From Microcoleus vaginatus WJT46-NPBG5 (GTDB lineage: Bacteria; Cyanobacteriota; Cyanobacteriia; Cyanobacteriales; Oscillatoriaceae), in contig JAHHHM010000009.1 in assembly GCA_019359355.1 (NCBI GenBank), forward strand, positions 62,001-126,000: DNA of 64,000 nt, written 5' to 3'. The number at the start of each line of letters is the position of its first letter. Within the stretch, counting starts at the first letter, position 1. Made by a program: the position numbers and the translations under genes. Positions 1 to 64,000 of this stretch are shown here, piece by piece. The notes beneath the pieces were generated by a model, which was given only the letters and a program-made list of their open reading frames with translations, searched no databases and was not told the origin of the DNA.

Positions 1-624
1 ACGATAGTAGGTGGGCTAGGGAATGACACTTACGCGATAGACAGCAGCAGTGCTGTGGTTACTGAAGAGGTGGGTGCCGGCACAGACGCCGTCTACGCCT
101 ATGCCAGTTACTCCCTAAGTCCAAACGTCGAAAACCTCAACCTCCAAGGCAGCGCTTATTACGGCTATGGCAACGAACTTGACAACTCTATTGTTGGTAG
201 TAGCGGCTATAACTTCCTTTGGGGCAGGGCAGGAAATGACACCCTCAGAGGAGGTGCCGGCAGCGATGAATTGATTGGAAGTGCCGGTGCAGATTATTTT
301 ACCTTCAACTCTCGCAGTGAAGGTGTTGATACCATTCGCGACTTCAGCCGGATAGAAGGCGATAAAATTGGGCTGTCAGCCAGTGGGTTTGGCGGCGGCT
401 TAATCACCACAACCGGCTCAAGACCTGGATCGCTGCATCCCTCACAGTTTGTCGTTGGCGCTGCGGCTGCTGATTCGAGTGATCGCATCATCTATAACTC
501 ATCAACCGGCGCACTCTTTTTTGATTCAGATGGTACAGGAGCAAACTTACAGGTTCAATTCGCTTACCTACTAGAACAAAACAGGCCAATTCTAATTAGC
601 AGTGACTTCCAGGTTATTGCCTAA
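1..624 (+). CDS. RTX-type calcium-binding protein, C-terminal part (5' truncated by window edge)
   Basis: The reading frame is open from base 1, so the true start lies upstream. Visible are nonapeptide-like RTX units (GGLGNDTY near the start, GRAGNDTLRGGAGSDELIG about residues 77-95), then a region with the DFSRIEGDKI and SSTGALFFDSDGTG motifs that close many cyanobacterial secreted RTX proteins. RTX repeats bind calcium and fold after type I secretion; that is family knowledge, and no secretion genes are visible here. The protein ends at residue 207 of the visible part. What the missing N-terminal part does cannot be said. Confidence 0.85.
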   Translation, partial: TIVGGLGNDTYAIDSSSAVVTEEVGAGTDAVYAYASYSLSPNVENLNLQGSAYYGYGNELDNSIVGSSGYNFLWGRAGNDTLRGGAGSDELIGSAGADYFTFNSRSEGVDTIRDFSRIEGDKIGLSASGFGGGLITTTGSRPGSLHPSQFVVGAAAADSSDRIIYNSSTGALFFDSDGTGANLQVQFAYLLEQNRPILISSDFQVIA

Positions 625-743
625 AATCGTTAGTCTTTTGCTAAAAAACCAAAGCAATTAATTTTATAAATTCAGCTCCTTTGACTGCTCAAAACTGTTA
701 GAGGAGTTTTTCTCAAACAAAATTGAAAGTAAGTAGATAACTA

Positions 744-928
744 TAGTATTACGCGTTAAAGTTAGGACAGTGAGAGAATAGAAAAGAAAGTTCCTACTCA
801 CCCAAAATAGAAAATTGGTGAGCTGTGTTAAAAACTTGGATGAAACAGAGACTGAAGGAATTTAAAACAGTCAGGGAATGTGTAGATGCAGCCTTCAAGC
901 AATGTTTTAATGTTTTTGCGTAGTGCTA
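744..928 (+). mobile_element. 185-bp internally deleted IS630 derivative (MITE-like)
   Basis: Both ends match the full element at 6083-7036. The left end reads TAGTATTACGCG (TAGCACTACGCG in the full copy) and the right end GCGTAGTGCTA. Bases 744-809 match the left end and 803-928 the right end. They join at CAAAATA, which occurs at 6141-6147 and again at 6911-6917 of the full copy, so one deletion of about 770 bp between these 7-bp repeats explains the element. A TA precedes it (742-743), but CA instead of TA follows it. It carries no transposase and could only move in trans. Confidence 0.85.
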
Positions 929-943
929 CAACAATTCCAATAA

Positions 944-3346
944 CTAAAAACCCAGGATAGTTTCAGCAGATAAATGCATCACAGAATTGGGAAACCGGCC
1001 TTTGAGTGCCGGCAGCACAGGGCAGGGTTTTTTATCTTCCAAATTATTCGGTTTATTCCAAGTAAACGGTGCTTTTTGAGAGGCAGACATCCACAGCAAA
1101 CGTTTTGCCCGTGTCATCGCCACATAAAGCAACCGAAACTCTTCTGCTGTTTTTAAATAACCGGCTTGTTCCCAAGCATTGCCAACATCTGGGATAGGTT
1201 TCTTATGTAAACCGGCACGAATTTTTGCCCTAGCAACTTCCGCCAGTGTGAACTCTCCAAGGAACTGCACTTGAGGCGGTACCCACAACCGGCCTGGAAT
1301 TGTTTGTTCGTGCAAAAATGGGAGAAAAACGTAATCCCAATCTAACCCTTTTGCCTTGTGCATGGTGATAATGGTCAGCTTGCCGGCTTGCGTATAAAGT
1401 GACTCATTATCATCTGTTTCTACGCCCTCAAATCGCTCTGAACTGACAATATCACTCAAAACTGTCAGCACAGAACTCATGGAACTATTTCCCGCATTTT
1501 GTTGAGCAACTCTTTCTGCTAATTTATCCGCTGTTGCTAACTCTGCTTGGTTATAATTCAGTGCCAAAGCCAGAAATGAAATTAAATTATAAATCGGTAA
1601 TTCCATCCGAGCACGAAGTAAACTACAACAGTAGCGACGTGCTTGCTCAACCGGCAGTGGTTGCGGTTGTGGATCGAGAGGGCCGGGATAGAGAAATTGT
1701 TCGGGTAAACTTGCTAGAGTATTAAGGTCTTGAGTGGGAATTAGCCGGCGTTCCACTAATACCGTTAGTGCCGCTTTCAAGTAATCTGGAGAATGAGGCC
1801 GGTCAAGGAATTGCAGCATCGCTAAAATTTGAGCTGGCACATGAGAACGCCGTTCTTGCTGCACCACATCATAAACAGAAATTTTGTCTTTATATTGGCG
1901 GCTGAGTTCGTTGCCTAACCATTCTCCTTGCCGGTTTTCTCGCACTAAAACTGCTGCGGTACTTTCTGGGTTTTCAGCAAATAACTCAATGACTCGCGCT
2001 CCTATCAACTGAACCGTATTATAAATATCGCGAGGCGTATAAATCTCTAAACCATGACCGACCGGATCTGGGTTCGCATTTGCTTGCGGATCTCCCACAT
2101 CAACCCGGTGAATTTGTTGCTCCTCAAAAGGCGGTTCACTTCCCGCTAAATGAGAATTATTCACCCATTTTAAGACAAAATTAGCCGCATCGATAATAAT
2201 TTGAGAACTGCGACCGGCCTCATACATTTTCACGCGCCGGTTTTCAGTTGCACAATCTTTACAAAATTCCCGAAAGTATTTTGGATCGGCAGGGGTAAAC
2301 GTAGAATTAATTGCCTGATTTGGATCTCCCACTCGCACTAAATTTAAGTTTGGGGATGGGGAATTGGGCATGGGGAATTGGGGATTGATTAATTTCCCTC
2401 TCTCCCCATCTCTACCTCTGCGCGACTGAGTTGCGAGGATTTGTAATAACCGAGTTTGTAAGGGTGAAGAATCTTGTGCTTCATCTTCAAAAACAGCAAA
2501 GACTTGGTTTTGCCATAACTGCCTTGCTCCTTCATTTTCAAGGACACGCAATGCAGCTAAGATCATGTCATCGTAATCAATAAAATTTCTGGATTCTAGC
2601 AAATTTTGATAATTTTCATATAAGCCGGCTGCAATGGTTAAAATCTCATATTCATCCTCTGAAACACCCTCGCCCATCGTGAATAAATCTTGCGGTAAGC
2701 AACCTGATGATTTGGCTTCATGAATCACTGTCATTGCCAAATTTGGCAAAACTTCTGTGCGTAAAACAGATTGCCGGCGCAGTCTTTCTGTTTCCTCTCC
2801 ATCAAATTGACGCCCTTCGAGTAATCTTTGATACCGGCGCGGATTTGCAGCGATCCACTGTTCTACACAAGTGCGAATCAGTCGGTGATTTTGTGTTGGC
2901 GTTACTAGCGTGGCAGTATCAAGGCTTAAATGTGAAAGTTCTGGATGGCGAGTGGCAATATTCAACGCCAAGCCATGCAATGTATTGACAGTAAAACCTG
3001 AATAAGGTAAAGATAAATTTTTTAGATATTCGCGAATTTTAGCTTTAATATTGGCCGCAGCGGCACGGGTAAAAGTGACAACCACCAATTGCCGGCGGGT
3101 GTGTAACTGGTTATTTGCAATTGCCAAAGCTGCGGCTGCCGCCATGCCTGTCGATTTGCCGGCACCAGGAACAGCAGAAACCGCCAAGGGACCCCCCTGC
3201 CAATCCGTCATTTGCTGCTGTCCCGAGCGTAGTCCCTCCCGAATGCGACGCACCGCCAACTCGCGTAGCGCTGCCGGTGTAAGTGCTTGCGTCTCGGTAT
3301 CTGCGCTCTCTGAATGGGTAATATTTTTATCTGAATCTTTTGGCAT
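944..3346 (-). CDS. UvrD/REP-family ATP-dependent DNA helicase
   Basis: 800-residue superfamily 1A helicase. Walker A (PGAGKST, about 60-66), motif Ia (TFTRAAAANIK, 91-101), Walker B (EDEAQD, about 288), motif III (VGDPNQAI, about 337), an AGRSSQ segment corresponding to motif IV, motif V (TMHKAKGLDWDYVF, about 660) and motif VI (LLYVAMTRAKR, about 743) are all present, so the enzyme should be an active ATP-driven translocase of repair or recombination. Exact function (UvrD, PcrA or a cyanobacterial side branch) is not resolved. An unusual stretch of about 27 residues rich in Pro, Asn and Arg lies between Walker B and motif III and is encoded by minisatellite-like DNA. No clear ribosome binding site is seen before the ATG. 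Confidence 0.9.
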   Translation of the reverse strand: MPKDSDKNITHSESADTETQALTPAALRELAVRRIREGLRSGQQQMTDWQGGPLAVSAVPGAGKSTGMAAAAALAIANNQLHTRRQLVVVTFTRAAAANIKAKIREYLKNLSLPYSGFTVNTLHGLALNIATRHPELSHLSLDTATLVTPTQNHRLIRTCVEQWIAANPRRYQRLLEGRQFDGEETERLRRQSVLRTEVLPNLAMTVIHEAKSSGCLPQDLFTMGEGVSEDEYEILTIAAGLYENYQNLLESRNFIDYDDMILAALRVLENEGARQLWQNQVFAVFEDEAQDSSPLQTRLLQILATQSRRGRDGERGKLINPQFPMPNSPSPNLNLVRVGDPNQAINSTFTPADPKYFREFCKDCATENRRVKMYEAGRSSQIIIDAANFVLKWVNNSHLAGSEPPFEEQQIHRVDVGDPQANANPDPVGHGLEIYTPRDIYNTVQLIGARVIELFAENPESTAAVLVRENRQGEWLGNELSRQYKDKISVYDVVQQERRSHVPAQILAMLQFLDRPHSPDYLKAALTVLVERRLIPTQDLNTLASLPEQFLYPGPLDPQPQPLPVEQARRYCCSLLRARMELPIYNLISFLALALNYNQAELATADKLAERVAQQNAGNSSMSSVLTVLSDIVSSERFEGVETDDNESLYTQAGKLTIITMHKAKGLDWDYVFLPFLHEQTIPGRLWVPPQVQFLGEFTLAEVARAKIRAGLHKKPIPDVGNAWEQAGYLKTAEEFRLLYVAMTRAKRLLWMSASQKAPFTWNKPNNLEDKKPCPVLPALKGRFPNSVMHLSAETILGF
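2350..2430. repeat. Minisatellite-like GGGGAATTGGG repeats inside the helicase gene
   Basis: Read on the plus strand this stretch contains GGGGATGGGGAATTGGGCATGGGGAATTGGGGATTGATT-type units followed by a T/C-rich segment of CTCTCC units. The same kind of sequence occurs between genes in this window, for example at 18168-18180 and 18291-18348. Here it is in frame and adds about 27 residues (about 306-333) to the helicase between two conserved motifs. Confidence 0.7.
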
Positions 3347-3632
3347 CGTTTGCTTGGCGGCGGAATTTTGAGCCGGTAATAATTTTGAGTTTATCTCTTA
3401 AACAGCAATTCGGAAAATCTCGTTATCCCGTCAGACGACTGCCAAAAAATATGAATATAGCAGCGGGTTTAGCCGGCATTTAACGCTTATTGTCTCTTAA
3501 TTTCCCTGTAAACTCGTCCTCCCCCAACTTTTGGCGTTTCAATTTTTGTATCAGTTATGTGTACACGATTTATTTGAGGTTAACTTAGGTACACCCAGGA
3601 AGCAGCACTCGATTTTCTCTAAAAAAATCCTT

Positions 3633-4589
3633 ATGAAAAGTGACTTCAAACCCAAATCCGCCGAATATTCCACCCAACTCAACCCACCTCAAACCTTTGC
3701 CGGCAGCCAGCGGTTTAGTGTTGTCTTGGTGCTTACAGTGCTATCTGCCGTCATGATGGCAAGCTGTGCCCAGCAAGCCAGTCAATACAACGCCTCTATG
3801 GAAAGTTCTCCCGTGCCGCCGGCAAATGCTCCAGCGCCAGCAAATCAGGCTGTCACGGCTGCTGAAGTGCCGAAAGCCGCACCCCAACTGATTAAAAATG
3901 CAGGGCTAACTCTCATGGTCAAATCTATTGACAAAACCATGAAAGAAGTTTCTGCAATTGCCCAAACCCAGCAGGGAGATATCTTAGGATTTCAGAATCA
4001 AAAGCCTCAAGATTCCAGTATGCGGCACACAGCATCCATGCGAATTCGGGTGCCGCAAAACAAATTGGAAGCGACGTTAGATGCTTTAACTAGATTGGGA
4101 ACTGTGCAAAAACAAACCCTGACGGCAGAGGATGTTTCAAATCAGTTAGTCGATTTAGATGCACGGCTGCGGAATTTGCGAAAATCTGAAGAATTGACTT
4201 TAAAAATAATGGAGCGCTCTGGTTCTATTGGGGATGTGTTAAAAGCATCTCAACAAGTCAATACCATTCGCGATGAGATTGAGCGCATTGATGCTCAGTT
4301 AAAAAAGTTGCGAGATCAGGTTGCCTACTCGACTATTTTGCTTAATCTAGAAGCGGCTGTTTCTGCTTCGTCTAAGACGCAGCCAACCTTAGGTTTGCGG
4401 ATGCAGGAAAGCTGGGGTAAAGCGACTCACTCAGTTAGTGAATTTACTTTAGGTTTACTTGCTTTGAGCATTTGGTTAGTTGCTTTCAGCCCTTATTTGC
4501 TTTTAGGGGGTGCGGCTATCTATGGCTTTCAACGATTTAGAAAACACAAGTCTCTTTCGAGGGTTCACCAGGCGAAAGTAAGGGAGTGA
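3633..4589 (+). CDS. DUF4349-domain lipoprotein
   Basis: 318 residues from the ATG at 3633. An upstream in-frame TTG at 3531 would add 34 residues ahead of the signal sequence, so the ATG is preferred. The N-terminus has a hydrophobic segment ending in a lipobox-like MMASC (Cys about 45), a Pro/Ala-rich linker, the DUF4349 core (NAGLTLMVKSIDKTMKEV onward), a central coiled coil (about 185-240) and a C-terminal membrane segment followed by basic residues. This is the usual DUF4349 plan of an envelope protein held in the membrane. Function is unknown. Its 3' end has a second, displaced copy at 7169-7268. Confidence 0.85.
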   Translation: MKSDFKPKSAEYSTQLNPPQTFAGSQRFSVVLVLTVLSAVMMASCAQQASQYNASMESSPVPPANAPAPANQAVTAAEVPKAAPQLIKNAGLTLMVKSIDKTMKEVSAIAQTQQGDILGFQNQKPQDSSMRHTASMRIRVPQNKLEATLDALTRLGTVQKQTLTAEDVSNQLVDLDARLRNLRKSEELTLKIMERSGSIGDVLKASQQVNTIRDEIERIDAQLKKLRDQVAYSTILLNLEAAVSASSKTQPTLGLRMQESWGKATHSVSEFTLGLLALSIWLVAFSPYLLLGGAAIYGFQRFRKHKSLSRVHQAKVRE

Positions 4590-4684
4590 AGGGTAGAAAT
4601 AAAGGTCGAGCCGGTGCTTGGTAATTATCTATAGCAGAACGGCTCTGATGGGATGCTTTCGTTGGGTTTCGCTTCAAATCCGGT

Positions 4685-4795
4685 TACATCGGAATCATAC
4701 AGTAGCGAAAGTGATCGTCTCGCTCGCTCTAATTAGCTAAAGCGAACGAGACGCTTGCACTACAACTCAAACAATTATGTATGATTCGATGCCAG
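4685..4795. repeat. Nested inverted repeat between convergent genes
   Basis: An inner imperfect palindrome pairs CGTCTCGCTCGCT (4716-4728) with AGCGAACGAGACG (4741-4753). An outer pair of arms, ATCGGAATCATACA and TGTATGATTCGAT, encloses it. The unit lies between the DUF4349 gene and the convergent pathogen-related gene, so it may act as a transcription barrier or be a small mobile hairpin repeat. No T-run typical of an intrinsic terminator follows. Confidence 0.6.
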
Positions 4796-4822
4796 CGGAA
4801 ACGAGATGACCTCTTCCTTTGA

Positions 4823-5479
4823 TTAATGACTTACGGGACATCCTCCGCTCGTTAACCCTGTCAAGAAATTATTGGTGTCAAAGAAATGTTCTACAGACTC
4901 AAGTTTTAAATTTTCTGTGACTTTAGCAATACTAAGACCAATAATTTCAATAGTTTCTCCTTTCCCTTGATGATCTTTGTAAGATCCCTTAAAGATACCC
5001 CAGTGTCTCCACTTAAACACAACGTTAGGAGGCCCTGCAACGACTTCGAGTAATTCCCAGTGAAAGCCGTCGGGAAAAGCTGTGTGAAAGAGGTTGTACG
5101 AGGATTGAAAGGTTTCATCAGACGCGCGGTAGTGATCTGAGTTTTCTAGAAAGAGATTATAGGTTCCCTGATCTACAATCTCTTCGGCTGTGTATTCTTT
5201 TCCGCCATTAGTTCTCATACGGAATTTATCCGTAACGACAGAGATCCATTGTTGGGGATTGGTTTTGAAGGATGCTTCCATTTCAAATGTTCTCACCAGA
5301 TTATAGGCGATCTCATTCAAAGACCCTTCGACATGATTGTGTTTCTTTTCCTTTTCCAAGGAAGCATTACTGTGAGAATAGTCTGGACGATTTCCGTACC
5401 GCCATTCTACTCCATCATCCTGTTTCAAAACTTCTTCTCTATCTTGCACCCAGAGGGGTAAGCCGGGAGTTGTACTCAT
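4823..5479 (-). CDS. Homologue of plant pathogen-related proteins (SnoaL/NTF2-like fold)
   Basis: 218 residues. The sequence follows the layout of the plant pathogen-related (PR) protein family: LPLWVQDREEVLKQDDGVEWRYGNRPDY at the N-terminus, the EGSLNEIAYNLVRTFEMEASFK block, then TDKFRMRTNGG and GFHWELLEVVAGPP, VVFKWRHWG and SVEHFFD in the C-terminal half. These proteins belong to the NTF2/SnoaL superfamily, a cone-shaped fold that binds small ligands. The true ligand is unknown. The start is supported by TAGGAGA 10 to 13 bases upstream of the ATG. The resemblance to the plant family is recalled from its sequence, not from a search. Confidence 0.75.
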   Translation of the reverse strand: MSTTPGLPLWVQDREEVLKQDDGVEWRYGNRPDYSHSNASLEKEKKHNHVEGSLNEIAYNLVRTFEMEASFKTNPQQWISVVTDKFRMRTNGGKEYTAEEIVDQGTYNLFLENSDHYRASDETFQSSYNLFHTAFPDGFHWELLEVVAGPPNVVFKWRHWGIFKGSYKDHQGKGETIEIIGLSIAKVTENLKLESVEHFFDTNNFLTGLTSGGCPVSH

Positions 5480-5622
5480 ACCTGTTAATCTCCTAGGATT
5501 TGGGTTAATACAAATCTTGATACTACAATGAAAGACTGACGGTTTTGATTCGAGAGTATTGGAAAAATAATATTAAACTGAAAATTATCGCCCTGTCAAT
5601 CCTACGCAGCCATAAACCTAAG

Positions 5623-5879
5623 AGGATGTTCTAAAAGTGAAGAGGTATTGTAAGAAAGCTCACAAGGCTTAAGCTGAAATTTGTAGATACCGGCCAGGGC
5701 TGTTTCATTCTAGTTGAGTAGTGGATATGTTAGTAAAGTATCGTACTCATCCCCCGGAGTTGTATGTCTCAACTTGCCATTCTCGAAGCCTTTGCAGACT
5801 TGCCTAACAGCTATCGCACCGAGTAACTGAATGGGAGCCAAATCCCTAACTAACAGCCTCGGTACTTTTTAGAGGACCC
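5623..5879 (+). mobile_element. Probable insertion-sequence relict with inverted ends
   Basis: The ends form an imperfect inverted repeat: AGGATGTTCTAAAAGT at the left and ACTTTTTAGAGGACCCT at the right (about 14 of 17 pairs). Inside, an ATG at 5764 opens a 20-codon ORF (MSQLAILEAFADLPNSYRTE) that recalls the first residues of ISAs1/H-repeat transposases but stops at once. A remnant of an IS with its body deleted is the simplest reading; the family is not certain. Confidence 0.4.
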
Positions 5880-6009
5880 TGACTAAATTTTGTTGGCTTA
5901 TACTCCTTTGAAAACAGATGAATACAGATGCTTAATTCGTTGAAGCGAGGATTTATTTTTTTAACCGCAGATCAATCCAGATGTTGGTGATAGTCTTTGT
6001 TGGGGAAAG

Positions 6010-6082
6010 GTTATTAGGGCTGGGATGAAATAAGATAGGCTGTGCCAGAATACTGCTGGTCTTTTTGTATCTTTTTCTTTTA
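6010..6082 (+). pseudogene. Left part of a duplicated kinase promoter region, cut by IS630
   Basis: The stretch TTAGGGCTGGGATGAAATAAG through CTTTTTGTATCTTTTTCTTTTA resembles the DNA just upstream of the Ser/Thr kinase gene (about 10688-10757). The similarity stops at the IS630 end and resumes directly after it at 7037. The insertion therefore split a copy of the kinase upstream region. Confidence 0.7.
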
Positions 6083-7036
6083 TAGCACTACGCGATAAGA
6101 TTAGGACAATGATACAATAAGAAGAAAGCTCTAAGTCCCCCAAAATAATATGCCAGCTCCCTATAGTTATGACCTGCGAACAAAAGCCATTGAGGCGTTC
6201 AAGAGAGGACAAAGAAAAAGCGAAATATGTCGTCTGCTAGAAATTAGTCGCAATACCTTAGACTTGTGGCTAAAAAAAGAAAAATCAACGGGAGACTATC
6301 AAGCCAACACGAACAGACAGAAAGGCAGAACCCCCAAAATCAAAGATGAGACAAAGTTTCAAGAGTTTATCAAAGAGCATAAAGAGCTAACTCAAGGGAG
6401 GATAGCCGAATTATGGGGAGAGGGTTTAACTCAACAAAATGTGAGTTATGCGTGTAAAAAGCTAGGCATAACCCGAAAAAAAAAACTTACGGTTATCAAG
6501 AAAGAGATGAAGAGCTGAGAACAGAGTTCATCAAAAGACTGTCAGAAGTCCCTCAAGAAAAATTAGTCTATGTCGATGAAGCTTTTTGATGAGCGAGAAG
6601 ACTATCCCTATGGTTATAGTCCTAAAGGGGAAAGATGTTACGCACTCAAACCTGGAAGAAAAAGAGAAAGAAGTAATTGGATTAGTGCGTTAAAAGCTGG
6701 AAAGTTATTAGCGCCTTTAACATTTGTTGGAGGGTGTCATCGAGATTTAGTTGAGGCTTGGCTCAAGCAAAGTCTAGTGCCTCAATTAGAAAGAGGAGAT
6801 ATCGTTATTCTTGATAATGCCACATTTCATAAGGGGGGAAAGATCAGAGAAATTATCGAAAGTGCCGGATGTGAGGTGTGGTATCTACCACCTTATTCAC
6901 CGGATTTAAACAAAATAGAAAATTGGTGGGCACTCTTAAAAATGTGGATGAAACAGAGACTGAAGGAATTTGAAACAGTCAGGGAATGTGTAGATGCAGC
7001 CTTCAAACAATGTCATAACGTTTTTGCGTAGTGCTA
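6083..7036 (+). mobile_element. IS630-family insertion sequence, full length (954 bp)
   Basis: Terminal inverted repeats TAGCACTACGC (6083-6093) and GCGTAGTGCTA (7026-7036) enclose a transposase reading region, and both sides carry TA (6081-6082 and 7037-7038), the target duplication of this family. Removing the element and one TA restores TTTTCTTTTAACAA, exactly the sequence found upstream of the kinase gene at 10746-10759. The insertion and its boundaries are thus proved within the window. Confidence 0.92.
6150..7031 (+). pseudogene. IS630-family transposase, frameshifted
   Basis: Bases 6150-6518 encode an N-terminal helix-turn-helix half (MPAPYSYDLRTKAIEAFKRG onward, 122 residues). The catalytic half continues in another frame from the A10 run at 6476-6485: KTYGYQERDEEL to LVYVDEA, a -1 shift. 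After GCT at 6581-6583 the frame breaks again; two bases seem lost from the usual DEAGFD motif, and coding resumes at 6588 in the first frame to the stop at 7031. The DDE residues are all recognisable (VDEA, ILDNATFHK, DLNKIENWW). The A10 site could be programmed frameshifting, but the second break should inactivate the enzyme. Confidence 0.85.
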
Positions 7037-7038
7037 TA

Positions 7039-7268
7039 ACAAGTTAGGGAGTATATTGATTGATAAGTTGTTAGTGGGATGAACTGCGTTCTTATGGAAC
7101 CACTGCACCAGATAGGAGAGATCATTGCTGAGCGATACCGGCTCATCAATCTTTTAGGGCAGGGTGGAAACGATTTAGAAAACACAAGTCTCTTTCTAGA
7201 GTTCAGCAGGCGAAAGCAAGAGAGTGAAGGATAGAAATGAAAAGTTGAGTTGTTGCCTGGTAATGCTC
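7039..7268 (+). pseudogene. Chimeric relict: 5' of Ser/Thr-kinase gene fused to 3' of DUF4349 gene
   Basis: Bases 7039-7167 match the upstream region and first codons of the kinase gene at 10756-10885 (shared GTTGTTAGTGGGATG, TTATGGAACCACTGCACCAG, GAGCGATACCG and TTTTAGGGCAGGGTGG). Bases 7169-7268 then match the 3' end and downstream region of the DUF4349 gene at 4531-4628 (shared AACGATTTAGAAAACACAAG and TCTCTTTC). A small ORF from ATG 7079 to TAG 7232-7234 runs across the join (51 codons); its first 30 or so residues are kinase-like up to LLGQGG and the rest is out of frame relative to DUF4349. Whether it is expressed is unknown. Confidence 0.85.
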
Positions 7269-7307
7269 TAGGCAATTCTCCCTTTAGCGTTAGAACTCTA
7301 GGGAAAA

Positions 7308-8891
7308 TCACAGGTGAGAATCAGGGATATCGCTTGCCGGCAAAGTGTCGGGTGATTGTTCTGTTGGTGTTTCTTCTAAAAGCTCAGCTTCTGGAAGGAT
7401 GAATGGTTGAAAACGAATATCACCCGGTTCAATGGCTAGCCTTCTCCACCAAGCCGGCAGCAGAAGCAGCCAAAACTTACCTAGAGACACAGCGCGTTGC
7501 TCATGAACAAAAACCAAAGGCAGGAGAGCAAGCAGTCTTAGGACGGCTGAGAGGGCAAACACCCCCGGCAAGCCATTAAACTCACTGACAGTTGCGAGAA
7601 AGCCACCGAGGGTGATTCCCATTGCGCCGCCGACACCAGGAACCGCCGCCGCAATCGCAAAGTAAATAGACTGATTTCGCAGCGGTGCCACTCCCATCAA
7701 AAGATTGCTGCTGCACAGATCAATTGCTGCCCACGTCCCACCGCCGACGATATACAACAGGGGGAACCAAACCCAAAGGAAAATTGGGGCGGTTCCCGCT
7801 TCTAGCCAGAGTAGCGGTGTTAGGGCGACCAAAACTCCCACGACGATCATCAGGGGGCGATTTCCCACCCGATCAGCCAGTTTGCCCCACAAAACTAGCA
7901 TTAGCAAGTTAGCACCGGCTCCTAAGCTGCCATAAAGCGTAACCAGGCTGACATCTATCGCTAAGTCATCAAGCAGGTAGAGGTTAAAGAAGGGGGCGCT
8001 AACATTTACGGCAAAGCTCCATAGGGCAGAGTAAAACAAAAACTTCAAAAAATTAGCGTCTTTGAGGAAGCTAAAAACATTCCCTGTTGGCGAGTTGTGG
8101 GCGGTATCTGAATGGGTGAGGTGTACTTGCTGCGGGTTCACATCGGCCATAAAGAACTGACAGGACAGACTGACTAACCCCAGCGCAATGCCTAGAACCA
8201 AGACAGTGCTGTAACCTTGGAGCGTTCCACCGGGCCACTTTGATATTGCTAAACCCAACACCGGCACACCGATAAGATTTGTCAAGCTGATCGCACTGTT
8301 GCGAAAGCCAAAATACCGACCCCGCAATCGCTCAGGGACTAAGGCAGCCAACCAGCTGAACCAAGAAGCTCGGCCCAAGGCTTCCATGATATTGGTGATC
8401 CAGATAATGGCGAGTGTTAGCTGTACCAGCCGGTGGTTAGTGAGATGAAACGAGCCTCCGAACCAAAGTGCCGGCACGAGAATCAACCACAGCAGCCGTG
8501 ATGGACCGAAAATGCAGATGGAATACCAGTGCCGACTTTTCGTGCGATCTGCGATATACGCCCCCACGGGTTGCAGCAGATTCGTTAGCTGAGGAATTGA
8601 GGCTAGCATCCCAATTTCTACGGGGCCGGCACCTAAACCGAGCAAGAAATTACTGAGCAACGCGCCGCCGATGATACTGTAAAAAATCGTAGCGAAGACA
8701 CCTTCGAGGGTTATTGCGCTGAGGCTTGAGCGAATTGCCGACTTGGGAATTTTTTGAGGCGGGTTTGCTAGAAGTGCTGTCTCTGATGATGCCCGATCTT
8801 CTTGGATTTCCTGAAGGGTAAGAGGGATTGCTTCCCCTAAGGTCTCATTTTCGACTTGACTGAATATACTAGACAGCCAATTTTTTAACAT
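7308..8891 (-). CDS. Major facilitator superfamily transporter
   Basis: 527 residues with about 12 hydrophobic segments after a hydrophilic N-terminal stretch of about 65 residues. A typical MFS loop 2-3 motif is present (GAYIADRTKSR), as is RLRGRYFGFRNS and, in the second half, GKLADRVGNRP. It is clearly paralogous to the transporter at 50936-52465: both share KSAIRSSL/KQAIRSSL, LQPVGAY/LQPMGAY, FMADVNPQQ and GGGTWAAIDLCS. The substrate cannot be told. Its 3' end lies 40 bases from the mosaic relict. No clear ribosome binding site precedes the ATG. Confidence 0.85.
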   Translation of the reverse strand: MLKNWLSSIFSQVENETLGEAIPLTLQEIQEDRASSETALLANPPQKIPKSAIRSSLSAITLEGVFATIFYSIIGGALLSNFLLGLGAGPVEIGMLASIPQLTNLLQPVGAYIADRTKSRHWYSICIFGPSRLLWLILVPALWFGGSFHLTNHRLVQLTLAIIWITNIMEALGRASWFSWLAALVPERLRGRYFGFRNSAISLTNLIGVPVLGLAISKWPGGTLQGYSTVLVLGIALGLVSLSCQFFMADVNPQQVHLTHSDTAHNSPTGNVFSFLKDANFLKFLFYSALWSFAVNVSAPFFNLYLLDDLAIDVSLVTLYGSLGAGANLLMLVLWGKLADRVGNRPLMIVVGVLVALTPLLWLEAGTAPIFLWVWFPLLYIVGGGTWAAIDLCSSNLLMGVAPLRNQSIYFAIAAAVPGVGGAMGITLGGFLATVSEFNGLPGVFALSAVLRLLALLPLVFVHEQRAVSLGKFWLLLLPAWWRRLAIEPGDIRFQPFILPEAELLEETPTEQSPDTLPASDIPDSHL

Positions 8892-9211
8892 ATAAATATT
8901 TAATTAGTATGAGTTTGTGTGGCTTAACAAAAATATCTAAATTCATAAAGCACTTGTGATTTTAACTGTATTCGTTTTATATAGGTTCTGTCAAAAGATT
9001 GATTTTTACATTAAATTAGTTTGTGTTATTTTATACAAGATTTTTGCTAAAAATAAAAATTCTTTCTGCTTTATGTTTTTATTCATTAGCTAGATTTGAG
9101 TTCTTGTTGTTTTTTATTAGCTAATTTTAAGATGAAAAATTTATTTCAATTTCTACAAAAAAATTGAAAAAGGTTTGCATTTTTGTCAGATCCCCAGCCT
9201 TTTATTTTGTT
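8892..9211. other. AT-rich intergenic gap
   Basis: Upstream region of the MFS gene and 3' region of the serine hydrolase gene (both on the minus strand). Strongly AT-rich with T-runs. No ORF, RNA gene or convincing operator was recognised. Confidence 0.6.
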
Positions 9212-10477
9212 TCAAAAATTCACTCCATTTAAGAATCGCTTTTTCTTTCTGGAAGCATTCTCTAGAACATCACAAACTTTATTTAAATTAGCCCATTCCG
9301 AGTTACTCATCGCCACAAATGCCAGACGTTCATCTGGATAAATAATCAAGCGAGTTCTCGTTTTTGGCTGAGCGCCGGCACCGATAATGCGCTTTCTGTC
9401 CTTAAACTCGCCCACACTAAAACCCATGCTTTGCTTCATGGATTTGCCCTCCCTATATTGGCTGCCTTTCCAGAGAATATCTTGTTTAATCTGTGCCGGC
9501 AGCACATCTTCTCTATTTATCAAACCCTTACAATATTGTGCCAAATTTTCAACAGTAGAAATAAAACCACCAGCAGGTAATCTCCAGCTCACATCTTTAC
9601 TTTCAACTCTTGCATATTTTCTAGTTTTTTTGTTGTAATTGTATCCAATTGCCCGACGCGGAATATTCACCCATTCCCAATCTGGTTGAAAGCAAGTTTC
9701 TGATAAATAACCGGCTTCAGGGTGATTGGGAAAGGATGTTGGTGTCATGCCAAACGGCACGGCTATTTTGTCACGCACTTTTTCCCAATAAGACTGAGAT
9801 GTATTGCCGGCACGCTCAATCACCATTCCCGCAAGGGTGTAGCCGTAAACGGAATAACTGTATTGAGTGCCGGGAATATAAAGCAAATGATCGGGATCAT
9901 TCCAAAAATATTTTCCTGCCCAAAAGATGCCGGTATTAACATTGGGATCATTAATTAAATGATCTGGAGGAACACCCGCTTCGTTAGGGCCATTACTAAA
10001 ATCTTTGATTCCCGAATCATGGTTAAGAAGCATTCGAGGGGTGATGCACAATTTAGTATAATTTGGAATTGTCTGTATCTGAAATTTGCCATTTTCTAAG
10101 GGATAAGCATAGTTATTTGGAAACTTATATCCTGGCACGTAGTTTCTGACATCTGTGTCGAGATCGAGGGTGCCGGCAAACACAGCTTGCATTGCTACAA
10201 CACCTGTTACTGATTTTGACAGGGACGCCCAACGGAACATGGTTTTATGAGCTTCCACCGGCACTTTATTTTCAAAGTCTTCGTAGCCGTAACCTTTGAG
10301 ATAAATAATTTCTTCATTTTTAACGATGCCAATGGCTAGCCCATAAAGTTTTTGCTTAGCCATTTCCCTCTGCACCGCCCGATCAATTTCAAGAGCGTTG
10401 GAGTAAGGATTTGACGCGTTTTCCTCTTTTACTTGATAGGGGCGATCAGGCTGATTCCCAAAAAAGAAATTTTTCAA
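9212..10477 (-). CDS. Serine hydrolase of the beta-lactamase/class C family, atypical motifs
   Basis: 421 residues, with no signal peptide. The nucleophile motif SxxK is present (WASLSKSVTG, about residues 85-94). The second motif, usually YxN, reads YSV in QYSYSVYGYTLAG (about 200-212), and the usual HxG near the C-terminus is replaced by GAGAQPKTRTRL. Family members act as peptidases, esterases or carboxypeptidases; retention of only the first motif makes activity uncertain. The gene stands alone between an MFS transporter and the oppositely oriented kinase. Confidence 0.75.
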   Translation of the reverse strand: MKNFFFGNQPDRPYQVKEENASNPYSNALEIDRAVQREMAKQKLYGLAIGIVKNEEIIYLKGYGYEDFENKVPVEAHKTMFRWASLSKSVTGVVAMQAVFAGTLDLDTDVRNYVPGYKFPNNYAYPLENGKFQIQTIPNYTKLCITPRMLLNHDSGIKDFSNGPNEAGVPPDHLINDPNVNTGIFWAGKYFWNDPDHLLYIPGTQYSYSVYGYTLAGMVIERAGNTSQSYWEKVRDKIAVPFGMTPTSFPNHPEAGYLSETCFQPDWEWVNIPRRAIGYNYNKKTRKYARVESKDVSWRLPAGGFISTVENLAQYCKGLINREDVLPAQIKQDILWKGSQYREGKSMKQSMGFSVGEFKDRKRIIGAGAQPKTRTRLIIYPDERLAFVAMSNSEWANLNKVCDVLENASRKKKRFLNGVNF

Positions 10478-10506
10478 GGTTTTTTGTAAAGGTTGATTTT
10501 TTTTAC

Positions 10507-10572
10507 CGCAGATGATAACGCAGGGTGCCGTTAGACATACGCAGATGATAGCGCAGCGTGTTGTTAGGCATA
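10507..10572. repeat. Imperfect 33-bp tandem duplication
   Basis: Two adjacent 33-bp units start CGCAGATGATAACGCAG (10507-10539) and CGCAGATGATAGCGCAG (10540-10572) and end TTAGACATA and TTAGGCATA. They lie in the 320-bp gap between the divergent hydrolase and kinase genes. Apart from these units and a TATACT box near 10628, nothing else was recognised in that gap. Confidence 0.8.
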
Positions 10573-10812
10573 TACAACTGATTAATGATTATAGATGATT
10601 GCAGATAGGGTTAACCGACAAATAGTGTATACTTCTCACTAGGCTATCGTTAATATTTGTATTTTTTTATTAAAATTTTTTTTGCAGAAAATGGGCTGGG
10701 ATGAGATAAGAGAAGTTGTAAAAATGCCAATTCTCTGTTTGTATATTTTTCTTTTAACAAATTTGAGAGTATATTCTATTAATGAGTTGTTAGTGGGATG
10801 CGCTGCGCTCTT

Positions 10813-12162
10813 ATGGAACCACTGCACCAGATGGGGGACATTATTGTTGAGCGATACCGACTTACCAATATTTTAGGGCAGGGTGGGATCGGGATCACTT
10901 ATGAAGCCGAAGATAAAGAAACCGGCAAGCGAGTGGCACTGAAGGAGGTATCACTACGCCGGCTGACTGATTGGAAGGTTCTGGAATTGTTTGAACGAGA
11001 GGCACGGGTACTCTCCGAACTCAATCATCCAAGCATTCCGGCTTACTTAGATTACTTTCAGGTGGATACCGCCAGTGATCGGAGTTTTTATTTGGTTCAA
11101 GAAATCGCACCGGGGAAGTCAATTGCAGCGCTAGTAGAAACCGGCTGGCGGGCATCAGAAGGTGAAGTGCAAAAACTGGCGATTCGAGTCTTAGAAATCC
11201 TTAGCTATTTGCAGAGTTTAACGCCGCCGGTGATTCACCGAGATATTAAGCCCCAAAATATTATTCTGGCGGAAGATGGGCAAGTTTCTTTGGTGGATTT
11301 TGGCGCAGTACAAGACACTTACCGACATACATTTGTCGGCAGTAGTACGGTGGTGGGTACTTATGGATATATGGCACCGGAGCAATTTCGGGAGAAAGCA
11401 GAACCGGCAACAGATTTGTACGGTTTAGGCGCAACTTTATTATTTTTGCTAACACATCAATCGCCGGCAGATTTACCGCAGCGCCGGCTTAAAATAGAAT
11501 TTCGCTCTCTAGTTCAAATTTCAGATGACTTTGCCGGCTGGATAGAAACCCTCATTGAACCGGCTGTGGAAGATCGGTTTTCTTCAGCAAAGGAAGCGTT
11601 GGCAGTTTTGTTAGGTGAACGAGAAATTATTTATCCCAGATTATCCACTCTTCAGCAACCTGCCGGTAGTCGCATTATTTTGAACAAAACTGCTTCACGC
11701 TTAGTTGTGAATATTCCCTCTCCTAGATTGAGTTTTACTGACCTATTCTTCGCAGTTTTTAACCTCATCCTGAACCTAGGGCTTTTTTCTTTGGTTGCTC
11801 TAGCCCTTGAGCAAACAGTAGCGCTATTATTGCCCTTCCCTAGTATATTTCTCCGGTCTGTCGGGCTGAGTATAATAGTATTTGTTGGGCTGAGTCTGGT
11901 AGGATTATCCCTGTCCAGTATTGCTCGTAGTGAGAAATTAGAGATAGCTCAGCAAACCTTTCGGCTGCGTTGGAAGTTGCTGTGCTTCAGCCACCAAATC
12001 CAGGGGGGAACAGAAAATGTAGAACTTCTCTGCGATGTTGTTTCCTGTAGCTTAGTCGTTGGAGTGAGAAAGTACCGCTTCGCTTCAAACTTAATGCCGG
12101 CAGAAAAAGAATGGTTAGTGGCGGAATTAAATAATTTTCTAGGAAAACCACCGTATAAGTAG
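10813..12162 (+). CDS. Membrane-anchored serine/threonine protein kinase
   Basis: Hanks-type kinase. Glycine loop LGQGGIGITYEA, the ATP-binding lysine in VALKEVSL, catalytic loop HRDIKPQN, DFG in LVDFGAVQD and the GTYGYMAPEQF activation segment are all present, so it should be active. After about residue 290 a linker leads to two hydrophobic segments (about 305-370) and a short C-terminal domain that looks like cyanobacterial PH-like tails. Three in-frame ATGs exist (10798, 10813, 10831). The displaced copy at 7079 keeps the first two but not the third, so 10813 is taken; 10798 is possible. The promoter and first codons are duplicated at 7039-7167. Confidence 0.88.
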   Translation: MEPLHQMGDIIVERYRLTNILGQGGIGITYEAEDKETGKRVALKEVSLRRLTDWKVLELFEREARVLSELNHPSIPAYLDYFQVDTASDRSFYLVQEIAPGKSIAALVETGWRASEGEVQKLAIRVLEILSYLQSLTPPVIHRDIKPQNIILAEDGQVSLVDFGAVQDTYRHTFVGSSTVVGTYGYMAPEQFREKAEPATDLYGLGATLLFLLTHQSPADLPQRRLKIEFRSLVQISDDFAGWIETLIEPAVEDRFSSAKEALAVLLGEREIIYPRLSTLQQPAGSRIILNKTASRLVVNIPSPRLSFTDLFFAVFNLILNLGLFSLVALALEQTVALLLPFPSIFLRSVGLSIIVFVGLSLVGLSLSSIARSEKLEIAQQTFRLRWKLLCFSHQIQGGTENVELLCDVVSCSLVVGVRKYRFASNLMPAEKEWLVAELNNFLGKPPYK

Positions 12163-12241
12163 GCGATAGGCGGTAGGCTTAGGGGCGATAGGAAACAAGA
12201 AAGCCTATTACCTGTTGCTAGCTTGCCTACTGCCTGACAGA

Positions 12242-13975
12242 ATGCGATTTTTTCAACATTACCTAGCGCTGGCTGGGGTGATTGCCTTGGGCGGTGTCCT
12301 GCGCTTCGCTCAGCTTGACTTCAAATCTCTGTGGCTGGATGAAGTGATTACCGCTTTGTTCAGTTTGGGACGCAACTACTATGACATCCCCCTGGATGCA
12401 GTTTTTAAAATCGAACAATTAAAGGAAATTTTTACACTAAATCCAGAAACCACCTGTAGCCAAATTTCTCACAATATTGCCATCCAATCAACGCATCCGC
12501 CGCTATTCTTTTGCTTGATGCATCGCTGGTTAATTTGGCTGAATCAGTTTAATTGGTTTTCTAAGTTTGAAGGTAATTGGGGGTTAGCTTGGCAGTTACG
12601 TTCCTTACCGGCATTCTTCGGTGTCGCTTCAATCGCTACGGGTTACTGGCTGAATCGTCTTGCTTTCTCACCGGCAGCAGGATTAATTGCGGCTGCTGTT
12701 ATGGCGGTTTCTCCTTATAGCGTTTACCTGTCCCAAGAAGCGAGACATTATACGCTGCCGGTATTGTTAATTACCTTGGCTCTGGTGGCGTTAATTCTCA
12801 TTCAGCAAGACTTGAAACATGGGCAACGTCGGCGACCTCTTGTTTGGATCAGTTGGGTTATTGTTAACACTCTCGGTCTTTACGTTCACTACTTTTGTAT
12901 TCTTGCCCTGATCGCCCAACTGCTCGTTCTAATTTTCAATTTTAACTCCCCAAGCAAAAATCTTAAATACCAATTTCAAAATAGTTTAATTTTTGGTCTT
13001 GTCCCGTTTGCCTTGTTTATCCCTTGGCTGCCAATTCTGAGCGGTCATCTTGGGCGTTCTGAAACCAATTGGCTACCGCAGCCTCACAATATTGCTCCCC
13101 TGTATCAAACCCTCGCCGGCTGGCTGACGATGGTTGTGATGCTGCCGGTGGAAAAGCAACCGCTTTGGATTATAATTCCTGCCGGCTTCTTTATGCTTTT
13201 GTTCGGATTGTGGATAGGATGGCTTTTCTTGACGGGGTTGAAAAAACTCTGGAGCAATTTAGAAACTCAGCCGGCAACCCTCACCCTGCTTAGCTTCACA
13301 CTTTGGGTGCTGCTGGCATTTCTGGCAATTGTTTATCTATTAAACAAGGATATTACGATTGCGCCGCGATATCACTTTGTCTACTATCCAGCTTTCTGCG
13401 CCTTATTAGGCGCAAGCCTTTGGAAAATGCAAAATACCTGGGTGAAAATATCAAAAAAAATGCCGTTTACCCTATGGGCCGCCCCCTATACACTATTATT
13501 TGTTGGGATTATCAGTTGCCTTTGTGTGACTTCTGATTTAGCTTTTAAAAAGCCTTTCCATCCCCAACGGGTTGGGCTTGATATGAGCTTGGAGCCGGCA
13601 GTTCCACGCTTGGTTGTCGTGGCATATAAAACCTTTCAAGATGTGGCGTTAGGAGTAAGCTTTGCCTTAGAAATACACAAACATGATCTTCCTGAAAAAG
13701 CCGATTCTTACATGGCTTTTTTGCAGCAGGAAACAAATTACAATCAAGTTTGGCAAAACCTATCTCAACTACCACTGCCGGCACTCCCGCTTAATTTATG
13801 GGTGGTTGCACCTGAATTGCTGCAACAACAAGACTATCCTCAGCAGCTATTTGCCTTAACACAAAGCACCCCAGAGTCCCAGCAGTCAATTGTCTGTACA
13901 ATCGATCCCACCCATTACTACCGGGTTGGTGTGCCTTACCAACTGTATCGTTGCTTGCCAGGACAAAAGAGCTAG
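12242..13975 (+). CDS. GT39-like polytopic membrane glycosyltransferase
   Basis: 577 residues. About ten membrane segments and the first periplasmic-loop acidic pair in SLWLDEV (about residues 26-32) mark a GT-C glycosyltransferase of the PMT/ArnT group, which transfers sugar from a polyprenyl-phosphate donor. A second hallmark is YLSQEARHYTLPVL (about 162-175). The acceptor is unknown. The frame is open upstream to 12215, but the ATG at 12242 starts directly at the first membrane helix and is preferred. It follows the kinase by 79 bases filled with GGCGATAGG-type repeats and could be cotranscribed. Confidence 0.82.
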   Translation: MRFFQHYLALAGVIALGGVLRFAQLDFKSLWLDEVITALFSLGRNYYDIPLDAVFKIEQLKEIFTLNPETTCSQISHNIAIQSTHPPLFFCLMHRWLIWLNQFNWFSKFEGNWGLAWQLRSLPAFFGVASIATGYWLNRLAFSPAAGLIAAAVMAVSPYSVYLSQEARHYTLPVLLITLALVALILIQQDLKHGQRRRPLVWISWVIVNTLGLYVHYFCILALIAQLLVLIFNFNSPSKNLKYQFQNSLIFGLVPFALFIPWLPILSGHLGRSETNWLPQPHNIAPLYQTLAGWLTMVVMLPVEKQPLWIIIPAGFFMLLFGLWIGWLFLTGLKKLWSNLETQPATLTLLSFTLWVLLAFLAIVYLLNKDITIAPRYHFVYYPAFCALLGASLWKMQNTWVKISKKMPFTLWAAPYTLLFVGIISCLCVTSDLAFKKPFHPQRVGLDMSLEPAVPRLVVVAYKTFQDVALGVSFALEIHKHDLPEKADSYMAFLQQETNYNQVWQNLSQLPLPALPLNLWVVAPELLQQQDYPQQLFALTQSTPESQQSIVCTIDPTHYYRVGVPYQLYRCLPGQKS

Positions 13976-13989
13976 GGAGATCAGACAGA

Positions 13990-14790
13990 TTAGATATATC
14001 GAGTCAGTTGAACGCGATATCGCTCTTTTTTGGTAACTGCCACTTCTCCAACTTCGAGGCGTCCTTTGCCACGAATTGCTATTAAGTCTCCTGATTTAAC
14101 CGGCTGACTTGATTGAGTGGTTTCTTTCCAGTTTACCCGCACGTCACCGGCAGCAATTAAATCGACCATTTTGCTACGAGACATCCCAAAGCCGGCGGAA
14201 GCCACCGCATCCAGCCTTAAAGAAGCCTCTACGGTGGTTAATTCTTTCTTTTTGGGTTCTTTGATCTTCAGCTCGCTCAGGTCAATCCGCTGCGTTTTCA
14301 CCGGCACTGAGCGCACCTGCTTGAGTTCAAGTTCCAAAAATTCCACCATCTCTGGCACGACAATTGCCTGAGCACCTCGCTCACCCAGTACAATCACGTC
14401 ACCCAGCTTTTCTCGCACAATGCCGGTGCCCAAAATTGCACCCATAAAGTCTCGGTGGGTGGCGGTATCGAATAAGAAATTGCCGGCAATCTCCAACGCT
14501 GCCACTTCCACTTGTGCCGGTTCTAGGGGCAATTCTGAGCGGGCAATTCCTAGCCGCTGTCTTTCTGCCTGCGGATAGCCACCCCAGGCAACCAACTGCA
14601 CTTCTGTCAGACGCTTAAAAGCCTGCTGCGCCTCAACCTGCACCGGCGGCGAGAGAAAATCCGTCAAGACAACTTCCCACGTTTTAATCGCCTGATCCGC
14701 TTGGTCGATCACACGAGCCACTGTGTCTCGATCTTCAACGCCTTTTAACAGTTCTTCTCTTGGCAACATTCTGGCAGTATTTTTATTCAA
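13990..14790 (-). CDS. Photosystem II S4-domain protein (YlmH-like)
   Basis: 266 residues. The C-terminal third is an S4 RNA-binding domain (LRLDAVASAGFGMSRSKMVDLIAAGDVRVN, about 190-220), preceded by an HRDFMGAILGTGIVREKLGDV block found in YlmH-like proteins. In cyanobacteria and chloroplasts this family is annotated as photosystem II S4 domain protein; the molecular role is not settled. Convergent with the glycosyltransferase gene (14 bases apart). The true start may be the internal Met at residue 8. Confidence 0.88.
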   Translation of the reverse strand: MNKNTARMLPREELLKGVEDRDTVARVIDQADQAIKTWEVVLTDFLSPPVQVEAQQAFKRLTEVQLVAWGGYPQAERQRLGIARSELPLEPAQVEVAALEIAGNFLFDTATHRDFMGAILGTGIVREKLGDVIVLGERGAQAIVVPEMVEFLELELKQVRSVPVKTQRIDLSELKIKEPKKKELTTVEASLRLDAVASAGFGMSRSKMVDLIAAGDVRVNWKETTQSSQPVKSGDLIAIRGKGRLEVGEVAVTKKERYRVQLTRYI

Positions 14791-14990
14791 TCACTCTTCT
14801 GATTCTATCGATTCAGCGGCGCGATTAAAACATCATTCGCTGTAGAGATACCTAGAATAAATGATCGCGTTTTACGAATTTTATAAACTTTTGTCTTTTT
14901 TTATCTGCCTAAATAGTCGAGTCTGCCTTAAATTTTTATCTAATATCTAAAATTAATAGATTCCCTTTGTCGCGCTCTTGAGCGCAGTTT

Positions 14991-15572
14991 ATGAATACTG
15001 ATGTGATTGAGCGATTACTCGCACTCTACCAACAAATTGACGAGGAAACAACCGCATTTCAAGCGGTAACCGGCTTGCAATGTCCTGCCGACTGCGGTCG
15101 ATGCTGTGAAAATCCGGAAATAGAGGCAACCCCCCTAGAAATGCTGCCTTTAGCAATAGAATTATTACGTCAGGGCAAAGCGCAGCAGTGGTTAGAGCGA
15201 CTTGCCGCGCTCAATGAACGAAGCGTTTGTGTTTTCTACCAAAGCGATCCTCTCATCCCTGGAAATGGGCGGTGCGGGGTCTACGCAGGGCGACCGGCTG
15301 TGTGCCGATTGTTTGGCTATGCCACCGTTAAAAATAAGCAAGGAACGCCAGAATTAGCAGCCTGCCGGCATCATAAACAAACCGTGCCGGCAGCGGTAGA
15401 AATCGCAAAGGCAGCCATTATAGCAGGGGTGCCGGCTCCTAATTTTTCCGATTATGGCAATGAGATTGCCAACCTTGACCCGAATCTAGGACAAATGCAA
15501 ATGCCACTCAACCAAGCGTTGAAAATTGCGCTTGAACGGGTGGGATTAATCGCTCAATTTGGGGGTGAGTGA
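14991..15572 (+). CDS. YkgJ-family cysteine-cluster protein
   Basis: 193 residues with the family's cysteine arrangement: CPADCGRCCENP (about 27-38), RCGVYAGRPAVCRLFGYA (about 90-107) and a later ACRHHK. YkgJ-type proteins are predicted zinc or iron-sulfur binding proteins; the physiological role is unknown. The gene faces the 15685-16200 gene and shares a strong hairpin with it. Confidence 0.85.
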   Translation: MNTDVIERLLALYQQIDEETTAFQAVTGLQCPADCGRCCENPEIEATPLEMLPLAIELLRQGKAQQWLERLAALNERSVCVFYQSDPLIPGNGRCGVYAGRPAVCRLFGYATVKNKQGTPELAACRHHKQTVPAAVEIAKAAIIAGVPAPNFSDYGNEIANLDPNLGQMQMPLNQALKIALERVGLIAQFGGE

Positions 15573-15575
15573 GGG

Positions 15576-15662
15576 GCGTAAAAAGTCACCCGTAAACCAG
15601 TTAAAGAAAAATTTTTACGGTTGCCTCTCTCCTGAGATACTTGACTTTTTACGCTTTTTTTC
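15576..15662. terminator. Long-armed bidirectional terminator candidate
   Basis: Perfect 13-bp arms GCGTAAAAAGTCA (15576-15588) and TGACTTTTTACGC (15642-15654) are followed by TTTTTT. The loop of 53 bases holds a smaller GTAAA/TTTAC hairpin. It lies between two convergent genes, where a shared terminator is expected. Confidence 0.75.
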
Positions 15663-15684
15663 TCACATTTAGCAGCCTTGGTTT

Positions 15685-16200
15685 TCACACACTACCAGGT
15701 TCAGCGTAACCTTGGATATTTTCCGGCTCAAACGGGCGAATGATAGAGGTGGCGCGGCGCGTTAGGCTTTCAGAACCTTTCACGACAACTAGATATTTGC
15801 CGGCATTAAGTCGGTTGCGGTAAGGCAAAGCGTCACCGCTTCTAAACATCAAGCCGACACCTCCGCCCACAAAAACACTACCCATTGCACCGGCAATGGC
15901 ACCAAACAATCCCCCAATAAAATGATTGCCAAAATCGCCGGCCCAGGAAACAATCGATAAGCCGGTGATTGTATTGAATATGAAGCCGCCGACAAAACCA
16001 AAGGGGATCAGCCAAGTGGCCATGAGTTTAGCTTGTTTGCCGGCCTCCTCATTCGGGTCAATCAAGCCATATTCATCAGCACTTTTATAACCCCTGCCCA
16101 GAATGGCCACTTGCTCCATCGGCAAGCCTTCTTTCTCTAGGGCAGAGTAAGCAGCTTCTGCTTTGATGCGGTCTGGTAGCACAGCGACGAGATAATACAT
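15685..16200 (-). CDS. Conserved membrane protein with glycine-rich helices (general-stress-like)
   Basis: 171 residues. A soluble N-terminal part (MYYLVAVLPDRIKAEAAYSALEKEG) looks like the ferredoxin-like half of bacterial general-stress proteins. Two Gly-rich membrane segments follow (about 63-85 and 98-122, the latter with GGLFGAIAGAMGSVFVGGG), then a C-terminal YLVVVKGSESLTRRATSII that mirrors the N-terminal fold. Function is unknown. It is divergent from serA. Confidence 0.7.
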   Translation of the reverse strand: MYYLVAVLPDRIKAEAAYSALEKEGLPMEQVAILGRGYKSADEYGLIDPNEEAGKQAKLMATWLIPFGFVGGFIFNTITGLSIVSWAGDFGNHFIGGLFGAIAGAMGSVFVGGGVGLMFRSGDALPYRNRLNAGKYLVVVKGSESLTRRATSIIRPFEPENIQGYAEPGSV

Positions 16201-16570
16201 AGCAGCGAATCAGTGTCTGAGAGTGGTTAACGGTCTACCTAACAGATTAACAGCGCACAAGAGCGCAAATCATTTACCCAAAAACACGCCACACTTGCGC
16301 TCAGCAAAGATAACAGGTGGTGGATAATAGGAAAGAGGACGCCGCGCAATTAGCAATGAATCGCCTGTTCCACCCCAAGAAGGTAAAAACTTTCCAGCAG
16401 TTGGCAGTTTCAGGCTCCATTACAGTTAAAATGACCTACTGCGGTGAAACCTTTCCATCGTGTAAAAGACCGTTCCTGTGCTCGCCCTCCAGTCTTCTGC
16501 CTTGCGGCTAGAGGCTGCGCTCACTGCCGGTGATCTTTCACCTCTTGCTGTTGCAACCTATCTGCTGACC
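16201..16570. other. Divergent promoter region and long serA leader
   Basis: 370 bases between the divergent membrane-protein gene and serA. The serA frame is open upstream to a GTG at 16478, but alignment with known SerA starts favours the ATG at 16571. A 64-codon ORF (16317-16511) has no recognisable protein. No riboswitch-like element was identified. Confidence 0.5.
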
Positions 16571-18154
16571 ATGCCAAAGGTTCTTGTTTCCGATCCGATT
16601 GACCAAGCCGGTATCGATATTCTTTCCCAAGTCGCCCAAGTTGACGTAAAAACTGGTCTGGCACCCGAAGAACTGGTGCGGATCATGCCAGAGTACGACG
16701 CCTTAATGATTCGCTCCGGCACCCGCGTCACCCAAGCGGTGATAGAAGCCGGCACACAACTAAAAATCATTGGGCGTGCCGGTGTGGGTGTGGATAATGT
16801 GGATGTGCCGGCAGCCACTCGTCAGGGAATTGTCGTCGTTAATTCTCCTGAAGGTAACACAATTGCGGCAGCCGAACACGCTCTGGCTATGATGTTCGCC
16901 CTCTCCCGCTACATTCCTGATGCCAACCAATCTGTTAAAAGTGGCCAGTGGGATCGCAAAACCTTTGTCGGTGCTGAAATTTACAAAAAAACTTTGGGCA
17001 TCGTGGGACTCGGAAAAATTGGTTCCCATGTCGCCACAGCCGCAAAAGCAATGGGCATGAAACTGCTCGCTTACGATCCGTTCATTTCTACAGAGCGGGC
17101 CGAGCAATTGGGTTGTCGCTTAGTGGATCTTGATGTCCTCTTCCGCGAAGCCGACTACATCACCCTGCACATCCCGAAAACAACAGAGACAGCTAACTTA
17201 ATTAATGCCGAAGCGCTGGCGAAGATGAAGCCCACCGCCCGGATTATTAACTGTTCTCGTGGGGGAATTATTGACGAGCCGGCGCTGGCAACCGCCCTGA
17301 AAGAAGGCAGAATTGCCGGTGCGGCTTTGGATGTTTACAACAACGAACCACTCGAAGCCGATTCGCCTTTGCGCTTACTTTCTAAGGAAATCGTCCTGAC
17401 TCCCCACCTAGGAGCCTCAACAGCCGAAGCACAGATCAATGTGGCGATCGACGTTGCCGAACAAATTCGCGACGTGCTGCTGGGGCTGCCGGCACGTTCA
17501 GCCGTGAATATTCCCGGGTTGTACCCCGACGTACTTGAAAAGCTCAAACCTTATATGCAACTGGCGGAAACCTTGGGCAACTTGGTCAGCCAGCTAGCAG
17601 GGGGACGTGTTGATTTTCTCAATGTGCGCTTACAGGGAGAATTAGCAACCAGTGAAAGCAAGCCGGTGGTAGTGGCATCCCTGAAAGGATTGCTCTCCCA
17701 AGCTCTGCGCGAACGCGTTAACTACGTTAATGCCAGCATTGAAGCTAAGGAACGCGGAATTCGCGTCGTGGAAACACGCGATGCCTCCGTTCGTGACTAC
17801 ACCGGCTCGTTGCACCTAGAGGCGAAAGGCTCTCTGGGCGAACACTCCGTCACCGGCGCAGTCCTCGGAGATGGTGAAATTCGGATCACCAACGTTGATG
17901 AGTTCCCGATCAACGTCCCCCCCACCCACCATATGTTGTTTACCCGTCACCGGGATATGCCAGGTATTATTGGCAAAATCGGTTCTCTTCTGGGTAGTTT
18001 TAATGTCAATATTGCCAGTATGCAGGTGGGCCGTAAAATAGTCCGGGGTGATGCAGTCATGGTTCTCAGTCTTGACGATCCCTTACCCGACGGCATTCTG
18101 GCTGAAATTACCAAAGTTCCCGGCATTCGAGATGCCTACACCGTGACACTGTGA
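16571..18154 (+). CDS. serA: D-3-phosphoglycerate dehydrogenase
   Basis: 527 residues, the usual length of the long SerA form. It oxidises 3-phosphoglycerate to phosphohydroxypyruvate, the first step of phosphorylated serine synthesis. The nucleotide-binding site is LGIVGLGKIGSHVA (about 140-153). Substrate-side motifs NCSRGGIIDE and LTPHLGASTAEA carry the catalytic Arg and His. An intervening ASB domain and a C-terminal ACT domain (HRDMPGIIGKIGSLLG, about 458-473) complete the enzyme; the ACT domain commonly senses serine. It starts MPKVLVSDPIDQAG. prmA follows 198 bases downstream on the same strand. Confidence 0.95.
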   Translation: MPKVLVSDPIDQAGIDILSQVAQVDVKTGLAPEELVRIMPEYDALMIRSGTRVTQAVIEAGTQLKIIGRAGVGVDNVDVPAATRQGIVVVNSPEGNTIAAAEHALAMMFALSRYIPDANQSVKSGQWDRKTFVGAEIYKKTLGIVGLGKIGSHVATAAKAMGMKLLAYDPFISTERAEQLGCRLVDLDVLFREADYITLHIPKTTETANLINAEALAKMKPTARIINCSRGGIIDEPALATALKEGRIAGAALDVYNNEPLEADSPLRLLSKEIVLTPHLGASTAEAQINVAIDVAEQIRDVLLGLPARSAVNIPGLYPDVLEKLKPYMQLAETLGNLVSQLAGGRVDFLNVRLQGELATSESKPVVVASLKGLLSQALRERVNYVNASIEAKERGIRVVETRDASVRDYTGSLHLEAKGSLGEHSVTGAVLGDGEIRITNVDEFPINVPPTHHMLFTRHRDMPGIIGKIGSLLGSFNVNIASMQVGRKIVRGDAVMVLSLDDPLPDGILAEITKVPGIRDAYTVTL

Positions 18155-18159
18155 AGCCT

Positions 18160-18348
18160 GGAAATAGGGAATGGGGCGGGGGAAAGTTTGAAACAGTTGT
18201 GGGAAATTTATTTCACCCAATACTGATTTTTCAATTCCACCGCTTCGCACCCAGCAAGCTACGGTTGTGGTGGAATCCCACGCCCTCGCCGATTTCCCAT
18301 TTCCCAATCCCCATTTCTCAATTCTCAATTCCTAATTCTTAATTCCAA
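18160..18348. repeat. Low-complexity GGGAATGGGG / CAATTCTCAATTCC intergenic repeats
   Basis: Between serA and prmA: GGGAATGGGGCGGGGG units near 18167 and a run of CCCAATCCCCATTTCTCAATTCTCAATTCC-type units at 18300-18348. Such degenerate short repeats are common between genes of filamentous cyanobacteria and also occur inside the helicase gene at 2350-2430. Confidence 0.6.
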
Positions 18349-18352
18349 GAAG

Positions 18353-19243
18353 TTGGCAAATAGCTGGTGGGAAATTCAAGTTCTGTGCGATCCAGCCCTA
18401 GAGGATACAATCTTCTGGCGACTGGAAACGTTTGGCTGTCGCGGCACTTCCAATGAAATTAAAGGTTATGCCTGCCTGGTATGCGCTTACTTACCTGAGG
18501 AACAAGCGCAGCTACTAGATTTGGCGGCTTTATCTCTACTGCTGCGCCAAGATGCCCTCTGCATGAGTTTGCCACCGCCGGCAATGCAGTGGCACTTAAT
18601 TGATGAGGAAGATTGGGCAAGCAACTGGAAGCAATACTGGCATCCAATGGAGATTGGCGATCAGTTGTTAGTCTACCCAGCATGGCTGCCTTTACCAGAA
18701 GAACCAGGCCGGCACCTGTTACGTTTAGATCCGGGTGTAGCTTTTGGCACCGGCACCCACGCCACAACTCAGCTATGTCTTGAAGCGTTGGAGATGCGGC
18801 TAGGATATGAAAAAACCGATGCCCTTGTTGCTGATATCGGTTGTGGTTCCGGCATTTTATCAATTGCCGCGATCCTGTTGGGTGCGAGAAAGGCTTACGG
18901 TGTCGATATCGATCCCTTGGCTGTAAAATCTGCTCGCAGCAATCGAGAACTCAATCGTATTTCTAACAAGCGCCTTGTTTTTGAACTTGGCAGTCTGGAT
19001 CGCTTAGGTAAATTAGTGGATGAGCCGGTTGATGGCATTCTGTGCAATATTTTGGCAGAAGTGATTATCGACTTGATCCCGCACCTGGATATGCTAGCCA
19101 AACCGACTACTTGGGGGATTATTAGCGGCGTTTTGTTAGAGCAAGCCAAGCCGGTTGCCGATACCTTAGAGCAACATGGCTGGATAGTCGCTACTCTCTG
19201 GCGCAGGCAAGATTGGTGTTGTTTTAATATTCGCCGGTCTTAG
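18353..19243 (+). CDS. prmA: Ribosomal protein L11 methyltransferase
   Basis: 296 residues starting from a TTG ([13 protein letters not shown]). The class I SAM-binding motif is [19 protein letters not shown] (about 162-180), followed by [10 protein letters not shown] and the [10 protein letters not shown] motif that carries the methyltransferase catalytic loop. [12 protein letters not shown] just before is diagnostic for PrmA, which trimethylates ribosomal protein L11. Placement after serA matches the arrangement known from other cyanobacteria, though the functional link is unclear. Confidence 0.93.
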
Positions 19244-19382
19244 TGATGTGAAAATTGAAGCGGGAAACAGAGTTTTTGGGCGAGTAAAATTTGCCGGCAG
19301 CATCAGCGACTAAGCATCTAATTTTCCAGCGGCCTCGCAAAAAACTGTCTATCTTTCCCCCACTCTCCCACTCAGCACTTAG

Positions 19383-20192
19383 CTAGGGCAATCCTGGGCG
19401 TGGAATACGCAAGCTATTCGTTTTTGCATGGGACGAACTTGGCTGGAGAAAATTTGGGTAAGAAAAACCTGATGGGGGTGCTTCTGAATTGGGCGACTTA
19501 TGTGGTCGGACGGTAACGGGGGTTTCGGTATAAAGTCCGATTGCACCATCTAACTGAGCACCACTAAGGTTAGCGCCGGCAATATTTGCCCCCGTTAGGT
19601 TCGCACCACTCAGGTTGGCACTTAATAAGTTGCCACTCGAAAGATTAGCCCCGCTCAAATTGGCATCGCTGAGGTCTGCACCAACTAACTGGCATTCTCT
19701 CAAGTCAGCATTGGACAGGTTCGCCCCCATTAAAACTGCATTACTGAGATTAGCCCCGCTTAGTCCCGCACCGCTAAGATTAGCACCTTCCAAATTCGTA
19801 CCAATTAAATTAGCACCTTCCAAATCCGCACCACTCAAGTTGGCATTTTGCAAGTTGCTATTCACGCAGTTGGCAAAGATGAGTTCCGCACCTCTAATAT
19901 TTGACCCTTTGAGGTTGGCATCTAGCAAGTTGATGCCCTTCCCGTCAACACCACTAAGGTCTGCTTTTGTTAAATCAGCAGCGACTAAATTGGCAAAAGT
20001 CAGATCAGCACCGCTCAAATTAGCATTACTAAGGGTGGCACCGTTCAGGTTGCTATAGGACAGCTTGGCACCACTCAAGTCTGCACCGCTCAGATTAAAC
20101 CGAGCCATGTTAGCATCACGCAGGTCGCCTCCCTGACACTGTTTGGTTTCTAGCAAGCGTTTGATGTGTGCGGTATTTGCAGCCATAATCAT
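19383..20192 (-). CDS. Pentapeptide-repeat protein (cytoplasmic)
   Basis: 269 residues, no signal peptide. After an N-terminal NTAHIKRLLETKQCQGGDLRD motif, about 30 pentapeptides of the A(N/D)LSX type form a predicted right-handed quadrilateral beta helix (about residues 23-220). The C-terminal 45 residues (Pro/Ser-rich) are not repetitive. The LL-T-C-GGDL opening is shared with the secreted paralogue at 20642. Role unknown. A second Met (residue 3) is an equally possible start. Confidence 0.88.
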   Translation of the reverse strand: MIMAANTAHIKRLLETKQCQGGDLRDANMARFNLSGADLSGAKLSYSNLNGATLSNANLSGADLTFANLVAADLTKADLSGVDGKGINLLDANLKGSNIRGAELIFANCVNSNLQNANLSGADLEGANLIGTNLEGANLSGAGLSGANLSNAVLMGANLSNADLRECQLVGADLSDANLSGANLSSGNLLSANLSGANLTGANIAGANLSGAQLDGAIGLYTETPVTVRPHKSPNSEAPPSGFSYPNFLQPSSSHAKTNSLRIPRPGLP

Positions 20193-20572
20193 TCCTGAAA
20201 GCTCAGAGCCAAAATTTATTTAATGGAAAACTTGGAACCTTAAATATTCCTACCTGTGGAAGGGGCGTTTCTCCCCTGAAAAAATCTATCTAACTACTCT
20301 GTCTTTACAAAAGAATTTGGAGAGATCAGGAACCCTACGGATGAGTTATTGCTGTTGGCGATTGAGAAATCCTCTCAACCTTTTCTAAAGGTAACAAAAA
20401 GATTCAACTCTCCCTTGAAAACGGCGGCTGTGGGAGATTGAAAGGTAGACAGAACTGTACTGGCTTGTTAAGGCGTCTTACAAAAAGTTACAACCGGCCT
20501 TTGGTAGCGCTATTATCTCAACTATTTTTTTATCAAGTAGAATTGCTTAAACCTTAAAAACTGAAAATGAAA
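20193..20572. other. Intergenic gap upstream of the pentapeptide gene
   Basis: About 380 bases separate two minus-strand pentapeptide genes. No ORF or RNA gene was seen. A promoter for the 20192 gene should lie here but no strong box stands out. Confidence 0.5.
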
Positions 20573-20596
20573 TAGGGGTGCCGGCCGGCACCCCTA
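20573..20596. terminator. Perfect 24-bp palindrome, probable terminator
   Basis: TAGGGGTGCCGG and its exact complement CCGGCACCCCTA abut without spacer. In RNA this gives a stem of about ten pairs. On the minus strand, downstream of the secreted pentapeptide gene, it is followed by TTTCATTTTC; on the plus strand by AAAAAG. It contains two overlapping copies of the GCCGGC palindrome typical of this genome. Confidence 0.65.
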
Positions 20597-20641
20597 AAAA
20601 GTTAAAAGCTTGGAGATAGACTCCCCATCGGTCTGTATTTT

Positions 20642-21364
20642 TTAGTCTCTGATAGCATCCTTCACATTAACACCTGTCATATCTACATTCGTTAGATTGG
20701 CACCTCTAAGGTCGGCACCTCTCAAGTTAGCCGGTGTGACTGTACAGGAACTAAAATCGTTGGCTTCCCGCTTATTACACGTACTCATGTCATAACGCAG
20801 ATTCGTGGGCACCATCCCTTCCCCTTCACCATAAGGTCTGAGATCCGCACCCCTTAAATTTGCAAACTCTAGGGTTGCATTCCCCATTTGAGCGCCTCGG
20901 AGAATCGCGTTACTCAAGTTTGCTTCTCGCATAAACGCACTTAAGTGAGCGTTTGTCAAGTTAGCCTTTGTGAGAGTGGCATTATCAAGCTGCGCTTTAT
21001 TAAGGTTCGCAAAGCTCAGGTTTGCACCTTCTAAATTAGCGCCTCTGAGGTCTGCGCCGACTAACAGAGAACCTCTTAAATCGGCACCACTCAGGTTGGC
21101 ACCTCTGAGGTCTGCACCACTGAGATCGGCGAAGGAAAAGGAGACTCCGCTGAGGTTTGCACCTCTTAAAGTCGCTCCCTCAAAAATGATCGGATCGAGG
21201 AATCGCCGGCCCGCTAAGACAAGACCATCCAGATTGCACCCGCGACATTCTCCTGTGTTTAAAAGCCGTTCAATCGTCGATGCATTTTGAGCGTTCACTC
21301 GATGGGTTAAACCCATCGTGATTAATAGTGTGGCAAATGCAATGCTTCCTAGTTTTTTGTTCAT
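20642..21364 (-). CDS. Exported pentapeptide-repeat protein
   Basis: 240 residues. A signal peptide (MNKKLGSIAFATLLITMGL, cleavage likely after RVNA at about 25) precedes the STIERLLNTGECRGCNLDG motif and about 25 pentapeptides of the A(N/D)LRG type. A non-repeat insertion with two cysteines (STCNKREANDFSSCT, about 195-209) interrupts the helix near the C-terminus and might form a disulfide outside the cytoplasm. Role unknown. Confidence 0.88.
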   Translation of the reverse strand: MNKKLGSIAFATLLITMGLTHRVNAQNASTIERLLNTGECRGCNLDGLVLAGRRFLDPIIFEGATLRGANLSGVSFSFADLSGADLRGANLSGADLRGSLLVGADLRGANLEGANLSFANLNKAQLDNATLTKANLTNAHLSAFMREANLSNAILRGAQMGNATLEFANLRGADLRPYGEGEGMVPTNLRYDMSTCNKREANDFSSCTVTPANLRGADLRGANLTNVDMTGVNVKDAIRD

Positions 21365-21548
21365 TTTTGTCCTCTAACGTGGCAACTCTTGCTGATTGCA
21401 AAAATCATGAGTAAATATCTGAAATCGTTGGTATTTCAGCTTGAATCTAGACTTTATCAGCCAATTGTAAGCCTAAATTCTTCTTTTGCCAGGATTGTTA
21501 ATTTTATTTTTCTTTCTCTCCTTTAAGGGTTTGTCATTCACAAAAATT

Positions 21549-21866
21549 TTAAATTAAGGGTTGCAAGCGCTGAATTAACTGTTGAGCTTGCATGACTCCC
21601 TCAAACCGCTCCACCGGCAGCCCCTTCTTGAACAGCACTAGCGTTGGCAGGGCGTGAATTTGATAATTAGTTGCCAGGTCAGGATAGTTATCCGAGTTAA
21701 TTTTGACGACTCTCAGCCGGTCTTTGAGCCGGCTATTGACCTCCTCTAGAATCGGAGCCATCATTTGACACGGGCCGCACCAAGGCGCGTAAAAATCTAC
21801 CAAAACCGGCAACTCGGAACCAGATAACAATTCTTGAAAGCTGCTGAATTGCTTTTTAACTGCCAT
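21549..21866 (-). CDS. trxA: Thioredoxin
   Basis: 105 residues, standard thioredoxin size. The active site is WCGPC (about 29-33), with the cis-proline loop ALPTLVLFKKG (about 71-81). It reduces protein disulfides with electrons from thioredoxin reductase. MAVKKQFSSFQELL shows no targeting signal. It is divergent from fabG, with about 250 bases between the starts. Confidence 0.92.
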   Translation of the reverse strand: MAVKKQFSSFQELLSGSELPVLVDFYAPWCGPCQMMAPILEEVNSRLKDRLRVVKINSDNYPDLATNYQIHALPTLVLFKKGLPVERFEGVMQAQQLIQRLQPLI

Positions 21867-22077
21867 AAAAATCCTCTTTTTACGTGTATTAAGTTGAACA
21901 CTTTTATGATATATCGGCAGCGTTAGACGACGCTTAGAATTAATACAATTTTAAATTTTAAACTTGAGATTTCAACTTAACACAACCCTATCGTTCAAAG
22001 GTCTAGATTCTGCGAGAATCATGCAAATTTATAGCAAAATTATCCAGTTCACCCTTCACCCTTCATCGTTCCGATAA

Positions 22078-22881
<804 letters not shown>

Positions 22882-22888
22882 ACTTACA

Positions 22889-22972
22889 ATATTTAACGCA
22901 CAGAACGCAAAGGAAACGCACACAATTTTCAGAGGATTGTGCAATAACTTCTGCGCTCTTTGCGTTAAAAGT
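22889..22972. terminator. Imperfect long hairpin between convergent genes
   Basis: ATTTAACGCACAGAACGCAAAG (from about 22889) pairs with CTTCTGCGCTCTTTGCGTTAAA (to about 22970), and ACACAA pairs with TTGTG near the loop. It lies between fabG and the convergent Crp-type gene. The GAACGCAAAGGAAACGCA-type sequence is also a common dispersed repeat in cyanobacteria. Confidence 0.55.
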
Positions 22973-22984
22973 CCCCGTTTCTAT

Positions 22985-23575
22985 TTAAATTTCGTAGTGC
23001 CAAAACGGCTGCCGGTCGGGTACAACAATATAACGGTGTTGATGCCGGCTAATGAGTCCTTGCTTTTCAAAATTCTTCAGCATCCGGGTGACGGTTACTC
23101 GGTTTGAACCGATCATTTCTGAAATTTCCTGATGCGTCAAACGCAGATCGATGAGCTGTCCTTGCTCGACTTGACGACCAAATCTTTTAGAGAGCCAAGT
23201 TAACAGTTTTAAAAGAGAGGCATCAATTGGTTTGCAATGCCGCAATTCTAAGAATTCTTCTAATTGCTGATTGTGCTGAATCAGCGCTTTGATAAATTCG
23301 TAACTGTTATTTGCCGGCAAAACAGTCGCCTCTACCAGCGTCAAGCATTCAATGGTATAAGGTTCAGCTTTTGATAGCACTTTGCCAACAATATCCTGGG
23401 AACCCCATAATCCTAGAGGAATCAGCGTTCCGTCTTCACTCCAGGTAAATGTCCGCACCACGCCGGTTTTAATCTGCCAGATTTCATGAGGTTTCAAAGG
23501 CAGTAGAGAGCGGCGAGCAAAAGTTGTTTGCGTCCGGTTGGGATACTGATCTAATAAAACAGGAGAAACTATCAT
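22985..23575 (-). CDS. Crp/Fnr-family transcriptional regulator
   Basis: 196 residues. An N-terminal cupin-like sensor half (IWQIKTGVVRTFTWSEDG to ECLTLVEATVLP) and a C-terminal winged helix-turn-helix (LTHQEISEMIGSNRVTVTRMLKNF, about 147-170) are visible. The cyclic-nucleotide pocket residues of classic CRP are not evident, so the signal is unknown. It is shorter than NtcA (about 225) and lacks clear identity to it. Confidence 0.85.
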   Translation of the reverse strand: MIVSPVLLDQYPNRTQTTFARRSLLPLKPHEIWQIKTGVVRTFTWSEDGTLIPLGLWGSQDIVGKVLSKAEPYTIECLTLVEATVLPANNSYEFIKALIQHNQQLEEFLELRHCKPIDASLLKLLTWLSKRFGRQVEQGQLIDLRLTHQEISEMIGSNRVTVTRMLKNFEKQGLISRHQHRYIVVPDRQPFWHYEI

Positions 23576-23809
23576 CTTTAATTCTTATTTATTGAGGATT
23601 TCTTTAATGAGAAGATTCTAAGTTTTAAAGAATTTATGAATTTTTCTTTAAAATGGGCTGTGGAAAAGACTTTTTCGGGTTTCCAGTGTTTAATATCTCT
23701 TTAAGAATTGAAGCCGGTTAAACAAGGCTTGAATCACTTTTGCATTTGGATATAGACCGGCTTTCCTTGTTTACAGGTAATTTTCCTCGAAATAGCAACA
23801 GCGGAGCGA

Positions 23810-24118
23810 TTAAAAGGAATGTCTTGGGGAATCAGAAAACTGAGACCGACGACTGCTAGAGATTTCCTTAAAAAAGGCTCCCCCAAACGCACCGAGAAGC
23901 GCTCCGGCAATGGCTCCAGTAAGGGTGCCGGCAATTAGTGCAGTGACCCGCCAAATGATAGCAAATTGGCGTGGCTTTGGCTCTATCTGTACTGTAAACA
24001 TTAAGCCGGTAATTGCTCCGTATATCAGACCGTAACCTGACCAAAACAAGGTTTCACCCACGGCTTCAAAGAAAGTCCTTATCGCGTCAATTGTGGTTAA
24101 AACTATTTTTTTCATCAC
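23810..24118 (-). CDS. Small membrane protein of unknown function
   Basis: 102 residues. Two hydrophobic helices are visible (about 26-44 and 57-84), the second with the Gly/Ala pattern AGTLTGAIAGALLGAFGGAFF typical of tightly packed helices, followed by a Ser/Arg-rich tail. No known family was recognised. It is divergent from the Rrf2 gene, so the inverted repeat at 24179-24210 lies in their shared upstream region. Confidence 0.55.
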   Translation of the reverse strand: MMKKIVLTTIDAIRTFFEAVGETLFWSGYGLIYGAITGLMFTVQIEPKPRQFAIIWRVTALIAGTLTGAIAGALLGAFGGAFFKEISSSRRSQFSDSPRHSF

Positions 24119-24178
24119 AGCATTTCTCTCTGACTAAACTTGAGCACAAATCTGCTCAGTCGCTCATTGAGTTAGATA

Positions 24179-24210
24179 AACTACGGTAAATCGATAGACA
24201 TACCGTAGTT
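24179..24210. promoter_or_regulatory. Inverted-repeat operator candidate upstream of Rrf2/cysK
   Basis: Perfect 10-bp arms AACTACGGTA and TACCGTAGTT are separated by 12 bases. A further half-site, ACCGTAGTAT, lies at 24284-24293. Because the first gene downstream is an Rrf2 regulator, autoregulation through this site is a reasonable inference; the motif has not been matched to a known Rrf2 operator. Confidence 0.55.
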
Positions 24211-24267
24211 AGTGAGCGTTAATCAGGAGTATGTCACGAGCAAGCCCAGTTCGTCAAGAAAAAATAC

Positions 24268-24297
24268 TTAAACTCCATCGGGTAACCGTAGTATAAT
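24268..24297 (+). promoter_or_regulatory. Promoter candidate for Rrf2 gene with overlapping half-operator
   Basis: An exact TATAAT at 24292-24297 with a weak TTAAAC at 24268-24273 (18-base spacing). The ACCGTAGTAT half-site overlaps the -10 box, a position expected for repression. Confidence 0.5.
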
Positions 24298-24333
24298 GAA
24301 AAATCGATGTTGGCCTTTGGGTGATGGCAACTC

Positions 24334-24774
24334 ATGGAACTATCGTGTAAAGTCAAGTACGCTATGGTGGCACTTCTAGAACTTGCCAGCCGGTATGGAC
24401 ACGGGGAACCCGTGCAGATCAGTCAAATTGCGGCAAGTCAGCAGATACCAGACCGTTATTTAGAGCAACTGTTAACCACACTCCGTCGTGGGGGCTTCGT
24501 CCGGAGTCAACGCGGATCGAAAGGTGGTTATTTGTTGGCCAAGCCGCCTTGGCAGATCCCACTGTTAGAAGTGTTCGATTGCTTAGAGGGGCCACAAAGT
24601 GTTGAACATGAAGGACAGTCGGATTCAGTCCCGACGCCGGAGGGTGCCGCACTTCAAGAGGTTTGGACAGAATCAAATTTAGCCGCCCAAGAAGTTTTGC
24701 GACGCTATTCGTTACAGGATTTGTGCCTAAAACGGGATGATTGCCAGCGATTGAATATTATGTATTACATATAG
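24334..24774 (+). CDS. Rrf2-family transcriptional regulator
   Basis: 146 residues. MELSCKVKYAMVALLELA and the HTH QISQIAASQQIPDRYLEQLLTTLRRGGFVRSQRGSKGGY are classic Rrf2. The three-cysteine cluster of the IscR iron-sulfur type is missing; cysteines occur only at residue 5, in DCLEG and near the C-terminus (LCLKRDDC). With cysK 52 bases downstream on the same strand, a CymR-like role in cysteine control is inferred, not shown. Confidence 0.88.
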   Translation: MELSCKVKYAMVALLELASRYGHGEPVQISQIAASQQIPDRYLEQLLTTLRRGGFVRSQRGSKGGYLLAKPPWQIPLLEVFDCLEGPQSVEHEGQSDSVPTPEGAALQEVWTESNLAAQEVLRRYSLQDLCLKRDDCQRLNIMYYI

Positions 24775-24826
24775 CGTTTAACAAATTACGCTATTTCTCA
24801 TTCAAAACTCAAAACTTAAAACAATT

Positions 24827-25789
24827 ATGCGGATTGCTCATGATGTTACAGAACTGATTGGCCACACACCTTTAGTTCAGCTAAATCGAATTCCCCAAGC
24901 AGAAGGGTGTGTTGCCAGAATTGTCGTGAAGTTGGAGGGGATGAACCCAGCCTCTTCTGTTAAAGATCGCATCGGCATTAGTATGGTTCAGGCGGCTGAG
25001 GAAGCCGGTGAAATTGAGCCGGGAAAAACGCTTTTAGTGGAACCGACCTCTGGAAACACCGGCATCGCCTTGGCAATGGTGGCAGCCGCCAAGGGATACC
25101 ACTTAATCTTAACGATGCCCGAAACCATGAGCCAAGAACGACGGGCAATGTTGAAAGCTTATGGGGCGCAGTTGGAATTAACCCCTGGCGTTGAAGGCAT
25201 GAAAGGGGCAATTGCCAGGGCCGAACAAATTGTGGCTACCACCCCCAATGCCTTTATGCTGCAACAGTTTCGGAACCCAGCCAATGCCAAAATTCACCGG
25301 GAAACCACAGCGGAAGAAATTTGGGCAGATACGGATGGGGAAGTGGATATTTTGGTGGCTGGGGTTGGCACCGGCGGCACCATTACCGGCGTCGCTGAGG
25401 TGATTAAACAGCGTAAACCTAGTTTTCAAGCCATTGCCGTTGAACCTGTAAATAGTCCCGTGCTTTCTGGGGGATATGCCGGCCCGCATAAAATTCAAGG
25501 CATTGGTGCCGGCTTTATTCCTGAAGTGTTGAAAGTCGATTTAATTGATGAAGTCATTGCTGTTAGTGATGACGATTCAATGGCTTATGGCCGGCGTTTG
25601 GCGCGGGAAGAAGGGTTGCTCTCTGGCATCTCTGCCGGCGCTGCTTTAGCCGCTGCCATCCAAGTTGCCAAGCGTCCAGAAAATGCCGGTCGGTTAATTG
25701 TAATGGTGCAGCCAAGTTTTGGCGAACGCTACTTAAGTACACCGCTGTTCCAAGATTTAGAAAAGCTTGAGGCTGTGGCAGTTAAATAA
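24827..25789 (+). CDS. cysK: Cysteine synthase (O-acetylserine sulfhydrylase)
   Basis: 320 residues. It is a fold-type II PLP enzyme with the Schiff-base lysine in [11 protein letters not shown] (about 41-51), the [10 protein letters not shown] substrate loop (about 74-83), the phosphate-binding GTGGT loop (about 183-187) and the GISAGAALA segment. It makes cysteine from O-acetylserine and sulfide. It is probably transcribed with the Rrf2 gene upstream. Confidence 0.93.
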
Positions 25790-26009
25790 GGGAAGAATCG
25801 GGATTTTTTGAAGCCGGAATTAGGGTATGTAACATTCTCTAAATTGCTAGAGAAACTTACCTGATAAATATGGATAAGGGAGATAGTAGATTCAACCTTT
25901 AGCAAACCTCGAAAAAAGGGCGAATTTGGTAAAAATTTTGCATCGCTCAAATTCAAACCAAAACTCGCCCCTCTTCCCCTTGTTGATATTTACTCAGTTT
26001 TTCTTCTAT
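25790..26009. other. Intergenic region after cysK
   Basis: 3' region between cysK and the minus-strand Tudor-like ORF. It contains no recognised gene; ATTTTTTGAAG and CTCGCCCC/GGGCGA complementary pieces (near 25917 and 25970) could form a hairpin. Confidence 0.4.
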
Positions 26010-26333
26010 TTACTCTCGCGCCCGGATATAATATGGGCCAAGCCATTCGTCCCACCAATCTGAATAATCGTCATAAGTAATTAGATGCAAACCATACCAG
26101 GCTTTTTTAACGGTTGCCGGCAGCCATTCTTCTTCAGATAACGCTTCTACTTCATCACCAATCGCAAACATTTCTGGTTTATAAGAACGAATTCGTTCTG
26201 GATCTACCCATTCTTCTGATTGATCCTCAACGTATTGTATTTTGACTTGCCGTTCGCTAGTTTCTAAAGTTTTTGCTTTATACCAATCTCCCTCATACTC
26301 TACCTTTACACGCTTGCCCTCGATTGGCTTAAT
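26010..26333 (-). CDS. Double Tudor/agenet-like small protein without a standard start codon
   Basis: The frame is open from a stop at 26357 to the stop at 26010. It reads IKPIEGKRVKVEYEGDWYKA, then QVKIQYVEDQSEEWVDPERI (first Tudor-like barrel, about 1-52) and FAIGDEVEALSEEEWLPATV to DEWLGPYYIRARE (second barrel, about 57-107). There is no ATG, GTG or TTG before the first domain; an ATT at 26333 or ATC at 26342 would be needed, and the first ATG (26165) keeps only the second domain. Tudor-like domains bind modified proteins or nucleic acids in other systems; the ligand here is unknown. Confidence 0.55.
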   Translation of the reverse strand: MKPIEGKRVKVEYEGDWYKAKTLETSERQVKIQYVEDQSEEWVDPERIRSYKPEMFAIGDEVEALSEEEWLPATVKKAWYGLHLITYDDYSDWWDEWLGPYYIRARE

Positions 26334-26514
26334 TTGAGTGATTAAATTATATTCTTAATATAAAATTCCAGAGTTGGGAAAATCAGAAATCGCTCATAGC
26401 TCCTGTGTAAAAGGGCCAATCATCCCTGCATGGCCCTGACTGCTCTGCCAGGGGCTAACCCACCCTATGGGCTAAAATCCGCTCAAATTTGTTCGGTGCT
26501 CCACACTCAAAAAT

Positions 26515-26541
26515 TTAGCACTCAACCCCTGGGAGTGCTAA
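26515..26541 (+). promoter_or_regulatory. CIRCE operator (HrcA binding site)
   Basis: A perfect consensus: TTAGCACTC, nine bases, GAGTGCTAA. It sits 34 bases before the groEL start, so heat-shock repression by HrcA is expected from established knowledge. No hrcA gene is in the window. The region 26334-26514 before it holds only short hairpins. Confidence 0.97.
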
Positions 26542-26562
26542 ATTGTCTAGTTGGAGAACTAA

Positions 26563-28266
<1,704 letters not shown>

Positions 28267-28323
28267 TTCTCAGCACTTAGTCGTCAGCAGTCACTCGTCA
28301 AGAGTCATTAATTGCTGAACAAT

Positions 28324-28359
28324 AAAAGCAGTTTGCCTTTCCCGGCAAGCTGCTTTTTT
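28324..28359 (+). terminator. Intrinsic terminator of groEL
   Basis: Stem AAAGCAGTTTGCC (28325-28337) and GGCAAGCTGCTTT (28344-28356) with one mismatch, then a T-run. Confidence 0.85.
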
Positions 28360-28464
28360 GATCAGGGAACCTGAACGCATCCACGTAAATGTAACCAATA
28401 GATACACAGAATTTAAGATAAATCGCTTAAAATCACGAGTGCCAATCTGTTCAGGTCACACAAC

Positions 28465-29631
28465 ATGACAGAAAATCGCCTACCACCGTCCCAACTCGGA
28501 ATCCAACCCAACGAGGAAGAGGAAGAAGATTATTTTGAATACTTCTTCGACAAACCAGGCAGTTTACCGGGCACCCTTGACCTCGAACCAAATGCCCCGC
28601 CTCCCGATATTGTGCTGATAGATTACTGTGAAACTAATGCCAGCCGGCATAAAATTACCGCGCCCGAAGCTTGTGCGCCCTACTTAGATACCGAGTCAGT
28701 TTCTTGGGTGGATATTCTGGGTTTAGGCAATCAAGAAACTTGGCGTAAGCTGGGTCAAGTTTTTAATCTGCATCCCCTTACCCAAGAAGATATCGTCAAC
28801 GTTCCTCAACGTCCCAAAGTTGCTGATTATAGTGACCACTTAGTGATCATTACTCAGATGGTGATGCCTAAAGAAAAGACAGGTGGTTTTTGGATTGAGC
28901 AGGTCAGTTTGGTTTTAGGGAAACATTACCTACTCACCGTGCAAGAAGAACCCGAACACGATTGTTTTGGGCCGGTGCGCGAACGCATTCGTGCTAATCG
29001 CGGCAGCATTCGCAAAAATGGAGCAGATTATTTAACTTACGCTTTGTTAGATGCAATTATTGACGGCTTTTTTCCTGTCTTAGAAGATTATGGTGAGCGC
29101 ATTGATGAACTTGAAGATGAAGTCGTGATGAACCCCACCCACCAAACATTACAAAAAATCTATCAAGTTAGACGCGAATTACTCGCATTGCGTCGTGCAA
29201 TTTGGCCACAGCGAGATGCGATTAATACCCTAATCCGAGATGGCAGCGATTTGCTCGGCCCATCCGTGCGAATTTACCTGCGAGACTGTTATGATCATGC
29301 CGTTCAAGTCATGGATATGGTCGAAACTTACCGAGAGCTAACTTCAGGTTTAATGGATGTTTATCTCTCTTCAATGGGTAACCGAATGAATGAAATCATG
29401 AAACTTTTAACGGTTGTCTCTAGTATATTTATTCCCTTAACATTTATTGCCGGCGTCTACGGCATGAATTTTAATGCAGAAACATCTCCCTGGAATATGC
29501 CAGAGCTTAATTGGTATTTTGGCTATCCGCTTTGCTGGTTAATAATGAGTATAACTGCCTTTGGCTTGGTTTACTTTTTTTGGAAACGGGGCTGGTTTGA
29601 GAATTTTTCTGCAATTAAAAAGGAACCTTAA
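28465..29631 (+). CDS. corA: CorA-type magnesium/cobalt transporter
   Basis: 388 residues. A long acidic cytoplasmic N-terminal half is followed by the stalk helix (about 280-325), the first membrane helix LTFIAGVYGMNF with the signature GMN (about 330-335), and the second helix (about 352-372) ending in KRGW. It forms a pentameric ion channel. The EEEEEDYFEYFFD stretch near the N-terminus is unusually acidic. Confidence 0.92.
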   Translation: MTENRLPPSQLGIQPNEEEEEDYFEYFFDKPGSLPGTLDLEPNAPPPDIVLIDYCETNASRHKITAPEACAPYLDTESVSWVDILGLGNQETWRKLGQVFNLHPLTQEDIVNVPQRPKVADYSDHLVIITQMVMPKEKTGGFWIEQVSLVLGKHYLLTVQEEPEHDCFGPVRERIRANRGSIRKNGADYLTYALLDAIIDGFFPVLEDYGERIDELEDEVVMNPTHQTLQKIYQVRRELLALRRAIWPQRDAINTLIRDGSDLLGPSVRIYLRDCYDHAVQVMDMVETYRELTSGLMDVYLSSMGNRMNEIMKLLTVVSSIFIPLTFIAGVYGMNFNAETSPWNMPELNWYFGYPLCWLIMSITAFGLVYFFWKRGWFENFSAIKKEP

Positions 29632-29881
29632 TGGCAAGATTTTAAGCTGATATTTGGCACAAACAATAGGGACAGAAAAAATCAAATATCTAGAATCGGA
29701 ATTTTTCACTTCATAAACACCTCAATAATTACGGAAAACACTAAAAAAATGTCAGAACAATCAGCAGTTAGAGCTTGACACGCTATTAAAAAAATCGCTT
29801 CCCAGATCCCTTCGTTCCCCATCGTCGTGCCGCCCGTGTTACTCGCCCAAAACTCAACAACAGAAACGCTCGGTTTAGGTC

Positions 29882-30535
29882 ATGACTGAATACGACCTCC
29901 TAATTTTGACCATCTATGTGATAGTCGTCACATCCGTTCTTTACCAATCCATCAACTCAATCGGAGAGCAAATTACGATTAAATTTGATCGAGTCAACTT
30001 TAAGCAACAACTCGCTGTGGAAAATATTACCGAGATGGTTGAAGTTAAATTTGACTTTAAAGAACGTTACCAACTCGAGGAACTGCGTGAGTTAGTCATT
30101 AACATTAAAAATAATTCCCCAGAAAATGACATTGACGTCGATTGGGAAAGCTGCTGTCTAATTGATCCAGATGGGCAAACGCAGCGGATTGTGCGACTTA
30201 CACAGGGCTTAACTTACAATTTGTTCCAATCCCAAGTTGGCAGCGTGATTGCCCCAGGTAAAAACCTTAAGGAAAAACTCACCTCTGAAACTGTCCTGAA
30301 ACGCGAGTCAGAAACCGGCCCTTTCAAACCCGCTGAGCCTTTAATCAAACGCTCTCAGCTCAAACTAAAACCTGGCTCCACAAACCCCTGGATTTCATTC
30401 TCCCTCAGACTGGTGCTGCGGCTGAGCGATCCCACCAGTCCTGACGACGTGAAGCCCTCTTATGCTTTGTACTGTCTGTTAAGTGTCAAAAAACTTGAGT
30501 GGACATACGCCCTTCCTTGGTATTCCAAGCGGTAA
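29882..30535 (+). CDS. Conserved hypothetical protein with N-terminal membrane anchor
   Basis: 217 residues. One hydrophobic segment (LLILTIYVIVVTSVLY, about 6-21) is followed by a mostly beta soluble domain rich in charged residues (VEVKFDFKERYQLEELRELVI; SLRLVLRLSDPTSP). No family was recognised. It lies between corA and rnpB on the plus strand with a gap of 250 bases before it. Confidence 0.6.
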   Translation: MTEYDLLILTIYVIVVTSVLYQSINSIGEQITIKFDRVNFKQQLAVENITEMVEVKFDFKERYQLEELRELVINIKNNSPENDIDVDWESCCLIDPDGQTQRIVRLTQGLTYNLFQSQVGSVIAPGKNLKEKLTSETVLKRESETGPFKPAEPLIKRSQLKLKPGSTNPWISFSLRLVLRLSDPTSPDDVKPSYALYCLLSVKKLEWTYALPWYSKR

Positions 30536-30597
30536 GCGAACGACTGGTGAAAGCCGGCAAGCATAAAAAGTCCCTCAAGGAATTAGACTGGAATTAA

Positions 30598-31028
30598 GGA
30601 GAGAGTAGGCGCAGGTGGTTGCGGATGGGCGTGCTAACCCGTCTGAGGAAAGTCCGGGCTCCCGAAAGACCAAACTTGCTGGGTAACGCCCAGTGCGGGT
30701 GACCGTGAGGAAAGTGCCACAGAAAGATACCGCCAAACTTGGTCCTGAGTCCTAAGTCGTGAGTGTCTATAAACTCAGGACTGAGCACTCAGGGCAGTTT
30801 TGGTAAGGGTGCAAAGGTGCGGTAAGAGCGCACCAGCAGCGTCGAGAGGCGCTGGCTCGGTAAACCCCGGTTGGGAGCAAGGTCAGAGGAACTAAGGTTG
30901 GTCTTTTACCCGTTCCGTTGAGATGTACCGCTAGAGGCGTCTGGTAACAGGCGTCGGAGATAGATAGCTACCTTCTTAGTTGCGCGTCAGCTAGGAAAAC
31001 AGAACCCGGCTTATGTCCGACTCTCTCC
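30598..31028 (+). ncRNA. rnpB: RNase P RNA, type A
   Basis: Terminal helix P1 pairs GGAGAGAGT (30598-30606) with ACTCTCTCC (31020-31028). The conserved P4 elements GAGGAAAGTCCGGGC and CAGAACCCGGCTTATG are present, as is the bacterial GCGGTAAGAGCGCACCAGCAGC block. It is the catalytic RNA that matures tRNA 5' ends. A T-run follows at 31031. A repeat-derived hairpin occupies 30741-30793. Confidence 0.97.
30741..30793 (+). repeat. Heptad (STRR-type) repeats forming a hairpin within rnpB
   Basis: Left arm units CTGAGTC, CTAAGTC, GTGAGTG and right arm units ACTCAGG, ACTGAGC, ACTCAGG pair across TCTATAA. Heptad repeats in the P12 region of rnpB are known from filamentous cyanobacteria. Related sequence appears between genes at 28272, 49743 and 62236. 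Confidence 0.75.
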
Positions 31029-31119
31029 CCTTTTTTATTTGGAATTCTAGATTTTAGAATTTGAATTGGCGATAACATTTAAACTTCAAACTCTAAAATT
31101 CCAATCAAACTGTTCTGTC

Positions 31120-31851
31120 ATGACCCTCACTCATCCTCACCGCCAAAAGCAACTCCAAAAACTGCTCCAAAAATTAGGACTTTCTGAAAACTCGCCGGTG
31201 CAATGGCAACTGCTCGATTTAGCGCTGACTCATCCGACAATTTCACCGGCAGCTAACTATGAGCAACTAGAGTTTGTCGGAGATGCCGTGGTGCGTCTGG
31301 CGGCGGCAGAGTTGTTATTAGAAACTTATCCAGACTGTCAAGTGGGTGAGTTTGCCGCAATTCGTTCGGTGTTGGTGAGTGATCGCGCTCTGGCAAGGAT
31401 CGCTGACAGCTACGGTTGGGAACGTTATTTGCTCGTCGCCAATAGTGCTGCTGCTGACACAGCCGGCTTGGAGTCACGTCTGGCAGATTCTTTGGAAGCG
31501 GTCTTAGCCGCGCTTTATCTCAGTACGCATACGCTAGAACTTGTACGCCCCTGGCTAGATTTTCACTTTAAGCAACTGGCAACGGAAATTCGCACCGATC
31601 CCGCCCGCCAAAATTATAAAGCCGCACTCCAAGAATGGACGCAAGCGCACTACAAAGCTTTGCCAGTTTATCGGGTTAAGGAAACGACGCAAGTTCATGA
31701 TGATGCCCAGCGATTTACGGCTGAGGTGTTGCTGGAAGGCCGCCGGTTGGGTCAGGGCAAAGGCCGGTCAATTAAGGCCGCTCAACAAGCTGCGGCTCAA
31801 GAAGCTTTTTTGTCGTTGCATCAGGCATCTCATCCCCATTTGGAGTCTTGA
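31120..31851 (+). CDS. rnc: Ribonuclease III
   Basis: 243 residues from the ATG at 31120; the TTG at 31066 would add 18 residues without homology. The signature EQLEFVGDAVV carries the metal-binding Glu and Asp, and DSLEAVLAALYL supplies the second acidic pair, so cleavage of double-stranded RNA should be retained. A C-terminal dsRNA-binding domain (NYKAALQEWTQAHY to GRSIKAAQQAAAQEAFLSL, about 163-235) follows. Located just after rnpB. Confidence 0.92.
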   Translation: MTLTHPHRQKQLQKLLQKLGLSENSPVQWQLLDLALTHPTISPAANYEQLEFVGDAVVRLAAAELLLETYPDCQVGEFAAIRSVLVSDRALARIADSYGWERYLLVANSAAADTAGLESRLADSLEAVLAALYLSTHTLELVRPWLDFHFKQLATEIRTDPARQNYKAALQEWTQAHYKALPVYRVKETTQVHDDAQRFTAEVLLEGRRLGQGKGRSIKAAQQAAAQEAFLSLHQASHPHLES

Positions 31852-32237
31852 AATTAAACTTTTCTATTGGCTGGAATGATTAGGATTGATCAAAATCAGG
31901 AAATTAGGAAATGTGCAATTTTGCGAGTTTTTGCGGAAAAATGTTTTCAAAAACTTACTTTTTGAAAAGCTTGTATGGTATTATTTTATAATGAAAATCT
32001 GTGACTAAATAATATTTTTGGAACCATCCTATTATAAAAATTATAACCTGTAAAAAGTCGATAAAACTTAAAAAATCAATAACGATATTTCTAAACCTCT
32101 CAAATTTTGTATAAAAATTTTGAAATAAACTTTTGAGCAGGCGGCACCTGACTCAATTACTGGCTTGAAACGTGTTGCATTTATGGATGTGTACCGGCAT
32201 ACTGTTCGCGCCAAAGTTTTAAATTGCAGAAAAATAG
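31852..32237. other. AT-rich intergenic gap
   Basis: Between rnc and the candidate mobile relict. Very AT-rich (TTATTTTATAATG, TATAAAAATTATAACC). No gene seen. Confidence 0.5.
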
Positions 32238-32454
32238 GTTAACGTCAGTTCGGGATAAGGAATCGCCAGAAGCCCTGATTTTCCGTGACTTGCTATCACG
32301 CTCTAGGTCAAGTTCTTGTCAATAAGCCCCGCAGTTACAAATACTTGCAGTAGAAGGCCTTATTGAGAAAAGCTGACTGACTGGTTGCTTGGCTCAAGCT
32401 AGTCACAGTATGGGTTTTAGCCTTTAGCTTAACCCGAACTCAGGTTAGGTTAAC
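32238..32454. mobile_element. MITE-like or IS relict with inverted ends
   Basis: The left end GTTAACGTCAGTTCGGGATAAG (32238-32259) and the right end CTTAACCCGAACTCAGGTTAGGTTAAC (32428-32454) are imperfect inverted repeats, both ending in GTTAAC. The 217-bp unit has no ORF of note. An internally deleted transposable element is likely, but the family was not identified. Confidence 0.5.
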
Positions 32455-32477
32455 AGTCAATTATGAGTTAGAAATTA

Positions 32478-33518
32478 ATGGAAAATCTACCATCTGAAAT
32501 CGAAAAGCCGGTGGGTATTGCCGTATTGGGTGCGGGCCGGTGGGGTGCCCATTTGGTTCGCAATTTCCTAGAACATCCCCTAGCGCGGATTGTCGCTGTG
32601 GTAGACCCCCATCCAGAACGCTGGGGCGCACTCCAGCAGCGGTTTAAGCTGGATGCCGACGTAATTATGTCTAGCGACTGGGCGCAGGTGCGGCACCTGT
32701 CGGCCATTGAGGCGGTTGTGATCGCAACGCCGGCCCTGACTCACTATGCCTTAATTGCTGACGCCCTCAAGCAGGGATACCACGTCTTAGCCGAAAAACC
32801 TTTAACACTGAATGTTGCTGAATCTCTGGAACTGTGCCATCGGGCGGAACACCACGGCTGTATTCTCGTAGTTGACCACACTTACTTGTTTCACCCAGCC
32901 GTAGAACAGGGCGAGAAAGCGATTCAGTCGGGTTGTTTAGGACAGTTGCGCTACGGCTACGCCACCCGCACGCATCAAGGGCCGGTTCGCACGGATGTTG
33001 ATGCTTTGTGGGATTTAGCCGTTCATGACATCAACATTTTTAATACCTGGCTGGGCCTTATTCCCACTCAAGTGCAAGCCACCGGCACCGTCTGGCTTCA
33101 AGAAGCGGGAGAAAAGAAACTAGCTGACTTAGTTTGGGTGACACTCACCTATGCCACCGGCTTTCAAGCGTTTATCCATCTATGCTGGTGCAATCCTGAT
33201 AAACAAAGGCGTTTGGGGGTTGTAGGCAGCCAAGGCACTTTAATTTTTGATGAACTGTCACCGGATGCACCACTGAGCTTATATCCTGGTGATTTCGAGC
33301 GCACCGGCACAGGGTTTACCCCATCGGTTGAGAAGCGTGCGGTGCTTCCCCTAGAGCCGGCTGAGCCTTTAGCACGGGTTTGCGATCACTTTCTCAAATG
33401 TGTCCTCAAAAAAACACCCTCCCCAATTTCGTCAGGTTGGAAGGGTGTGGAGTCGGTGCAAATTCTCAGCGCTTTAACCGAGTCTATGAAGCGGGGAGGG
33501 CTGCCTATGACGGTTTAG
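32478..33518 (+). CDS. Gfo/Idh/MocA-family oxidoreductase
   Basis: 346 residues. The N-terminal NAD(P)-binding motif is VLGAGRWGAHLV (about 16-27), the family motif AEKPLTL (about 103-109) carries the catalytic-site lysine, and YGYATRTHQGP to VHDINIFN supplies the substrate side. Members act on sugars and related alcohols; UDP-sugar dehydrogenases used in surface glycans are one possibility. The stop codon overlaps the convergent kinase gene by four bases. Confidence 0.88.
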   Translation: MENLPSEIEKPVGIAVLGAGRWGAHLVRNFLEHPLARIVAVVDPHPERWGALQQRFKLDADVIMSSDWAQVRHLSAIEAVVIATPALTHYALIADALKQGYHVLAEKPLTLNVAESLELCHRAEHHGCILVVDHTYLFHPAVEQGEKAIQSGCLGQLRYGYATRTHQGPVRTDVDALWDLAVHDINIFNTWLGLIPTQVQATGTVWLQEAGEKKLADLVWVTLTYATGFQAFIHLCWCNPDKQRRLGVVGSQGTLIFDELSPDAPLSLYPGDFERTGTGFTPSVEKRAVLPLEPAEPLARVCDHFLKCVLKKTPSPISSGWKGVESVQILSALTESMKRGGLPMTV

Positions 33519-35614
33519 GACGGGTTAGGGTTTGCGATCGGCAGTTCGGAAGCAGCAGATGGCAAATCAGCATGGCCGGTGTGCGGTTGTGTTTCCTCTG
33601 TCTTCTTTTCCGCTGCCGGTGAAGGCGACGGCGTCTTATCCATCAGCGGCAACGCAATTTCAACTGTCGTGCCTTGGCCCATTCCGGTACTGTGCAGGGT
33701 AATAGAGCCTTTCATCAGTTCGACTAGGTTCCGAGAGATGGCCAGCCCCAATCCGGTGCCGCCATGCTTGCGAGTTCTTTTGCCATCCACCATCACAAAC
33801 GGTTGAAATAGTCGGTGCTGCTGGTTGGGATCGATGCCAATTCCTGTATCTTGGATCGCGACAATCACACGAGACTCGGATAAGGATGAGGCCGATGTTG
33901 CCGCTTGGGGGCTTGATTGAGTGGACTGGCAAGGCTCTATTCGAGTTGTCAGGGTAATGCTGCCGGTATCGGTAAACTTAATCGCGTTGCCTACCACATT
34001 GAGCAGCACCTGCTTGAGCTTCGCGGTATCCGCTTCGACAATCACCGTTTCTGAATGCTCGTGCCAATTTAACCGCAAGCCTTTCTGTTGAATGTGGCTT
34101 TGCTGTAAATCTACGACTTCCCTGAGTAATTTTGGGAGATCGACCGGCTCAGTGATCACCGACAGGGTGCCGGCTTCAATTTTGGCAATATCAAGCACGT
34201 CATTGATAATGTCAAGCAAATGAATTGCAGCGTCATCCGCCCGCTGCAAGAACTCCATTTCCTCTTCCTCATCATCACAGCAGTCATCGCGCACCAGCCG
34301 GATGCACCCAATAATCGCATTCAGTGGCGTTCTCAGCTCGTGGGAAGTATTGGCCAAAAACTCATTTTTTAGTTCGTTGGCGATTTTTGCTTCCTTCCAA
34401 GCCGTTTCTAGCTCCTCTGCCCACGCTGTCAGCCGCTCTACCATACTGTCGAGCGATTCTGCCAGTTGATTGAACTCCTTGATTTTGAAGTTGTGGGGAA
34501 CTCGTTCTAAAGAGCGTCGGCCCTCTACTGTTAGGGCATAGTAGCCAAGTTTTTCTAAAGGACGCGCCAGATCGCGAGACAGATACACGGTTGCCAGCAG
34601 GTTAGCTGCTAACAAACCCAAAATCAGCGTCACCAGAACGTGCTGAATTTCTTCTAAGCCGGCGAGGGCGTTATCCAAACGAGTGATGGCTAAAACGATC
34701 CATTTTTGATTGCCGTCGTTGGTAATAGGACTTGGAATCGCCGTATAGCCGGCCAGCAATTCCACACCTTTGTTTTCAAACCCAAATAGGTGGCCAAAAT
34801 CTGTTTTCCCGTTAAGCGCCGTACCAACCATATTTCTCAGTCGTTCGGCGTCTTTCTCCTGCTGAATGTTCCGTCCCACTCGGCTGGCATTCGGATGATT
34901 CAGAATGGTTCCATCTTGGCCGATCACCACCGTGTAGCCAGATAAAGACCTTGGTTTATCCTTCTCTGGTTCAAGTAGTGCTGACTGAATTCTCAGCGCG
35001 TAGCGCAATTCCCCTGTGCCCTGATCGTAAACCGGCGCACTTAACAGCAAGCTAAGTTTGCTTTCACCGCTCATCGTTACAGTTTGGTTGGCCGGCAATG
35101 GCTCTTGGGAGACATTGGGCAGCAGCGCTGTGACTCGCACATCTGAAGCTTCTGGAACCAGCCGATTACGCCGCTGAGGCCACAAATTGGCCGACAGCTC
35201 TCCAATCGATTGCACTCCACAAGTACTCACTTCAATTGCGCCCGTCTTTACATTCGTCAGTTGAATGCACTGGATCGGTGTCGGCAATTGTTGCGCCAGC
35301 TGCTCTAAAAATTGTTTAGAAACCTCTAACGAACCTGATTGCAAGGCTGTGGTTTCACTGGCCGTGATCAGTCCCGCTTGTAAGGCTTTGATGGAGTCTT
35401 GAATTCTTTCTCCCTTTCTTACAGCGCTTTCAGAAAGGTTCTGGCGGGCAGTTTCTAGGAGGCCAGAGCGTGCCTTTCGGTAGGTCACATATTCCCCAAG
35501 CAATAGAACCGGCACGCTCAGAAGTAAGATGCGCGACAGCAAAATTCTGCGAAAGGAAGTCGGACCGATCTCAGTAAAACGAAATTGTTTCAATAGACCG
35601 GATAGATTAGGCAT
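33515..35614 (-). CDS. Sensor histidine kinase with extracytoplasmic Cache-like domain
   Basis: 699 residues. N-terminal membrane helix (about 20-40), a long sensor domain with Cache features (ending YTAIPSP and WIVLAI), a second helix (LVTLILGLLAANLLATVYL, about 310-328), HAMP linker (about 330-385), coiled coil, phosphoacceptor NTSHELRTPLNAIIG (about 421-435) and an ATPase with NVVGNAIKFTDTG, DTGIGID and GGTGLGLAI. No receiver domain follows, so a partner regulator must exist elsewhere. Residues after about 660 are a Pro/Ser/Glu-rich tail. Confidence 0.92.
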   Translation of the reverse strand: MPNLSGLLKQFRFTEIGPTSFRRILLSRILLLSVPVLLLGEYVTYRKARSGLLETARQNLSESAVRKGERIQDSIKALQAGLITASETTALQSGSLEVSKQFLEQLAQQLPTPIQCIQLTNVKTGAIEVSTCGVQSIGELSANLWPQRRNRLVPEASDVRVTALLPNVSQEPLPANQTVTMSGESKLSLLLSAPVYDQGTGELRYALRIQSALLEPEKDKPRSLSGYTVVIGQDGTILNHPNASRVGRNIQQEKDAERLRNMVGTALNGKTDFGHLFGFENKGVELLAGYTAIPSPITNDGNQKWIVLAITRLDNALAGLEEIQHVLVTLILGLLAANLLATVYLSRDLARPLEKLGYYALTVEGRRSLERVPHNFKIKEFNQLAESLDSMVERLTAWAEELETAWKEAKIANELKNEFLANTSHELRTPLNAIIGCIRLVRDDCCDDEEEEMEFLQRADDAAIHLLDIINDVLDIAKIEAGTLSVITEPVDLPKLLREVVDLQQSHIQQKGLRLNWHEHSETVIVEADTAKLKQVLLNVVGNAIKFTDTGSITLTTRIEPCQSTQSSPQAATSASSLSESRVIVAIQDTGIGIDPNQQHRLFQPFVMVDGKRTRKHGGTGLGLAISRNLVELMKGSITLHSTGMGQGTTVEIALPLMDKTPSPSPAAEKKTEETQPHTGHADLPSAASELPIANPNPS

Positions 35615-35936
35615 CCATCCACCAGTATCTTAGGGGCTTAGGTGAAGTGTTTATGCCAGCACAGAGGCTAGTCAACAACATCAGTCACTACATTTCAATC
35701 AATTATAGGCGCTATTGGGTATGCCGCCCATAATTTGACAGATCAAAACCAAAATGCTATTAAAACTGCGCCAGCAGTAAACAGGCTTTTTTTAAAAAAT
35801 TGCATTTGGCATTTTACAAATCCTACTGTTTTGTGGTAAGACTGCAATTGATTTACGTCAAATTTCTCCTGAAATATTAACCTAAATAATTCGCAAATTC
35901 ATCGCAAATTTGTAAAAATTAACAGATTATAACGAG
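35615..35936. other. Divergent intergenic region
   Basis: 322 bases between the divergent histidine kinase and RibD-C genes. AT-rich in its right half. No operator or RNA gene recognised. Confidence 0.5.
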
Positions 35937-36635
35937 ATGAGGCAAAACAGTTTAACGCGTCCTGAGACAACAGTCGTTGTCGCCATGAGTGCTGATGGCA
36001 AAATTGCGGAAGCCGCAAGAAACCAAGTGCTGTTCGGTTCCCCAGCAGATAAAGCCCATCTGGAAGCCCAAGTGGCGGCAGCCGATGGTGTGATCTTTGG
36101 AGCCGGCACTCTACGTGCCGGTGGCAGCGCCATGAGAGTCACCAACCCCGAACTCCTCAAACAGCGCGAGGAACAAGGCAAACCCAGCCAGCCGGTGCAG
36201 ATCGTGTGTTCGTGTTCCGGTAACATTGATCCCAACTTAAAATTTTTTCAGCAACCGATCCCCCGCTGGTTGCTCACTACCACTGCAGGAGAGAGCCGGT
36301 GGCGAGAACAGCCAGGATTCGAGCAAATTTTAGCCCTAGAAACCCCCCAGCAAGAAATAGACCTACCGGCAGCGCTGCAACATCTGGCCACTTTAGGGTT
36401 AGAACGTCTTGCCGTTTTAGGAGGTGGCACACTGATCGCCTCATTGGTCGCTGCTGATTTGATTGATCAATTTTGGATCACCGTTTGCCCGTTAATTTTA
36501 GGGGGATCGACAGCCCCAACCCCCGCAGACGGCGACGGCTTCTTAACCGAACAAGCCCCTCGCCTGGAACTTCTGGAAGTTAAGCCGGTTGGGCAGGAAG
36601 TATTTTTGCACTATCGCCGGCAGCGTGATGGGTGA
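35937..36635 (+). CDS. RibD C-terminal-type reductase (dihydrofolate reductase fold)
   Basis: 232 residues. VVVAMSADGKIAEAARNQVLFGS, DGVIFGAGTLRAGGSAMRV and the NADPH-site LAVLGGGTLIASLVAADLIDQFWITVCPLILGG match the reductase half of RibD (5-amino-6-ribosylaminouracil 5'-phosphate reductase). The deaminase half is absent, so it either works with a separate deaminase in riboflavin synthesis or is a side-branch reductase. It has a standard ATG start. Confidence 0.85.
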   Translation: MRQNSLTRPETTVVVAMSADGKIAEAARNQVLFGSPADKAHLEAQVAAADGVIFGAGTLRAGGSAMRVTNPELLKQREEQGKPSQPVQIVCSCSGNIDPNLKFFQQPIPRWLLTTTAGESRWREQPGFEQILALETPQQEIDLPAALQHLATLGLERLAVLGGGTLIASLVAADLIDQFWITVCPLILGGSTAPTPADGDGFLTEQAPRLELLEVKPVGQEVFLHYRRQRDG

Positions 36636-36699
36636 TTGCATTACCCTATATTAGGAAACCGCAAGAGACTGTGGGCAGAGGAAGGAGGACATCAAGACA

Positions 36700-36752
36700 C
36701 AGAACCCCACCCTACCCCTAGCCTTTATCTAGCCCCTAGCCCCTAGCCCTAC
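36700..36752. repeat. CCCCTAGCCCCTAGCC heptad repeats in a 5' leader
   Basis: Units of CCCCTAG type (CCTACCCCTAG, AGCCCCTAGCCCCTAGCCC) run up to two bases before the acyltransferase ATG and leave no room for a ribosome binding site. Confidence 0.7.
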
Positions 36753-36754
36753 CT

Positions 36755-37924
36755 ATGGTTGAACAGCTCAAGCCTAGCTATTCGATTGCTTGGATTAACA
36801 AAATCGCCTCTGTACCCCAGTCCGCGTGGGATGCTTTGGCTTTACCGCTGAAAACCCCATTTCTAGAGTGGGAATGGCTGAACAATATGGAAACCTCTGG
36901 CAGCGCTACGGCAAAAGCCGGCTGGCTGCCTAATCACTTGCTTGTCTGGCGAGACCGGCAACTAATCGCTGCTGCCCCACTTTATATTAAAGGTCATAGC
37001 TACGGCGAATTTGTCTTTGATCATCAGTGGGCAGATTTGGCCCACCGGCTGGGCATTGAATATTATCCCAAATTGCTCGGCATGAGTCCGTTTACGCCGG
37101 CAGAGGGCTATCGATTTTTAATCGCCCCCACAGAAGATGAAGACGAACTCACGGGCTTAATGGTGAATGCCATTGACCATTTCTGCGCTCGCAACAGCAT
37201 CTCTGGCTCTCATTTTTTATATGTTGATCCCGCATGGCGACCGATTTTGGAACGCCACGGCTTTACAAGTTGGCTGCACCACAGTTACGTTTGGCAAAAC
37301 AATGGATTTGAAAGCTTTGATGATTATTTAGGAGTCTTCAATGCGAACCAGCGCCGCAACATCAAACGAGAGCGCAAAGCCGTCGAAAAAGCTGGCTTGC
37401 GACTGTTAACCCTCACGGGCGATGAAATTCCCAAACCCCTGTTTTCCAAAATGTACAGTTTTTATGAAAATACCTGCGACAAATTTGGCTGGTGGGGAAG
37501 TAAATACTTAACGAAACGGTTTTTTGAACAGTTGCATCACAACTACCGACATCGAGTTTTGTTTGTTGCGGCTTATACTGAAGCAGACGAGCGACAACCG
37601 ATAGGAATGTCTTTTTGCATTACCAAAGGCGACCAACTTTATGGGCGCTACTGGGGAAGCTTTGATGAAATTGACTGCTTGCACTTTGATGCTTGTTATT
37701 ACACACCCATTGACTGGGCTGTAAATCACGGCATCCAAACTTTTGATCCCGGTGCTGGGGGCCGGCATAAAAAACGACGCGGCTTTCCGGCTACTCCAAA
37801 CCATAGTTTGCACCGATTTTACAATCAGCGTCTTAGCCAAATTCTGCGCTCTTATATTGATGAAATCAACGAGATGGAACGGCGGGAAATTGATGCCATT
37901 AATCAAGACTTGCCTTTTAGCTAG
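36755..37924 (+). CDS. FemAB-like/GNAT acyltransferase (PF04339 type)
   Basis: 389 residues. PFLEWEWLNNMETSGSA, PLYIKGHSYGEFVFDHQWAD, FNANQRRNIKRERKAVEKAG and FDPGAGGRHKKRRGF are conserved blocks of the cyanobacterial and proteobacterial PF04339 family, which is related to the FemAB peptidoglycan aminoacyltransferases and to GNAT N-acetyltransferases. The substrate is unknown. Translation must start without a purine-rich Shine-Dalgarno because the leader is CCCCTAG repeats. Confidence 0.85.
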   Translation: MVEQLKPSYSIAWINKIASVPQSAWDALALPLKTPFLEWEWLNNMETSGSATAKAGWLPNHLLVWRDRQLIAAAPLYIKGHSYGEFVFDHQWADLAHRLGIEYYPKLLGMSPFTPAEGYRFLIAPTEDEDELTGLMVNAIDHFCARNSISGSHFLYVDPAWRPILERHGFTSWLHHSYVWQNNGFESFDDYLGVFNANQRRNIKRERKAVEKAGLRLLTLTGDEIPKPLFSKMYSFYENTCDKFGWWGSKYLTKRFFEQLHHNYRHRVLFVAAYTEADERQPIGMSFCITKGDQLYGRYWGSFDEIDCLHFDACYYTPIDWAVNHGIQTFDPGAGGRHKKRRGFPATPNHSLHRFYNQRLSQILRSYIDEINEMERREIDAINQDLPFS

Positions 37925-37927
37925 CAG

Positions 37928-37961
37928 CCCTCTTATTTTTTTCGTAAAGAGGGAACTTTTT
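37928..37961 (+). terminator. Intrinsic terminator after the acyltransferase gene
   Basis: CCCTCTT (37928-37934) pairs with AAGAGGG (37947-37953), followed by AACTTTTT. The rest of the gap to 38262 has a TATACT box at 38202-38207 that may serve the RTX gene. Confidence 0.7.
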
Positions 37962-38262
37962 CGCCTTAAAAAACGTCAACTTATGTTTTTGTTATGTCAA
38001 ACTAGACCCTCAATCAACTTTTAAAAAATCCCTTAACTACCGGCAGCTCTATTCAAAACTCTGAATACGCTGAATCCCTGAAATCTTGCCAAAATCGAGA
38101 TTTTACTGGCTTTTATGTCCGTAAATAAAAGCCGACGTCACTGCTCCTCAAATTCAGTTTTTCGCATCTACCTAAGTGATTAAATTGAACCTTTATGCGG
38201 GTATACTCTCAGGATAAGTAGGAACACGGAAATAATTAAGGTTTGCAGTTAGGAGCATCAAA

Positions 38263-41200
38263 ATGGCAGAGATCATCGGCTCATCAAATAATGACTTTAT
38301 AGACGCCTCAGGTATTAATGCCCTACTAGGTCTGGAGGGGAACGATACGATCCTTGGATCTAAGGGAGATGACAGTGCCAGTGGTGGCCAAGGAGGGGAT
38401 CTTGTTGCCACTGATCAGGGCAATGATACTGTGCAGGGCGACGAAGGCGATGACCAACTTTTTGGCGGACAAGGTGATGACCAACTTTTTGGCAACATCG
38501 GAAATGACGATATTTTTGGCAACGAGGGTAACGACTCTATAGACGGCGGCCTGGGCAATGATACAGGCCGGGGCGGCATCGGCAATGACTTAGTTGCAGG
38601 CGGCCTAGATGATGATCAACTGTTTGGCGATCCAGGCGACGACTTGGTAAGAGGCGGCAGCGGCAGCGATGCCCTTTCAGGCGGCGAGGGAAATGACCAG
38701 CTGGAGGGAGATGAAGACGACGACAGACTGCTAGGCGACCAAGGCAATGACCTGCTTCTGGGGGGTGCCGGTAATGACTCACTCAGGGGGGATGTTGGCG
38801 GCGATACCCTTGATGGTGGCGATGGCAATGATTTTTTACTAGGGGACTTAGACACTCCTCAACCCGTAATCGAACTTGATACAGAGGTTCCTTTACCTGG
38901 GCTGGAAAACTTTTTGAGCAATGACCTCGCTCAGGATGTGATCTTGGGCGGTGCCGGCAACGATACCGCAATCGGCAGTAATGGGAATGACGATATTTTT
39001 GGCAACTTGGGCGACGATGAGTTGTTTGGCAACCAAGGAGCTGATGATATGTATGCCGGCCAAGGCAACGATTCAATGCGAGGTGGCCAAGACAACGACC
39101 AAATGTATGGCGACCAAGGCAACGATGTCATGTTAGGTGATATCGGCAACGACCTGGTAGCTGGGGGAGAGGGCAATGATTCTCTCTATGGTAACCAAGG
39201 CAACGATGTTGTCTATGGTAACGAAGGCAGCGATAGTCTTTATGGCGGTCAGGATAACGATACGTTACAGGCCGGTAAAGAAAACGATCTGTTATTTGGC
39301 GACCTAGGAGATGACATCCTCGCCGGTGAATTGGGAAGCGACACTTTAACTGGCGGACAGGGAAGCGATATTTTTTCCATTTCTAAAGAAAGTGGAGGCG
39401 CAACCGTCACCATTGCAGATTTCGTAACAGACTTTGAAGATACCACTGATTTTATTGAGCTGGCTTCTGGTCTGGCCTTTACCGATCTCAATATCTTTCA
39501 AGGCACAGACGTAAACGCAGCGAACACCGTCATTCAAGATAAGCTGACCGGCCAGTTTTTGCTCGTCCTCAACAATGTGAATGTCGCCGCCATCACTCAA
39601 GAGGATTTCGTGCCGGCACCTCCCGCACCCCCTGGCGTAATTGCGCCCCCTGCCCCCAGCACTCTGCAGTTTGCTGCAGCAGCCTACCAATACAATGAAA
39701 ATGGGACACCGATCGGCGTCGCAGTTACCGTAACCCGCACCGGCGGTAGTGATGGGGAAGCTAGCGCACAAATCACACTAGCAGGTGGCGATGCCACACC
39801 GGGCGAAGATTACGATAATGCTGCACCCATCGCAGTTAATTTCGCCGATGGCGCAGATACAGCGACAATAACAATTCCGATTACCGATGATACTACTCCC
39901 AACGAGCCGCCTGAAACGGTGATTTTGACCTTAGGCAATGCCGTTGGGGCAAACATCGGTGCTCAAAATACCGCCACTTTGACCATTGTTGACAATGACA
40001 ATCCCGGCGTTCTCGAATTTACAGCGCCCACCTTCACAATCAACGAAGACGGCACCACCTCAGCCGCGATCACGGTTAAACGTACCGGCGGCAGTGCGGG
40101 AGATGTAACCGCCACCGTAACCCTGGCAGATGGCACAGCCATCGGCGGTGTAGATTACACCAACACCCCCATCACAGTCAGCTTCTTTAGCGGGCAAACG
40201 GCTGACCAAACCGTGACCATTCCGATTACGCAGGACGTGCTGGTTGAGGGCAATGAGACCCTGACTGCGACATTAGGCACCCCCACAGGCGGCGTGACCA
40301 TTGGCACCCAGGCTACGGCTACTATCAATATTGCCGACGATGATGTTCCCACTGTCTCAATCGTGGCCAATGGCGACGCAACGGCAGCGGAGCAGGGCCA
40401 AACAACGGGCGGATTTACCATTACGAATAGTGGTGCAACTGCAGTTGTGGTGAATTACACCGTTGCCGGTACAGCCGCCACCGATAACTCCGATTACACC
40501 GTCACTTCTCCCAACCCTGCCGATCCGGTCGGTCAAATTACTGTTGCGGGAAATAGCACGGTAAGCCTAACGGTAACGCCGATTGATGATGCGCTACTAG
40601 AAGGGTCTGAGACGGTGGATGTGACACTTACCCCTTCTACCGGCTACAACGTCGATGCCACGAAAAATACAGCATCGGTGTCAATTATTGACAATGATGT
40701 TCCCATTGTTGAGATCGTTGCCGCTAATCCCAATGCCAGGGAAGGGGGACAACAGGGACTCTACACAGTCAGTCGCCGGGACGGTGCCGGTAACCCCATC
40801 ACCACCGGCAATCTTACAGTTAATTACGCGAGCGGCGGCTCAGCGAAAGTGACTAATGATTATGACGCCTTGACAGGTACGATTGTCATCCCAGAGGGTC
40901 AGTCCACTGCCAACATTACCTTAAACCCCGTTGATGATGCGACTGTGGAGCTAAGTGAGTCAATCAAGCTGACTTTATCTAACTCTACGACCTATAGTGT
41001 TGGGCCTTTAAAAGAAGCAACCGTCAACATTAAGGACAACGAAACTCCGACGATGGTCATCTTCGCATCTGACGATCGGGCTGAAGAAGCTGACTTGAGT
41101 ACCGGCGCATTCCTCATCCAGCGTCTGGGCGATCTCAGTGGGTCGCTAACAGTGAATTATGCAGTTGCCGGCGCCAGTAGCGCCACTCCGGGTATTGACT

Positions 41201-41400
41201 ACGTTCAATTAGGCAATACTGTTACGTTCGCACCCGACCAGCGCGATGCCTTTGTGACGGTAGCAGCGTTGAATGACACCGGCAGCGAGCCGGAACCCCC
41301 CTATGACGAATTGAAGGTGGATTTAGTAGAAGGCGCTGGATACAGCTTAGGCTTCCCAGTCAGCAACACGGTGTATATCGTCAACAACGGCGGACTGTAA
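38263..41400 (+). CDS. RTX/Calx-beta repeat protein, 1045 residues
   Basis: Residues 1-385 are dense RTX nonapeptides (GGxGxDxL and GNxGNDxxxG types, such as GGQGDDQLFG), interrupted at about 205-230 by a non-repeat segment. A C-terminal RTX cap (ADFVTDFEDTTDFIELASG) and a Pro-rich linker (about 446-462) lead to five Calx-beta domains (about 463-1040), each with the IxDxD and (G/T)xDY signatures (TLTIVDNDNPGV, ATINIADDDVP, SVSIIDNDVP). Calcium-dependent adhesion and type I secretion are known for such proteins; no signal peptide is seen. TTAGGAG lies 9 bases before the ATG. Confidence 0.92.
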   Translation: MAEIIGSSNNDFIDASGINALLGLEGNDTILGSKGDDSASGGQGGDLVATDQGNDTVQGDEGDDQLFGGQGDDQLFGNIGNDDIFGNEGNDSIDGGLGNDTGRGGIGNDLVAGGLDDDQLFGDPGDDLVRGGSGSDALSGGEGNDQLEGDEDDDRLLGDQGNDLLLGGAGNDSLRGDVGGDTLDGGDGNDFLLGDLDTPQPVIELDTEVPLPGLENFLSNDLAQDVILGGAGNDTAIGSNGNDDIFGNLGDDELFGNQGADDMYAGQGNDSMRGGQDNDQMYGDQGNDVMLGDIGNDLVAGGEGNDSLYGNQGNDVVYGNEGSDSLYGGQDNDTLQAGKENDLLFGDLGDDILAGELGSDTLTGGQGSDIFSISKESGGATVTIADFVTDFEDTTDFIELASGLAFTDLNIFQGTDVNAANTVIQDKLTGQFLLVLNNVNVAAITQEDFVPAPPAPPGVIAPPAPSTLQFAAAAYQYNENGTPIGVAVTVTRTGGSDGEASAQITLAGGDATPGEDYDNAAPIAVNFADGADTATITIPITDDTTPNEPPETVILTLGNAVGANIGAQNTATLTIVDNDNPGVLEFTAPTFTINEDGTTSAAITVKRTGGSAGDVTATVTLADGTAIGGVDYTNTPITVSFFSGQTADQTVTIPITQDVLVEGNETLTATLGTPTGGVTIGTQATATINIADDDVPTVSIVANGDATAAEQGQTTGGFTITNSGATAVVVNYTVAGTAATDNSDYTVTSPNPADPVGQITVAGNSTVSLTVTPIDDALLEGSETVDVTLTPSTGYNVDATKNTASVSIIDNDVPIVEIVAANPNAREGGQQGLYTVSRRDGAGNPITTGNLTVNYASGGSAKVTNDYDALTGTIVIPEGQSTANITLNPVDDATVELSESIKLTLSNSTTYSVGPLKEATVNIKDNETPTMVIFASDDRAEEADLSTGAFLIQRLGDLSGSLTVNYAVAGASSATPGIDYVQLGNTVTFAPDQRDAFVTVAALNDTGSEPEPPYDELKVDLVEGAGYSLGFPVSNTVYIVNNGGL

Positions 41401-41427
41401 TACCGGCATCTGTAAATTTACCCCTTA

Positions 41428-41451
41428 GTAAAAATCAAATTTGATTTTTAC
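41428..41451. terminator. Perfect 24-bp AT-rich palindrome
   Basis: GTAAAAATCAAA followed directly by its complement TTTGATTTTTAC. It lies 28 bases after the RTX gene stop and before the convergent Hpt gene, so a bidirectional terminator is likely. Confidence 0.6.
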
Positions 41452-41581
41452 GGTCTCTCCCCCTCTCTGAACTTTTATAGGGATGGGGGAGTTATTTTTT
41501 GCAGACATTACCCCACGAGTTAAATAAGTCAGAAATCTTTTTTCCTGTTTATTTAAGTAGCTTAAAAGCGTAAAGTCTGTT

Positions 41582-42475
41582 TTATTTCGTAGCTTTGTGA
41601 AGTAACTGCACCAACTGCACTAGCTGCTCTTTACTAAAGGCTTGAATCAGCGTTTTTGCTGCTGCTTTGGGTTCTACAACCACGACGACTTGCTTTAAAC
41701 CGGCAGCCGGGGCACCTGCTGCTAGCTGCTGCAAACTGTAACTGGGTGCAATTTTCTCGGCTTTGCCAACGACGACTAAATCACTAGCTTGCTTGAGTTC
41801 TTTAATCACAAAAGGAGCTAAGATTGCATAAGAGTGCTGTGGATGAGAAATTGCTTTATGAGCAGTTTTAACAAGTTTGAGCCAAGTTTCCGCTCCGGCA
41901 TCCATTTTTGCTAAACCGGCACACAACTTCTGTAGCTGCTGGCGGCTGGCTGGCGTTTCTTTTTGTTTAAACAGTTGTAACATCTGTTTAAGAACACTCA
42001 CCACTTGATCACCAAAAATACTCGCGTCTGTACCCGCTTCATCCGACGCGCCTCCAGCGATCCGGCTGTTCAAATAATCTTGCAGTTGAGTAAACGCCGG
42101 TTCTGTTTCTTGAACCACGCGATCACCTTCTTCCTCCCGCAAGCCAAATGGCCCTTGGAGCCGTTCGAGCAAGTCTTTGAGGGCGTCATACCCTTTTAAA
42201 AATAGAGCTTCTATCTTGGGATCGACCTTAATTTGATTCTCTTTAAGGATTTTCAAACAATCCTCTAGCCTATGAGAAATTTGCTGAATGCTGTTGAAAC
42301 CCAGCATTGCAGCGCCTCCTTTAACAGAATGGGCAGCGCGAAACAATTCGTTAACCCGTTCTTGGTCTGTTACAGTGGCTTGCAGCTCTAAAAATCCTTT
42401 TTCTAAGGTCTCGAGGTGCTCTTTGGCCTCCTCTAGAAAATAACCTAAAATCTGCTGCTGCTTCCCGGCATCCAC
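41582..42475 (-). CDS. Hpt-domain phosphotransfer protein (CheA-N-terminal-like)
   Basis: 297 residues from a GTG at 42475, supported by GAGGAA eight to nine bases upstream; a TTG at 42490 is an alternative. The Hpt helix bundle holds the phosphoacceptor histidine in FRAAHSVKGGAAMLG (about 47-61). The rest (about 125-297) is helical without an ATPase or CheW-like domain, so this protein can only relay phosphate. A cyanobacterial chemotaxis or phototaxis-type relay is likely, but no partner is nearby. Confidence 0.85.
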   Translation of the reverse strand: MDAGKQQQILGYFLEEAKEHLETLEKGFLELQATVTDQERVNELFRAAHSVKGGAAMLGFNSIQQISHRLEDCLKILKENQIKVDPKIEALFLKGYDALKDLLERLQGPFGLREEEGDRVVQETEPAFTQLQDYLNSRIAGGASDEAGTDASIFGDQVVSVLKQMLQLFKQKETPASRQQLQKLCAGLAKMDAGAETWLKLVKTAHKAISHPQHSYAILAPFVIKELKQASDLVVVGKAEKIAPSYSLQQLAAGAPAAGLKQVVVVVEPKAAAKTLIQAFSKEQLVQLVQLLHKATK

Positions 42476-42593
42476 GGCTGTGTTCCTCAACGTGACTATT
42501 CTTCGTGGCTATAAATCGCGATTGTTTTGGGGATGGGAGATCGGAGAATTGATTTCTCTGTCCCCCCATCCCTCGGTCTCATCTCAAAGAGGG

Positions 42594-43214
42594 TTAATTT
42601 GGTGTGGGTGCCGGCGTCCCTGGCAGCTGATTTTGGGGGATAAAGCTGGGATCAAAATCGGCAATGCGATCCGCTGCATCAATGCACACAGTCATTGCTT
42701 GAGCGGGAACTACATCAATACTGCGGCTGAGACCGACCACACACTCGGAATAGCGCTTCGGCAATAGACTGCGCCGGCAGTTGTCTAACACGGCTGGCGT
42801 TAATGAGGCTTGAGCGGTTTTGCTAATATCCACCACGCAAGTCGCTAATTCGCGGGGACGCCGCACCTGCCGGCAAGTCGTCAGCGCATCTGTTGCGGCA
42901 ATGTCTGTTCTCCCATATATTTTGACAACGCAGCTAGCCAGTTCCTCTGGATCGAGGGCACCCGCACAGGCTGGGGCTGCTGTTTCTGGAAACAGACCGG
43001 CATTTAACAGTTTAGACGCACAACTTTGATAATTATTTCCGTGCGTGGCAGTAGCCGGCTGCTGAGGAACTGCCATTGCCAGCAGGCCGGCAATCACCAA
43101 CTGCCTGACAGAAAAGCGCATCAAACTTCGGGTTTTGCGGCTGCCGGCCCGATCATTGCGTTGGTCGGTCATGGGGAGATAATAGTGCCAACGATTAAGA
43201 GGAAGCATAGTCAT
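42594..43214 (-). CDS. Exported cysteine-repeat protein of unknown function
   Basis: 206 residues from ATG 43214 (GAGGA upstream). A later Met at 43121 would start directly at the signal peptide MRFSVRQLVIAGLLAMAV (cleavage near ATATHG). The mature part has four to five repeats of about 35 residues built around ASCVVKIYGR, ATCVVDISK and SECVVGLSR with paired cysteines, suggesting disulfides outside the cytoplasm. It occurs next to rpsD, divergently. No known family was recognised. Confidence 0.65.
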   Translation of the reverse strand: MTMLPLNRWHYYLPMTDQRNDRAGSRKTRSLMRFSVRQLVIAGLLAMAVPQQPATATHGNNYQSCASKLLNAGLFPETAAPACAGALDPEELASCVVKIYGRTDIAATDALTTCRQVRRPRELATCVVDISKTAQASLTPAVLDNCRRSLLPKRYSECVVGLSRSIDVVPAQAMTVCIDAADRIADFDPSFIPQNQLPGTPAPTPN

Positions 43215-43326
43215 TCTAGTTAATGTCCTCAAAATGAATCCAACTTAACACGGGTAAGTCATAGTCGTTAAGGTTTATACTAGAATGTCTGGGTAAAATT
43301 CCACCAAAGGATAGAGAGGAAATTCC

Positions 43327-43935
43327 ATGTCGCGATACAGAGGCCCGCGCCTCAGAATTGTACGTCGTCTGGGCGACCTGCCAGGGCTTACTCGCAAACA
43401 GCCGAAACGAGCCTACCCACCGGGCCAACATGGCCAAAACCGCAAAAAACGGTCTGAGTATGCTATCCGCCTTGAGGAAAAGCAAAAGCTCCGTTTCAAT
43501 TATGGTCTCACGGAACGGCAACTGCTGCGCTATGTCCGCAAAGCCCGCCGAGTCACCGGCTCCACCGGCCAGGTCATCCTGCAGTTGTTAGAGATGCGTC
43601 TCGATAACACGGTCTTCCGCTTGGGCATGGCTCCTACCATTCCAGCCGCCCGTCAGCTGGTGAATCATGGCCACATTACCGTTAACGGTCGTGGAGTCAA
43701 TATTGCCAGCTATCAGTGCAGGCCGGGAGAAATCATTGCGGTTAAAGACAAAGAAGCTTCCCGCAAGATAGTTGAAGCCAACTTGGCCAATCCAGGTTTG
43801 GCCCACACGCCCAGCCATTTGGAGTTTGACAAAAACACCTTGGTTGGTAAAGTCAACGGTGTCGTTGAGCGCGAATGGGTGGCCCTACAAGTTAACGAAC
43901 TGCTTGTGGTTGAATACTACTCCCGCAAAGCTTAG
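43327..43935 (+). CDS. rpsD: 30S ribosomal protein S4
   Basis: 202 residues, normal length. [20 protein letters not shown] at the start and an S4 domain ([32 protein letters not shown], about 91-122). S4 binds 16S rRNA early in assembly and can regulate its own synthesis. GAGAGGA lies about 8 bases before the ATG and TATACT at 43277 is a possible -10 box. A GTCACTTG/CAAGTGAC inverted repeat (43936-43943 and 43973-43980) follows the stop and may be the terminator. Confidence 0.97.
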
Positions 43936-43993
43936 GTCACTTGTCTTTTGTCCTGCGTTTACTGTCTTAGGGCAAGTGACAAAGGACAATTGA

Positions 43994-44983
43994 CTACCCT
44001 CCTATCTGTGACATGGTGCGCGTATAGCTGCCGCCGGCAGTGCCTGACTCGCGCTGCTTAAAGTTAATCTCAGGTTTGAGAGCGAGTAACTGGCGCACCT
44101 TCTCCCTCCACTCAGCTAAGGGAACTCCGCTTCGCAGGGCCGCTTTCAAGTCAATCTGGCCAGTTTCATTTAACAAGCACGGTCGCAACCAGCCGTCTGC
44201 TGAGAGGCGCATCCGGTTGCACCGATCACAAAAACATTCTGACATTTGACTGATAAATCCCAGTGTGCCTTTAGCACCGGGAATTTGGAATATGTCAGCC
44301 GGCCCTGCACCTGTGACTCGCGATTCGACCAATCCCCAGCGATCACTAATTTGCTGCCGCAACTGCGCGGATGGCACCCACCCGCGACCGGCAAACAAAT
44401 CGCCGTTGCCAATGGGCATAAACTCAATAAATCGGACGTGCCACTGGCGTTCAATCGTAAGACCGGCTAAATCTAGAACTTCACCATCATTTACGCCGGG
44501 AATGACTACGACATTCAGCTTGAGTGGGTCAAACCCCGCCCGATGAGCTGCCTGAATTCCCGCCCAAACTTGTGGCCACCGGCTACGGCCTGCTTTACCG
44601 GCAATTCGGTCAAAGGTTGCCGGTTCTAGCGAGTCTAAACTGATATTAATCCGCCGCAGGCCGGCCTGATATAAATCTTCAGCCAAATCGGCTAATAAAA
44701 ATCCATTCGTCGTCATCGCCAAGTCTTCAGTTTCTGGCAACTGGGCAATCTTGCCTACTAATTGCACCACATTCGGACGCAGCAGCGGTTCTCCGCCAGT
44801 GAGGCGAAACCGACGAAACCCAACTGGGATAAAGATTTCTCGAATCAGGGTGAGCAATTCTTCATCGGTTAGCAAATTCTGCTTCAGGATGTAGTCAATT
44901 TCTGCCCCCTCTGGCATACAGTATTGGCAGTTGAAATTGCACCGATCAATCAGACTGATGCGAAGATAATCTACCTGATTCAT
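43994..44983 (-). CDS. moaA: GTP 3',8-cyclase
   Basis: 329 residues from the ATG at 44983 ([20 protein letters not shown]); the frame is open to 45076 but the extra 31 residues lack homology. The radical-SAM cluster motif is CNFNCQYC; the second cluster uses [18 protein letters not shown]; the chain ends in GG, required in this family. It performs the first step of molybdenum-cofactor synthesis. No other moa genes are in the window. Confidence 0.95.
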
Positions 44984-45076
44984 ATTTTTATCCTGACCCG
45001 GCTTGCGAGTCTGATTGCCGGAACTAGCGTAAGTGCATACTTCTAAGCTAGAGGCGGTTGATTTGCCGGCTCTCAT

Positions 45077-45787
45077 TTTGGCCAGAGCTGCGGCTGTATC
45101 TTAATCTTACTTAATATTTACAGTTTAAAGGATTTTACCGATTTCCCAAATTATCTGAAACACAGCAGCCGTCTCTTAATTGCCAAACGCCTAATCGCTC
45201 AACTATGCTGCCTGGGAAATAGCTGCTGCTCAATCAATAATGCAAAGTCTTCATTGATAGCCGGCATTTCCTAAAATGGTCAAACATTTTCTAACTGAGC
45301 TGGCTGCTAGCTCAGCTAGGTATTGGCCCGCCTGAAAACTTTATTTTTTATAAAAAATTAATAGAATGATTAATATTATATCACAAATTATCTTAGTATA
45401 AATTTTTATAAATTATGAAGATTCTAGCAAAGCTGTGTCTTGGACAAATGTCTCAGTCAAAATACTTGTTCTGGCCTTAATTCTTAAAGTTTTGATGAAA
45501 GACTCAATAAAGTTACAACGCTTAAAAGATTATAAGATTACAATCAAGATAATAAAGAGTAAAGTATATTCGTGTCAACTTCAGCGAACCCAAAGGAAAG
45601 GGGCAGAGCGAAGCATTTTAGCGAGTTGGTGGTGGCGGTTAGTAAAAAAACTAAATCCGTTTGGCATACCCCAGTCATCAGAGCTAGTCTAGTCTCGCCA
45701 AAACAGCTTGAATCGAAGGCTAACGGAAAATACCTGTTTGTATTTTAAGTTACAAATAAATTAACAGCAAAACAAATTAAATAGTCT
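45077..45787. other. Long AT-rich gap before the GGDEF/EAL gene
   Basis: 711 bases. An 85-codon ORF at 45435-45692 begins with GTG, has no recognised domain and unusual composition, and is not accepted as a gene. No RNA gene or riboswitch was identified. Confidence 0.5.
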
Positions 45788-48700
45788 ATGTGTCTGACGC
45801 TCTGTCAGCAAATTTTTCAAACATTCAGGCAAAACCGGCAGAGCGCAGGGTTCAAATTGGCAAGCCAGCAAGAGCTAGAGGATGCAATGATTCCAACAAC
45901 AATGCCGAAAAGTCAAAAAGATGAGCTTGCTACCTCACCTGCCAAAACGCATGGATTTGAACCTTGGCTCGAAGAGGCATTGCAAGAGATTACCCGCCTA
46001 GCCGCCCAGGTGTGCGATGCACCCATTGCCCTAATCTGCCTGGAAAACGGCTACCAGCATTGTTTTAAATCAAAAGAAAACTTGGAGTTGCCGGCAATTC
46101 CTGCTCCCCACCCTTCCAGCGAGGTCGCCTTTTATGCGAAAATCCCCCTCATTGATGCACAAGGTTCTAAAATCGGCACCTTATCCGTCATGGACTTTGT
46201 GCCTCACCAGCTGGCAAAACCGCAGAGAAAAGCCCTGGAAGCCTTAAGCCACGAGGCTGTTATTCTGCTCTGGCGGCACCAGTCCCCAACCGGCTTATCG
46301 GGCAAACTTGCCCAATTCACGCACAAGCCGGCATCTGACACAATAAAAAATGGCGTTGATATGGCAGCCGAAGCAGTCTTCTGGATCACCTCAGATGGGC
46401 GGTGCGTCTATGCCAATGAAGCCGCCTGCCGGCAAATAGGCTATTGCCGCGAAGCACTGCTTAAGTTGAGTATTTGGGATATCAACCCTGAGCTGAGTGC
46501 CAAAAATTGGTCACAGCACTGGCATACCCTGAAACAAACCGACTCCTTCGCCTTAGAATCTTGTCAGCGCCACAAAAATGGTCAAAATGTGCCGGTGAAA
46601 CTCATAGGATATTATCTCGAATTAGAGGGAAAGCAATACTGTTGCACCCTTGCCCAGCCGCTTGCTGAGTCCACTGAAACTAAAACTTCTCTTCCATCTG
46701 TTGAAGTTGCGGTGACTTTAAGGTGTACCGAGTTGGAAAGTCAAGTGATCGCCCTCAGCACTCAATTAAAGCAGGCAACCGAGCAATTACAAAAAGAGAT
46801 TGAGGAGCGGGAAAAGGTTGAAAAAGCCCTGCGAGAGCGAGAAGAAATAGTGCAGGCGCTTCTGAATGCACCGGCTGAGTCAGCAGTGTTGATTGATTCC
46901 CAAGGAACCATTCTCGCCACGAGCGAAATCGCTGCCCAAAGATTAGGCGTATCCCCTAAAGAAATCACCGGCAAGTGTATTTACGAGCTAGAACCTGCCG
47001 AGCTTGCCCACCAGAAAAAAGTGCAAATAGAGCAAGTCATTCGCACATCAAGGCCGGTACGATTTGAAGAAAACTGTGCAAAAAATTGCCTAGAAAGTAG
47101 GATATTTCCCGTCTTGGATGCTCAGGGTCATGTAACAAGACTGGCGATTTTTGTCCGTGAAGTGAGGGAACAAAAACAAAATCTTGAAACAAGAGATTTT
47201 ACTTCTATCTTGGAATATCGTCCGCTGCTTGAACGGCTCAACGAAGGTTTATTGATTGCCGGCAAAGAAGGCATCATCGAATTTGTGAATCAGCACTTTT
47301 GCGAAATGCTGGGCTACAAAGCAGAGGAATTGTTAGGGCGAGCAGAAGATTTCTTGGTCGCGGCAGAAGCCGACTATTGCTTATTGCAAGAAAAAAGACA
47401 GCAATGCAGCACCGGCACTTACGAAGATTATGAAATCGAACTGCGGAAAAAGTCGGGAGCAAGAATTTGGGTGTTAGTCAGCGGGACGCCAGTATTTGAT
47501 GAACATCGCTGCCTGAGCGGTTCGATGAAAATTCATACAGATATCACCCAGCGTAAACAAGCCGAGGGCGCGCTCCGAGCCTCTGAAGAGTTACATCGAA
47601 TCACGCTATCTAACATTACAGAGGCAGTTTTTATCACCGATGAAGCCGGCAAAATAACATTTATCGGACCCAACGCCCAAGTTTTGTTCGGATATTCAGT
47701 CGCAGAAATTCATGTGTTAGGCAAGATTTCTAAGCTGCTAGGAGAAAATATTTTTGACTGGGAACAGCTTAAAAGGACAGGAGAAGTTCCAAATATCGAG
47801 CGGCAGGTAAGGAACAAAGCCGGTAAGCGTCGCACCATGCTCGTGAACGTCAAGCGCGTCTCCATTCAAGAGGGAACGATTCTTTATAGCTGCCGGGATA
47901 TTACAGATCGCAGAAAAGCAGAGGAAGCCCTGTATGAAGAGAGAGAAAGCTTCCGCCTTTTACTAGAAAGCGTCAAAGACTACGCCATTTTCATGCTAGA
48001 TCCCCTCGGTCAGGTGGTTAGCTGGAACCCCGGCGCGGAAGGCATCACCGGCTATTTAGCTTCTGAGATTGTGGGAAAGCATTTTTCTTGCTTTTACACC
48101 AGCGAAGAAATTCAGGAAGAAAAACCGTGGAAAGCCCTCAAACAAGCTGCCCTTGCCGGCCGGCTTGAAGAAGAAGGCTGGCGCGTGCGCCAAGACGGTT
48201 CGCAATTTTGGGCTGATGTCATCATTACCGTCTCTCGCGACAAATTTGGCTATCTGCGGGGCTTCTCAGTCGTCACCCGCGACATTACAGAGCGCAAGCG
48301 GGCGCAAGAGCAATTATGGCACGCCGCGTTTCACGATCCCCTCACCGGCCTGCCAAACCGCGCCTTGTTCACTAACTGCTTGTGGAATGCCGTTGAAGTA
48401 GCCAAACAGCGCTTTGATTACAGATTTGCCGTGCTGTTTCTGGACTGGGATCGCTTTAAGCTCATCAATGATAGTCTTGGGCACAGTATCGGGGATCAGC
48501 TGCTCGTCGCCTTCGCCCACCGGCTGCAAACTTGTCTGCGCCCTAATGATACCGTCGCGCGTCTAGGAGGAGATGAATTTGCGATTCTCCTCGACAGTAT
48601 CCAAGATGCCGGTGATGCCAGTGCTGTAGCAGAGCAGATCCAAGCCTCTTTAAAGTCGCCTTTCCACCTCAACGGACATGAAGTGTTTACAACCGTCAGC

Positions 48701-49735
48701 ATTGGCATTGCGTTGAGTAAAAGTGAAGTCCAAGAAATTGCTACAGGAGACGAGTCCGCCTTCACCCTTCACTCTTATAGCCGGCCTGAAGACCTTTTGC
48801 GCGATGCTGACACCGCCATGTATCGCGCCAAAAGCTTAGGAAGAGCACGGCATGAAGTTTTCAACGCCGCCATGCACGCCAACGCATTAGAGCGCCTGCA
48901 CTTAGAAACAGACTTGCGGCGAGCCATCTTAGGAAAAGATGAAGCAGCAACGATAACAAATGGGGAAAAAATTCTTAATTCTCCTGTCTCTAGTCTCAAT
49001 GCTTCATTCCTCCTTCACTATCAACCGATTGTGTCCCTCAAGACGGGTAAACTCTTAGGTTTCGAGGCACTCCTTCGTTGGCAGCACCCCACACGAGGCT
49101 TCATCTCACCAACCGAATTTATTCCCATTGCTGAAGATACCGGCTTGATTGTTCCTCTCGGACAGTGGGTTTTGCGCGAAGCTTGTTTGCAGATGGCCGA
49201 ATGGCAAAAACAGTTCAACACCCAAGAACTGTCCGTGAATGTGAATATATCTAGCAAACAACTTACAGCACCGTGTTTAATTGAGCAAATTGATGAAATT
49301 CTCCTCGAAAGTGGACTAGATGCGACGAGCTTAAAGTTGGAAATTACGGAAAGTTTGCTGATGGAAAATGCCGCAGTCGCAGCGGAAGTGCTAGATCAAC
49401 TTAAAGCAAGAAATATTCAGTTATGTATCGATGATTTCGGCACCGGCTATTCTTCTTTGAGCTATTTGCAAAGCTTGCCGGTGAGTACCTTAAAAATTGA
49501 CCGTTCCTTTGTCAGCCGGTTAGATACTCAGGATGAAAATTCAGAAATTGTTAAAGCTATTGTTGTGCTAGCAAATAATTTAGGAATGGATGTAGTCGCT
49601 GAGGGAATAGAAACCGAACAACAACTGATGCAACTCAAAGGACTGCAATGCGATTCCGGGCAAGGATATTTGTTTTCTAAACCCTTGGATACAAAAATGG
49701 CTGAGGCGTTGATAACCTCAGCACCTAAGTGGTGA
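45788..49735 (+). CDS. GAF/multi-PAS diguanylate cyclase-phosphodiesterase
   Basis: 1315 residues. Order: a GAF-like domain (about 50-165), PAS 1 (about 190-290), a coiled coil (about 315-355), four further PAS/PAC units (about 355-460, 475-595, 600-710, 715-840), GGDEF (RLGGDEFAILL, about 925-935) and EAL (EALLRW about 1093, LEITESLL, DDFGTGYSSLSYL and AEGIETEQQ). Both catalytic motifs are intact, so it can in principle make and degrade cyclic di-GMP. Cytoplasmic, with no membrane segments. The start may instead be the Met at residue 34. Confidence 0.92.
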   Translation: MCLTLCQQIFQTFRQNRQSAGFKLASQQELEDAMIPTTMPKSQKDELATSPAKTHGFEPWLEEALQEITRLAAQVCDAPIALICLENGYQHCFKSKENLELPAIPAPHPSSEVAFYAKIPLIDAQGSKIGTLSVMDFVPHQLAKPQRKALEALSHEAVILLWRHQSPTGLSGKLAQFTHKPASDTIKNGVDMAAEAVFWITSDGRCVYANEAACRQIGYCREALLKLSIWDINPELSAKNWSQHWHTLKQTDSFALESCQRHKNGQNVPVKLIGYYLELEGKQYCCTLAQPLAESTETKTSLPSVEVAVTLRCTELESQVIALSTQLKQATEQLQKEIEEREKVEKALREREEIVQALLNAPAESAVLIDSQGTILATSEIAAQRLGVSPKEITGKCIYELEPAELAHQKKVQIEQVIRTSRPVRFEENCAKNCLESRIFPVLDAQGHVTRLAIFVREVREQKQNLETRDFTSILEYRPLLERLNEGLLIAGKEGIIEFVNQHFCEMLGYKAEELLGRAEDFLVAAEADYCLLQEKRQQCSTGTYEDYEIELRKKSGARIWVLVSGTPVFDEHRCLSGSMKIHTDITQRKQAEGALRASEELHRITLSNITEAVFITDEAGKITFIGPNAQVLFGYSVAEIHVLGKISKLLGENIFDWEQLKRTGEVPNIERQVRNKAGKRRTMLVNVKRVSIQEGTILYSCRDITDRRKAEEALYEERESFRLLLESVKDYAIFMLDPLGQVVSWNPGAEGITGYLASEIVGKHFSCFYTSEEIQEEKPWKALKQAALAGRLEEEGWRVRQDGSQFWADVIITVSRDKFGYLRGFSVVTRDITERKRAQEQLWHAAFHDPLTGLPNRALFTNCLWNAVEVAKQRFDYRFAVLFLDWDRFKLINDSLGHSIGDQLLVAFAHRLQTCLRPNDTVARLGGDEFAILLDSIQDAGDASAVAEQIQASLKSPFHLNGHEVFTTVSIGIALSKSEVQEIATGDESAFTLHSYSRPEDLLRDADTAMYRAKSLGRARHEVFNAAMHANALERLHLETDLRRAILGKDEAATITNGEKILNSPVSSLNASFLLHYQPIVSLKTGKLLGFEALLRWQHPTRGFISPTEFIPIAEDTGLIVPLGQWVLREACLQMAEWQKQFNTQELSVNVNISSKQLTAPCLIEQIDEILLESGLDATSLKLEITESLLMENAAVAAEVLDQLKARNIQLCIDDFGTGYSSLSYLQSLPVSTLKIDRSFVSRLDTQDENSEIVKAIVVLANNLGMDVVAEGIETEQQLMQLKGLQCDSGQGYLFSKPLDTKMAEALITSAPKW

Positions 49736-50084
49736 GAGAGAAGTGCTGAGTGCTGAGTTTGGAGTTTTGAGTCAAAGAGGTTGACAGGTTAATGAATATT
49801 TAATTTGGCAATTTCTCTCGAATTCTCCGCTAGTAGACTATAAAGAAATTCTTTATATAAAAGTAGTATGTTAACCGCAAAATAGCTGCAAAAACACAGG
49901 GACTGGTTCTCGATAAAAACTTAATAGGCTTGAAAAAATAATCAATAGAAGTTCACAAAATGATAGATGAAAAATTTGGCAAAAAATGTTATTCATACCT
50001 ATTTTTTTAGTAGACTAACGGTGGAGGAAACTTAACTTTAGCTTTTCTATTAATTAAGTATATGAAATATGGGCAGGTGAAAAT
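49736..50084. other. Intergenic gap with STRR-like start
   Basis: Begins with AGTGCTGAGTGCTGAG heptad repeats (49742-49757), then AT-rich sequence. No gene seen. Confidence 0.5.
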
Positions 50085-50939
50085 ATGTCTCTAAGGGGCC
50101 ATGTGTATTCCAGCGGTTTTAAACTCCAGTATATTATTGAGGGTAGCGGGGTTCCTACCATCGTGGTTGGAAGTTCGCTGTATTATTCTCGAACCTTCTC
50201 TAACAATCTTCGTAATAGTCTAAAGTTAGTCTTTGTCGATCATCGAGGATTTTCACCTCCTTATGATTGTAAAGACACCGCTCAGTTCCAATTAGATTCA
50301 CTGATTGATGATATTGAACTGGTTAGGAAAGAGTTAGGATTCGATAAGATTATTGTTATGGGTCATTCAGGTCATGCATTTATGGCGCTGGAATATGCTA
50401 AGAAATATCCTGCCAATGTGTCTCATGTGGTAATGATGTGTGCCGGCCCAAATTTGTCGCAGGAAGGGCATCTTGCGGCTCAACGATATTTGAATGACTC
50501 TGTTTGCCCTGAACGTAAAGCAGCGCTTGCTGAAAACCTAGCCAGGTTGCCTAAAGAAATGGAAGCTGCACCGGAGAAAGCCTTTATCACCTATTGCCTT
50601 CTCATGGCACCCAAAAGTTGGTTTGACTATAACTTTGACGCAACACAACTTTGGGAAGGAGTAGAAGTCAATATGGCTATGTTTGATTATGTTTGGGGCG
50701 AGGTTTTTCGCGACATAGATATCACTAAAAACTTAGAAAGGTTGCAAGCGCCTGTATTTCTTGCCCTTGGTCGCTATGATTACCTTCAGCCACCGCCATA
50801 TCTGTGGGAATCGGTTAGAGACAAGTTCCGTAATCTAACTATCCGTATATTTGAGAAGAGCAGCCATGCGCCTCAGTTTGAAGAACCGGCACTATTCGAT
50901 CAAGAGTTAATCGAATGGCTTTTCAATAGTAACGTTTAG
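50085..50939 (+). CDS. Alpha/beta hydrolase
   Basis: 284 residues. Nucleophile elbow MGHSGHAF (about 101-108), acid in ALGRYDYLQPP (about 229-239) and histidine in KSSHAPQFEEP (about 260-270) form the triad. FVDHRGF replaces the oxyanion-loop HGGPG type of prolyl iminopeptidases. The substrate is unknown. The stop overlaps that of the convergent MFS gene by four bases. Confidence 0.85.
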   Translation: MSLRGHVYSSGFKLQYIIEGSGVPTIVVGSSLYYSRTFSNNLRNSLKLVFVDHRGFSPPYDCKDTAQFQLDSLIDDIELVRKELGFDKIIVMGHSGHAFMALEYAKKYPANVSHVVMMCAGPNLSQEGHLAAQRYLNDSVCPERKAALAENLARLPKEMEAAPEKAFITYCLLMAPKSWFDYNFDATQLWEGVEVNMAMFDYVWGEVFRDIDITKNLERLQAPVFLALGRYDYLQPPPYLWESVRDKFRNLTIRIFEKSSHAPQFEEPALFDQELIEWLFNSNV

Positions 50940-52465
50940 TGCCTTTCTGAGTTCTGCGAGATTATCATAGAACCGGCTACAGAAATTGGCTCTAAAATTG
51001 GCTCCATTCGCGGCTTTAACGGTAAGAAATTGCGAATGAGCTGGCCCACTGAAAGACTGCGGCGCTCTTGGACAAACAGCAAAGGCACAATGGCAACCAA
51101 TCGTAGGACGGCTGAGAGGGCAAATAAGCCGGTTAAACCCCCGACTGCCGGGATCTCGGCAAGAAAACCCCCGACTGTAGTTCCCAGCGCACCCGTTACA
51201 CCGGCAACGGCTGCGGCCATCGCAAAGTAAGTAGACGGCTGCCTTTTCGGGGCGATTTCCATCTGGATATTATTACTGCACAGGTCAATTGCCGCCCAAG
51301 TTCCACCACCCAACGCGTGCAGTAGTGGCAACCACAACCAAAGGGACAGAGGATTGTTGCCTGTTCCAACCCAAAGTAAAGGTGTCACTCCAACTAAAAT
51401 CCCCACCAAAAGTAGGATGGGCCGGTTGCCCAGTCGGTCGGCCAATTTACCCCAAAGTAGCAGCATCAGCAGGTTCGCCCCAGCGCTAAAGCTGTTAAAA
51501 ATCGTTACCCAACTCACATCTAAGCCTAAATCTTTCAGCAGGTAGAGATTGAAAAACGGGCTGCTGAGATTAACCGCAAACGTCCAAAAGCCAAAGTAAA
51601 GCAGGAACGTTAAGAAATTGGTGTCTTTGAGGAGTGCAGCGAAGTTTTTTGTCTCTGTTTTTTCCTCTTCCCCTGTCTCCGCCTTTTGAGGGTTTTCCTG
51701 CTGCTGGGGGTTAACATCTGCCATGAAACACTGGCACCCCAGACTGATCAACCCTGCAATGACTGCTACAGATAAGGCAACTCCATAGCCTTGAATCGTA
51801 CCACCGGCCCATGCCGATACAACCATTCCCATCAGCGGCACACCCAACAGTGTTGTCAAGCTGCCGGCACTGTTGCGAAAGCTAAAATACCGTCCCCGCA
51901 GCCGGTGAGGAACTAATACGCTCATCCAACTTAGCCAGGAGGCGCTACCGAGTGCTGAGAGCAAATTAGCGGCAAAGACAATAAACAGCGTCCCTTGCAA
52001 CAGTAGGTGCCGGTCTGCGTGGAACCAACTGGCGAACCCGATCCCCAGGGCTAAAATCAACCACAGCAGCCTTGAAAAACCAAACATTAGCAAGTTATAC
52101 CGGCTGCGACTCGCCTGCCGGTCTGCTAAATAGGCACCCATCGGCTGTAGGAAGTTCATCACCATTGGCAGCGCACACAGCACACCGATTTCCCAACTGG
52201 TTGCTCCCAATTGCAGCGCAAAGTCTGTTAGCAACACGCCGGTGGTGGCTGCGCCAAAAATGTTGGAAAAGACACTATCAAACGTTGAAGCTTTTAAGCT
52301 AGAACGGATTGCCTGCTTAGAAATCCCCTTTTGCTCCCCCGCCGGATCGGGAGTGCTGAGCACTTCGCAAGGCACTATGGAGTCGGAAATCATTGTTTCT
52401 ACAATTTCCGGCTTTGAGAGAGAAAGTGGTTCAACAAAAGCAAAATCCACAAGGGGTTTGAGCAT
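50936..52465 (-). CDS. Major facilitator superfamily transporter, paralogue of 7308-8891
   Basis: 509 residues, about 12 membrane segments after a hydrophilic N-terminal tail of about 60 residues. Loop motif GAYLADRQASR, then RLRGRYFSFRNSAGSL and GKLADRLGNRPILLLV. A charged inter-domain loop (ENPQKAETGEEEKTETKN) separates the halves. It shares FMADVNPQQ, SSPFFNLYLL, GGGTWAAIDLCS and LFALSAVLRL with the first MFS protein, showing an older duplication. Substrate unknown. Confidence 0.85.
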   Translation of the reverse strand: MLKPLVDFAFVEPLSLSKPEIVETMISDSIVPCEVLSTPDPAGEQKGISKQAIRSSLKASTFDSVFSNIFGAATTGVLLTDFALQLGATSWEIGVLCALPMVMNFLQPMGAYLADRQASRSRYNLLMFGFSRLLWLILALGIGFASWFHADRHLLLQGTLFIVFAANLLSALGSASWLSWMSVLVPHRLRGRYFSFRNSAGSLTTLLGVPLMGMVVSAWAGGTIQGYGVALSVAVIAGLISLGCQCFMADVNPQQQENPQKAETGEEEKTETKNFAALLKDTNFLTFLLYFGFWTFAVNLSSPFFNLYLLKDLGLDVSWVTIFNSFSAGANLLMLLLWGKLADRLGNRPILLLVGILVGVTPLLWVGTGNNPLSLWLWLPLLHALGGGTWAAIDLCSNNIQMEIAPKRQPSTYFAMAAAVAGVTGALGTTVGGFLAEIPAVGGLTGLFALSAVLRLVAIVPLLFVQERRSLSVGQLIRNFLPLKPRMEPILEPISVAGSMIISQNSERH

Positions 52466-53534
52466 ACGGGAATTAGCAACCTTTTGATAAGAGTTGGGGT
52501 TGATGAGTGAGTGTTGCTGAGTGAAAGGGTAATTTGCTGAAACTGTTGCGTCTCATCGCTTTGACCGCTCAAACAAAACTCAAAGTCTCTGCATTGAAAA
52601 TCTTGGGAGCTGAGCGAGGAATGAAGCCAACCCCACCTTCAATAAACAAGTATCGAAGGCGAGGCTAGCGTTACCGGGTAATTCTCTGAAAGTAAAGGGT
52701 GAGGTAGTGCGAGCACATCCATCAGCGGGGAGATATATCTCAATATTTTGAGACAAAACTACATAGTTGGTCTGAGTTTTGTGATGCAATTTGCGATCAT
52801 CTATAGTGCTTATTGACATACGAGGCAGGATGTGCTCGTTACTGATGTCTTCTTCTTAGAATGCCCAATCAAGGCCGGTTAATCTCAATAGATTGATAGG
52901 AAGTGCAAATAGCTCAGATAGAACCGTAGACAGCTTTCTTGCCTTTGCTGTAAAAAAGCAAGCTTGAGCAGCGGTAAACTTTGATGGTTGAGTCTGCCAG
53001 AAGACAGGAAAAGCAGCTGAAAAATCGTCTACAAGAAATTCTGATAGGGGTTGAGGAAAATTTGGCAGAAATTGATATATGCAATCATTGAATGCCATAG
53101 AATCCTGTCGCGAAAACAACAGCAAAGCCAAGCTGAGCCAGACAAACCTCACAGATGCCTATTTATAGGAGTGAAATACCAAACGGCAGAGTTTGACAAT
53201 TGGGAAATCTCAGGAATTTCTGCCACTCATTTAAAATTACATAAACCAAAGCAGTTAAATCTGAAGAGAGCGCTACTACTAAGGGTGAGCCGGCGATTAC
53301 AGGGGATAATCAGAAAGTGTCTCAGTTGATGTATCTGCTGCTCAACCCTGAAAAATTTTCTGATGTGATCAAAGCGTTCGCTCTCACACTTCTCCTAAGT
53401 CTAACTCGTCTTCCCCCATCTGCCGCAAGGGGATTTTAACTACCTAATGAATTGGAGAAATGGATTTGAATTCCTAATAGAAATGTATCGCTTTGCCTTG
53501 CTGAAATTACGACATCTCTTTACAGAATTATCTA
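52466..53534. other. 1.07-kb region without an accepted gene
   Basis: Only short ORFs occur. The most protein-like is ATG 52984 to TGA 53089-53091 (35 residues, charged and amphipathic, MVESARRQEKQLKNRLQEIL). Overlapping frames on the minus strand (52856-53152, 98 codons) have no recognised domain. No RNA gene seen. It may contain decayed genes or a long leader of cbiD. Confidence 0.5.
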
Positions 53535-54686
53535 ATGAAAGTCTCTAAGCCCCGCTCTGGATATACGCTGCCGGTGTTTGCGTGTGCGGCTGCCCTCGCT
53601 GCATTACACCGGCTTAAAAACGCTTCCCAACCGATCCCCTCAGTATCAATTGATTTAATTGAGCCGGCTGAAACGGTAGAAATTTCTATAGAACAGGTTG
53701 CCGGTATTAAACAAGGCATGGCATTAGCTATCACCCGCAGCGATCCCGGAGATAATCTTGACCTAACACGCAACACGCCGATTTGGGCGATGGTTGAATT
53801 GCAAAACCGGCAGAACCCTTCTCAGCAAAACTCTACGGATTCCGCAGAACAAATTATTATCCAAGGAGGCGAAGGAATTGGCCGGCAAATGAACGCCAAT
53901 GAGCAACCGGCAATCTATGCCTATGCGCGGCGTTTACTACAAGAAAACCTGAGCCGGCATTTGCAAGCCGAGGAAAAAATCACCGTCACGATTATTTTGC
54001 CAGAAGGCCGGCAGCTAGCGACCCGCACCTCAAATGAAGCCTTTGGTGTGATCGAAGGACTCTCGCTGCTGGGAACCTCCGCTATCTCTCAACCTTTAAG
54101 TGCCCCTGGACAACTTGACGCCTACTGCGAAGAACTGCGACAAAAAGCTGGCAATTTTGATAATTTAGTGCTGTGTGTTGGCGAAAATGGATTAGATTTA
54201 GCTAAGAGTTTAGGCGTTAATCCAGAACAACTGGTGAAGACGGCCAACTGGTTAGGGCCAATCCTGGCGCTTGCCGGCACCGTGCGACTCAAATCGCTCT
54301 TATTATTTGGCTATCACGGCAAACTGATCAAACTAGCCGGTGGAATCTTTCATACTCACCACCACTTAGCCGACGGACGCCTAGAGATTCTTTGCGCTCA
54401 TTGTGGGAATTTAGGGTTGCCAGCGCAGGATTTACAAGCAATTTTTAATTGTGCCACCGCAGAAGACGCATTGCAATATCTTCGTGCTTTGGATAAAACT
54501 GCCGGCACTGATTGGGTCAGTTTAGTTTATCGGGCAATTGCCCAAAAAATTGACCAGCGTTCACAGGATTACATTCGCAATCATACAGAAGCCGGCGTTC
54601 TCGTCGGTTCCGTTATGTTTGACCGCAAACGTCAAATCATTGTTAAAAGCGATTTAGGTGCTTCATTACTAGCAAAATTTTGTTAG
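53535..54686 (+). CDS. cbiD: Cobalt-precorrin-5B (C1)-methyltransferase
   Basis: 383 residues. RSGYTLPVFACAAALAAL at the N-terminus, then SDPGDNLDLTRNTPIWA, GGEGIGRQM, SAPGQLDAYCEELR and LLLFGYHGKLIKLAGGIFHTH match CbiD, which methylates C1 of cobalt-precorrin-5B in oxygen-independent cobalamin synthesis. No cobalamin riboswitch consensus was seen upstream. guaA follows on the same strand, an arrangement recalled from other cyanobacteria. Confidence 0.93.
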   Translation: MKVSKPRSGYTLPVFACAAALAALHRLKNASQPIPSVSIDLIEPAETVEISIEQVAGIKQGMALAITRSDPGDNLDLTRNTPIWAMVELQNRQNPSQQNSTDSAEQIIIQGGEGIGRQMNANEQPAIYAYARRLLQENLSRHLQAEEKITVTIILPEGRQLATRTSNEAFGVIEGLSLLGTSAISQPLSAPGQLDAYCEELRQKAGNFDNLVLCVGENGLDLAKSLGVNPEQLVKTANWLGPILALAGTVRLKSLLLFGYHGKLIKLAGGIFHTHHHLADGRLEILCAHCGNLGLPAQDLQAIFNCATAEDALQYLRALDKTAGTDWVSLVYRAIAQKIDQRSQDYIRNHTEAGVLVGSVMFDRKRQIIVKSDLGASLLAKFC

Positions 54687-54839
54687 TGTAGTTTAAATCC
54701 ATAGAATGAACTCTATAGATAAGTAATTCACAAGATGCCATCAGCCTTAAGTATTCATGGCTAAATGCCGGCAAGCGAAGGGTTGATTGCTGATTGTTGA
54801 GTCAATCCAAAATCCACGCATCTAAAGTCTAAAATCAGC

Positions 54840-56471
54840 ATGACCCTGCCTACACAAACCCAACAACCCTCAGAGGCGCTCTCTTCAGGAGAGATGGAAG
54901 AAGAAGCGTTTGTAAATCGCCAGATGCTCGTAATTCTGGACTTTGGTTCTCAGTATTCGGAATTAATCGCCCGCCGCATTCGGGAGACGCAAGTTTATTC
55001 AGAAGTTTTATCTTACCGCACCAGCGCTGAACAGTTGCGCCGATTGAATCCCAAAGGAATTATTCTTTCTGGGGGACCAAGTTCCGTTTATGATGCCGGT
55101 GCCCCCCATTGTGACCCAGAAATTTGGAACTTGGGTGTGCCGGTGCTCGGTGTCTGCTACGGAATGCAATTAATGGTGCAGCAGTTAGGCGGTGAAGTCG
55201 AACGTGCCAAACGAGCTGAATATGGAAAAGCCTCCTTATTAATTGACGATCCTACAGATTTACTTACCAATGTAGAAGATGGCACCACCATGTGGATGAG
55301 TCATGGAGATTCTGTGACAAAATTGCCAGATGGTTTTAAGGTGCTTGCTCACACCGGCAATACATCCTGTGCCGCCGTTGCTCACCACGAGAAAAAGTTT
55401 TACGGCGTACAGTTCCATCCAGAGGTGGTACATTCGATTGGCGGTTTGGCTTTAATTCGCAACTTTGTTTATCACATCTGCGAGTGCGAACCGACTTGGA
55501 CAACAGAAGCGTTTGTTGAAGAAGCCATTCGAGAAATTCAGGCAAAAGTGGGCGATAAGCGAGTGCTGCTGGCGCTATCGGGAGGCGTTGATTCATCCAC
55601 CCTGGCTTTCTTGCTGCACCGGGCAATTGGAGATCAGCTCACTTGTATGTTCATCGATCAGGGCTTTATGCGTAAGTATGAGCCAGAACGGTTGGTGAAG
55701 CTGTTCAAAGAGCAATTTCACATTGATGTAGAGTATGTCAATGCCCGTGAGCGTTTCCTTTCACAAATTGCCGGTGTTACCGATCCGGAGAAAAAACGTA
55801 AGCTAATTGGGCACGAATTTATTCAGGTATTTGAAGAAGAGTCTAAACGCCTCGGCCCTTTTGATTATCTAGCACAAGGCACTCTTTATCCAGATGTGAT
55901 TGAGTCTGCTGATACCAACGTCGATCCCAAAACCGGCGAACGAGTCGCGGTGAAAATTAAGAGTCATCACAATGTCGGCGGCTTGCCAAAAGATTTGCGC
56001 TTTAAATTAGTTGAACCGCTGCGGAAACTGTTTAAGGATGAAGTGCGGAAAGTTGGGCGATCTATTGGCTTACCTGAAGAAATTGTACGCCGGCATCCTT
56101 TCCCCGGCCCAGGTTTAGCCATTCGCATTTTGGGTGAAGTGACGGCAGAACGGTTAAATATTTTGCGAGATGCAGATTACGTTGTCCGCCAAGAAATTAA
56201 TCAGCGGGGATTGTATCACGAATTCTGGCAGGCTTTTGCGGTGCTATTACCGATTCGCAGTGTCGGTGTTATGGGCGATCAGCGCACCTATGCTTACCCG
56301 ATTGTTTTGCGATTAATTTCTAGTGAAGATGGCATGACGGCTGACTGGTCACGGGTGCCTTACGATCTACTGGAAACGCTTTCTAACCGGATTGTTAATG
56401 AGGTTAAAGGCGTGAACCGCGTGGTTTACGATATTACTTCTAAGCCGCCTGGAACCATTGAATGGGAGTAG
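54840..56471 (+). CDS. guaA: GMP synthase (glutamine-hydrolysing)
   Basis: 543 residues. N-terminal class I glutamine amidotransferase ([11 protein letters not shown] with the catalytic Cys, [11 protein letters not shown] with His and Glu), then the ATP pyrophosphatase loop [15 protein letters not shown] (about 240-254) and the dimerisation domain ending PPGTIEWE. It converts XMP to GMP. It begins about 150 bases after cbiD. Confidence 0.96.
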
Positions 56472-56487
56472 AGGGGGAGAGGTAGAA

Positions 56488-56590
56488 ACCCAACCCAACC
56501 TCCGCATCTCAACAGCAGATGTAGGTTGGGTTGACAACCCTCCGTTTCACTTCGCCCAAACCAACCTTCGCATCTCAACAGGAAAACTTA
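56488..56590. repeat. TAGGTTGGGTTGA-type dispersed repeat hairpin
   Basis: ACCCAACCCAACCT (about 56488-56501) pairs with AGGTTGGGTT (56523-56532). The segment CAACCTCCGCATCTCAACA (56496-56514) recurs with one change at 56572-56590. The TAGGTTGGGTTGA core is a well known repeat of cyanobacterial intergenic DNA. Confidence 0.7.
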
Positions 56591-56763
56591 GTGAAGTCGC
56601 AGCTTATATCTGTCTCTCTTCTAATCTCGCTGTCTCCCCCTCCCTATAAGTCGGGATTGAAAAGCATAAGTCTTGCTTGAGAGAAGGGGCTGCCGGCGCT
56701 ACTGAGCCGGTTAAAGTCGGATTAATGATTAGGAAGTTTGCTCTTAACCTTCCTATTAACTTT

Positions 56764-56814
56764 TGTGGAAAACTCCCCATAAATCTGTGGAAAACTACGC
56801 CTTTCTGTGGAAAA
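56764..56814 (-). promoter_or_regulatory. Cluster of three DnaA-box-like TTTTCCACA sites
   Basis: TGTGGAAAA (complement TTTTCCACA) occurs at 56764-56772, 56786-56794 and 56806-56814, spaced about 20-22 bases. TTTTCCACA is the DnaA-box form described for cyanobacterial origins. The surrounding genes (guaA, CDF exporter) are not those expected at an origin, so regulation or titration of DnaA is as likely as an origin. Confidence 0.45.
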
Positions 56815-56844
56815 CTTAGGGAAATTTTCCTCAAGTGCCGGCAC

Positions 56845-57753
56845 CTAATTTTGCTCAGATTCAGATTTATAGGTGATATTTTCAGAGTGGTAAGCCGGCG
56901 GCTCGATATGAATCATAACTCGCACCGGGTTGTAGCGTTCTTGCAGGCGAGTTTCTACTTCTTCTGTGATTTGATGAGCGGTTTCCACATCCTGGGCATC
57001 TACAATCATGTGCATTTCAATAAATACCTGCCGGCCTACAATGCCACGAGAAGCAATTTCGTGACAGTTAATCACTCCTGGTACTTGCATCACAATTGCA
57101 TGAAGGGCTTCTGGGGCAATTGCCATTTCATCAACTAGCCAGGGCAGATTGTCTTTAATCACATCCCAGCCACTGCGAAATACTAACAGCGCGACCGGAA
57201 ACGCCAGCAGAATATCAAGCCACATTAGCCCCTGCCAGACGCCGATTAACCCGGCAATAACAAGAATTGTCACCCAAACATCACTCATGGTGTGTTTGGC
57301 GTCTGCAATCAAAATGCTGCTGCCAATGCGCTGCCCGACATTGCGCTCATAATAGGTGACAAAAATATTGATGCCCAGCACAAGCAACAGCAACCATAGT
57401 TCTGCGGGGGAAATGTTCACCGGCTTGCCCCCGTTGAGTAGCCGGTCAACTCCCCCTTTTAAAATTTCAAAGCAGGCAATGCCTAAAAACGCGGCAATTC
57501 CCAGCGCTCCCACGGCGTCAAATTTCTGATGTCCGTAAGGGTGATCCCGATCGGGTTGCGGAGAGGCTAGTTGGTTGGTCACCAGTCCTAATATATTGTT
57601 GGCGCTGTCGGTGACACTATGCAGAGCATCGGCTAGTAAGCTAAGAGAGCCGGTGAGGAATCCCACCCCTGCTTTGATCGTCATTACCACCAAATTCAGC
57701 AGCAGCGTAATGATTAAAACTTTGCGAATTTCGGCGCGGTTATCTACTAACAT
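56845..57753 (-). CDS. Cation diffusion facilitator (CDF) metal exporter
   Basis: 302 residues. Six membrane helices with the metal-site motifs LADALHSVTDSANN (about 40-53) and ADAKHTMSD (about 150-158), then a cytoplasmic C-terminal domain (NCHEIASRGIVGRQVFIEMHMIVD) with HxD pairs. It exports divalent metals such as zinc, cobalt or iron by proton antiport; the exact metal cannot be told. Confidence 0.9.
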   Translation of the reverse strand: MLVDNRAEIRKVLIITLLLNLVVMTIKAGVGFLTGSLSLLADALHSVTDSANNILGLVTNQLASPQPDRDHPYGHQKFDAVGALGIAAFLGIACFEILKGGVDRLLNGGKPVNISPAELWLLLLVLGINIFVTYYERNVGQRIGSSILIADAKHTMSDVWVTILVIAGLIGVWQGLMWLDILLAFPVALLVFRSGWDVIKDNLPWLVDEMAIAPEALHAIVMQVPGVINCHEIASRGIVGRQVFIEMHMIVDAQDVETAHQITEEVETRLQERYNPVRVMIHIEPPAYHSENITYKSESEQN

Positions 57754-57990
57754 AAATTTGTCGAGTTCATTATTAAGTTATATATCATTTAGGGTAAAGC
57801 TTAATCGTTAAAAAGTTTTCAATCTGTTGTGGGATAAGGCTTTTAAGGTTTATAAGTTGCAGGGAGGGAGACATTTGACTGACACAATTAATCAATTATG
57901 CTCACCGGCTCCCCAGAGATTTCAAAAATGCTTTCCCTAATGCGACGCTATCTTTTAGCATTAAGAGCAGGATGTTAAATTTGATAGCCC

Positions 57991-58347
57991 ATGTCTGTTT
58001 CCCAACTAAAACTGAATCTCATTGAAGGTTCTGTCTCCTTTAGCTTTAGCCCCCAAGCGGCGCGAGAGTTGCAAGGGGCACTGGCAGAATTGATGGTTAA
58101 ACTCAAGGCTGTGGCAACTAAAACAGCCGTGGGGGGTGGCGGTAAACCTAGCCCCCAGAAACCGATGGAATATCAGCACACCGGCGAGGTGTTTTTAGAA
58201 ATTTTCTGCAACCCGAACATTTGGCCCAGTCCGTTTGCTGCAAAAGTTTTAATTACGCTGCGCGATGAGCGTATTCGCTTGACGACTGAAGCTGAACTGA
58301 CTCGCACCCTTGAGGATGTTAACCAGTTTCTGGAGCAAGTCGGTTAA
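57991..58347 (+). CDS. Conserved small cytoplasmic protein of unknown function
   Basis: 118 residues, mixed alpha/beta. SVSFSFSPQAARELQGALAE and EYQHTGEVFLEIFCNPN are the most patterned parts, and a Gly/Lys-rich loop (GGGGKPSPQKP) links them. No family recognised. It sits before the 58481 gene on the same strand. Confidence 0.6.
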   Translation: MSVSQLKLNLIEGSVSFSFSPQAARELQGALAELMVKLKAVATKTAVGGGGKPSPQKPMEYQHTGEVFLEIFCNPNIWPSPFAAKVLITLRDERIRLTTEAELTRTLEDVNQFLEQVG

Positions 58348-58480
58348 ACCTTGAGCACGCATCAAGGATCGAGGGATGGGGATGTGCCGGCACCGTTGGA
58401 CACCACTAACGCCAGTGAGTAGCCGAAGCGACATAATTAGCTGTATTGTGTTCCAATCGTTTTGAAGCGATTTTTAACGA

Positions 58481-58873
58481 ATGAACCCAGATAATTTAAC
58501 TGATTTACTGCAAAAAGGATTTCGCGTCACCTTGGGCGCTACAAGTGCCTTAGTTGAAAGTCTGCAAGACTCCCAAAAACGCGATGAAAATCTTTCTAAG
58601 ATGCAATCAGATTTCGGTAAACTAACTGAGGAGTGGGCGGACAAAGGCGCGGTGACTGAGCTGGAAGCCCGAAATTTCGTGGATACTCTCTGGACTCAAC
58701 AGGCTCAATCGGCAAACAGCGAAACAACGGCGGCAGGAGATGCCACTGTTACCACAAGCGCCCAGTCGGTTGCCGAGCCTGAAGTTCAGGCGGATGTTGA
58801 GGCGCTGACGGCACAAATTGCGGCGCTTCGAGCTGAGCTGGAGAATCTGAAGTCTTCAGACTCTAACGGGTAA
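58481..58873 (+). CDS. Phasin-like coiled-coil protein
   Basis: 130 residues. MNPDNLTDLLQKGFRVTLGATSALVES and the following amphipathic helix (about 25-72) resemble phasin-family N-termini. A low-complexity Ala/Thr/Val linker and a C-terminal coiled coil (ADVEALTAQIAALRAELENL, about 102-121) follow. Phasins coat polyhydroxyalkanoate granules; whether this one does is not shown. Confidence 0.6.
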   Translation: MNPDNLTDLLQKGFRVTLGATSALVESLQDSQKRDENLSKMQSDFGKLTEEWADKGAVTELEARNFVDTLWTQQAQSANSETTAAGDATVTTSAQSVAEPEVQADVEALTAQIAALRAELENLKSSDSNG

Positions 58874-58921
58874 AGTGTGTGGGTTGCCAGAGTGCAACCT
58901 TAAATCCCCTTAAAAACATAA

Positions 58922-58950
58922 AGTGCTCGTTAGGTATCTAACCGAGCACT
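58922..58950. terminator. Hairpin between convergent genes
   Basis: AGTGCTCGTTAG pairs with CTAACCGAGCACT across GTAT with one bulge. It lies between the phasin-like gene and the convergent DUF4327 gene. No T-run, so only a weak terminator candidate. Confidence 0.5.
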
Positions 58951-59024
58951 CACAATGCCTATATTACGGGCGGTTTTTCAACCGGCAAACAAGTCCTTGA
59001 GGCACCGCAGCGCCGATTTAATTT

Positions 59025-59249
59025 TTAATCGTTGTCCCAGACTTCACGACCCATGAGGTCGCCAATCCGGTCTCTTAGTAAGAAGTTGCATCTTTCTAAC
59101 TCGTTTTCTACGCAGGCCCACTCACGCGCCGGTATATACTGACACAGGCTGTAAATGGGTTGCTGGCGGCTAACGATGCCTTTACTCACGAGCTGCCGAG
59201 CTTCATCTTTTATGACATCGATGGAGTAGTGAACGGTAGACAAATTCAT
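59025..59249 (-). CDS. DUF4327-family protein
   Basis: 74 residues. SIDVIKDEARQLVSKGIVSRQQPIYSLCQYIPAREWACVENELERC is characteristic of the cyanobacterial DUF4327 family, which has no assigned function. AAAGGATAA precedes the ATG. The 5' leader contains a 17-bp tandem duplication. Confidence 0.88.
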   Translation of the reverse strand: MNLSTVHYSIDVIKDEARQLVSKGIVSRQQPIYSLCQYIPAREWACVENELERCNFLLRDRIGDLMGREVWDND

Positions 59250-59264
59250 ATTTATCCTTTCTAT

Positions 59265-59298
59265 CTTGATTTACAAACTAGCTTGATTTACAAACTAG
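59265..59298. repeat. 17-bp perfect tandem duplication
   Basis: CTTGATTTACAAACTAG occurs twice in direct succession (59265-59281 and 59282-59298), just upstream of the DUF4327 start codon. Confidence 0.85.
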
Positions 59299-59674
59299 CC
59301 GGGGTAGACCGTGAAAACCACTAAGGTGTGATGAAATATCTTGTAACAGGAGGTAAAACTCCCTACTTGATATAGTAAACGTAAATTTGTATCTAGGTAT
59401 ACTGAATCCTTCCTATTCTCAGGCTAAGTCCCCCGAAATTAGGTTAAATAATTATTAAGAATTTGCCGAATCTCAGGCTTAATAAGCGGGGTGTGCAGTT
59501 ATATGCCATGCTATGTGGTCATTCTGCCGCTGCCTGAAGCGCTAAAAATTTTTTGGGGTTGATAGGGCTGGGTGTTCCTCCTGCCGTTAGGGATGAATCG
59601 ACAAGCCTTTGCCGGCAGCGGCCAAAGCTAAGGATTATGTAAGTTACAAAGATTTGGAAGCTAGATCAGACAGA
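59299..59674. other. Intergenic region between minus-strand genes
   Basis: About 375 bases. A short GGAG/CTCC hairpin lies near 59352. No gene seen. Confidence 0.5.
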
Positions 59675-61318
59675 TCAGAAAGTCTGAGAGCGAGAAAAGG
59701 AATGACCAAACAAAGTTTCTAGAACGAGCGCTTGGGCGGGGATCGTTTGTCCGTAGGAAAACACATAAGTTATTTCTTTCGGTAGATCCGCTGAGAGCTG
59801 CTTTAACGTATAAGGACTACCGTAAACCACTAATGCCTGTAGTTCTCCAGTTTGTAATAATTTTTTAAACCAAGCGAGTGCTGCCTCAGTTACCTGGGCG
59901 CTGCTGCGGAAGGGATTGCCGCGAATGAAGATTTGCAGCAATGTGGGCTGGAAGTGGCCTGTCTCTAAATCTTTGAGCAGAAAATTGCTGTTGCGATCGC
60001 AGATCCGGAGTTGATAGCCAAGCTGTTTGGGGAAGTCGATGGCCGGCGCGTGGTGGCCCAAAACATCGCTGAGAAGAATGTCATCAAGGACGACGAGATT
60101 GCGTAAATTGTCCTGTTTGTCAACCGGCAAAGGCAAAGACCCACCGGCTTGCATTGAATCCTTCAAGATACTGGTAGCGGCGTTTTGGGCTGCCGGTGAG
60201 GCGAGGAGGGACAGAGTTGAGTCCTGAGTCGGGAGGCTAGGAGGATTTTGTTCGTAAATTTTCCGCTTGGCTTGCCAAATTCGCTCGACGGAGGCGCGAA
60301 TTCGTTCTGGGGAAATGCGACCGGCTGCAACAGCATCACATACGGCTTTGATCGCATTGGCGGGATCAAGGGGCATCAGCAGAATATCGGCACCGGCTTC
60401 TAAGGCTAAAATCGGGGCTTCATTCGGGCCATATTCATTAGCGATAGCCCCCATTACTAATGCGTCGGTGACAATTAAGCCATTAAAGCCTAACTTTTCG
60501 CGTAACTGGCCGGTCAAGATTTGATGGGACAGGGTGGCCGGTTTTTCCGCATCCCAGCATTTAATCACCAAATGAGCGCTCATCACGGCATCCACACCGG
60601 CATCAATTGCAGCGGCAAAGGGCGGCAGTTCAATTTCTGCGAGTCTATCGCTGCTGTGGGGCAACACCGGCAGTTCGAGATGGGAATCAACGGCTGTATC
60701 GCCATGTCCGGGAAAATGCTTGGCGGTGGTTAAAACCGGCCACTGATGAGCACCGCGAATAAAGGCAGTTGCCAGCCGGCTCACCGTTGCCGGTGTTTCG
60801 CCAAATGAGCGGACATTAATCACCGGGTTGTCGGGATTATTATTCACATCCACCACTGGCGCAAGCACCCAATTAAAGCCGAGAGCGACTGCTTCCTGGG
60901 CGGTGAATGCGCCCATTGCTTCCGCGTAGCCTTCCGCTTTAACAAGGTCTTTGCCGGCAATGGCACCGAGGGCCATCGGTGGCGGAAACCAAGTGGCCCC
61001 GTCAAATCGTTGGCCCGTGCCTTCTTCGATATCGGAGGCGAGCAGCAGGGGAATTTTAGCCCAAGATTGCAGCTGTTGAGTTCGTAAAATCAGATCACCG
61101 CTGTTCCCCACCGGCAACAGCACACCTCCGACACCGAGGTTGGCGATCAAGTGTTTGAGGTTGGCTGCCGTAGGTTCCCATTCCGGATAACGAATTTGGT
61201 GATCAAACAGGTAGCCAGACGCCCGAATTACGAACATTTGAGCCACCTGTTCCTCTAAGGAGAGGGTTTCCACGTCAGGCAGCGCTGCTTTGGAATCAAA
61301 ATTCGCCAAATCTGTCAA
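59675..61318 (-). CDS. Glycoside hydrolase family 3 (beta-N-acetylhexosaminidase-like)
   Basis: 547 residues. The GH3 catalytic barrel shows [20 protein letters not shown] (about 201-220), the acid-base loop region of NagZ-type enzymes, and the nucleophile Asp in [16 protein letters not shown] (about 274-289). A C-terminal extension of about 190 residues corresponds to the second GH3 domain. NagZ enzymes release N-acetylglucosamine from peptidoglycan fragments; that substrate is inferred. The start overlaps the rbfA stop by four bases, so the two are translationally coupled. Confidence 0.88.
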
Positions 61319-61803
61319 TCCTCTTCTGCCGAGATAGTATAGAAGTCTTCGTCGCCTTCGGTTTCTGAAAAATCGTTGCCTTCATCACCGTTGGTTTCTG
61401 AAAGCTTGTTGCCTTCATCGCCGTTGGTTTCTGAAAGATCGTCGGGTTTGCGATCGCTGCTGATCTGGTTAATCAGCGATAGGATGCGATCTCCCCGTTC
61501 TAAAGAGCGATCTTCTAAAAACACGACTTCTGGCGTGCGGCGTAGGCGGACTCTATGGCCCAGTTCGCTACGGACAAAGCCGGTTGCAGACTTCAAGCCG
61601 GCCATTGTTTCAGCCCGTGCCTCTGTGGTGCCGTAGATGCTGACGAAGATTTTAGCGTGTTGCAGGTCGCCGGAAACGTCAACATCTGTAACAGTGACCA
61701 TGCCGGCACCCACGCGGTCGTCTTTAATATCGTTTAGCAACATCAGGCTAACTTCGCGTTTGATTTGGGAAGCCACGCGGGAAACTCGACGATCGGTAGC
61801 CAT
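61315..61803 (-). CDS. rbfA: Ribosome-binding factor A with acidic repeat tail
   Basis: 162 residues; a typical RbfA is about 120-135. The KH-like core has [46 protein letters not shown] and [21 protein letters not shown]. After about residue 115 a tail of 11-residue units ([31 protein letters not shown]) follows, encoded by a 33-bp tandem repeat at about 61346-61440. RbfA acts in late 16S rRNA processing and cold adaptation. It lies downstream of DUF751 and is coupled to the GH3 gene. Confidence 0.93.
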
Positions 61804-61950
61804 AATTTCAACCTTTTTAATGCAGTATGCGCTTTTGCTTTTTGTCAGTTACCCGATGTCAGTTGTGCTCGGTTATGGGTTATTTGCCTGCCGGCAAAAG
61901 ACACAGGAGGAATGACAAAAGGCAAAAACCTCTGAGTGCTAACCTCTAGT

Positions 61951-62163
61951 CTAGACTGGACTCAGCCCCAGCATGGCTCGCAGGGTCAAACTAACAAAAA
62001 TTGCGCCTGACACCAATAACGCTATTAGGGCAAATGCCGTGACAGGTCGCTTCAGAAACGGTTTCAACCATTCAAACAAGAAGAAAAATATCCCCAGGAT
62101 GATGGTGACAAAGTATCGGGGGTAACGAGTGACGTTTGTCCAAAAATCATCAAATGCGACCAT
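61951..62163 (-). CDS. DUF751/Ycf33-like membrane protein
   Basis: 70 residues. FDDFWTNVTRYPRYFVTIILG and two membrane helices (about 17-32 and 42-62) match the short DUF751 (Ycf33) family of cyanobacteria and plastids. Function unknown. It precedes rbfA on the same strand, as in many cyanobacteria. Confidence 0.88.
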   Translation of the reverse strand: MVAFDDFWTNVTRYPRYFVTIILGIFFFLFEWLKPFLKRPVTAFALIALLVSGAIFVSLTLRAMLGLSPV

Positions 62164-62489
62164 ATTTAAGAGCGGCTAAGAGTCAGTGTTCTTTAACTGG
62201 TAACATTTGTTGGCGAGTTCGACAAGTTCATCGGAGTGCTGAGTCCTTAGTCCTTAGCCCTGAGTGGGAAAGAGAGGGAGAAGTGGATCAGGGGAGTGGT
62301 GAGTGCTGAAGCTTGGCGGTGCAGAGGATGTATCGGTTGTCTGGCGGGATCTTTAATCTCATTCTGGCAAGCTTCGGGCGGATAGCTTTCGACTCGGCAG
62401 CCGGTGAACTGTTCTGGGCGCGGTAAGCTCAGGTTCTTTATGTTAACTTTAAATGTCTTAGCTGCTGCCTCTCTCTATTTTTATCGCTC
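62164..62489. other. Divergent intergenic region with short repeats
   Basis: 326 bases. Contains AGTCCTTAGTCCTTAGCCCTGAG heptad units near 62240-62262 and GGTGAGTGCTGAAG. No gene seen. Confidence 0.5.
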
Positions 62490-63317
62490 ATGTTCACGCA
62501 CGATTTCAAGACAATCACTCCCCGTCCGTTTTTAAAATGGGCTGGGGGGAAAGGTAAGCTGATTCAGCAGTATATCCCTTATTTCCCTACAGATTTTAAA
62601 AATTACTATGAACCTTTTCTGGGCGGCGGGGCTGTTTTTTTTCACCTGTTGCCGGCTCACTCTATTTTAACAGATATTAATCCAGAATTAATTAATGCCT
62701 ATCGCTGTGTGCGAGATCAGGTGGAGCAAGTTATCTTAATTTTAGAAAAACATCAATCAAAACATCACAAAGAATATTATTATGAAGTGCGTTCTGGTGC
62801 CGGCACTTCTGACGTTGAAAGGGCGGCTCGTTTCATTTATCTCAATAAAACTTGTTTTAACGGACTTTATCGAGAAAATTCTAAGGGCGCGTTTAATGTT
62901 CCGATTGGACAATATAAAAATCCAACAATTTGTAATGCGGATTTGCTGTGTTCTGTTTCAGCAGCCCTCAAAAATACTCAAATCGAAGTTAGACCTTTTG
63001 ATGCTGTTGTCAATTATGCCAAAATCGGCACAGATTTTGTTTATTTTGATCCGCCCTATTATCCTTTAAGCCCAACCAGTAATTTTACCGCCTACAGTCG
63101 CAATGCTTTTACTGAAACTGACCAAATTAAATTGAAAGATATCTTTGCGAAATTGGCAACTTTGGGTGTAAAAGTAATGTTGTCTAATTCAGATTGTTTA
63201 TTTATTCGAGAACTGTATAAAGATTTCAATATTCACACGATATCAGCAGCAAGGGCGATTAATTCAAAGGGGAGTAAGCGCGGAAAGATTGCTGAAGTTC
63301 TTGTAACTTCTTATTAA
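62490..63317 (+). CDS. dam: D12-class adenine-N6 DNA methyltransferase (Dam-like)
   Basis: 275 residues. FLKWAGGKGKLIQQY (about 14-28) is the SAM-binding motif I of the alpha class, and YFDPPYYPL (about 181-189) holds the catalytic DPPY. RFIYLNKTCFNGLYREN is the target-recognition hallmark of GATC methylases. No restriction enzyme lies beside it, so an orphan GATC methylase is most likely. Confidence 0.88.
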   Translation: MFTHDFKTITPRPFLKWAGGKGKLIQQYIPYFPTDFKNYYEPFLGGGAVFFHLLPAHSILTDINPELINAYRCVRDQVEQVILILEKHQSKHHKEYYYEVRSGAGTSDVERAARFIYLNKTCFNGLYRENSKGAFNVPIGQYKNPTICNADLLCSVSAALKNTQIEVRPFDAVVNYAKIGTDFVYFDPPYYPLSPTSNFTAYSRNAFTETDQIKLKDIFAKLATLGVKVMLSNSDCLFIRELYKDFNIHTISAARAINSKGSKRGKIAEVLVTSY

Positions 63318-63488
63318 AATAAGTATTTGACTGGCGAAAAGCCGGGGAAAGCGAACGCAACAGTGAGAGTTTATTGAGCAACTTGCTAAAAAGTTTATTT
63401 TTTTCAGTTAGTAACAATTAGGCCGGCTGAAATTTTTAATAGCAACTTCTAAATTAATAAGTTTTGTAGTTAAGTCTGCTTATCTCCG

Positions 63489-63508
63489 TCTGTACGGTAC
63501 CGTACAGA
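63489..63508. promoter_or_regulatory. Perfect 20-bp palindrome upstream of a Crp/Fnr gene
   Basis: TCTGTACGGT followed directly by its complement ACCGTACAGA. It lies about 175 bases before the start of the regulator gene in an otherwise plain AT-rich gap (63318-63681). Its length and full symmetry suit a dimeric DNA-binding protein or a cruciform; no known operator was matched. Confidence 0.5.
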
Positions 63509-63681
63509 TAAAGCAGCAGCTAAATTATATAGACGAAATGCAAACTTAATCTGTTACCATTGAATTGAATAAAGGGAAATTTAGTCTTTTTTCTGCAAAA
63601 TCGTTTTTGACATCAGCAACGGCTTCTGCATTGCGTTGCTGATGTCATCACTTTTTTTAGAAAGACTTGGTCAAGAGAGCT

Positions 63682-64000
63682 ATGCCTGTATCTAAAGATT
63701 CCGGAAGATCGGAAAATCAACTGCTTGCGGCGCTGCCGGCTCAAGAGTACCAACGCCTGGTTCCTCACTTGGAAAAAGTTTCTATTGAAATCGGGCAAGT
63801 TCTATACGACCATTTCCAACCAATTGAATATGTCTATTTTCCCATTCAAGGACTGGTTTCTTTGCTTTATGTAATGGAAGACGGCTCAACCGTCGAAGTT
63901 GGACTGGTTGGGCATGAAGGAATGGTTGGTATTCCTGTAATTTTGGGAGGCATGAAAACGACGAACCAAGCCCTTGTGCAAGTTGCCGTCAGTGCGATGC
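63682..64000 (+). CDS. Crp/Fnr-family regulator, N-terminal part (cut by window edge)
   Basis: 106 codons visible. ALPAQEYQRLVPHLEKVSIE, YVYFPIQGLVSLLYVMEDG and VEVGLVGHEGMVGIPVILGG form the start of a cyclic-nucleotide-binding-like cupin as in Crp/Fnr proteins. The DNA-binding half is beyond the window. CAAGAGAG precedes the ATG. It is unlike the 22985-23575 regulator. Confidence 0.8.
   Translation, partial: MPVSKDSGRSENQLLAALPAQEYQRLVPHLEKVSIEIGQVLYDHFQPIEYVYFPIQGLVSLLYVMEDGSTVEVGLVGHEGMVGIPVILGGMKTTNQALVQVAVSAM

What the first reader, a model, noticed from the sequence alone, without database searches (positions are those of the whole stretch)
6010..7268. Mosaic scar: kinase 5' end fused to DUF4349 3' end, then split by IS630
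Bases 6010-6082 plus 7039-7167 copy the upstream region and first codons of the Ser/Thr kinase gene (10.8 kb), while 7169-7268 copy the 3' end of the DUF4349 gene (4.5 kb). Both donors are in the window in the same orientation and flank the scar. A shared TTTTAGGG occurs in both donors near the join, suggesting recombination there. The layered order (fusion, then transposon insertion, with divergence afterwards) gives a small history of local rearrangement.
Basis: seen in the sequence. Interest (0 to 1): 0.8.

Follow-up and report, generated by a model that had tools for sequence, protein, structure and literature searches.

The report
Old rearrangement scar, later hit by transposon
A cyanobacterial chromosome carries a dead joint between the start of one gene and the end of its neighbour, which looks like the leftover seam of an old local duplication that took in a foreign gene, probably passed between related species and was later hit by a jumping element; it is a clear record of genome reshuffling but an ordinary kind of event.

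Summary
The mosaic is real. Bases 6017-6082 and 7037-7167 copy the kinase gene's 5' region and 7169-7270 copy the DUF4349 gene's 3' end (75.8-85.6% identity). An IS630 element with a duplicated TA sits in the kinase part. One same-genus genome (G001) has the same joint without this IS630, so the joint came first; the other (G002) has no joint and no SnoaL-like gene, just DUF4349-MFS-hydrolase-kinase. TTTTAGGG is not the crossover: kinase sequence runs 8 bases past it and DUF4349 sequence resumes 22 bases after its own copy.

The order DUF4349 - spacer - kinase 5' | DUF4349 3' - MFS - hydrolase - kinase fits the novel joint of a tandem duplication (or a re-integrated circle). The spacer holds no MFS or hydrolase remnant but a laterally acquired SnoaL-like gene. 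That spacer is 96.8% identical between G000 and G001, with 4 of 84 fourfold changes against 18.3% pooled over 55 genes, so it probably moved between lineages; by plain identity it stands out only marginally. The kinase stub has 0 synonymous and 8 non-synonymous changes: decay, no function. A readable but ordinary rearrangement scar.

The parts
3531..4589 (+). DUF4349 gene (D), intact; its 3' end is the parent type of the scar's right half
   Evidence: Pfam PF14257 E 2e-52
4531..4631 (+). left copy of the 100-base D 3'-end repeat
   Evidence: 85.3% to 7169-7270
4823..5479 (-). SnoaL-like gene, patchy and laterally acquired, in the spacer where a duplication would have put MFS and hydrolase
   Evidence: SnoaL E 2.5e-5, 24.5 bits, below Pfam's cut-off of 28.4; no match in G002; 91-92% DNA identity over 4704-5621 (in one case 4674-5621) to four genomes of one genus of another family
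5618..5694 (.). short relic resembling the stretch just upstream of an IS5-family transposase gene
   Evidence: 84.4% over 77 bases to Nostoc plasmid NZ_CP040298.1, next to a gene annotated IS5 family transposase
5932..6011 (.). dispersed repeat (ACCGCAGAT type); not counted as part of the kinase copy
6017..6082 (+). copy of the kinase upstream region, left of the IS
   Evidence: 75.8% to 10693-10756
6083..7036 (+). IS630-family element, ends TAGCACTACGC/GCGTAGTGCTA, flanked by TA duplicates (6081-6082, 7037-7038)
   Evidence: three other near full-length copies in this genome at 93-94%
7037..7167 (+). copy of the kinase upstream end and first 29 codons (start 7079)
   Evidence: 85.6% to 10755-10886; codon comparison
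7167..7169 (.). kinase|DUF4349 joint with one unassigned base and about 0-1 base of microhomology, the same in G001
7169..7270 (+). copy of the DUF4349 3' end and 3' flank, contiguous with the MFS spacer as in G002
   Evidence: window 7169-10523 aligns to L023 6917-10283 in one piece
7308..8891 (-). MFS transporter gene
   Evidence: PF07690 E 2e-32
9212..10477 (-). serine hydrolase (beta-lactamase superfamily) gene
   Evidence: PF00144 E 3e-47
10798..12162 (+). Ser/Thr protein kinase gene (K), intact; parent type of the scar's left half
   Evidence: PF00069 E 2e-39

Best explanation
The scar is the seam of an old duplication of the interval from the 3' end of DUF4349 (D) to the 5' end of the kinase (K). 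Starting from D-MFS-hydrolase-K (the G002 order), an illegitimate exchange joined the end of codon 29 of K to the last codons of D, giving D-[copy 1]-K'|D'-[copy 2]-K. Copy 2 stayed functional. Copy 1 was free to decay: MFS and hydrolase disappeared and a laterally acquired SnoaL-like gene with an IS relic came to lie there. The block D-tail/SnoaL/K' then passed by homologous recombination between relatives, so that G000 and G001 carry nearly the same block in more diverged surroundings. Last, an IS630 element hopped into a TA inside K' in the G000 lineage; G001 independently received a different IS, also at a TA, about 70 bases upstream. Shown: the joint, the gene orders, the IS-after-joint order. 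Supported by small counts: decay of K' without purifying selection. Inferred: duplication as the origin, the loss in copy 1, the transfer between lineages.
For: Orders in the three genomes: G002 has D-MFS-hydrolase-K with no scar; G001 has D-SnoaL-IS-K'|D'-MFS-hydrolase-K. D' is contiguous with MFS as in G002. Same joint in both scarred genomes. Hydrolase lies next to D also in the three fetched genomes of another genus of the family (L025-L027), so its absence from the SnoaL spacer is probably derived, and costless where a second copy exists. K' codons: 0 synonymous, 8 non-synonymous changes, against 5 and 2 in the three intact K genes, Fisher p = 0.007. SnoaL fourfold divergence G000-G001 4 of 84, lowest of 55 genes, pooled 18.3%. 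Substitutions G000-G001: 23 in 253 at 4201-4453, 45 in 1440 at 4573-6012, 3 in 156 at 7041-7196, 23 in 115 at 7197-7311. Site without the IS in G001 and TA duplicates.
Against: No trace of MFS or hydrolase is left in 4590-6016 by blastn or tblastx, apart from a dispersed repeat and weak chance matches, so the doubled middle that a duplication predicts is not seen. Hydrolase was not found beside D in the four other fetched loci outside the genus (L028-L031). Only three genomes of the genus are held and they are equidistant (91.9, 92.0, 91.9%), so the direction of change is not fixed; G002 could have lost the block by recombination between D and D'. By plain identity the block is only the top of 321 overlapping 1.4-kb tracts (96.7% against 96.4% for the next), and G000-G002 tracts elsewhere reach 97.6%; between G000 and G002 one gene has 1 of 79 fourfold changes. 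The block's two noncoding pieces rank 3rd and 4th lowest of 45, not lowest. The left edge of the similar tract is not sharp: 1 change in 103 at 4454-4556, then 6 in 16 at 4557-4572. With 23% of random changes synonymous, 0 of 8 is only mildly unusual by itself; the contrast with K rests on 15 changes.
Confidence: 0.5

Rival explanations
1. Foreign-fragment capture with one-sided homology: DNA from a related species with order D-SnoaL-K entered a D-MFS-hydrolase-K cell, crossed over in D by homology on the left, and was joined almost without homology on the right, its broken kinase end to the resident D 3' end (homology-facilitated illegitimate recombination; name and idea recalled).
For: One event gives the whole structure; the D tail in G000 and G001 shares states that differ from D' and from G002's D, as if of donor type (alignment); block less diverged than its surroundings; joint with about 0-1 base of microhomology; no MFS or hydrolase remnant needed.
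Against: No D-SnoaL-K order was found. Part of the block matches in 119 of 388 genomes of the order; flanks were compared in 18 SnoaL loci and in 4 loci (one of them the same place), all with about 1.5 kb on each side, and no D tail or kinase stub matched beside SnoaL there. K' stem changes are 6 non-synonymous and 0 synonymous, pointing to decay after truncation rather than divergence as a working gene in a donor; the number is small.
Confidence: 0.3
2. Insertion of a SnoaL-bearing piece at the D 3' end with a 100-base duplication of the target and a filler copied from the kinase 5' region (break repair by template switching).
For: The D 3' end is repeated on both sides of the block; no MFS or hydrolase remnant is needed.
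Against: Needs a filler copied from about 6 kb away that by chance matches what a duplication seam would give.
Confidence: 0.15
3. A genuine small hybrid gene (kinase N-terminus with DUF4349-derived C-terminus) kept by selection.
For: Open frames of 51 aa (G000) and 44 aa (G001) run across the joint.
Against: 0 of 8 codon changes in the kinase part synonymous, different frame ends in the two genomes, IS inserted upstream in G000. The DUF4349-derived part is read in another frame than in the DUF4349 gene. No third copy of the joint in the three genomes; the exact 26-base joint is absent from viral contigs.
Confidence: 0.02
4. Assembly artefact or chance similarity.
For: The genome is a draft of 44 contigs.
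Against: The same joint is in a second genome, and the two main matches have E of 1e-26 and 1e-37.
Confidence: 0.01

Closest known systems
Novel joint of a bacterial tandem duplication, followed by loss of parts of one copy (recalled)
   Same: Downstream gene's start joined to upstream gene's end, flanked in direct order by both parents; an unduplicated relative exists
   Different: The first copy's original middle is not seen and a laterally acquired gene lies there; the block seems to have moved between species
Homology-facilitated illegitimate recombination in natural transformation (recalled; only a search listing seen)
   Same: Would give one homologous edge and one edge with almost no homology
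   Different: Donor order D-SnoaL-K not found
Genomic islands inserted at a gene's 3' end (recalled)
   Same: Gene end repeated on both sides of the inserted block; the upstream gene keeps a full 3' end
   Different: No integrase found, about 1.6 kb without the IS, repeat diverged by about 15% in this genome
IS630 family insertion sequences
   Same: HTH_Tnp_IS630 and DDE_3 domains, inverted ends, TA duplicated on insertion
   Different: Nothing beyond the known kind was seen

Membership tests
Tandem-duplication novel joint | Downstream element's 5' part joined to upstream element's 3' part, parents outside in direct order | tested here: met
Tandem-duplication novel joint | Second copy of the material between the breakpoints, or its remnants | tested here: not met
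   only the edges (D 3' flank, K upstream) are doubled; no MFS or hydrolase remnant in 4590-6016. So it is not filed as a proven member; loss of the copy is inferred
Tandem-duplication novel joint | Unduplicated relative with the same gene order | tested here: met
   G002, L023
Homology-facilitated illegitimate recombination | Foreign block with a homologous edge on one side | tested here: inconclusive
   D tail looks donor-type, donor order not found
Homology-facilitated illegitimate recombination | Other edge joined at a few matching bases or none | tested here: met
   about 0-1 base
IS630 family | Transposase HTH and DDE domains | tested here: met
   PF01710 E 5e-13, PF13358 E 1e-36
IS630 family | TA target duplicated, inverted ends | tested here: met
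   site without the IS in G001
Genomic island at a gene 3' end | Integrase or recombinase in the block | tested here: not met
   frames of at least 60 aa in 4590-7308; the SnoaL-like and the two transposase frames were run against Pfam, the other short frames were not
Functional kinase/DUF4349 hybrid gene | Purifying selection on the frame | tested here: not met
   0 synonymous, 8 non-synonymous in the kinase part

The most novel reading that the evidence does not exclude
The 3' end of DUF4349, with a 26-base run identical in all five D and D' copies compared, acts as a docking place where small blocks without an integrase are taken up and passed between cyanobacterial species by the host's own homologous recombination, the K'|D' seam being the closing joint of a circle that carried the block.
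Probability: 0.12. Interest if true: 0.45.

Novelty: new member of a known kind. Interest (0 to 1): 0.25.

Why it matters
It is a readable sequence of events (joint, foreign gene, probable transfer between species, transposon) at one locus, anchored by a scarred and an unscarred relative. If the duplication reading is right, it shows how a redundant copy can become the landing place of a foreign gene and how a dead seam can outlive the duplication that made it. It does not change what is known about the genes or about rearrangement.

Tried and rejected
TTTTAGGG as crossover: rejected, because kinase sequence continues 8 bases past it and DUF4349 sequence resumes 22 bases past its own copy; an 8-mer is shared by 1010 of 5000 random 120-base window pairs.

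Longer kinase-upstream homology: 5900-6016 against the hydrolase-kinase spacer of G002 scores 57, reached by 0 of 500 shuffles (own spacer: 3 of 500; G001's: 68 of 500), but the same stretch scores 52-71 at six other places of a dispersed repeat, five of them 57 or more, so it is not counted as part of the scar.

Species tree to polarise gain or loss: the three genomes are equidistant (the sums hold two or three paralogous blocks of about 66% per pair), no answer. Remnants of MFS or hydrolase in the spacer: none; the matches listed were a dispersed repeat and weak chance matches. The exact 26-base joint in viral contigs: 0 matches. Plasmids: 12 records match parts (IS630, SnoaL-like gene, IS5 relic); no listed best place reaches the joint, none covers 80% of the query, and 7 further places were not listed. 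Rfam on 3400-11000: 0 matches at gathering scores. The genome-contig scan with the DUF4349 protein gave one distant locus, Oscillatoriales cyanobacterium USR001, not used further. Papers: four searches, only listings and abstract openings seen; DUF4349 with cyanobacteria gave 0 papers; no paper was opened, and I make no claim about absence from print.

Dropped before counts: genes with fewer than 40 fourfold sites and noncoding stretches under 100 aligned bases; blast blocks under 1400 columns, under 800 or of 500 and less, under 80% identity, and reversed ones. In one search two bases beside the IS were left out of the kinase-copy row by my slice.

After the filing check I ran and changed: the joint is put at 7167-7169 instead of 7168/7169; the unsharp left edge, the G000-G002 controls, L028-L031 and the rank of the noncoding pieces were added.

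Full report
WHAT WAS CLAIMED AND WHAT IS THERE. A self-comparison of the window finds three matches in the same orientation: 7037-7167 with 10755-10886 (85.6% over 132), 6017-6082 with 10693-10756 (75.8% over 66), and 7169-7270 with 4531-4631 (85.3% over 102), E from 1e-37 to 4e-6. The parents are a Ser/Thr kinase gene (PF00069) and a DUF4349 gene (PF14257). Between the two kinase pieces lies an IS630-family element with HTH_Tnp_IS630 and DDE_3 domains, inverted ends and a duplicated TA.

RELATIVES. DUF4349 relatives occur in 21 of 60 genomes searched, the own genome and two of the same genus included; the genus search covers three genomes including the window's own. G002 (L023) has uvrD - DUF4349 - MFS - serine hydrolase - kinase with no scar and no SnoaL-like gene. 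G001 (L024) has uvrD - DUF4349 - SnoaL-like - an IS with DDE_3 and HTH domains - scar - MFS - serine hydrolase - kinase. The joint is the same in G000 and G001; a search of the three genomes finds it twice and otherwise only the parent genes' own stretches; and G001 lacks the window's IS630 at that site. So the joint is older than the IS630 insertion and is not an assembly fault.

THE JOINT. The scar follows the kinase through ...TTTTAGGGCAGGGTGG (7167 = 10886), has one unassigned base, and follows DUF4349 from AACGATTTAG (7169 = 4531); the DUF4349 copy of TTTTAGGG (4501-4508) ends 22 bases before that point. The shared 8-mer is therefore not the crossover, and such a match is found in 1010 of 5000 random pairs of windows of that size. 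About 0-1 base of microhomology remains. A run of 26 bases after the joint is identical in all five DUF4349 3' ends compared.

ORIGIN. The order DUF4349 - spacer - kinase 5' | DUF4349 3' - MFS - hydrolase - kinase is that of a duplication seam or of a circle put back in: the right part of the scar is contiguous with MFS as in the unscarred G002 (window 7169-10523 to L023 6917-10283), while the left DUF4349 gene is whole. Hydrolase is next to DUF4349 in three fetched genomes of another genus of the family (L025-L027) but was not found beside it in the four other fetched loci outside the genus (L028-L031). The spacer holds no MFS or hydrolase remnant, so one prediction of a duplication is not met and loss has to be inferred. 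It holds a SnoaL-like gene that is missing in G002, patchy across relatives (23 of 100 genomes, own included), and 91-92% identical in DNA over 919-949 columns to four genomes of one genus in another family, although the DUF4349 protein of one of these, G039, is only 62% identical to the window's. The window's SnoaL-like gene differs from theirs at 6 to 8 of 80-81 fourfold sites, about half the 18.3% pooled between G000 and G001. An IS5-like relic lies beside it. This is lateral gain, in whichever direction.

MOVEMENT BETWEEN SPECIES. G000, G001 and G002 are equidistant: 91.9, 92.0 and 91.9% over 81-83 kb aligned, a few paralogous blocks included. Between G000 and G001 there are 23 substitutions in 253 bases at 4201-4453, 1 in 103 at 4454-4556, 6 in 16 at 4557-4572, 45 in 1440 at 4573-6012, 4 in 72 at 6011-6082, 3 in 156 at 7041-7196, 23 in 115 at 7197-7311 and 30 in 489 at 7312-7800: sharp on the right, unsharp on the left. 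SnoaL has 4 of 84 fourfold changes, the lowest of 55 genes (next 8 of 109; pooled 18.3%); the block's noncoding pieces have 3.3% and 4.1%, 3rd and 4th lowest of 45 (pooled 10.4%). Against eight flanking genes pooled (320 of 1544) Fisher p = 1e-4. On plain identity the block tops 321 overlapping tracts, but by only 0.3 points, and G000-G002 tracts elsewhere reach 97.6%; one G000-G002 gene has 1 of 79 fourfold changes. Transfer is likely, not proven. In passing, a 193-base deleted IS630 derivative beside uvrD is shared by G000 and G002 with no match in G001's fetched stretch, a conflicting pattern that also speaks for mixing between lineages, or for loss.

FUNCTION. The kinase stub has 0 synonymous and 8 non-synonymous changes (6 on the shared stem, 1 on each tip), against 5 and 2 in the three intact kinase genes (Fisher p = 0.007; 23% of random single changes would be synonymous). 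The hybrid frames are 51 aa in G000 and 44 aa in G001, with different ends, and their DUF4349-derived part is not read in DUF4349's own frame. No function is indicated.

VERDICT. A real, multi-step rearrangement scar of a known kind. Duplication seam 0.5, foreign fragment with one homologous edge 0.3, insertion with filler 0.15. Interest is modest: the history is unusually readable, the mechanism ordinary.

Noticed in passing
742-934: Internally deleted IS630 derivative of 193 bases (left end 742-809, right end 803-934 of the same element type) beside uvrD; present at the same place in G002 (L023 3108-3300), no match in G001's L024, opposite to the sharing of the scar.
   Followed up: partly
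L024 8472-9620: G001 has its own IS (DDE_3 and HTH frames of 188 and 167 aa, at a TA) about 70 bases upstream of where the window's IS630 sits: an independent hit on the same dead stretch.
   Followed up: partly
4716-4758: Inverted repeat downstream of the SnoaL-like gene, matching in both orientations in the four lateral relatives (in one only 4716-4752); may be a terminator hairpin, not folded.
   Followed up: no
11569-11968: Middle of the kinase gene aligns at only about 70% DNA identity among the three genomes, where the neighbouring windows are at 86-94%; misalignment not excluded.
   Followed up: no
5932-6011: Dispersed repeat with ACCGCAGAT units found at several other places in the three genomes.
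   Followed up: partly
4531-4556: 26-base run identical in all five DUF4349 3' ends and remnants although the repeats around it differ by about 15% in this genome.
   Followed up: partly
10798-12162: This genome has 72 matches to the kinase protein at E <= 0.001, the relatives 73 and 69: a very large kinase set.
   Followed up: no
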